This document shows, piece by piece, positions 1 to 27,542 of a stretch of DNA of 27,542 bases. This stretch comes from a virus. Position 1 is the first letter of the stretch; every line of letters starts with the position of its first letter. The translations under genes and the position numbers were made by a program. The notes beneath the pieces are model-generated. The model was not told the origin of the DNA. It saw only the letters and a program-made list of their open reading frames with translations, and made no database searches. The DNA lies in the IMG/VR virus record IMGVR_UViG_3300025101_000138, positions 1 through 27,542 of that record; one strand, written 5' to 3'.

Positions 1-1
1 G

Positions 2-106
2 CCGCTGAGTATAAAAACGACGAGTAGCTTGGTGAAAAAAAGCGAGTTACTAGGTCTTGCTAGCAAAACCAAACTGAGACAGATTAAAGACAGGAGGAAG
101 ACATGA
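2..106 (+). CDS. Partial C-terminus of an upstream unknown protein
   Basis: Frame 2 is open from the window edge to a TGA at 104-106, giving 34 residues with a Lys/Arg-rich end (last residues RQIKDRRKT). Its stop overlaps the ATG of the next gene as ATGA, the coupling used throughout this genome. An internal GTG at 32 could instead start a separate 24-residue ORF. In that case the real upstream gene would be frame 1, which ends at the TAG at 25-27 with the residues AAEYKNDE. I cannot choose firmly between these, and no function is recognisable. Confidence 0.35.
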   Translation, partial: PLSIKTTSSLVKKSELLGLASKTKLRQIKDRRKT

Positions 107-495
107 AGGTTAACTATCACGGAAATCCTGGCCGGAAGCTTAAATTAAACAAAACGATGTTTAAGATAAGCACCGGCATGATGAAGTGGAAGAGAAGAAT
201 TGCAATTCCAATGTGGCACCCAAGTCATGTACAAAAGGCAGCGAACATAATGAGGGAATACGCCGACCGGATTGCTAAGATCGACCAGTCTAATTCCATG
301 CGTGGTTCGGACCGAACTACGTTAGCTCAAAACTTGCTGGTGGAAATGAACCACCAGTTTAGCATGATCAGTCCGCAAGATCCGAGGGAACGAGGAACGG
401 AACGATACGAATTTATTAACGGTCAAGATAATATGACCGACACTAACGGGTTTGACGACCTGGCTAAAGATAAAGAGCTTAACGAAGACAATTAA
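103..495 (+). CDS. Hypothetical protein, 130 aa
   Basis: The start is set by a strong ribosome binding site, AGGAGG at 92-97, five bases before the ATG, and by an ATGA overlap with the preceding reading frame. The first 40 residues are very basic (Lys/Arg-rich, with a KWKRR cluster). The middle is probably helical and the tail is acidic (ends in KELNEDN). No cysteine pairs, membrane segments or catalytic motifs are evident. The basic N-terminus would suit nucleic-acid binding, but that is only an inference from charge. I do not recognise a family. It is probably the second gene visible of a plus-strand regulatory or early operon. Confidence 0.75.
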   Translation: MKVNYHGNPGRKLKLNKTMFKISTGMMKWKRRIAIPMWHPSHVQKAANIMREYADRIAKIDQSNSMRGSDRTTLAQNLLVEMNHQFSMISPQDPRERGTERYEFINGQDNMTDTNGFDDLAKDKELNEDN

Positions 496-554
496 ACAGT
501 ACTGGGTACTTATAAAAAGGTATCTAATACATTTAACACATTGAGGAGAGCGAA

Positions 555-803
555 ATGCCAATAAAATATAAGCGGCTTTCTGACTATGTTAGAGGTTTGC
601 GCATAATATATATTATACCGAAACTTTCTAATGTATCAGAAAAACAGATTAGCCTAATCAGACAGATTAACCTAATTAACCTAATCAGAACAAACAGAAC
701 AAACAGAATAATCAGAATAATCGAAGACGTACTCGCTGCCATGAGTTTATTCGCCATATTTACTTTATGGTTATGGGTAGCGAGGGGCTTCGGGTGGCAT
801 TAA
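555..803 (+). CDS. Small membrane protein with 3-residue tandem repeat, 82 aa
   Basis: The start ATG is preceded by GAGGAG at 543-548. The basic N-terminus (about residues 1-31) is followed by a triplet-periodic stretch, residues 32-58, read from nine in-frame 9-bp DNA units (ISL, IRQ, INL, INL, IRT, NRT, NRI, IRI, IED). Residues 59-80 form a hydrophobic, Trp-rich segment (AAMSLFAIFTLWLWVARGF) that looks like one membrane-spanning helix near the C-terminus. The gene overlaps the start of the next gene by about 10 bp. The function is unknown. The repeat raises some doubt about the N-terminal half, but the ribosome binding site and the continuous frame support translation. Confidence 0.6.
   Translation: MPIKYKRLSDYVRGLRIIYIIPKLSNVSEKQISLIRQINLINLIRTNRTNRIIRIIEDVLAAMSLFAIFTLWLWVARGFGWH
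648..728 (+). repeat. In-frame 9-bp tandem repeat array (nine degenerate units)
   Basis: Read in steps of nine from 648, the units are attagccta, atcagacag, attaaccta, attaaccta, atcagaaca, aacagaaca, aacagaata, atcagaata and atcgaagac. Adjacent units are identical or differ by one or two bases, which suggests growth by slippage. The array is in phase with the 82-aa gene, so gain or loss of a unit would add or remove three residues without a frameshift. Confidence 0.85.
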
Positions 804-1072
804 AAAAATATAAATTCCAAGATGGCCAACCAGGCACTTTAGATCCAGACTTTAAAAACCATGTAAACGAGCTCGTTGAAAACGTTACCTCTGCCTTAGC
901 AAACATAGGGAAGTGGGAAACAATACGAGAGCTTGCCACGGAAACCCTGGCGGAAGGTATGGTCGGACTGGGCTTGAACGAAGTCCAAACAGAAAATCTG
1001 AAGGTTTCTATATCAGATGATGGCGCACAAGTTGACGTGCAGCTTATCGGAGATCAGGAGGTGTACCATTGA
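794..1072 (+). CDS. Hypothetical protein, 92 aa
   Basis: A frame is open from an ATG at 767, but that start lies 37 bp inside the previous gene and has no good ribosome binding site. The GTG at 794 has GAGGGG at 782-787 in front of it and leaves only a 10-bp overlap, so I prefer it. The protein is acidic, with an amphipathic helical middle and a likely beta C-terminus (LKVSISDDGAQVDVQLIG). The end of this gene contains the ribosome binding site of the next one (AGGAGGTG, 1056-1063), so the two are translationally linked. No family is recognised. Confidence 0.7.
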   Translation: MALKKYKFQDGQPGTLDPDFKNHVNELVENVTSALANIGKWETIRELATETLAEGMVGLGLNEVQTENLKVSISDDGAQVDVQLIGDQEVYH

Positions 1073-1332
1073 AACACCCTCTAACTAAATCTCAAAATGA
1101 AATCTTTGATTATATCTGTGAATTCTACAAACGTTATCCAGAGCGACGAAGTCCGACATTAAAAGACATGGCTTCGGGTCAAGTTGATGGCGTCCAAGTG
1201 TGTAAGGAAAGAGCCAGTCGGCAAAGTATCTATCCACACATCCGGACGCTTATCGATAAAGGTTACATCAAAGAAAATTTTTATCGAAACAAACCTTACT
1301 GGACACTGGCGGACGACAACAATGACAAATGA
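1069..1332 (+). CDS. Winged-helix DNA-binding protein, LexA N-domain-like, 87 aa
   Basis: Initiation is at a TTG. A perfect AGGAGGTG at 1056-1063 lies five bases upstream, and the TTGA overlaps the stop of the previous gene. The pattern near the N-terminus (LTKSQNEIFDYICEFYKRYP, then SPTLKDMA) resembles the first helix and the 'PT..EIA' turn of the LexA DNA-binding domain. It is followed by a putative recognition region (SRQSIYPHIRTLIDKGYI) and a wing ending in KPYWTL. Unlike LexA there is no peptidase domain; the protein ends after the wing. It is probably a small phage transcription regulator. The fold call comes from pattern recognition only. Confidence 0.6.
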   Translation: MKHPLTKSQNEIFDYICEFYKRYPERRSPTLKDMASGQVDGVQVCKERASRQSIYPHIRTLIDKGYIKENFYRNKPYWTLADDNNDK

Positions 1333-1573
1333 AATGGATCCTCTTGCCAGGATGAAGGCTATGGCTAAAGAAGAAAATCGCCGGCTCCGCAAAAAGTGGG
1401 GTCAGCCCGTCGAAGTTAGGCCAAACTTGGAGGTTATGTCTAAGATGGCTGAGCGCGTCAATGAGATGCTCAAACGTGGAAACACGCGAGCACACATTGC
1501 CGGTTACTTAAATATCTCTCTGGCCCACGTCGGCCGTCTTTGCAGAGACTATGGATTACCCAGGGAGGATTAG
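1322..1573 (+). CDS. Small helix-turn-helix protein, 83 aa
   Basis: The frame is open back to 1184, but the earlier ATG lies deep inside the LexA-like gene. The ATG at 1322 gives an 11-bp overlap and is the likely start; an ATG at 1334 is an alternative. The N-terminal half is basic and helical (KAMAKEENRRLRKKWG). Residues about 55-80 read as a helix-turn-helix (HIAGYLNISLAHVGRLCRDY), like the DNA-binding helices of resolvases and small phage regulators. It directly follows another DNA-binding protein and precedes the terminator, so the pair may form a regulatory unit. The actual target is unknown. Confidence 0.65.
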   Translation: MTNEMDPLARMKAMAKEENRRLRKKWGQPVEVRPNLEVMSKMAERVNEMLKRGNTRAHIAGYLNISLAHVGRLCRDYGLPRED

Positions 1574-1648
1574 ATGCCAACAATACAAAAGCTTTGTTTA
1601 AAAAAATATTTTAAGCATAAGGACGAGAAAAAAGAGGAGCCCGATTAG
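1574..1648 (+). CDS. Candidate very small protein, 24 aa, ending inside the terminator
   Basis: The ATG at 1574 directly abuts the TAG of the previous gene and has AGGGAGG at 1562-1568, an excellent ribosome binding site with five bases of spacing. The 24 codons give a lysine-rich peptide (LKKYFKHKDEKKEEPD at the end). Its stop codon falls within the loop and stem of the terminator hairpin. The strong binding site and tight junction support translation. The short length and the terminator overlap leave room for doubt. Confidence 0.5.
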   Translation: MPTIQKLCLKKYFKHKDEKKEEPD

Positions 1649-1658
1649 GGCTCCTTTT
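1632..1658. terminator. Bidirectional rho-independent terminator
   Basis: GGAGCCC at 1636-1642, loop GATTA, then GGGCTCC at 1648-1654 form a perfect 7-bp stem, extended by A-T and G-T pairs. TTTT follows on the plus strand. On the minus strand the same hairpin is followed by CTCTTTTTT. It sits exactly between the convergent plus block and the minus late operon, and the stop codon of the endolysin lies in its T tract. Confidence 0.92.
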
Positions 1659-2196
1659 AACTTATCATCGCCAAAGATTTTTCCAGCGTTTCTTTATTGC
1701 GCCTAGACCAGCCTTTTCCAAAATGCTTATAGTCATCGAGCTTTCGATAGAACCCTTCGCGAGCATCGTAATATTTTTCGATTAACTCTTTTGGCTCGTG
1801 ATCGTGCATTGCCTTGAGGGTCTGATTACCAATCTTCCCATCAGCTTTTACCGCTAGGACACGTTGCAATAGTTTGGCAGCCCTGGAAGGTCCGGCATTC
1901 ACGGCCATGTCCGCCACCGAGTAATCCAAGCCGCTATATAAATCGTCTGCGCGGATAGGCCGCCAGTAATCTTTTTCGTAAAACGGTTTCACGTCTTCTT
2001 TAGTTAACTTTCTCATTACATCTTTAGGAGCTGGCTTGCCGGTGTACTTAGCCCAGTTGTAAGCAGTGACGCCCAGCATAGTTGATCCCTCGTTGCCGTG
2101 ACCGTCCTCTTTGTTGCCTTTATCATTTTTATTGTCAGTAAAACCACCCTCATGCTTAATCAGCATTTCGAAAAAATCGTTCCAATTATCTTTCAT
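1657..2196 (-). CDS. Endolysin: GH108-type N-acetylmuramidase with peptidoglycan-binding domain, 179 aa
   Basis: Glycosidases of the GH108 family cut the glycan strands of peptidoglycan. Residues 12-18 contain the hallmark EGG motif (IKHEGGF), with Glu16 as the expected catalytic acid, followed by GSTMLGVTAYNW. The C-terminal part (about 105-130, AAKLLQRVL, then ADGKIGNQTLKAM) matches the peptidoglycan-binding repeat usually fused to these enzymes. No signal peptide is visible, so a holin is expected to release it. The frame opens at a TTG at 2226, but GGAGG at 2204-2208, seven bases before the ATG at 2196, and an ATGA overlap with the 29-aa upstream gene fix the start. The loop between EGGF and the GST motif looks longer than usual and is charged. 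Confidence 0.9.
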   Translation of the reverse strand: MKDNWNDFFEMLIKHEGGFTDNKNDKGNKEDGHGNEGSTMLGVTAYNWAKYTGKPAPKDVMRKLTKEDVKPFYEKDYWRPIRADDLYSGLDYSVADMAVNAGPSRAAKLLQRVLAVKADGKIGNQTLKAMHDHEPKELIEKYYDAREGFYRKLDDYKHFGKGWSRRNKETLEKSLAMIS

Positions 2197-2282
2197 TTCT
2201 TTGCCTCCAGGTAAAGTCGCCAGCAATTGACGATCGTGTTGATGCTGACCATTGTCAGTAAAACTATTTGCCAGGTTTCCAT
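2193..2282 (-). CDS. 29-aa single-span membrane protein in the lysis cassette
   Basis: This ORF is too short for most gene callers, but both ends are tightly fitted. Its ATG overlaps the TAA of the holin-like gene upstream as TAATG, and its TGA overlaps the ATG of the endolysin as ATGA. The peptide has a short N-terminus (METWQ), a hydrophobic stretch of roughly 15-20 residues (IVLLTMVSINTIVNCW) and a basic end (YLEAKK), so it looks like one membrane helix. The codons near its end carry the GGAGG that starts endolysin translation. It could be a small holin, a holin modulator or merely a coupling peptide; the sequence does not decide. Confidence 0.65.
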   Translation of the reverse strand: METWQIVLLTMVSINTIVNCWRLYLEAKK

Positions 2283-2665
2283 TATTTTTTACCGCTGAAA
2301 AATTGCTTACCGCCTCGTATTCCTATGGCCGCAGAGCACACAGTAAAAACTAGCCAAGTGTACCACTCCGGCAATTCTGAAAGACGATCGAAACCATTTT
2401 TGACAACTTCTTCGAGCCCTGGAACAAAACATAAAATCACTGGGATCATTACGACTACCGTTATAAATTCGTCTTTAAGAGAATTTTGAGTAGACTGGGC
2501 CATTATCCTTTCCCAGTCAGCGGTCGATGTTTCTTTCGATAATAAAATTTTTGCTTTCGCTTCCGCCTCAGTTAATTTTAACTTTGCATTTGCTGCGTTT
2601 GCGTCGGCTTTTCCCTGCAACCAGGACGACGCCAGGTTAGCTACGGGCCCAAGGAACTGCATCAT
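2282..2665 (-). CDS. Putative holin, GTA_holin_3TM-like, 127 aa
   Basis: Holins permeabilise the inner membrane at the end of infection so that the endolysin reaches the wall. The N-terminal half is an Ala/Lys/Glu-rich helix (residues 18-50). It is followed by STADWERIMAQ and NSLKDEF, which fit the conserved 'W..(A)..S.KDE' stretch of the holin family first described for gene-transfer-agent release. Two clear hydrophobic segments follow, at about 68-82 (ITVVVMIPVILCFVPG) and 100-117 (YTWLVFTVCSAAIGI), and the protein ends in basic residues. GGGAGGG lies eight bases upstream and the start overlaps the previous stop as ATGA. The endolysin and a 29-aa membrane peptide follow directly. Confidence 0.7.
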   Translation of the reverse strand: MMQFLGPVANLASSWLQGKADANAANAKLKLTEAEAKAKILLSKETSTADWERIMAQSTQNSLKDEFITVVVMIPVILCFVPGLEEVVKNGFDRLSELPEWYTWLVFTVCSAAIGIRGGKQFFSGKK

Positions 2666-2886
2666 TCTGATTTCCCTCCCAAGACCTTGCTTGATAGAGC
2701 GAAGTACGCGCCCACCAGGCCACTTAACGCGAGGTATTGGACTTGCAGCACCCCAGAGGCTTCATTCATCCTGGAGGGGTCGTATATCGTCGCTGCCGTC
2801 GTCGCGCACATCATAAAGAGCGCAATGTAAGACATACGCCTTTTGTTCACCTGGTAAGCCATTTTATCTGGGACTAGTTCGTTCAT
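2662..2886 (-). CDS. Small two-span membrane protein, holin candidate, 74 aa
   Basis: The N-terminus is polar and basic (residues 1-17, with KRR). Two hydrophobic stretches follow, about 18-36 (SYIALFMMCATTAATIY) and 48-68 (VQYLALSGLVGAYFALSS), separated by a short polar loop. The size and topology are those of a class II holin, and the gene sits in the lysis cassette, overlapping the next holin-like gene by ATGA. AAGGA in front of the ATG supports the start. Small two-span proteins of this kind are common in marine phages without proven function. It may be a second holin or an antiholin. Confidence 0.65.
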   Translation of the reverse strand: MNELVPDKMAYQVNKRRMSYIALFMMCATTAATIYDPSRMNEASGVLQVQYLALSGLVGAYFALSSKVLGGKSE

Positions 2887-2980
2887 TTTCTAAGATCCTT
2901 ACTGCTAATTTCTTACATGAAGTTTGGACGACAACCCGTCCATTTCTATAAACAATCCATCTATTTCGTTTAACCTCCAC
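2864..2980 (-). CDS. 38-aa basic protein in the lysis cassette, GTG start
   Basis: The 99-bp gap upstream of the 74-aa membrane protein is not empty. A GTG at 2980 opens a 38-codon frame that ends 23 bp inside the next gene. The peptide is basic and beta-prone (NRWIVYRNGRVVVQTSC, then KKLAVRILENE), and looks more protein-like than chance. GGTGAGG lies just upstream, with only three bases of spacing, and the gene begins five bases after the preceding gene's stop. No hydrophobic segment is present. The function is unknown. Confidence 0.5.
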   Translation of the reverse strand: MEVKRNRWIVYRNGRVVVQTSCKKLAVRILENERTSPR

Positions 2981-2985
2981 TAACC

Positions 2986-3453
2986 TCACCGAAACCAATC
3001 ACGCACATCCACCCAACCCAACCAGTGCATATAGGCCGTCGAGCCGACGAACGCGAACAAGAGCAGCACAACAATTCCGGTTATAGTAACCGCTAACTCT
3101 TGCCTTTCTATCGCGTCACGACGCGCCTGGGCTTCTGCTTCTCGCTTTTCCTGGAGAACTTCTCGACGTATTTTTAAAAGTTCTTGCCAGTGTGATGGGC
3201 CCAAGCCATTTCTGGGGTCACAGATCCAGTCTTTTAAGTCTTCTTCTAGTTGTGCGCTTTCGCGTAATTTGGCAAAGCGTTCCATTGCTATGGAGTTGAC
3301 ATTTGAACCAGACAAACCTTTTTTCTGAAGTTGCTTTTTAGCGTTGTCAGTTGCATCAAAAAATTGCCCTATCTGTTTAGACAAAGAATGAATTGTGCGA
3401 CCGGCGCTTAATCCAGATTTTACAACGGCTAATGCCGAAATAGGGTCAACCAT
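2986..3453 (-). CDS. Conserved-type phage membrane-anchored protein, 155 aa
   Basis: The opening MVDPISAL and the following alanine/serine-rich helix are of a kind often seen in short-tailed marine phages near the lysis genes. A long, highly charged coiled-coil-like stretch runs from about 55 to 118 (ends REAEAQARRDAIERQE). A single strong hydrophobic segment follows at 121-141 (VTITGIVVLLLFAFVG), with a short Trp-rich tail. The topology is a cytoplasmic domain with a C-terminal anchor, opposite to an inner-membrane spanin. The ATG lies two bases after the stop of the upstream gene. The function is unknown; the position suggests lysis or virion release. Confidence 0.7.
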   Translation of the reverse strand: MVDPISALAVVKSGLSAGRTIHSLSKQIGQFFDATDNAKKQLQKKGLSGSNVNSIAMERFAKLRESAQLEEDLKDWICDPRNGLGPSHWQELLKIRREVLQEKREAEAQARRDAIERQELAVTITGIVVLLLFAFVGSTAYMHWLGWVDVRDWFR

Positions 3454-3455
3454 AA

Positions 3456-3824
3456 CTACATCCCGTCACGCCTTGTAAACTCTACTGTCTTTTCTAAAAT
3501 CGCTATACGAGATTGCAGTTTTACAATCTCCATCATGTGTGAGGTCATTCCTTCAAGATCCTCCCACGCCATATCCAGCTCTTGCCATAAGTCGTTCATG
3601 TCCTCATCAACTTCATTTAAGCGATCGCTGTTAGCTAGAATGTCTCTTTGCATATTTACCTTGTCCTGGATTTCTGACTGTGCAGAGAGCTGAGCCACAG
3701 TTTCCTCCAGGTTGGATATTATCGACGCTTGGCCAGCGGCATACCAAATGGTCCCTGCCGTTGTAGAGACAATCAATGTTACCGCCGAAGCGGCAGCGAC
3801 GATATTTACTTTTGGCATCGACAT
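3456..3824 (-). CDS. Membrane-anchored coiled-coil protein, inner-membrane spanin candidate, 122 aa
   Basis: The frame extends upstream, but the ATG at 3824 is preceded by GAAGGT (3831-3836) and overlaps the stop of the XhlA-like gene as TAATG. The protein begins with a single hydrophobic segment at residues 7-30 (VNIVAAASAVTLIVSTTAG). The rest is an acidic, heptad-rich helix (SNLEETVAQLSAQ, NDLWQELDMAWEDLEG, LQSRIAILEKTVE). A one-span N-terminal anchor with a periplasmic coiled coil is the topology of i-spanins such as lambda Rz. No outer-membrane lipoprotein partner (lipobox) was seen nearby, so the spanin role is tentative. Confidence 0.65.
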   Translation of the reverse strand: MSMPKVNIVAAASAVTLIVSTTAGTIWYAAGQASIISNLEETVAQLSAQSEIQDKVNMQRDILANSDRLNEVDEDMNDLWQELDMAWEDLEGMTSHMMEIVKLQSRIAILEKTVEFTRRDGM

Positions 3825-4024
3825 TATCCTACCTTCATTAAGACTGCGATAAGCAGGGCAATAATAGAACCGGCAGCGCCCCATAGTATTTGCTCAGTTC
3901 GCTTGGTGCGGACGTAGAGATCTTTGAGCTGTATTCGCAGCTCAGTCTTGACCTCGACCATATCCTTTTCGACAACGTCGATCCTGGCATGTGCACTGGC
4001 AGCGCTGCGTCTGTCTTGTGTCAC
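3824..4024 (-). CDS. XhlA-like holin-associated protein, 66 aa
   Basis: A heptad-rich, charged helix (RIDVVEKDMVEVKTELRIQL) leads to a single C-terminal membrane segment (ILWGAAGSIIALLIAVLMKVG), the layout of the haemolysin XhlA family that assists phage holins. The ATG at 4039 overlaps the previous gene by 19 bp and has no ribosome binding site. The GTG at 4024 has GGGAGGG six bases upstream and forms a GTGA overlap with the preceding stop, so I place the start there. Its TAA overlaps the next ATG (TAATG). The family call rests on motif and topology. Confidence 0.75.
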   Translation of the reverse strand: MTQDRRSAASAHARIDVVEKDMVEVKTELRIQLKDLYVRTKRTEQILWGAAGSIIALLIAVLMKVG

Positions 4025-4329
4025 CACTTGCCCTCCCATCCACGAAGCTGGCTATATTCGCCGTCCATCAATTTACGTTTAATGACTTCAGCTACCGCCG
4101 TAGGATCGCTCCAAGCGACGCCAGCTTCCTTTAGCCAAATATGAACAAGACCAGGGTGAACCTGGCCAACGTGCTTCCAGTCGCTTCCTACCGCGTTAGG
4201 TGAGGCTTCCCTGGCATGTTTTGCGTCTAATAAAAGTTCATTACCGCTAAAATGATTTACGACGGTAATTTCTCCCTTGTCGTTGACGTGGACGTCTTCT
4301 CTTAATCGATGAGGATCATTTCTTATCAT
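4021..4329 (-). CDS. Conserved-type phage protein of unknown function, 102 aa
   Basis: A soluble, mixed alpha/beta protein with a distinctive C-terminal half: HPGLVHIWLKEAGVAWSDP, then VIKRKLMDGEYSQLRGWEG. I associate this pattern with small proteins found downstream of the capsid gene in several short-tailed phages, but know of no assigned role. The gene is linked by a one-base overlap to the 84-aa gene upstream and by GTGA to the XhlA-like gene downstream. It may be a minor head or head-tail protein, or part of the lysis block. Confidence 0.65.
   Translation of the reverse strand: MIRNDPHRLREDVHVNDKGEITVVNHFSGNELLLDAKHAREASPNAVGSDWKHVGQVHPGLVHIWLKEAGVAWSDPTAVAEVIKRKLMDGEYSQLRGWEGKW
4031..4037 (-). 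promoter_or_regulatory. Ribosome binding site GGGAGGG deciding a GTG start
   Basis: On the minus strand GGGAGGG is followed six bases later by GTG at 4024-4022, whose last two bases plus A form the TGA of the upstream gene. The competing ATG at 4039 overlaps this element and would bury it inside the coding region. Confidence 0.75.
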
Positions 4330-4583
4330 TATTCGTAAGCCTCATTGACGTTTGGGGTAGACTTATCGTCCGCTCGAAGAGTTCCGTCAGCGTTTCGAGC
4401 TCTTTTCTTTTTTGATTGAGGAGCTGCCTTTTTCATTGGTGGCATTTCCTGCATTACTTCGAGAGCTAGAGGTTTCATTGATATAATTTTTTTAACCTCT
4501 TCATTAGGTAATTCAACAATATCGTCCTGGCGCTTTACGCCGGCGGATGTTGAAATGCTTTTCATTAATACTTTAACTTTCAT
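4329..4583 (-). CDS. Small capsid-downstream protein, 84 aa
   Basis: The first 45 residues (KVKVLMKSISTSAGVKRQDD, then IVELPNEEVKKII) resemble the short 'VLKS...G..K..GDVVELP..EA..LI' proteins encoded next to phage capsid genes, often called head-tail joining or minor head proteins. The rest is a basic, disordered-looking tail (KKAAPQSKKKRARNAD). It lies immediately after the terminator that follows the major capsid gene and overlaps the next gene by one base. A binding role to head or DNA is possible but unproven. GGAGGG upstream supports the ATG. Confidence 0.6.
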   Translation of the reverse strand: MKVKVLMKSISTSAGVKRQDDIVELPNEEVKKIISMKPLALEVMQEMPPMKKAAPQSKKKRARNADGTLRADDKSTPNVNEAYE

Positions 4584-4609
4584 TTTACCCTCCGGTATCT
4601 AGTACTTTT

Positions 4610-4633
4610 AAAAGCAGGGCGCGAACGCCCTGC
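4610..4633 (-). terminator. Intra-operon rho-independent terminator after the capsid gene
   Basis: On the minus strand GCAGGGCG, loop TTCG, CGCCCTGC is a perfect 8-bp GC-rich stem with a UUCG-type loop, followed at once by TTTT. It lies 14 bp after the capsid stop and before the small lysis-side genes. The plus strand lacks a T tract, so it works in one direction. Partial read-through would lower lysis gene expression relative to capsid. Confidence 0.9.
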
Positions 4634-4647
4634 ATAAATTACACTTA

Positions 4648-5607
4648 TTAACTAGTTGTATTGTCTGCAATTATTCCGCTTGATGCTTCATTTTTACAGA
4701 CTAATGTTAGTTCCTGTATGAGTTGTCTGGACTCGTTATCACCAGTCACACCCAACGGAGTGTTTCGAGCTGGTCTTAGCTCAGCGATTTCCCACATATC
4801 ATCCTGGAGTATAAACACGTCTCTAGAACGGTTCTCCCTCGAGGGTTGAAATGCCACCTGACCCCAAGGGGTAAGATATATTGAAAGCGAATTAACAACT
4901 CGCTCATCACCAGCAACGACGTTTGCTCTTTGGTTGTTATTACCAGTAAAAGCTAATGCCTTATTCATTTGGAATGCTGATAGATAGCATGTGTCTGAAC
5001 GACCACCATTTTCCCAAATTGATTGCATCACAGTGTCGAATTTTGTCTGTGAAAATGCAGTCGGAGTACCATCATCTGTTCGTGCATCTGAACCGTCACC
5101 GGTTGGGTTTGCACCAGAGTTACCAGATTGGAAATCTACGTTAGTAGTCATCCAAGATGGAGCACCAGCCAACTCTCTAGCCGTGTTATTCGCGCCATTT
5201 ACCCGAAAATTATTGTCGAATAAAGCCTTCTCTACGTCCAAATTTTGCTCCCTAGCCACTAATAGCATCTGGTATCCCATTTCCCGATTTTTCCCGGCTT
5301 TGTCCAGGCCTACGTCTGACCCTGGAATTGACACCGCGTTCTTAAAAATTTGAGTGGAATTCGTCAATCTTGTGACCGCCGTGCGAGCTTCAGCAACCGT
5401 ATTATCGCCTTCTAGGTGTTTGTTTGAAGCACTTGATCTGAGCGACTGAGTAGTCCACTCGTGCAAAGTAGCCTTCGCAGAAGACTTTCCGCATTTAGCT
5501 CTAAATGGGGTTTCGAAGGGTGTAATATTATAAATCACATCTCGCAAATCGGTCTTAATCGAATTTGCATTGTCATAGGATGTATATGTATTTGTTGGTA
5601 ATGCCAT
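4648..5607 (-). CDS. Major capsid protein, SU10/DUF5309-like, 319 aa
   Basis: The opening (MALPTNTYTSYD, DLRDVIYNITPFETPF, then AKATLHEWTTQSL) matches the N-terminal signature of the SU10/DUF5309 capsid family, which has the HK97 fold. The length is typical. Other supportive parts are the spine-helix-like run GYQMLLVAREQNLDVEKALF and the C-terminal strand segment (DVFILQDDMWEIAELRPARN). It sits straight after the scaffolding gene, as expected, and is followed by a strong terminator. AAGGA nine bases upstream supports the ATG. The final 15 residues look flexible. Confidence 0.9.
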   Translation of the reverse strand: MALPTNTYTSYDNANSIKTDLRDVIYNITPFETPFRAKCGKSSAKATLHEWTTQSLRSSASNKHLEGDNTVAEARTAVTRLTNSTQIFKNAVSIPGSDVGLDKAGKNREMGYQMLLVAREQNLDVEKALFDNNFRVNGANNTARELAGAPSWMTTNVDFQSGNSGANPTGDGSDARTDDGTPTAFSQTKFDTVMQSIWENGGRSDTCYLSAFQMNKALAFTGNNNQRANVVAGDERVVNSLSIYLTPWGQVAFQPSRENRSRDVFILQDDMWEIAELRPARNTPLGVTGDNESRQLIQELTLVCKNEASSGIIADNTTS

Positions 5608-5631
5608 GATAAATTTCCTTTCTTGGCTTCA

Positions 5632-6636
5632 CTATTCAAAGATTAAGGGCATCGCGTCTTTTGGATCCCCCGTTTGACGGAGACGCTTCATAGCGTCTTT
5701 TCTGGATCGCTCGCTTTGAGATTGTGGACGTTTCTTCGCACCAGCTTTGACTGTGGCAATGCTCTCTTTTTTTCCAGAGGTGGCAGCCGCCTTTTTTTGA
5801 ACCAATTGTCTATAACGCATTGCGTCATGCATCGCTAAAATGTACCGATGATCTCTGACTTTCCCCATTTCTTCCTGGGTAAATCCGTAATACTCGCCAA
5901 CTTCTGAAATTCCCTTTTTAATAGCCTCGCCTTTGTCGGGATGTGCTATGTCCGGCAACCTATCAGTCAGGAGCTGAGCTTGGTTCATGGTGTACTCTTG
6001 TAACCGCTGTTCATTCGCGACCTGTTGGTCTTGATAAATTTTGGTCATTTGAGCGAGCTTGGCATCATACTGAGCTTTACTCTCGTCATACTTGAGCTTT
6101 TCCTGCATGTACCCAATTGGGTCATCATTAAATAACTCACTAGACGGTAGAGTAGGCTCTTGTAAGCCAGTCTCCTTTGCTTGCTCGAAGAACGCCAACA
6201 TTTCTTGGCGTTGCGTGGTTAATGCTTCAATTTCGCTTTTGTAGTTTTTTTCTACGCTGGCAATCTCTTGCATTCTTTTGTTGATGTAACCTTGTCCAGC
6301 CGCACTCTGTTGAAGCTTTTCCAGGGTCCACATCTCTTCTTTACCGTCAATTTTGACGGGGTAGAGATGGTCTGGCGTGTCAACCTGTTCGGTTTCAATT
6401 TCTACATCATCGTCTGCCTCGTACTCAAGCAAATCGCTATCGTCGTCGGCTACTTCTTCTTGGTCCGCTTGCTCAACTGTTTCAGGCTCTTGTTGAGGTA
6501 CTTCTTCAGTTGCCTGGACGGCTTCAGAATTGGTATCTGGTACATTTAAATTTTCGTCACCAGATTGTTCTGGAACTTCTAAAAGTTGCTCCATTGCGTC
6601 ATTCATTGACTGCTCTACTTTGTTAGGCGCTTCCAC
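5632..6636 (-). CDS. Scaffolding protein, 334 aa
   Basis: Scaffolding proteins guide capsid assembly and then leave. The first 90 residues are extremely acidic and disordered (EEVPQQEPETVEQADQEEV, then DDDSDLLEYEADDDVE). A short ordered motif follows (LYPVKIDGKEEMWTLEKL), then a long helical coiled-coil-like section (about 120-290). The C-terminus is basic (KKRPQSQSERSRKDAMKRL), as in known scaffolds, where it binds the coat protein. The order portal, 78-aa gene, scaffold, coat also supports this. The start is a GTG with AAAGGG eight bases upstream. No protease motif is seen. Confidence 0.85.
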   Translation of the reverse strand: MEAPNKVEQSMNDAMEQLLEVPEQSGDENLNVPDTNSEAVQATEEVPQQEPETVEQADQEEVADDDSDLLEYEADDDVEIETEQVDTPDHLYPVKIDGKEEMWTLEKLQQSAAGQGYINKRMQEIASVEKNYKSEIEALTTQRQEMLAFFEQAKETGLQEPTLPSSELFNDDPIGYMQEKLKYDESKAQYDAKLAQMTKIYQDQQVANEQRLQEYTMNQAQLLTDRLPDIAHPDKGEAIKKGISEVGEYYGFTQEEMGKVRDHRYILAMHDAMRYRQLVQKKAAATSGKKESIATVKAGAKKRPQSQSERSRKDAMKRLRQTGDPKDAMPLIFE

Positions 6637-6640
6637 GATA

Positions 6641-6877
6641 CTAACCCTTTCTCATTTCTAATAACGTATCTGCCGTAATTACGGCGTCGAGGTGCGTTAT
6701 CATTTCGTTCATGGCTCGCAATATTGCGTGAGCCTCTTCTCTGCGCTCAATTTCTTCAGCGCTACTTGTTGCAAAAACCTCTTTTTGGTTTTCGCGAACC
6801 TCTTGCAGTAAAAGCTTAAACGTATCGTCATTCATCAATCGCTTAGCGTCTTCAGCTCTTATCTTACTGTTGTCCAT
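6641..6877 (-). CDS. Small helical phage protein between portal and scaffold, 78 aa
   Basis: The protein appears all-helical: AKRLMNDDTFKLLLQEVREN, then EEIERREEAHAILRAMNEM, ending in a short helix. I know similar small proteins encoded between portal and scaffold in short-tailed marine phages, but no function. It overlaps the end of the portal gene by 14 bp and its stop lies four bases before the scaffold start, so the three are probably translated together. A helper role in procapsid assembly is an inference from position. Confidence 0.7.
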   Translation of the reverse strand: MDNSKIRAEDAKRLMNDDTFKLLLQEVRENQKEVFATSSAEEIERREEAHAILRAMNEMITHLDAVITADTLLEMRKG

Positions 6878-8936
6878 TGTTCATTCCTTGTTGTGCAATG
6901 CCGGCAACGGTACGCATTTTATCTTGTTCTGCTTTTATAGCCGCCACGTCCACTGTAGCGCCGTACTGACCGGCAATCTTAGCTGCGTTGACCATCAGGT
7001 CCTGAGCCATCTTATCGCGCTCACGGTCGTCGTCAGCGGCTGCTTTAGTTGCGTCTAACTGAAGCTTAGCCATGTCTGTGCTTACTTTAGCTTGTGCTTT
7101 TATTTGTTCCGCTTGGAGATATGCAGCGTTCGGATCTTGCTGTTGTTGCGCCATTGCCTGTTGTTGCTGTTGTTGCAGGGCAAGCATTTGCTGCTCAATC
7201 TCCTGGTTGATTGGCGCAAAGTATCTGTCGCTGTTTCTTACTCCGTTGACGGCCAGAATATCCGCCAGAGTGTTTCTAATGTTTGTCAGGCTCACTAAAC
7301 CATTTTGTGCGCCGTAGTTCGCATATACTTGCATTTGCAACTGTAGGGCTTGTGTCAGCGCCGCTACGCGCTCATCTTCGCGCCCAGTTCCCAGTCCGAC
7401 ATTGATGCTAACGTCGTAGCTTGTATCCCAAACCCTGGGATCTACCGGAACGTAAACACCGTTAAGTTTCATAAGCTTTTCTTCGTCAATGTTTTTATGT
7501 GCCAACTCAAGCATCAATTTAAATAAATCTTTGAAGCCTTCAGCTAAGTTTCTGCACATGACTTCGACCTGGCCGGCAGCCGCTTCGACCGCCGCTGTTA
7601 CTGCCGATTTTGTTGTGGACTGGAGGGCGTCTGGATTTAATGCGATATTCTGTGTCACGCCACTTTTAGCCTCGACCATTTTATCCAAATAGGTGAGGGC
7701 GTTTAATGTTTGGCCGGCAACGAACGGAATTGCTAAATTTTGGACCGCACCTGGATCAGTCATTCTGATTAGTCCGCCCACCTCATTGTTGAGAAGATCC
7801 TCTACAGAAACTTTTCCGCTGACGAAGCCCATCCTGGGTGAGTTTGTCAAAGCCACATTATCCAGTATTCCGCGAAGCACTGAGGTCGCCGCATCTTGGT
7901 CATCGCATAAAATCTCAGCTAAACTGCGTCCGTAAAACGTGTGCGGCTCCGGATCTATTTCAAGTTTGACTAAAGGAACATGATCGCAGGGCTCGTAGTC
8001 CAACAATTTATAACCTGTTCCGCCACAGATTAATTTATGAAGGACAGGCACTCCAGTGCCGTCAGCGTCAATCCTCATATATGCTTCACTGATTAAAACG
8101 TTCTTCATTGAAGGATCTAAAGCGTTGTCGTCTTCTCCTTCGTCGTTGTAGCCCTGGCGTTGGTAAACTTCTTCCTGGGTAATAGCCGTATCACTATCGT
8201 AACTATCAAGTTCGTAAATTACTTCCGGATCAAAGCCCATAGCCACCACGTCGCCAGCCCTCATTTCAGTACGGTGGCAAACCACATAAGCATCTTCTAT
8301 GCTTTTAGCTTCACGATTAATAAAAAATTCTTCACTAGGTACAGCCTCAATGCAGAGCTCGCCTTTCATTTCTTGGCGGCTAATTTTGAGATCATAATAA
8401 GGCGCTTCTTGTGAGCTTTTCATTACTGACTTTTGACTTAAAACTGTGACTTCTGGATCGTCTACTAATAAAGTCAGTTCCTCCGCCGTCAGATCGGTAA
8501 ACGTGTAAATTTTAGCTTTCGGATATGTTTTGTAATACGCTTTCGCTATTCCTTGTTTTTTAACCAGGGCATCGTGTATTAAATCTGAAAGTATTTTATA
8601 GCCGTTTAGCCTTTGAAATTCGTGATGGATAAAATTTGTAGCCTGCTCAGCCATTGCCACATCTTCCGGACCCCTAGGCACAAATTCAACTGGTTTGTCA
8701 GTACTCATAAAGACCCTCAAAATAGAGGGTTTGGTCGCCTTAATCGTATCACGAACTTTTGTGCTTACTACTTTACTCCGACCCTCTTCATGGCCCAGGT
8801 CCGTTAAGCCTTCCATGTAGCGCATACTCTTTAGGCGCTCCTGGCTTATCTCTTGCTCGACAAAATCGACAGCGTCCTTGATTGCTTGGGAAACAATGTT
8901 TTCTACTTCGTCGAATGTTTTTTCTTTTAATTCCAT
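6864..8936 (-). CDS. Portal protein, P22-like, 690 aa
   Basis: The portal is the dodecameric ring at one capsid vertex that passes DNA. The N-terminal section (RYMEGLTDLGHEEGRSKVVS, then VRDTIKATKPSILRVF and VEFVPRGPEDVAMAEQATNF) fits the P22-type portal pattern of GRS-VV, P-L and V-F-P blocks. The length is near that of P22 gp1. A Gln-rich stretch at about 588-601 precedes a long helical C-terminus, comparable to the P22 barrel, ending in MNNGQQ. AAGGA six bases upstream supports the ATG. It is followed by the 78-aa gene and the scaffold. The assignment is firm at family level, less so for the exact subfamily. Confidence 0.9.
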   Translation of the reverse strand: MELKEKTFDEVENIVSQAIKDAVDFVEQEISQERLKSMRYMEGLTDLGHEEGRSKVVSTKVRDTIKATKPSILRVFMSTDKPVEFVPRGPEDVAMAEQATNFIHHEFQRLNGYKILSDLIHDALVKKQGIAKAYYKTYPKAKIYTFTDLTAEELTLLVDDPEVTVLSQKSVMKSSQEAPYYDLKISRQEMKGELCIEAVPSEEFFINREAKSIEDAYVVCHRTEMRAGDVVAMGFDPEVIYELDSYDSDTAITQEEVYQRQGYNDEGEDDNALDPSMKNVLISEAYMRIDADGTGVPVLHKLICGGTGYKLLDYEPCDHVPLVKLEIDPEPHTFYGRSLAEILCDDQDAATSVLRGILDNVALTNSPRMGFVSGKVSVEDLLNNEVGGLIRMTDPGAVQNLAIPFVAGQTLNALTYLDKMVEAKSGVTQNIALNPDALQSTTKSAVTAAVEAAAGQVEVMCRNLAEGFKDLFKLMLELAHKNIDEEKLMKLNGVYVPVDPRVWDTSYDVSINVGLGTGREDERVAALTQALQLQMQVYANYGAQNGLVSLTNIRNTLADILAVNGVRNSDRYFAPINQEIEQQMLALQQQQQQAMAQQQQDPNAAYLQAEQIKAQAKVSTDMAKLQLDATKAAADDDRERDKMAQDLMVNAAKIAGQYGATVDVAAIKAEQDKMRTVAGIAQQGMNNGQQ

Positions 8937-8945
8937 TGTTTTTCC

Positions 8946-11183
8946 TTACTTACCTGAACCAAAAACTAAGCCAGTTGTCCTGGCAAATTGCGCGTTAATA
9001 GCGTCTTGGATTTCTTCATCTGTCGCTGCCGCACCGCCAGGACCAGCTCCGATACTAGGGAATTGTGTAGTGCGACCACTAGCAGCAATTTGCGCTCTAG
9101 CGCCTCCAACAAACTCTCTTAGCAATCTAATACCAAAAGCTCTTGTCATGTACGCACCGACATTTGTTGCCCCAAATGCAGCCGCAAGTTTGCCAGCGGC
9201 ATTAAATGCAGCATTAGCTGAGTTAGAGGCGTTAACTGCACCTCCGGTTGCTCTAGCTGAAACATTTGCAAACTTGTCTATCAACTCTATTTCTCTAGGC
9301 GTAAAAAGGTTTTTCAACATGCCTGGATTTTTCGTCATTAAATCTTTGTAGTTTTTACGGAACATGACGCCTGAAAATTTATCTACGCCGCCTTTTGAAG
9401 TTTTTCCTGCTTGAGTAAGTCTTAAAAATGCTTCTTGTCTTATTTGGTTCCATTGCTCGATTGGAAGTTTATTTTTTAAAGTTATAAGTTGCCTGGCCAC
9501 TTGAGGATTGGTTGAGATTTTAGAACTTCCAGTTGACGCATTAAAAATAAAGTTGGCGGCGGCTTCTGGAGATATTTTTAATGAGCTTTTCGTGCCGTCT
9601 TTAATAGTGTCTTCTGTAAGGGCGCTTAATATACCACCTTTTGAATTCCAAGTATTAGTAAATTCTTTGTAATTTTTTATTGCTGCTAACCATTTTACGA
9701 CGGCTGTATCATCGCCATATATCAAAGTGCTTTCCAAGGCCTGAGTTAACTCTTTATCAAAGAGTTCATTTAAAAACCCAGCGGATGACCCAGACTGTCC
9801 CATTTCCTTGCTTTGATTTGTAATTCTTTTTCTTAATGCGAAAAGCTCCCTGACATCTCCTCCGTCAGAAATAATTTTTCTCATTTGATCTATAAACTTT
9901 GCCGTTTCAGTCACATTCGATAACTCAAAATTTTCAGCCATGTCCTTGGTTATTCTGTCAACCATAACATCGCCTTCAAGTTGATCTAAAAATGCAGGAC
10001 CACTTGATCTGGCTTCCTTGTACAAATCATTGGCAACTCTATCGGCTACCTCTTTTTGATTTACGAGAGCAGCTTGCGCACCAGGTCCAGCCTCACCAAT
10101 ATTTGTTATTTTTTCAGATCCCCTAGCTATGTCATCTTGTATTGCTGGTATATTCGCCTGGAGAGCATCTTGAACTTTCGCCTGGGCACCAGCCATTGTT
10201 CGTTCTGCACTATCTCCAAATGCGCCACTAGCGGCAGCGTCTTCAAATAACTGCGCCCCTTTAGATCCAGTAATTGTTGCAGTCGTTAATGGGACGGGAA
10301 CGGGTAGGGTTTCCGCGTCAACTAATCTTTGTGCCTCCAAAGGATCTATTTTTTGTTTAACTTTTGCACTTATTTTTCCCAAAGTATCTTTTGTAACAGT
10401 CTCTGGGTCTATTCCGGCATCTTGGAGTTGTTTGGCGATTTTTGGGTCTAACACACCGTTCGCGTCAAACATAGCGTTTGGATTGCTTCTAAATACGTTG
10501 ACAACCTTTGCGCCCATGTCGGCAATTTTGTTACCAACAACACCACCAAAAATACCAAAAATAGGATCTGTCACTTTATATTTAGCATTTGAAAGTTTTG
10601 AGCTTATAGCTTCAACTAATCCAGCCTCAGTCATACCAATTAGTCCGCTGCCGCCTATACCGGTTACGGGAACACCAGCAGCTCCACCAGTATAAGCTAT
10701 CGCTTGACCAGCAGTTATAGCTCCAGCCGCCTGCATTAAATCTGTAACGTCTAAACCTTTTGGGTTTGGATAAAATCTTGTAAATTGCTTAGTTGGTTTG
10801 CCGTCTATGTAGTGAGGCACAATAGCAACCAGGTTTCCAAAGCTGTCTTTCATAAATTCAGCGTCAGGTATTATTTCTTTAATGCCGGATTGTAACCTAT
10901 CGTCACTGGCAGTAGTTGCTAAAAGAGTGACCATTTTGGTTGCCTCTTTCATTGGCAAACCTAATTTAGCTTGATGAGCTAAAGGTATAGTCTCATCACG
11001 CTGGCCGCCCTTAAACCAGTCAATTACATCTTTAGTTTTATCGCCGACTGTCTGGAAAAAAGTTTTGTCTTCTTGCCCAGTAAACTTCATTACTGCCTCT
11101 CGGATTTCATCCTGAGACATGGTGCTTGGAAATTCCAAGATAGTGTCACCAACCTCGACTTCTATGATGTTTTGCTCTGCCAT
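8946..11183 (-). CDS. Large virion protein, probable DNA-ejection protein, 745 aa
   Basis: The N-terminus holds a short beta motif (DTILEFPSTMSQDEIREAV) of a type often found at the start of phage virion proteins. A small, Gly/Ala-rich apolar region follows at about 150-200 (AAGAITAGQAIAYTGGAAG, GIGGSGLIGMTEAGLVEAI), and then long helical sequence. A second Ala/Gly-rich area lies near the C-terminus. Length, composition and position next to the SleB-like protein and the portal suggest an ejection protein comparable in role to P22 gp16/gp20. That is an inference without a clear family match. Its ATG overlaps the preceding TAA as TAATG. Confidence 0.7.
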   Translation of the reverse strand: MAEQNIIEVEVGDTILEFPSTMSQDEIREAVMKFTGQEDKTFFQTVGDKTKDVIDWFKGGQRDETIPLAHQAKLGLPMKEATKMVTLLATTASDDRLQSGIKEIIPDAEFMKDSFGNLVAIVPHYIDGKPTKQFTRFYPNPKGLDVTDLMQAAGAITAGQAIAYTGGAAGVPVTGIGGSGLIGMTEAGLVEAISSKLSNAKYKVTDPIFGIFGGVVGNKIADMGAKVVNVFRSNPNAMFDANGVLDPKIAKQLQDAGIDPETVTKDTLGKISAKVKQKIDPLEAQRLVDAETLPVPVPLTTATITGSKGAQLFEDAAASGAFGDSAERTMAGAQAKVQDALQANIPAIQDDIARGSEKITNIGEAGPGAQAALVNQKEVADRVANDLYKEARSSGPAFLDQLEGDVMVDRITKDMAENFELSNVTETAKFIDQMRKIISDGGDVRELFALRKRITNQSKEMGQSGSSAGFLNELFDKELTQALESTLIYGDDTAVVKWLAAIKNYKEFTNTWNSKGGILSALTEDTIKDGTKSSLKISPEAAANFIFNASTGSSKISTNPQVARQLITLKNKLPIEQWNQIRQEAFLRLTQAGKTSKGGVDKFSGVMFRKNYKDLMTKNPGMLKNLFTPREIELIDKFANVSARATGGAVNASNSANAAFNAAGKLAAAFGATNVGAYMTRAFGIRLLREFVGGARAQIAASGRTTQFPSIGAGPGGAAATDEEIQDAINAQFARTTGLVFGSGK

Positions 11184-12748
11184 TATATAAAACTCTTAGT
11201 TTCCATATCCCATCGTAAACGTTTTGGGCCCGTGTCTGTGTCACTATCGTCAATACTAAATCTTTGTATGATTGCATCGACTTCTTGTGGAATTAATGAT
11301 TGCTGCTCTAATTGACCCATCTGATCATTAGCTTCTTTGAAAGTAATATCACCAGTCGAATAATTTCTGACTATTTTGGCTCTAGCTATGTCAAACGCAG
11401 CTTTTTTCTGAAAAACAGAAATGATAGCAACGTTAGCTTCTGGAGTATTTTTTAAACTTCCAAAACCATCAAGCATTGCGTTAAATTCAGTATCTGACGT
11501 AGAGCCTGAACCTTCCACTCGTAAAGTTGGAGCGATACGTTTTATAATGCTTTGTCGTAAAGCTGATACATCATTAAACTCTGGAAAATTTTCTGCTAGG
11601 CGACCCTGCAAAGGGCCACTTGGAGCTAACGGAGCAAGCCTGGCTAAAATTTCTAAATCGACGGAAAGCTGGGCCGCTGCGTTTCCTTGGCTCATCATTG
11701 CCGCCCATTGATCTCCCGTTGCGCCCATAAGTTTTTCTAATAATTTATTTTCTGCTTTCGCGCCTCCAGGCATAATAATTTCGTTTTTTATGCCGCCACC
11801 ACCAACTGGAGTTGCTTTGATTATTGTACCTTCATCGTCATATTCAACGTTGTAAAGTTTGCCTTCTTCTATATTTACATTGTCAGGAAAAGCTTGTTTC
11901 AGTTCTGATCCTGGTAAAGTACCTTTTTTAGTTTTTGGATTTATCATACTGGAAGTTACTTGCTGCATTATAGAAGTTATCATCGCAGGATTGTTTCTGG
12001 CCATTTCAGCAAGTTTAGGATCAATAGTTTCTAGATATTCAATTGTTTTATTTGTTTGACGCAGCTTTTTCCTTTCTTGAATGTCATTGGCTGCTAACTG
12101 CATTAACGGAGCAAACTGTTGAGGCTGGCCGCTTAACTGCATTAAGCCAATTGCTAATCGGTCCGACGCGTCTGGATCTCGGCCTGTTACAGCATTTTTA
12201 AGTTGATCAAATCCACCACCAACAGCGTTGCCTAGCATTTTAAACAATGGGTTTGAGTTCGCTCCATTTTGACTTGGGTCAGCCGAGTTTCTAGATGTTG
12301 CGTTCATAACGGGATTATTAAAACCTGTTTCCATCGATGCTTCCTTATCATTTGGGATACCAAAAACGTGGTTCCCTATCGTTTTCCAATTACCTCCAGC
12401 ATCTTTCCCCCATGATGGGTTTACTATGTCAGGGTTATAAAAGTGAGTAGCGCCGCCCGTAGGGTCATTGTAATTTGCGTCCAGCAATTGGTCTGCCACT
12501 GAATAGGCCGACGCAGTTGGCGTAAAATCCATATTTTGACCCTGTTGTCCGTCAGCGTATCCTGTTGATTTATTCCAAGCGGAAAATTGACCAGGCTGTA
12601 AAATTACATCATGCAATTTATTTGGATATTTGCCGCTCATTAATCTATTCATAATTACTGAGCCCACGGAAAGCATACCCAGCGGACCTTGGTTGCCAGC
12701 TTCAGCTTGCAGTGTTTTTGCTAATATATCTCTAGCAGTCAGTTGCAT
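11183..12748 (-). CDS. Virion protein with N-terminal SleB-like cell-wall hydrolase domain, 521 aa
   Basis: Residues 7-132 fit the SleB/Hydrolase_2 family: LAKTLQAEAGNQGPLGM with candidate catalytic Glu16, GSVIMNRLMSG, the HDVILQPGQFSAW block, then GGATHFYNPD and IGNHVFG. Such enzymes cut peptidoglycan. The rest, about 135-521, is a helical virion-type protein without recognised motifs. Its place among structural genes, far from the endolysin, suggests it travels in the particle and opens the wall locally for DNA entry, like the lytic domain of T7 gp16. The start lies two bases after the upstream stop. The domain call is strong; its virion location is inferred. Confidence 0.85.
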   Translation of the reverse strand: MQLTARDILAKTLQAEAGNQGPLGMLSVGSVIMNRLMSGKYPNKLHDVILQPGQFSAWNKSTGYADGQQGQNMDFTPTASAYSVADQLLDANYNDPTGGATHFYNPDIVNPSWGKDAGGNWKTIGNHVFGIPNDKEASMETGFNNPVMNATSRNSADPSQNGANSNPLFKMLGNAVGGGFDQLKNAVTGRDPDASDRLAIGLMQLSGQPQQFAPLMQLAANDIQERKKLRQTNKTIEYLETIDPKLAEMARNNPAMITSIMQQVTSSMINPKTKKGTLPGSELKQAFPDNVNIEEGKLYNVEYDDEGTIIKATPVGGGGIKNEIIMPGGAKAENKLLEKLMGATGDQWAAMMSQGNAAAQLSVDLEILARLAPLAPSGPLQGRLAENFPEFNDVSALRQSIIKRIAPTLRVEGSGSTSDTEFNAMLDGFGSLKNTPEANVAIISVFQKKAAFDIARAKIVRNYSTGDITFKEANDQMGQLEQQSLIPQEVDAIIQRFSIDDSDTDTGPKRLRWDMETKSFI

Positions 12749-12750
12749 TA

Positions 12751-13467
12751 CTAGACTGGACCTTTTGGCATCATGTACAACAGAGATCCCAGTGTTCCTA
12801 TTAAACCTGGATTGTCAGTTGTAGTTGAGGACGTGGAAGACGGAGTGGAATTTATTACGTTTCCAAACATGTCAACCATGCCGTAGGGATAATTAGCGTA
12901 GTTTGAGAAATCGCCCCTCGCGGCGTCGATAAGAGCTTGCTGATTATTTTGTTGCAATAAACCTTGGTTAAGCATGTCACCAGTTATTGCTCTGCTTGCG
13001 TCAAACGCTCCGCCGGCTAAGTTACCTAGTTGGTTGGCAGCATTTAATCGATTAGTTCTATCCGCCATAGCAGTGTTTAAACCTTGCAATCGCAAGTTAC
13101 CCAAAGTGTTAGCAGCCATTCGCCCGTACTCAGCGTTAGTCACACCTTCAGCTACGGCTTGCCTGGAACCACCATATGCGCCAGCTCCTTGCGCTTGCGC
13201 CCCTAAGTTGTTGATTGCCATTTGACGTTGACGCTCAATGTCTTGAGCAGTGTTATCGACAACTTCATCCATGTAGGGGTTCATAAATAGGCCGTCATTA
13301 AGCGGAGCAGCTATCGCGTAATTAGTCGCGTCCATAGCATTAATTAAGCCCTGGCCAGCATATTGGTTTATATTAAATGGTTGTGGAGATCCTGAGACTG
13401 GTTGCATGGCACCGTTGTTTGGCGCTGCTTGAGGTACTCCGCCTCCTTTTGACCCTTGCCCTGCCAT
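12751..13467 (-). CDS. Probable DNA-ejection or internal virion protein, 238 aa
   Basis: The N-terminal 35 residues are Gly/Pro/Gln-rich and disordered. The core is a long helical segment rich in Ala, Gln, Asn and Gly (AINNLGAQAQGAGAYGGSRQ, VAEGVTNAEYGRMAANTLGN, then NRLNAANQLGNLAGGAFD). I associate this pattern with ejection or internal proteins of short-tailed phages. Near the end is a Ser/Thr-rich linker (TPSSTSSTTTD) and an apolar tail (LIGTLGSLLYMMP). GAGGAATTC upstream and direct contact with the previous stop support the ATG. The function is inferred from context and composition. Confidence 0.7.
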   Translation of the reverse strand: MAGQGSKGGGVPQAAPNNGAMQPVSGSPQPFNINQYAGQGLINAMDATNYAIAAPLNDGLFMNPYMDEVVDNTAQDIERQRQMAINNLGAQAQGAGAYGGSRQAVAEGVTNAEYGRMAANTLGNLRLQGLNTAMADRTNRLNAANQLGNLAGGAFDASRAITGDMLNQGLLQQNNQQALIDAARGDFSNYANYPYGMVDMFGNVINSTPSSTSSTTTDNPGLIGTLGSLLYMMPKGPV

Positions 13468-14685
13468 TTATGAATTCCTCGCAAATAGTCCGACAGCGAA
13501 AAATTGTGCGCTGCGGAGTGTGAATGTTAACGCGCCTCGAAGGTCGCGTTTCTTGCCGGTAGCAAATGCAATGTAACGTTTAAATTCGTCGTAATGCTCA
13601 GACGCTTTGCCTTGCTCAATTTTACGTCTGCCCAGGCATCGATATCCCCGACGGATAGTTTCTCCCCACCACTTGTCGTGGAGTTTTCTCATACACCAAA
13701 CTTCAGCTTCTCGACGTGTCTGGTAGTTATAAACTCCGGTCGAAACTGCATGGGTAGCAATAACGCAACCTTCATTTACGGATGACTTTGGCAAATCTTC
13801 TTTGGCAGTTCCTCTTGTTGGCGGTCTTATCGAATTTGTTGGTTCTGAGCCGTCAGAAACATATCCACCAGTAGCTGGATTGTAACGCATTCCTGGAGGT
13901 GCAGAAGCAACCATACTTGCTAGTGACGGATTATTACCTGGATTGTTTATTCCACCAATCCGGTAAGTTGGATCACCTATCCCAAACGGTTTTGGGCCTT
14001 TACTTGCTGCTAGTGCAATATTTTCTAAATCGCCGCCTATTAATGACAAATGTCCTGGCGTATCCATGCCGTCGATGTAGTCCGTAGCTCTGGCATTGTA
14101 ATCAAGCTCACCTAAACTTTCATAACCAGAAACAGTTCTCATATCTTTTTCGCGAAATTTAGGCATTCTATCACTTGTAAACTGTCCTGTTACTGGATCG
14201 TATGGCATACGATCACTCCATCTTCTTTTAGTTGGAGCTACAGCTCCTTGCATCATCGGATCGCCGCTACTTGTGGCGCGAAGGGTATTCGGAGATGCAG
14301 CCACTGTTTGACCGGTAACAGGGTCTATAAAAAAGCTGTCAATGTAAGAAGCTTGACCAGGGCGATCAGCTATAAACTCTCCAGTGATAGCATCATACAC
14401 CGGCTTTGCACTGTATCCAGTAACACCACCATAATTTACAGCGTCTGGCATGTTACCGCCGGCAGCCGTATCTGTCGGAGCGGTTAGCCCAAGCATGCTT
14501 GCCAGGTCAGACGTATTTGCAAACGCAGCATTTTGCATTGGAGTAAAAGCAGCGCGAGTAGGGCCGTAAGTTAAAGGCACCGGTCCAATACGGCTTACTT
14601 CTTCAGCTAACCTTAAATTTCTTCTGGCAGCATCCTCCAACCAGTCTGGAATTTCCGCTTTTTGTGTTGAACTGGCTTTACCCAT
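13468..14685 (-). CDS. Virion protein with DPVTGQ repeats and CFI-box-like C-terminus, 405 aa
   Basis: Four copies of a short hairpin-like motif occur: YDAITGEFIADRPG (97-110), IDPVTGQTVAASPN (120-133), YDPVTGQFTSDRMP (162-175) and YNPATGGYVSDGSE (268-281). After a Ser/Pro-rich linker, residues 306-405 form a compact, Cys- and Trp-containing domain starting GCVIATHAV, which recalls the CFIATAA start of CFI-box C-terminal domains. It continues with REAEVWCMRKLHDKWWGE and ends in an apolar helix (SAQFFAVGLFARN). No enzymatic role is known to me. The gene lies between ejection candidates and tail genes. AAGGAGA before the ATG fixes the start. Confidence 0.7.
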   Translation of the reverse strand: MGKASSTQKAEIPDWLEDAARRNLRLAEEVSRIGPVPLTYGPTRAAFTPMQNAAFANTSDLASMLGLTAPTDTAAGGNMPDAVNYGGVTGYSAKPVYDAITGEFIADRPGQASYIDSFFIDPVTGQTVAASPNTLRATSSGDPMMQGAVAPTKRRWSDRMPYDPVTGQFTSDRMPKFREKDMRTVSGYESLGELDYNARATDYIDGMDTPGHLSLIGGDLENIALAASKGPKPFGIGDPTYRIGGINNPGNNPSLASMVASAPPGMRYNPATGGYVSDGSEPTNSIRPPTRGTAKEDLPKSSVNEGCVIATHAVSTGVYNYQTRREAEVWCMRKLHDKWWGETIRRGYRCLGRRKIEQGKASEHYDEFKRYIAFATGKKRDLRGALTFTLRSAQFFAVGLFARNS

Positions 14686-15075
14686 CTAAATCTCCTTAAC
14701 AAAACTACTGTGCATGGGTTTCCATCCATGCTCTGCCAAAGGCTTTTTCCATCCAAATCGTCCCGTCATGTTTAATGCCTCACACCCTTGACCTTTTGCC
14801 CAGGATATCACGTCTTCATGCATACCTAAAATTTCTGTGAGATCGCCGCCTCCAAGAAAAATATTTAACACTTTCATTTTTGGATATTTTATTATTTCTG
14901 TGACTAAACAACTGTTCTCAGCAGGCCAAAGTTGCATTGTTCCTTTATACAAACCTTCATAAACATCAATGAGGTCATGTGTGCCGCCAGTATATTCTAA
15001 AGCAGCTTCAATATATTTCTTACATCTATTAAACTCTTTAGTTCCTAAAAAGTCGTTAGGGCTACTCGTTTCCAT
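14686..15075 (-). CDS. GNAT-like acetyltransferase homologue in the tail operon, 129 aa
   Basis: The arrangement is helix, then strands (NSCLVTEIIKYPKMKVLNIF), a GGGD loop, a helix (HEDVISWAKGQGC) and a C-terminal 'GRFGW...EHGWKPM' block. This resembles the short GNAT-fold proteins seen in phage structural regions, where the last block corresponds to the end of the acetyl-CoA fold. The canonical Q/RxxGxG/A pyrophosphate loop is not clear; GGGDLTEILG takes its place, so activity is uncertain. The ATG lies 31 bp inside the preceding gene with GGAAG upstream. It may modify a phage or host protein, or be a structural derivative of the fold. Confidence 0.6.
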   Translation of the reverse strand: METSSPNDFLGTKEFNRCKKYIEAALEYTGGTHDLIDVYEGLYKGTMQLWPAENSCLVTEIIKYPKMKVLNIFLGGGDLTEILGMHEDVISWAKGQGCEALNMTGRFGWKKPLAEHGWKPMHSSFVKEI

Positions 15076-15392
15076 ATTGCGGTGCTTCCATCATAACTTG
15101 CGGTACAAACGTAAATATAATTTTGGTCCCAGGCGATCATTCCTGGCTTATTTCCTGGCGCTCCAGTGCTTGATGACGGCGTCGCCTGTTTCATTGCCAC
15201 TTGCCTAAATTGATTTTGAGAACTGACAACAGGGTAATTGTTTTCGTCATCCCATAGAAAAACACCATTTTCGGAAGGATTGTCGTCACTTGTTTTGAAA
15301 AATAGTTTGCCTAAATTTCTCGACAAATAAACATTAAGCTGGCGACCCCATTGCCTGAGGTCTGGTCCTAATACTGGTAAGTTTACTGGCAT
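15045..15392 (-). CDS. Small tail-associated protein, 115 aa
   Basis: The N-terminal part is helical (GPDLRQWGRQLNVYLSRNLG). The C-terminal half is a beta region with the block NKPGMIAWDQNYIYVCTASY followed by DGSTAIWKRVAL, which recurs in many phage tail and fibre proteins. It starts at a TAATG junction with the end of the nozzle gene, whose last codons contain the GGAGG binding site. It overlaps the GNAT-like gene by 31 bp. It probably binds the nozzle or is a tail-tip part; this is inferred from neighbours. Confidence 0.7.
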   Translation of the reverse strand: MPVNLPVLGPDLRQWGRQLNVYLSRNLGKLFFKTSDDNPSENGVFLWDDENNYPVVSSQNQFRQVAMKQATPSSSTGAPGNKPGMIAWDQNYIYVCTASYDGSTAIWKRVALTTF

Positions 15393-18300
15393 TATCTGCG
15401 TCCTCCAGGTTTAGCCTCTAGGCGCATAACTCCCACACGCCAATCCGCTGGCTGGTCACCAGTGACGCGCATTCGAAGTTGTCTACCGGTAAACCTCAAA
15501 GAAGTAGGGTTGGAGGGATTAAAAGGACCGTAGGTCCGCTCAGTGTCGTTCGGATGAAACCTCGTTTTAAACGACATTTTAACATCGCCTTGCGTTTTTT
15601 CATCTGGAATTACTGAATTTATCTTCAACATTGTATCACCGTTGCTCAACGAAATGGGACCGGTTTCAGCGAATTGCGATTGACCGTCATAATTAAGTCC
15701 GACTTCATGTTGATAGATTATTGATTTTTCTAAGATGTTAGCTTTTTGGCCCATTTGTGAATGTGAGGAGCAGAAAAAATAGAGGGTAGGGGTATACTCT
15801 CCAATTAATATTTCTGTGTAACTGCCAGCCGTTCCAGGAGTTCCAACCTTAGTCACCCCAGTAGTATATTCTACACCTCCACCCCAAACGCCGTCTGGTT
15901 GAGCTGAGAACCGAAGAGGGTGGCCATCATTCGAAATGTCGTCCTGCTTAAACCGGTAAGTATTACCTTTAATCAAATCAATTGACGGTGCAGAACCACT
16001 GTAAGTTGAAATGTAGAATTTATTTCCGTTATCGGCTGCCACTGTTACATCATATTCGACAGTCTTTGTTTCTTGGCCAGCAAGGAATGGGTATGCAAAA
16101 ACACCGCGACTAACTCCCGCAGTTCTTGACAAATCACCAATAAGCCAGTGTTTTTCTCTATAATCATACGCCACATATCGATTTATTTCTAATGAGCTTT
16201 CAGAGCAATAAAACCACCAAACTTCGTTATTTGGACCATTGGCAAAAGCCCAGACTTTAGATTGTTGAGCGCTATTGAAATCACCAAAAACGTAGTCGTG
16301 CACATCGCAAGGAAGAACTTGGACGCTGTTGCCATCAAAGTAGAAAAAGTTTTCTTGACCCATCCAAAAAGCACCCTGGTCGGTTGCAATTGCAGAAAGC
16401 CTTGAAATAGCCCCCGAGTGCGTCGATATCCTTTGAAAGGAATACACATACGGGGGACCAACGTATACCGCGAGGTGACTATCTGTGTCTGTTAGTATAA
16501 GAGTTCCAGCTCTGGTCCTGATCCCTTGCATGATTTGTCCGGCTGTTTGTAATTCAATATCGCCAGCCTCATTTGTTACTGCCGGCGTCCAGTCGTTAAT
16601 ATTTTCTTTATCACACCAACTAACGCGCCTAGCATTCCCCCCAGCTCCCAGCGCAAAAATAAATCTTTCCTCAGTCACTAACTGACTTTTGTTGTTTATA
16701 GGTGCGTTAGTAATGGGTTCGATAACAGTTTTTTGTTTTAAGGTAACATTATCAATATAAAAATTTGGAGTGTTGTAAGCGCCAGGAATAATTTCTAATT
16801 TTGCTGCGACGTCATCTGTTCCAAAACGAAAAGTATTTTTTCCGATAAATAAATTTTGATTAACAAATTCTGTCGTGCTTGTAGTGCCCACCAGTTTGAG
16901 TGAAGCCACTGGCACAGTAGAAGAATTGTTGTCGTGATCTAGATCAACTATTGTTACCTCTAAATCAAAACTGTCTTGATCATCTCCAATGTTGTGCGTG
17001 AATGTGTGCGTTGTTCCTAAATTTAAAGTTAGTATATGCGCTGAACCAATATCTTGTCTAAATATATGATCAGTTCCAACGCCAACGCCCGTAATATCGA
17101 TGGCCGATCCCCCAGAAGTTTCGGAAAGCTGAAACTCAGTGCTAGACGAATTTATTATAAAATAGTTAGAGCCTGAAATTAAACCAGCTATATCGGTCCC
17201 ACCATTATTGGAATAAACAACTTCCTCACCGTCAGAAAAAGTATTAGCTGTTATAATCTTGTCTAGTGACGCATCCACAACGGCCGTATCAGCGCTATCA
17301 ATGGTAACTGAATTATTATCATTTAAAGTTATTGGCGTTCCGCCAGAAGTTGATGCTAATTGAAATTCAGAACCTGTTGCATTTACGATAAAATAATTAT
17401 TCCCATCAACAAGACCATTTATTGAAACGCCGCCGCCTATACTATAAATAACCTGGCTGTTGTTAGAGAATGTATTTGTTGCAACAATCTTGTCGTTAGT
17501 AGTGTCTACAATAACCGAGCTATCTGCATCAAATGTAAGACTTAACGGCGCTGTCAAATCTATTGCAGTACCACCAGAAGTCGCAGCCAGTTTAAAATTT
17601 GACGAATTATTTTCAATTACAAAATAATCTGTTTCATTGATCAAACCGCCTATGGAAACGCCATTGCCGTTTGAATATCTTACCTTTGTATTTGCGGCAA
17701 AAGTGTTAGCCACTACAATTTGATCAGTAGAAGTATCAACTATTGAGCTGTTGTTTGCATCAACAGTTACCGCGTTTGTGTTAGGAAGCAATCCAGTTAT
17801 AGTTTGATCTAAATTACCAAAATTTATTCTTTCGAGCTCGTGATTATCACCAACATCAACACGAAATTTATGAGCTGACCCAATATCTAAATCAAAAGTA
17901 TGCGTTGTGCCTATGACTTGCGTAAAACTGTGATTAGTTCCAGCTCCTAAAGCTGTAAGCGCAATAGCTGCGCCACCTGACGTTGCGCTAAGTTGAAATT
18001 CTGTGCCCGTCGCGTTGACAATGAAAAAATTTGTTAAGTTAGTTAAGCCAGTAATGTCAGTCCCGTTGCCGTTAAAATAATTAACCTCTTCTCCATTAAC
18101 AAAAGTGTTTGCTGCTACAATTTTATCATTTACCAGGTCGACTACTGCCGCGTCACTGCCGTTTACAGTAACCGCCTTGGGCGCTGTCAAATTTATAGCT
18201 GCGCCACCTGACGTTGCAGCAACTTGAAATGTATCGGCTGTTGAAGAAACTACAAAGTAATCAGTAGCATCCACCAATCCGTTAATGTCAGTTCCAGTGC

Positions 18301-19813
18301 CGCTTGAATACTTTATTTCGTTGCCATCGCTTAAACCATGCGCTGTCGAAGTTATGGTTTCTGTAGCAAAATCGATAGTTTGGGCATTGTCGATTGTTGT
18401 TATAGCATTTCCCATCAATGCGCCATGCACGGTGCATTGGTATGTCAGGTTTGCAGGGGCGTTTGCTGGGACTGCAAAAGTAATATTAGCGCCTGGCTGG
18501 CCAATTGTTCCATTAAGGGCAACTCCTGTTGTGTAGGCTGTGCCTCCGTCAAAAATCCCTAGTGGATGGCCGTTATTGCTAGCGTCACTAACATCAAAAG
18601 TATACGTCTGCCCTCTAACTAACTGAAGCGTTGGCTTTTCTGCACCATCTAATGCAAAAATATTAGCGCCAGCTACGTTCACGACTGTCACCGCATAATT
18701 TAATGGGCCAACTACTGTATTATTTGGATCTATGGTTGTTGTGGGATCTACGCCTAGATCTATTGCTGCACCACCCGAAGTTGCTGAAACCTGGAATTCT
18801 GAGCTCGTTGCATTGACGATAAAATAGTTAGCGTCATTGGTTAAATTAGTAATAGACGTGCCGCCGCCATTTTCGTAGGTTACATAATCGCCATTAGAAA
18901 ATGTATTAGCTGTTATAATCTTATTATTGGCTACATCTTTAATTGTTTCGTCATCAGCGTCAAAAATAACTTCATTGTTAGGCGTGATATTAATAGCTGC
19001 GCCGCCAGAAGTAGCCGACAATTGGAAGGTGTTTGCTGTAGCAGAAATGATAAAATAATTGGTGGCATCTGTTAGACCGCCAAGAGCTGTAGCAGGGGAG
19101 GCTGGCACGTTATAGGTAATCTCATCGCCGTCAGCAAAGTCATGTCCCGTTATTGTTATTGTATCGGTTGCCGGATCAACAATTGTTACATCGTCAGCAT
19201 CAAAAGTTGGCTTGTACTGTGCATACTTTGCATATTGATCAGTAGTTATTGACCAGTTAGTTCCTTTCGTCCAATCGCTGTCAGTAGCAAAGTCACCATT
19301 TGTAATTAGATCAGCTCCAATAGCCGTCGCCAGATCCCACAATAAAAGCCGCCCATCTGTAGTGCAAAGCATTGTTAACTTTTCGCCAAAGTTATCAAAA
19401 ATCCAAACTGTGCATTCTTCTGGGATACTGTCGCTCGTGACCGGCCTGGGCTGGCCGTAAGTAGCAGTCCCATAGTAATTAAATCCGTAGCCAGTAGAAA
19501 CGTTTGCATCAACACGACCAACGGGCAAATCATCAGGCGTAAGCTCGTAAGCAACACCAGCGCCTGTCATAACAACAATTGAATTTGCGCTGCCGCCTGC
19601 AACCCAAGCAGTTCCGCCGTTTGATTGCCAAGTGTGCATTCCTCGCACTGGATCTTTCGAAAATCCAAATTTTCTAACAGACCAACCTCCAACTGGACGC
19701 AAACTACCATCCATCCAGCGAACAAGAGATCCTTCTCGCCATCTTCCGCTTTGCTCAAGTTCTGTTCCGTTACGATAAAATCCGGCTGGTATGTCCAAAG
19801 GTAAAAGAGCCAT
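15392..19813 (-). CDS. P22 gp10-like tail stabilisation (nozzle) protein with nested repeat and cupredoxin-like insertions, 1473 aa
   Basis: The outer frame is a gp10-type tail protein: residues 1-165 (LDIPAGFYRNGTELEQSGRW, then GRLLLWDLATA), 1040-1245 (RVSWCDKENINDWTPA, YVGPPYVYSFQRIS, EVWWFYCSES, DRTAG-like turn) and 1363-1473, ending in KPGGRR. Inserted at about 166-1030 is an apparent carbohydrate-binding-like jelly roll split in two (LITNGDFATDSDW near 169; NFYIDNVTLKQ near 1017). Between its halves lie seven beta repeats of about 72 residues and cupredoxin-like domain 1 (371-476; His416, Cys460, His463, Met467). Domain 2 (1252-1362; His1298, Cys1348, His1351, Met1354) interrupts the end of the gp10 frame. 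Two ladders of His spaced by 10 follow repeats 4 and 7. Copper binding is not proven. Confidence 0.88.
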   Translation of the reverse strand: MALLPLDIPAGFYRNGTELEQSGRWREGSLVRWMDGSLRPVGGWSVRKFGFSKDPVRGMHTWQSNGGTAWVAGGSANSIVVMTGAGVAYELTPDDLPVGRVDANVSTGYGFNYYGTATYGQPRPVTSDSIPEECTVWIFDNFGEKLTMLCTTDGRLLLWDLATAIGADLITNGDFATDSDWTKGTNWSITTDQYAKYAQYKPTFDADDVTIVDPATDTITITGHDFADGDEITYNVPASPATALGGLTDATNYFIISATANTFQLSATSGGAAINITPNNEVIFDADDETIKDVANNKIITANTFSNGDYVTYENGGGTSITNLTNDANYFIVNATSSEFQVSATSGGAAIDLGVDPTTTIDPNNTVVGPLNYAVTVVNVAGANIFALDGAEKPTLQLVRGQTYTFDVSDASNNGHPLGIFDGGTAYTTGVALNGTIGQPGANITFAVPANAPANLTYQCTVHGALMGNAITTIDNAQTIDFATETITSTAHGLSDGNEIKYSSGTGTDINGLVDATDYFVVSSTADTFQVAATSGGAAINLTAPKAVTVNGSDAAVVDLVNDKIVAANTFVNGEEVNYFNGNGTDITGLTNLTNFFIVNATGTEFQLSATSGGAAIALTALGAGTNHSFTQVIGTTHTFDLDIGSAHKFRVDVGDNHELERINFGNLDQTITGLLPNTNAVTVDANNSSIVDTSTDQIVVANTFAANTKVRYSNGNGVSIGGLINETDYFVIENNSSNFKLAATSGGTAIDLTAPLSLTFDADSSVIVDTTNDKIVATNTFSNNSQVIYSIGGGVSINGLVDGNNYFIVNATGSEFQLASTSGGTPITLNDNNSVTIDSADTAVVDASLDKIITANTFSDGEEVVYSNNGGTDIAGLISGSNYFIINSSSTEFQLSETSGGSAIDITGVGVGTDHIFRQDIGSAHILTLNLGTTHTFTHNIGDDQDSFDLEVTIVDLDHDNNSSTVPVASLKLVGTTSTTEFVNQNLFIGKNTFRFGTDDVAAKLEIIPGAYNTPNFYIDNVTLKQKTVIEPITNAPINNKSQLVTEERFIFALGAGGNARRVSWCDKENINDWTPAVTNEAGDIELQTAGQIMQGIRTRAGTLILTDTDSHLAVYVGPPYVYSFQRISTHSGAISRLSAIATDQGAFWMGQENFFYFDGNSVQVLPCDVHDYVFGDFNSAQQSKVWAFANGPNNEVWWFYCSESSLEINRYVAYDYREKHWLIGDLSRTAGVSRGVFAYPFLAGQETKTVEYDVTVAADNGNKFYISTYSGSAPSIDLIKGNTYRFKQDDISNDGHPLRFSAQPDGVWGGGVEYTTGVTKVGTPGTAGSYTEILIGEYTPTLYFFCSSHSQMGQKANILEKSIIYQHEVGLNYDGQSQFAETGPISLSNGDTMLKINSVIPDEKTQGDVKMSFKTRFHPNDTERTYGPFNPSNPTSLRFTGRQLRMRVTGDQPADWRVGVMRLEAKPGGRR
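16970..19207 (-). repeat. Seven degenerate beta repeats plus His-decad ladders inside the nozzle gene
   Basis: Repeat starts are near residues 203, 284, 479, 550, 684, 761 and 838. Each has the pattern D-IVD-TD-I-ANTF-G-VYS-GG-I-GL-NYFIVNAT-EFQLSATSGGAAI-L. A cupredoxin-like domain sits between repeats 2 and 3. Decads with His at 628, 638, 648 and 658, and at 916, 926 and 936, follow repeats 4 and 7. Similar stretches are visible in the DNA as well, so the repeats probably arose by duplication. Confidence 0.9.
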
Positions 19814-20844
19814 TAGGTTGTTGCTCCAAACATTGTTCCGTTGTTTGTTAGTGTGTATGTATTCCCAGTGTCTTCAACGGCTTTGCCGCCTGCACCGCCA
19901 GAGCCATTAGTAGTGCGGCCATTAGCGCCGTTTCCTCCTGCCGCGCCCCAACCGCCGCCACCTGCACCAATTACTGTATCACCACTTCTTCGCCCATTAG
20001 TTCCATTTTGACCGCCTGCACCACCCGTTGCTATGTTTCCTGCTTGTGTAATAAATTGAACTGTTGGGTTACAATCAGCACCAGGCAGAATACGACCACC
20101 GCCGCCTGCTTTTCTACCGTACTGAGTGCCGCTACTATTTTCTGCACGATAACCACCAGTGCCGCCTGCTTGTGCTGTTTGTGATGTAACAGAGATAGAT
20201 TGAGCTGCTGCCGCGTTCAAAACAGCCCCAACATGACCAGTTGCTAAGTTTTGGTTACTAGTCCCTGCCGCATTGCCGCCATTTCCTCCGCCTGCGCCTC
20301 CCCCTCCTGGTCCTTTTGCCTGAGCATTAGCATTTGATGTGCCGCCACCGCCGCCACCGCCTGCTATAAATGCACCAGAGACATTTTCAATAGTAACACC
20401 ACTTACACCAGAGTTAATGCGAATTGCAGGGCCACCAGCGCCACCATTGTAACCTGAAGTTCCTGCGCCATTACCGCCCTTACCAATAATTTTACCATTA
20501 TTTATAATTGTGCATGGAATATCTATGGTCATTGCTGCCACTGAGGTACTATCTGACCAAATCCACCAACTTGCAGGAATACTTAAACTTCCGCCGCTGC
20601 TTATATAATCACTAACGGTAATTTGTTGCAGCGAGTTTTGGCCGTTTATAATAACAGGGGTAGCGATAGTTTCTATACCTACTAAACTTGCAGTTCCATA
20701 AAAATCGCTCAGTGATAAAGGGTTATTATTACCAGGTATACCAGCGGCCGCAGCATAATATTCGCTTAAACTTGTAGGTGCAGAACCACCAAATTCAGTT
20801 TCGATTTGGCTCAGTGATATTGCTCCGCTAGATTGTAGTGCCAT
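19813..20844 (-). CDS. Glycine-rich tail adhesin with MALQ-SG-ISL N-terminal module, 343 aa
   Basis: Residues 1-52 form a module (MALQSSGAISLSQIETEF, then NPLSLSDFYG) that also occurs in the fibre encoded at 23181-23849. Residues about 117-320 are built of polyglycine tracts (AGGGGGGG at 161-168, GPGGGGAGGGNGGN) separated by short variable segments. This composition is typical of polyglycine-helix bundle adhesins, such as the Salmonella phage S16 gp38 type, where loops between glycine helices bind the receptor. It lies directly before the nozzle gene with a TAATG overlap. A role in receptor binding is inferred from composition and position. Confidence 0.75.
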   Translation of the reverse strand: MALQSSGAISLSQIETEFGGSAPTSLSEYYAAAAGIPGNNNPLSLSDFYGTASLVGIETIATPVIINGQNSLQQITVSDYISSGGSLSIPASWWIWSDSTSVAAMTIDIPCTIINNGKIIGKGGNGAGTSGYNGGAGGPAIRINSGVSGVTIENVSGAFIAGGGGGGGTSNANAQAKGPGGGGAGGGNGGNAAGTSNQNLATGHVGAVLNAAAAQSISVTSQTAQAGGTGGYRAENSSGTQYGRKAGGGGRILPGADCNPTVQFITQAGNIATGGAGGQNGTNGRRSGDTVIGAGGGGWGAAGGNGANGRTTNGSGGAGGKAVEDTGNTYTLTNNGTMFGATT

Positions 20845-21161
20845 TATGTAATAGTTCCAAAGCCTGTTACGTCACCGGTCACAATTAAATTGCCGTTTGT
20901 GTCAAGTTTCATTTTGTTGTTTCCGCCGGTAGCAAAATATAAAGATCCGCCAGTTGCTGTAATAGTCCAGGGTCCAAAAGCCACTGAATTTGCAGTTAGA
21001 ACGTCAAATGTTGGAGACACAGAGCCAGAAGTTAAATTGCTGCCAGATGCAGTCTCGTTTGCATTAACGGCAGTCACAATACTATCAAGAGCGGTATTTA
21101 TTTCCTGACCCCAAGAATTTTCACTACCGCCGATCACCGGCTTAGTAATACTTATTGGCAT
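20844..21161 (-). CDS. Short tail fibre-like protein, 105 aa
   Basis: The N-terminus (ISITKPVIGGSENSWGQEIN, then TALDSIVTAVNANE) has the form of the domain many phage fibres use ahead of their shaft. The C-terminal half is a beta stretch (GPWTITATGGSLYFATGG, NKMKLDTNGNLIVTGDVTGF) typical of fibre shafts just before a distal domain. It appears complete but lacks that distal domain, so it may be a spacer or a partner of the polyglycine adhesin, with which it shares a TAATG overlap. AAGGA before the ATG supports the start. Confidence 0.7.
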   Translation of the reverse strand: MPISITKPVIGGSENSWGQEINTALDSIVTAVNANETASGSNLTSGSVSPTFDVLTANSVAFGPWTITATGGSLYFATGGNNKMKLDTNGNLIVTGDVTGFGTIT

Positions 21162-21200
21162 AAATTTATCCTTACATTGTGTTGCATTACCTATACCATT

Positions 21201-22112
21201 TTAGGTGCTTTCACTCCAAATATCTGTGTTGTCTACCGTAGTTTCATCGAATGAAGGAGCGCTTGGAGCTGGCGCATTTGTAAATGTTTCTTGTGGTATT
21301 TCGGGCGTGTCAGTCCAAATCGAAGGAGTAACACTCACTTCATTGTATATTTCATCTAAAGGTAAACTTATTTGAAACGGGAAAGCACCCAACCCAACAC
21401 TAGGCAACCCAAAGGTAATATCACTAGATGCGAAATTTATTTGTACTGTGACTGAGGTTACATCGACTGTTGGCTGGGGAAAGCTTAACTCAGTAGCAGT
21501 CAACGCATAATTTTGCGTTACTGTTGTAGTGTCTATTGTTGGTATACCTAAACTTATATCAGGAGCGCTCAGATGAACGACAATTGATGCAGTAAGCGTA
21601 TTTATTTCAGGATTTCCGCTTGTTATATCTGAAGCTGCAAAATCATAATTTATTGTGGTATTTGCTGTAGGAATATCCGGCGCACCAGTAATCAAATCTT
21701 CAGATGAAAAAATTCTATCTTGGCTGAATACGGCCGCGTCTATTCTTACTGTACCCGTAAGAACATTAGGCGCACTAAAATTTTCGTCCTCAACCATTTG
21801 GACATTTGGAACTGTAATGCCATTTCCATTGTAGACGCCTGCAAGATCGTGAACTTGAGTAATTGTTGCAGCATCAACAATAGGCGCACCCATCGTCAAA
21901 TCTGGGGCTACAACAGGGGTACTTGCAGTAAGTGCCGTTGTGTCAATCACTGGATTGCCAGCCGTTACATCATCACCAGCCAAAAGCTTGTTAACAACCA
22001 TAACAGTGCTATCAATTGTTGGGTTAGCTGTAGAAACGCTTACTGGAATAATAACATCAGAGCCGCCAACATCAGATATTGGAGATCCTGATATGGGTTG
22101 AAAACCTAACAC
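21201..22112 (-). CDS. Beta-repeat tail protein, 303 aa
   Basis: About eight copies of a roughly 22-residue beta unit occur, with the pattern F-A-DIT-G-P-IDT-T-T (for example LLAGDDVTAGNPVIDTTAL, FAASDITSGNPEIN, LSAPDISLGIPTIDTTT, FASSDITFGLPSV). Units of this type are seen in marine phage virion proteins and probably form an elongated beta structure. The end is Pro/Thr/Glu-rich (PEIPQETFTNAPAPSAPSFD). The start is a GTG overlapping the preceding TAG by one base; the binding site is weak, so translation is probably coupled. It is a likely fibre shaft or decoration protein, inferred from repeats and neighbours. Confidence 0.75.
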   Translation of the reverse strand: MLGFQPISGSPISDVGGSDVIIPVSVSTANPTIDSTVMVVNKLLAGDDVTAGNPVIDTTALTASTPVVAPDLTMGAPIVDAATITQVHDLAGVYNGNGITVPNVQMVEDENFSAPNVLTGTVRIDAAVFSQDRIFSSEDLITGAPDIPTANTTINYDFAASDITSGNPEINTLTASIVVHLSAPDISLGIPTIDTTTVTQNYALTATELSFPQPTVDVTSVTVQINFASSDITFGLPSVGLGAFPFQISLPLDEIYNEVSVTPSIWTDTPEIPQETFTNAPAPSAPSFDETTVDNTDIWSEST

Positions 22113-22654
22113 TATCTTTTCTCGTAACCAAAATGCTCAAAGTCATCGTGGAAAATTTCGTTAATAATCCAAATGTTTTGATCAGTTAAAATATGATTGT
22201 CGTGATCTGCTGCGTTTACAACATCGCCAAGAGTTAAACCATGATCGCTAAAAGCCTGTTCTAGCTCAGTTTCTAATTTATAATATCTAACTGGGCGATC
22301 ACTTTCGATATGCTTTTTTTGGGTATCGCGCATATCATAAAGAAGTGTTTTCATATTTAAAAATTGTTCGAAAGTTGAGCAATTTTCTTCACCATACAAG
22401 TCTCTGGCTCTGTTGTAACAATCTTGAATTCTGTCGTATGGATTTCTTACAATTGCCCAAACTTCAGCATCTTCAGCAACGTGGTTTTCCCAATGTTGAA
22501 ACCGAGACAAATAAGACATAGGACCATATTCTTTTTCTTGAAAAATTGGATGAACATGGCTTTCAGAACCGCCGCGATCAACGTAGGCTTCTTTAACTGC
22601 AAACCCGGCACAACGCGGAACATGAATAAAAGCCCAATCAGGAGTTATAATCAT
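22112..22654 (-). CDS. Small sulfotransferase-like protein, 180 aa
   Basis: Sulfotransferases move sulfate from PAPS to sugars or proteins. Residues 9-17 (FIHVPRCAG) match the 5'-phosphosulfate-binding loop of the Sulfotransfer_2 type (FIHIPKxGGT). Residues 69-75 (VRNPYDR) match the 3'-phosphate-binding motif RNPYxR. Residues 124-135 (YYKLETELEQAF) and the end (DDFEHFGY, 170-177) also fit the family. The loop has Arg where Lys is usual, and the protein is shorter than most members. The ATG at 22654 forms an ATGA overlap with the upstream gene and is preferred to the GTG at 22666. It is embedded among fibre genes; the substrate is unknown. Confidence 0.75.
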   Translation of the reverse strand: MIITPDWAFIHVPRCAGFAVKEAYVDRGGSESHVHPIFQEKEYGPMSYLSRFQHWENHVAEDAEVWAIVRNPYDRIQDCYNRARDLYGEENCSTFEQFLNMKTLLYDMRDTQKKHIESDRPVRYYKLETELEQAFSDHGLTLGDVVNAADHDNHILTDQNIWIINEIFHDDFEHFGYEKR

Positions 22655-23184
22655 TCCGGCACCCACTTCATACTCATAGTTGAATATGGATTTCCTATTT
22701 TAAAATTTACTGGATAGCGCAAACTTCTAGAAATTATTTTTAAAGCCTTCCAGACAGTGCCGCCTTGGTCAGTCTCGCAAACATATTCGTCGCAACCATG
22801 CGCTTTAATAAAGCTCATCAAATCATCCCACAATTTAGGATCTACAACTAAAGGAGAATTTGAAGCAGCTCTTTTTCCTGAAAGAAATGTGTTAGTAATA
22901 AATTTTTCGTTTTCTTTTCTGCCAACAGCGTAACCAACAGGAACTGCAACAACTTCATTATGTTTTTCGTAAATTTCTATAAAGCAACCAGACTTATTTT
23001 TTTGTAAGTCAAATTCTTCTTTATAAATTTTTTCCCATAATTTTTTATTATCTAACGGTGATTGAATTTTTTCAGCATATCTATTTTTTTCTAAATATTG
23101 ATTTGCAACGTTAAAACTATAATCAAATACTTTGTTGAAAATGTTTTGATTAAACGTGTTTGTTATGGTGGCAAAATAAGTCAT
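22651..23184 (-). CDS. AT-rich unknown protein in the fibre cluster, 177 aa
   Basis: The ATG at 23184 overlaps the TGA of the upstream fibre gene (ATGA), so it is preferred to a start at 23208. The protein is Asn/Lys/Phe-rich at the N-terminus (ATITNTFNQNIFNKVFDYSF). The middle has strand-like segments (SGCFIEIYEKHNEVVAVPVG, YAVGRKENEKFITNTFL) and a later helix (DPKLWDDLMSFIKAHGCDEY), ending STMSMKWVPE. The layout vaguely recalls a GNAT-type acyltransferase, but no acetyl-CoA loop is convincing. A hand count at 22981-23100 gives 26 G+C of 120, far below neighbours, suggesting recent transfer. Function unknown. Confidence 0.65.
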   Translation of the reverse strand: MTYFATITNTFNQNIFNKVFDYSFNVANQYLEKNRYAEKIQSPLDNKKLWEKIYKEEFDLQKNKSGCFIEIYEKHNEVVAVPVGYAVGRKENEKFITNTFLSGKRAASNSPLVVDPKLWDDLMSFIKAHGCDEYVCETDQGGTVWKALKIISRSLRYPVNFKIGNPYSTMSMKWVPE

Positions 23185-23849
23185 ATTGAATAATATTCCA
23201 ATGTCCACAAACTCAGTGTTTGCCTATTGTTAACTAAATTTGCATTTGCAGTACCATTTGCACCGGTTGTTAATAGACTTGTGTCATTGGCCGTGTAGTA
23301 GCGAGTTGGAGAGATTTGTACTCCATTGTAAAGCTCATTTGTTGGACCAATAACTGCAACACCATTATATTTTGCAATAAAATAATTATCAGCTACGTTA
23401 GGCTTTCTAAAATTGTAACTGCCACTTACAGCAAGAGCGCCTAAAGTGCCGTTAAATCCTTGAGCAAGTACAGTGACACCTTCGCGATATCCTGCACTAA
23501 CACTGTTTTTTAAAACATTAAAATCTCTAATTATAAAACCTTCAACATTAGGATCTGTTATAAAATCTTGAGAGGCTGTTATAGCTGTACTGCTTTTAAA
23601 ACTAACATACCCGGCCGAAGCGTTTTTGCCTGTTGTTGTTGGTGCTATTTGTGTAGCTGACATAGTATATTTGAGGGAAGGTCCACCGCTTGCACCGTAC
23701 CACTCATCAAAACCCATTTGCGTTGCGCTAGTTTTACTAATTAAATTTAAAATATCAGTGTCGTTGATGCCAGCTTGCGTGGCAGTTGTACCACCAGCTT
23801 CAACGTGAATGTCATCTAAAGAAATAGGGCCGCTAGTTTGTAACGCCAT
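23181..23849 (-). CDS. Fibre-type protein with MALQ-SG-ISL module, 222 aa
   Basis: The frame opens at a TTG, but the ATG two codons on (23849) yields MALQTSGPISLDDIHVEAGG, matching the start of the polyglycine adhesin, so I use it. The module ends near residue 52 (FDEWYGASGG), comparable to SDFYG in the other protein. The rest is beta-rich without recognised motifs (SLKYTMSATQIAPTTTG, FIIRDFNVLKN, ending LWTLEYYSI). It overlaps the S74 fibre gene by 17 bp upstream and the AT-rich gene by ATGA downstream. It is probably a small tail fibre or a docking protein. Confidence 0.7.
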   Translation of the reverse strand: MALQTSGPISLDDIHVEAGGTTATQAGINDTDILNLISKTSATQMGFDEWYGASGGPSLKYTMSATQIAPTTTGKNASAGYVSFKSSTAITASQDFITDPNVEGFIIRDFNVLKNSVSAGYREGVTVLAQGFNGTLGALAVSGSYNFRKPNVADNYFIAKYNGVAVIGPTNELYNGVQISPTRYYTANDTSLLTTGANGTANANLVNNRQTLSLWTLEYYSI

Positions 23850-24687
23850 TTTCAAGCTTCTCTATTTTATCTGATAAGTCTTTAATAGCCTCGATAAGCA
23901 ACGGAACTAATTTGTCATAATAAACCGTTAGATATTCATCGCTGATCGGTGCTTGGGTTACAACTTCTGGCAATACGGCTTGCACCTCTTGGGCTGATAC
24001 GCCAACTTGCATGTCACTGTTTGCATATCCTAAAGATTTTGCAGTTTCGTTTTCAGTAAAATAGTAACCATTTAAGTTTTTTATTTTACTCAATGCGTCT
24101 TCAATATGCCCGTGAAAATGTTTTAAACGCTCATCCGAATAATAGGCAGTAACGTTATTTGTTGCTCGTATCTCGCCAGTTGTCCCACTAGCAGGGGTGC
24201 CAACTCCAAAACTACCTAATTCAACACTGCTCGATGTAGTTGCTATTAAAGCACCGGCTGCCGCTACATTTGTTGCATCAGTAACATCAGCATTAGCCTC
24301 TATACCGTCTAGCTTTGCTCCGTCAGTTGCTAGGTCACGCCCGTCTACTGTTCCGGCAACGGCAACATTATTAGAGCTATCTTCAAAAACAACTTTTCCG
24401 GCTGGCATTGTGCAGAAAATATCTTTATCTCCAGCGCTCCAATTTACAGCCGCACCAGAGTTTGTACTATCTAAAATTGTTGTCCTGGATAGGGTCGTTC
24501 CGCTAGCTGTATAAGTTCCGATCCCAACCTCGTAATCAGTCCCATCAGTACAACAATAATAAGTGTCGTTTCCGTCACCAATATTTGCAAAAGATTGAAA
24601 GCCAGTTTTTGCCCCAGCTAAAGTAAAGGTTCCCGTGCCAGTTGTTGTAGTGGTTTCCTGGACGCGGTCATCAACGACAGTTGCCAT
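23833..24687 (-). CDS. Tail fibre with C-terminal S74 intramolecular chaperone, 284 aa
   Basis: S74 domains help trimeric fibres fold and then cut themselves off. The motif SDERLK at 184-189 gives the expected Ser184/Lys189 dyad, followed by IEDALSKIKNLNGYYF and MQVGVSAQEVQAVLPEVV, typical of the family. The release site would be just before Ser184, leaving a mature fibre of about 183 residues. The N-terminal 1-97 is a beta domain common in phage tails (TFTLAGAKTGFQSF, LSRTTILDSTN, then FCTMPAGK). The linker contains DGAKLDGIEANADVTDATNV, a shaft-like motif. A coiled coil ends the chaperone. GGAGA upstream supports the ATG. Confidence 0.88.
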   Translation of the reverse strand: MATVVDDRVQETTTTTGTGTFTLAGAKTGFQSFANIGDGNDTYYCCTDGTDYEVGIGTYTASGTTLSRTTILDSTNSGAAVNWSAGDKDIFCTMPAGKVVFEDSSNNVAVAGTVDGRDLATDGAKLDGIEANADVTDATNVAAAGALIATTSSSVELGSFGVGTPASGTTGEIRATNNVTAYYSDERLKHFHGHIEDALSKIKNLNGYYFTENETAKSLGYANSDMQVGVSAQEVQAVLPEVVTQAPISDEYLTVYYDKLVPLLIEAIKDLSDKIEKLENGVTN

Positions 24688-24700
24688 GTCAGTCTCCTAA

Positions 24701-25072
24701 TTACGAGGGATCAGGAATTCCGATATCCAGGCTTTCCAGGCTAAAGGTGTTTCCAGAAGCCACTGATTGTGACGCTGTAAGAGATCCAGTTACTAGCAAT
24801 CGGCTATTTGATGTGTCTGTAATGCTGTAATGCGTAGCGGTGCCTGTGCCGGTAACAGACGCCGCGCTAATGGCTGACATAGTTACCTTTCGACCTCCGC
24901 CAGTCCTGTCAGCCGGTGAGGCAATTGTTATGCTTGTTGTGTTGCCTAGTGTGTAAGTGCTTGTCGCTTCAGCATATGTCGTTGGCTCCTGGCTGCAAAT
25001 GTCCACCCTGTTAGCTTCGGAACTTAAAACCGAGAGTCCCGAATCCAGTACTCTGTCCCCAATAGTTGCCAT
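24701..25072 (-). CDS. Small beta-rich tail protein, 123 aa
   Basis: The blocks EANRVDICSQEPTTYAEATS, LGNTTSITIASPADRTGGGR and then VTGTGTATHYSITDTSN recur, in my recollection, as a distinct small protein of marine phage tail operons. No function is assigned to it that I know of. It is beta-rich, has no shaft repeat, and ends IGIPDPS. The ATG follows immediately after the stop of the adaptor gene with AAGGAG upstream, and the S74 fibre gene follows, so it may link adaptor and fibre. This is only a context inference. Confidence 0.7.
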   Translation of the reverse strand: MATIGDRVLDSGLSVLSSEANRVDICSQEPTTYAEATSTYTLGNTTSITIASPADRTGGGRKVTMSAISAASVTGTGTATHYSITDTSNSRLLVTGSLTASQSVASGNTFSLESLDIGIPDPS

Positions 25073-25693
25073 TTAATAACTCCTTATTTTCATGCGACGG
25101 CCGGAGCCGCCATGCTTCGCTAATTCATTTTCATTGTTGAGGGTTTCTACCGCCGACGCATAATAAGACGCCCAAACGCCTACGCGCTCATCCTCCATAA
25201 GATACGGAGCTGATTGTAACAGAGTAGAATATAAATAAAGATCGGGATAATAAGTGATAACCCAATTTGTTGCGTTAGAAGAATTTAAACCGTCTATAGA
25301 TCCGTAATACAAAAGCTCTAAATTGTAAGCTGCTGAAGGGGTAGGGAATACCTCTATAGCGCCATCAACTATTGCGTAATAAGATGGCTCACCAGAAGAA
25401 TTTAAGGCTTCCGATCTAAAACCTCCGATTTCATTATTACCGGCTAACTCTAGTATTTTTGTATCCGCCGTATTTAACGTTAACCTAATCGGCGCAATAA
25501 AATCAGAAGGTAAAGAGGTGAACTGAGTATCTAATGTTGCAGTCACTCTTTTTTCCATGCGCCAATGCCGAATATCTCTATTCATCCTGGCTTCAGCTAA
25601 ACGGATAAAAGTTGGAATGACCGTTGTTAAGTCATCACGATTAAGAAAATTTGCTATTTCAGTTTGTAGCTCTGTGAAATTTGCCAGGGTCAT
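25073..25693 (-). CDS. Head-to-tail adaptor, P22 gp4-like, 206 aa
   Basis: The N-terminal helical part (FTELQTEIANFLNRDDLTTV, then IPTFIRLAEARMNRDIR) is the recognisable pattern of phage adaptor proteins that attach under the portal. It continues with a beta section (VTATLDTQFTSLPSDFIAPI) and closes with helices (YYPDLYLYSTLLQSAPYL, DERVGVWASYYASAVETL). The length fits P22 gp4-type adaptors. It overlaps the upstream gene by ATGA, with GAGAGGG as binding site. Unlike P22 it is not near the portal gene but about 16 kb upstream of it in the transcript. Confidence 0.75.
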   Translation of the reverse strand: MTLANFTELQTEIANFLNRDDLTTVIPTFIRLAEARMNRDIRHWRMEKRVTATLDTQFTSLPSDFIAPIRLTLNTADTKILELAGNNEIGGFRSEALNSSGEPSYYAIVDGAIEVFPTPSAAYNLELLYYGSIDGLNSSNATNWVITYYPDLYLYSTLLQSAPYLMEDERVGVWASYYASAVETLNNENELAKHGGSGRRMKIRSY

Positions 25694-26262
25694 TGCAACT
25701 TGCCCTCTCTTCTAAAATATTGCTCAAGCTCCTTGAACATTGGTTTAGCTGCATTGGCAGCTCCCCTTACAACAGGTTTGGCAAATGGAGCTAAAGACAA
25801 TGCAGCATCGCCAGCGCCCAGGGCAACATTGCCAAGCTGGCCTAATACACCAGGCATACCATTCATAGCGTAGGCATCCGGTATATTTCGTGCACTGTCA
25901 TAAGCGTCTTCCACGCCCATCGCAGTCCCAACGACTGGCATAAAGCCGGCGACGTTCATTACTTGCCTGGCAACTCTAGGATTGCCCGTTTTCTGCAAAA
26001 CATAATCAAAAATATTATAGCCGATCATGTTGTCGGTGTTACTGGCATCCATTGCCTTTTGCAGCTCTTCCTGAGAAAATTTATAGCGAGCATCTACGCC
26101 GCGACCTCGATTGCGTCCGCTAAGCTCCATGTTGGCTTCTCGCGGCTCAATCATTTCAAAAGCTTCGCCGTCCACGCCAAGCTCTATGTCATACTTGCGT
26201 CGTACTTGTTGGTCTTTTAATCCTGCAACCTTGTTTCTTATGTTTGCTATCTTATCGCTCAT
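25690..26262 (-). CDS. Small virion-type protein with apolar segment, 190 aa
   Basis: The N-terminal 75 residues are polar and helical (IANIRNKVAGLKDQQVRRKY). A Gly/Ala-rich, weakly hydrophobic stretch follows (RVARQVMNVAGFMPVVGTAM, then VLGQLGNVALGAGDAALSLA), and the end is basic. This resembles the membrane-active parts of ejection proteins, but I recognise no family. It is joined by ATGA to the genes on both sides and has GAGGG as binding site. It may act together with the large upstream protein; this is inferred from spacing only. Confidence 0.65.
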   Translation of the reverse strand: MSDKIANIRNKVAGLKDQQVRRKYDIELGVDGEAFEMIEPREANMELSGRNRGRGVDARYKFSQEELQKAMDASNTDNMIGYNIFDYVLQKTGNPRVARQVMNVAGFMPVVGTAMGVEDAYDSARNIPDAYAMNGMPGVLGQLGNVALGAGDAALSLAPFAKPVVRGAANAAKPMFKELEQYFRREGKLQ

Positions 26263-27542
26263 TGCGCCCTCATGTTGTAATAAAGGGGGCTCTCAGGTTG
26301 CCCTGGTTGCGGTTGTTGCATTCCTACAGCGCCCAAGACGCCACCAGCTCCAAATGGCACAGATAACAAGCCTCGGTTCATAATAAAATCAAACAAAACC
26401 TGTTCAGATGTTTGGCCAGTTTCTGCCGCTTTTGTAGCAGCTCTATCTCTCATGGCTTGCATGAAAGTAACCTGGCTCTCGTCAGCAACTTTAGTTTTTC
26501 TGGCTGCGCCCATCCATAATGCTGCTTGAGCTTGAGGACCAGTTAAACCCATTTCCTGGCCAAGCTCATACATAAAATCTTCAAATGCTTTGTATTCGTT
26601 GTCGTTTGGCATTTCGACAAAAACGCCAGGATACTCTGCAATATCGTCTAGTTCTAGAACACCATCAGTAACAGATTTTTGGGCTTTAAAAGTATCAACA
26701 ATTTTATCTCCAGCTTGACGCTTACCAAAATATTTTTTTGCCTTTGGAAATTTTTCTAAGATCTCTTTTCTAAATTCTGCCGATACATCGCCGCCAGTTT
26801 GCAACCATCTTGGATCTTTAGAAGCCATAGCAATAAATCTTGTAAAATGCATATCGGCAGCAAAATTTTTCGCTGAACCTTTAAGTGACTGCGCGAAGCC
26901 TTTTGGTTTTGGATTAACAACAGCCGTTGAAGCTCTTTTAGTTATGTCATCCATTTGTGGAGCGCCATCCCAACCACCTCGAAGCTGATCGGCAACAATT
27001 AACTCTTGGTTTCTGCCAGCTAAATGTCCGTAACCTTCTTCGCGAGATTTAGCTATAGGAGACGTGTCATCAACGCTTCGTGCGTCTGCCAAAGCTTCTC
27101 TGTAGGTTTGGTTGCTGCCTGGCATTGCAGAGCTGTCGTAAAGACGCTGATTAATAGCTGAAGCATTCGCCACATTTGGTGGTACTTTAGATCTGGGAGA
27201 AGCTGCACCAACTAGGTCGATATATTCTGACCATCTTCGGTGACCTTCGTTTTCACCATGACCGGCGATAAACCAATCTCGCAGCTCTTCAGTGTTGTAC
27301 CAATCTTCGCCAACATCTAAGCCGCTTTCGATATTATCTAAAATTTCTTGACGCATAGGGTTATTGGGCTCTCTTAGAGCTGCCATAGATTGCTTCATTC
27401 GAGCAGAAATGCCGCGACCAGGTTTTACGTCGGGATCGTATCTCAAAAAGCTTATCTCAGTACGATCAGGCGCACGGCCTCTGTAACGAGGATCTGATCC
27501 GGCTGGTTTGCCCAGCATACTTAATAAAGCTTCTCCGCCTTG
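26259..27542 (-). CDS. Large unknown protein, N-terminus outside the window (at least 427 aa)
   Basis: A methionine lies at 27518, but the frame is open through eight further codons (QGGEALLS) to the window edge, so I treat the gene as truncated by the window. Notable segments are WYNTEELRDWFIAGHGENEG, then RRWSEYIDLVGAASPRSKVP and YGHLAGRNQELIV. A C-terminal helical section (EYKAFEDFMYELGQEMGLTG, then PQAQAALWMGAARKT) follows, with a Pro/Gln-rich end. The pattern faintly recalls domains in phage polyvalent virion proteins, but I cannot name it. It is the first visible gene of the late operon and overlaps the next by ATGA. Confidence 0.75.
   Translation of the reverse strand, partial: QGGEALLSMLGKPAGSDPRYRGRAPDRTEISFLRYDPDVKPGRGISARMKQSMAALREPNNPMRQEILDNIESGLDVGEDWYNTEELRDWFIAGHGENEGHRRWSEYIDLVGAASPRSKVPPNVANASAINQRLYDSSAMPGSNQTYREALADARSVDDTSPIAKSREEGYGHLAGRNQELIVADQLRGGWDGAPQMDDITKRASTAVVNPKPKGFAQSLKGSAKNFAADMHFTRFIAMASKDPRWLQTGGDVSAEFRKEILEKFPKAKKYFGKRQAGDKIVDTFKAQKSVTDGVLELDDIAEYPGVFVEMPNDNEYKAFEDFMYELGQEMGLTGPQAQAALWMGAARKTKVADESQVTFMQAMRDRAATKAAETGQTSEQVLFDFIMNRGLLSVPFGAGGVLGAVGMQQPQPGQPESPLYYNMRAQ

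What the first reader, a model, noticed from the sequence alone, without database searches (positions are those of the whole stretch)
15392..19813. Nested, Russian-doll architecture of the gp10-like nozzle protein
The N-terminal 165 residues, 1040-1245 and the KPGGRR C-terminus read as one gp10-type tail protein. Between them sits a jelly-roll-like domain split into NGDFATDSDW (near 171) and NFYIDNVTLKQ (near 1017), and between its halves lie repeats and a cupredoxin-like domain. A second cupredoxin-like domain is inserted near the end. This would make the nozzle also a decorated, possibly receptor- or surface-binding organ. Insertions of this depth in a ring-forming tail protein are unusual.
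Basis: partly seen in the sequence, partly recalled or inferred. Interest (0 to 1): 0.75.

Follow-up and report, generated by a model that had tools for sequence, protein, structure and literature searches.

The report
Phage tail-nozzle protein with nested insertions
A marine virus that infects bacteria builds its tail-tip ring protein with whole extra domains packed inside other domains, including two that look like copper-binding proteins, and its relatives still show the simpler stages, so the order in which such a layered protein was built can be read from living examples.

Summary
The ORF (minus strand, 1,473 aa) has a podophage nozzle core (residues 1-164, 1027-1252, 1363-1473). The model of a complete relative matches solved nozzles of SU10, Pa223, VP1, T7 and P22 gp10. 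Relatives give the natural 'trimmed' control: of 68 distinct core sequences, 43 are bare at the main site, 2 hold an undivided 130-aa jelly-roll there, and 23 hold that jelly-roll split by a cupredoxin and/or repeats. In the window it is split into three pieces (165-201, 662-677, 940-1026). A second cupredoxin (1254-1358) sits in a site filled and emptied repeatedly (7 changes on the tree). Inner cassettes are swapped between near-identical genes. All 65 nozzle and tail-fibre cupredoxins compared keep a His/Cys/His/Met set like a type-1 copper site. AlphaFold did not close the jelly-roll in the window's own fragment; that claim rests on relatives. Surface binding and copper loading are inferred. 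Verdict: real, a new variant of a known kind.

The parts
19322..19813 (-). Nozzle core, N part (residues 1-164): N half of the platform, first propeller blades, and three strands of the blade that is opened by site 1
   Evidence: Contiguous with the rest of the core in bare ~490-500 aa relatives; Foldseek of full relative L010 gives nozzle proteins as top hits
19421..19522 (-). GYG-rich loop (residues ~98-131), empty here; by sequence order the place where SU10 gp17 carries its Ig nozzle domains, and where more distant relatives carry 117-320 aa inserts
   Evidence: hhalign to SU10 gp17, collinear pieces; insert lengths in genome loci; pLDDT < 50 at L010 104-131
19211..19321 (-). Jelly-roll piece 1 (residues 165-201, NGDFATDSDWTKGTNW...)
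   Evidence: Matches first part of undivided jelly-roll of L109; profile iE 9.8e-17
18983..19186 (-). Repeat 1 (210-277)
   Evidence: Iterated profile search, alignment A5
18755..18946 (-). Repeat 2 (290-353)
18395..18697 (-). Cupredoxin-like domain 1 (373-473), between the repeats inside the jelly-roll; keeps His, Cys-x2-His-x3-Met
   Evidence: pLDDT 86-92; Foldseek copper nitrite reductase and rusticyanin
18185..18382 (-). Repeat 3 (478-543)
17954..18148 (-). Repeat 4 (556-620)
17831..17932 (-). Strip of ~10-residue 'GTTHTFDLDIGSAHKFRVDVG' units (628-661); low confidence in the model
   Evidence: Sequence; alignment A6; pLDDT ~35 over fragment 464-521 = residues 623-680
17783..17830 (-). Jelly-roll piece 2 (662-677, RINFGNLDQTITGLLP)
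   Evidence: Aligns with L109 'TNLEQTVAGL' and L005 'RVNFGNLDQTVSGL'; 5.8 bits alone, recurs in L103 and L105
17552..17746 (-). Repeat 5 (690-754), second inner insertion
17324..17512 (-). Repeat 6 (768-830)
17090..17284 (-). Repeat 7 (844-908)
16997..17080 (-). Second strip of 'IGSAHILTLNLGTTHTF' units (912-939)
   Evidence: Sequence; alignment A6
16736..16996 (-). Jelly-roll piece 3 (940-1026, ...NFYIDNVTLK)
   Evidence: Profile iE 2.5e-32; L109 jelly-roll E 1.5e-19
16058..16735 (-). Nozzle core, C part (1027-1252), remaining propeller blades
   Evidence: PHROG 3287; 9nwi_Y E 2e-11; core profile hits 9nwi 8.5e-26, VP1 nozzle gp16 8zkk 1.6e-15
15740..16054 (-). Cupredoxin-like domain 2 (1254-1358) at site 2, the junction of propeller end and platform; keeps His, Cys-x2-His-x2-Met
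   Evidence: site empty (1-8 aa) in many relatives
15395..15727 (-). Nozzle core, C-terminal part (1363-1473, ends KPGGRR): C half of the platform
   Evidence: SU10 gp17 also ends GGRR
25073..25693 (-). SU10-type adaptor protein gene of the same tail module
   Evidence: PF24175 E 8.7e-33
6864..8936 (-). SU10-type portal protein gene of the same module
   Evidence: PF23899 E 1.7e-177

Best explanation
This is the nozzle of a short-tailed marine phage with an SU10/P22-type tail (fold shown by model comparison; the hexameric ring is inferred from homologues). The conserved propeller-plus-platform core gates the DNA channel. Its chain has loops on the outer or distal face where other domains can be inserted without breaking the ring. 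At site 1, after the third strand of a propeller blade, a carbohydrate-binding-type jelly-roll was inserted. The jelly-roll's own loops then took further cassettes (a cupredoxin and ~70-aa beta repeats), first in one loop and, in this phage and its nearest kin, in a second loop. At site 2, the place of the fibre dock in T7 and SU10, a second cupredoxin was added. Shown: the core, both insertion sites, the stages, gain and loss at site 2, cassette swapping, ligand conservation. Inferred: the inserts of the subunits form a decorated collar around the tail tip that touches the host surface (jelly-roll to glycans; cupredoxin as a metal-stabilised or metal-dependent binding domain) and may rearrange on attachment, as the inserted domains of SU10 do. 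Decoration can vary quickly while the ring stays constant because the inserts lie outside the ring-forming core.
For: Nozzle fold: every Foldseek hit from rank 1 to 29 is a phage tail or virion entry, among them SU10 gp17 E 6.7e-20, Pa223 2.6e-18, VP1 gp16 6e-16, T7 gp12 ~1e-8, P22 gp10 3e-8. Same module: SU10-type adaptor, portal and major capsid genes in the window. Natural series: site 1 holds 0-8 aa in bare forms (e.g. L119, L020), 130 aa = undivided jelly-roll (L109/L110), 419-624 aa in one-break forms, 858-1038 aa in forms with two breaks (window, L103, L105); site 2 holds 1-8 or ~110-131 aa; all four combinations exist. Undivided jelly-rolls at site 1 also in distant lineages (L207, Aureimonas pseudogalii chromosome; L210/L211). 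Core tree of 68 sequences: site 1 needs 2 changes, site 2 needs 7; one clade of site-2-filled genes is rejected (p 1e-43); a single origin of the jelly-roll is not rejected (p 0.34). Cassette swap: L090 vs L004 outer jelly-roll 99-100% and core 90-94% but inner part 52%, while L090 vs L010 inner part 81%; L003 and L004 differ mainly by one extra cupredoxin. Site 2 was filled from two cupredoxin subfamilies (100/99 split).
Against: No experiment shows the protein in virions or surface binding. AlphaFold of the window's insert fragment left jelly-roll piece 1 at pLDDT ~50 and the region of piece 2 at ~35, so closure of the three-piece jelly-roll is inferred from relatives. Carbohydrate binding rests on fold likeness only: Pfam gives no CBM hit for the jelly-roll relative L109, and CBM structures appear in Foldseek only at E ~0.01.
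Confidence: 0.8

Rival explanations
1. The inserts are mainly architectural: like SU10's Ig domains they lengthen or brace the nozzle during DNA delivery and do not bind the host.
For: SU10 gp17's inserted Ig domains straighten to form a 28-nm nozzle (PMC9509320); seven repeats in series resemble a spacer.
Against: SU10's domains sit in a neighbouring loop by sequence order; the insert is missing altogether in many near relatives, and inner cassettes swap fast, as expected of host-range rather than mechanical parts.
Confidence: 0.3
2. The cupredoxin-like domains hold copper or another metal and use it in host recognition or virion stability, comparable to the iron-binding His motifs proposed for phage tail fibres.
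For: His, Cys, His and Met invariant in 26 of 26 aligned domains collected without regard to the motif and in all 65 nozzle and tail-fibre domains of the tree set; spacing Cys-x2-His-x2-Met or -x3-Met; Foldseek: copper nitrite reductase 6.5e-5, rusticyanin ~5e-4; Pfam Copper-bind in 5 of 26 members, best E 0.0028.
Against: No metal data; sequence evidence for a curated copper family is marginal; a Cys/His/Met set could be kept for folding or bind another metal. Iron in marine phage tail fibres (PMC11705849) is itself largely a hypothesis.
Confidence: 0.35
3. Assembly or reading-frame artefact: fused ORFs or a chimeric contig.
For: The contig is a metagenomic virus record.
Against: One open frame of 1,473 aa in two contigs, and the same nesting in many independent contigs.
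Confidence: 0.01

Closest known systems
SU10 nozzle protein gp17 (Kuravirus; 7z47, PMC9509320)
   Same: Best Foldseek match; propeller with split platform; domains inserted into the propeller; C-terminal GGRR; neighbouring SU10-type adaptor, portal and capsid genes
   Different: SU10's insert is four Ig-like domains in series between two blades (by sequence order one loop earlier); no nested jelly-roll, no cupredoxin
phicrAss001 muzzle protein gp44 (7qol_P, PMC10172136)
   Same: Nested architecture: an Ig domain inserted into blade 3 is itself split by two loop insertions; another Ig domain between blades 2 and 3; length variation in these regions
   Different: Different inserted folds (Ig and 'crass fold'); sequence similarity to this core not significant; no series of intermediates described in the passages read
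Octadecabacter Antarctic DB virus 2 gp13 (MW805364)
   Same: Closest homologue of the core in a cultured phage, ~49% identity over three pieces; syntenic tail module
   Different: Bare: 492 aa, both sites empty
Cyanophage and pelagiphage tail-fibre and baseplate-connector proteins (PHROG 30742, 677, 693)
   Same: Carry the same cupredoxin-like domain with the same ligands
   Different: There the domain sits in fibre or baseplate proteins, not in a nozzle
Rusticyanin, plastocyanin and copper nitrite reductase cupredoxins
   Same: Fold (Foldseek) and the His/Cys/His/Met ligand pattern
   Different: Sequence similarity marginal (plastocyanin 1b3i E 0.19); copper content of the phage domain unknown

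Membership tests
Podophage nozzle proteins (SU10 gp17, T7 gp12, P22 gp10 fold) | Fold: beta-propeller with a platform made from both chain ends | tested here: met
   Foldseek of complete relative L010, top hits nozzle proteins, E down to 6.7e-20
Podophage nozzle proteins (SU10 gp17, T7 gp12, P22 gp10 fold) | Sequence homology to a solved nozzle | tested here: met
   Core profile vs Pa223 9nwi 8.5e-26 and VP1 nozzle 8zkk 1.6e-15
Podophage nozzle proteins (SU10 gp17, T7 gp12, P22 gp10 fold) | Gene lies in a module with adaptor and portal genes | tested here: met
   SU10_adaptor, SU10_portal, SU10_MCP in window
Podophage nozzle proteins (SU10 gp17, T7 gp12, P22 gp10 fold) | Hexameric ring in the virion | not testable with these tools
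   Known for homologues only; no complex prediction available
P22 gp10 in the strict sequence sense | Hit to a curated gp10-type family in Pfam | tested here: not met
   No Pfam nozzle or stabilisation family for P0001 or bare relatives
Carbohydrate-binding jelly-roll (CBM4/9-like) | The separated pieces are one domain, undivided in relatives | tested here: met
   L109/L110 130-aa insert; L207, L210, L211
Carbohydrate-binding jelly-roll (CBM4/9-like) | Match to a CBM family or structure | tested here: inconclusive
   No Pfam hit for L109; Foldseek of the insert lists CBMs 8xmz and 2y6j at E ~0.01, query region not reported
Carbohydrate-binding jelly-roll (CBM4/9-like) | Binds glycans | not testable with these tools
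   Needs protein
Cupredoxin (type-1 copper) | Cupredoxin fold | tested here: met
   pLDDT 86-92; top Foldseek hits copper nitrite reductase, rusticyanin
Cupredoxin (type-1 copper) | His, Cys, His, Met ligands | tested here: met
   Invariant in A4 and in 65 of 65 domains
Cupredoxin (type-1 copper) | Clear match to a curated copper-protein family | tested here: inconclusive
   Pfam Copper-bind E 0.0028 at best, in 5 of 26 members; none for the window's first domain
Cupredoxin (type-1 copper) | Bound copper | not testable with these tools
   Needs metal analysis

The most novel reading that the evidence does not exclude
Marine podophages carry true metal-loaded cupredoxin domains on their nozzle ring: in the window's phage two per subunit, so twelve per virion if the ring is hexameric, one of them at the fibre-dock position. 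They use the metal site for host-surface recognition or triggering. The nozzle is a plug-in board whose inserted domains are themselves plug-in boards, exchanged by recombination as host-range cassettes.
Probability: 0.25. Interest if true: 0.8.

Novelty: new variant of a known kind. Interest (0 to 1): 0.58.

Why it matters
Nested domain insertions are usually seen only as finished products. Here most rungs occur in living relatives (bare ring, ring plus jelly-roll, jelly-roll opened once, opened twice, with and without the terminal cupredoxin), so the order of assembly and the tolerance of each loop can be tested. It also marks the nozzle, normally thought of as a DNA gate, as a fast-changing display part, and points to an apparently undescribed copper-type domain shared by marine phage tails: searches of the held papers for cupredoxin with tail fiber or with cyanophage found no paper describing one.

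Tried and rejected
Two-piece split jelly-roll: replaced by three pieces after alignment with one-break relatives. Site 1 as the same loop as SU10's Ig insert: rejected by sequence order, since the blade TWSLDNFGE...W lies between the two. Site 1 as the crAss IG1 or IG2 hairpin: sequence alignment too weak to decide. Site 2 as the SU10 dock loop by sequence: same interval, but hhalign is not significant there. AlphaFold of the window's insert fragment: cupredoxin good, jelly-roll closure inconclusive. Chimera or artefact: rejected by independent contigs. Undivided jelly-roll of L109 in the phage collection: no tblastn match. Repeat units vs PDB: nothing (best E 0.07), fold unnamed. Literature for 9NWI and 8ZKK: no dedicated paper found. 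Failed or mis-framed calls: 7, 9, 10, 49, 86, 87, 110.
Full report
WHAT IS THERE. The finding's coordinates hold one open frame, on the minus strand (15392-19813, 1,473 aa). It lies in a 27.5-kb virus record whose other genes include SU10-type portal, adaptor and major capsid proteins, a scaffold, a cell-wall hydrolase and a DNA-ejection protein: the morphogenesis module of a short-tailed phage. A cultured phage with a similar gene order is Octadecabacter Antarctic DB virus 2, whose homologue is 492 aa and lacks both insertions.

THE CORE IS A NOZZLE. PHROG 3287 covers the flanks. A profile of bare relatives finds the tail protein of Pseudomonas phage Pa223 (9nwi, 8.5e-26) and the VP1 nozzle gp16 (8zkk, 1.6e-15) by sequence (phage name of 9nwi). 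A complete relative with both sites filled (L010, 1,036 aa) was folded with 68 sequences: mean pLDDT 78.8, mostly 85-92 in the core and the cupredoxins. Its Foldseek hits at ranks 1-29 are all phage tail or virion entries, including SU10 (6.7e-20), Pa223, cyanophage A4, VP1, P-SCSP1u, T7 gp12, P22 gp10 (8eap_D, 3e-8), Sf6 gp8 and phicrAss001.

THE NATURAL TRIMMING EXPERIMENT. Scans with the two flanks gave 104 distinct relatives with a complete frame, among them 68 distinct core sequences of the close family: 43 bare at site 1, 2 with the undivided jelly-roll, 23 with a split one; 35 with a filled and 33 with an empty site 2. Site 1 (between residues 164 and 1027) holds 0-8 aa in bare forms, 130 aa in L109/L110, 419-450, about 510, 624, 858 (window), 960 and 1,038 aa in others. 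Site 2 (1253-1362) holds 1-8 aa or about 110-131 aa. All four combinations occur. Undivided jelly-rolls at the same place also occur in far relatives: an Aureimonas pseudogalii chromosome (L207) and marine MAG contigs L210/L211. This is the strongest evidence that the two named segments are one domain.

THREE PIECES, NOT TWO. In one-break relatives the jelly-roll reads [piece 1] - cassette - 'NFGNLDQTVSGLV-ATPDVQDSYDV...'. In the window, L103 and L105 a second cassette separates 'NFGNLDQTITGLLP' (to 677) from 'DDQDSFDLEV...' (944 on). The middle piece is short and alone scores only 5.8 bits; its recurrence at the same place in L103 and L105 supports it. The first cassette carries repeats 1-2, cupredoxin 1 and repeats 3-4; the second carries repeats 5-7. 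AlphaFold on window residues 160-1035 with 21 sequences gave pLDDT 86-92 for the cupredoxin but about 50 for piece 1 and about 35 around piece 2. The model therefore neither proves nor refutes closure in the window itself.

HISTORY. On a core tree of 68 sequences, site 1 needs two changes and site 2 seven. One clade of site-2-filled genes is rejected (p 1e-43); a single origin of the jelly-roll is not (p 0.34). The cupredoxin tree splits into two groups (100/99): all site-1 domains plus the site-2 domains of the L021 group (Cys-x2-His-x3-Met), and the other site-2 domains plus cyanophage and pelagiphage tail-fibre domains (Cys-x2-His-x2-Met). Site 2 was therefore filled from two sources. Inner cassettes move separately: L090 equals L004 in the outer jelly-roll (99-100%) and nearly so in the core (90-94%) but not inside (52%), where it resembles L010 (81%). 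L003 and L004 differ mainly by one whole cupredoxin.

COPPER-TYPE LIGANDS. The domains were collected by the nozzle flanks, not by their own motif. Eight columns of the alignment are invariant (107 profile positions), and the four expected type-1 copper ligands are among them; by simple counting the chance of that is 70/5,160,610, about 1e-5, ignoring relatedness. In the 65-domain set all four ligands are kept; one domain (L153) loses the proline next to the histidine but not the histidine. The window fragment's top structural hits are copper nitrite reductase and rusticyanin. PHROGs know the domain only as part of tail-fibre, baseplate and other virion proteins. Whether it holds copper is untested.

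HOW IT MAY WORK. In SU10 the Ig domains inserted between blades form the tail tip and straighten into a 28-nm nozzle on attachment, and a loop at blade 1 docks the short fibres. In T7 the fibre dock joins the propeller's end to the platform at the outer surface. hhalign pieces (L119 65-97 to SU10 73-104, 185-362 to 601-819, 420-495 to 925-1005) place SU10's insert in the GYG-rich loop before our site 1, and place site 2 in the interval of SU10's dock loop; the latter rests on order only. A second, independent sample from genome contigs shows the same insertion hot spots: the SU10 loop (117-320 aa in distant relatives), site 1 and the region of site 2. I therefore favour a decorated ring in which outer loops display exchangeable domains: jelly-roll for glycans, cupredoxin for a metal-dependent or metal-stabilised contact. 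Display and binding are inference.

WHAT IS KNOWN. The depth is not without precedent. In the phicrAss001 muzzle protein, IG2 is inserted into blade 3 and is split by two insertions, one forming most of the distal domain, thought to contact the cell (PMC10172136). New here: the inserted folds, the series of living intermediates, the swapping of inner cassettes, and cupredoxins with complete ligand sets, one of them at the dock position.

VERDICT.

Noticed in passing
window 19813-20844 (-): Gene directly upstream of and overlapping the nozzle gene: 343 aa, glycine-rich C-terminal half (GGNGAGTSGYNGGAGG...), weak match to GP38 tail-fibre adhesin (E 0.0053) and PHROG 2056 host-specificity fibre; a candidate adhesin.
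   Followed up: partly
window 23833-24687 (-): 284-aa fibre-tip protein with a Peptidase_S74 intramolecular chaperone domain (E 1.5e-10).
   Followed up: no
L021, ORF of 345 aa near the nozzle gene (+ strand, frame 0, from codon 1385): Another gene of the same contig carries its own cupredoxin of the site-1 type, amid repeated 'NDI.TGTPVVD' units; a possible local source of the domain.
   Followed up: partly
L109/L110, C-terminal core part: Besides the undivided jelly-roll, these carry another short insertion (KLTKSAVLAFNAAGAPIDYGTENDEIE) inside the platform's C-terminal part.
   Followed up: no
L209, residues ~439-973 of the 1,075-aa ORF: A relative has about 500 extra residues near the last blade that read like two LamG-type lectin domains; a further insertion place in the family. 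The lectin reading is by eye.
   Followed up: partly
window repeats (residues 210-277 and six more): ~70-aa repeat shared with marine phage tail proteins (PHROG 4711, 9370, 7765) with no PDB match; fold unnamed.
   Followed up: partly
L177, L178: Nozzle genes with the full insertion sit on small contigs binned into MAGs labelled Flavobacteriaceae and Euryarchaeota; probably mis-binned viral contigs (L178's contig has the same length, 29,798, as IMG/VR contig 2778261329_000001).
   Followed up: no
window 22112-22666 (-): 184-aa protein with a weak PHROG match to galactose-3-O-sulfotransferase (E 3e-6) inside the tail module.
   Followed up: no
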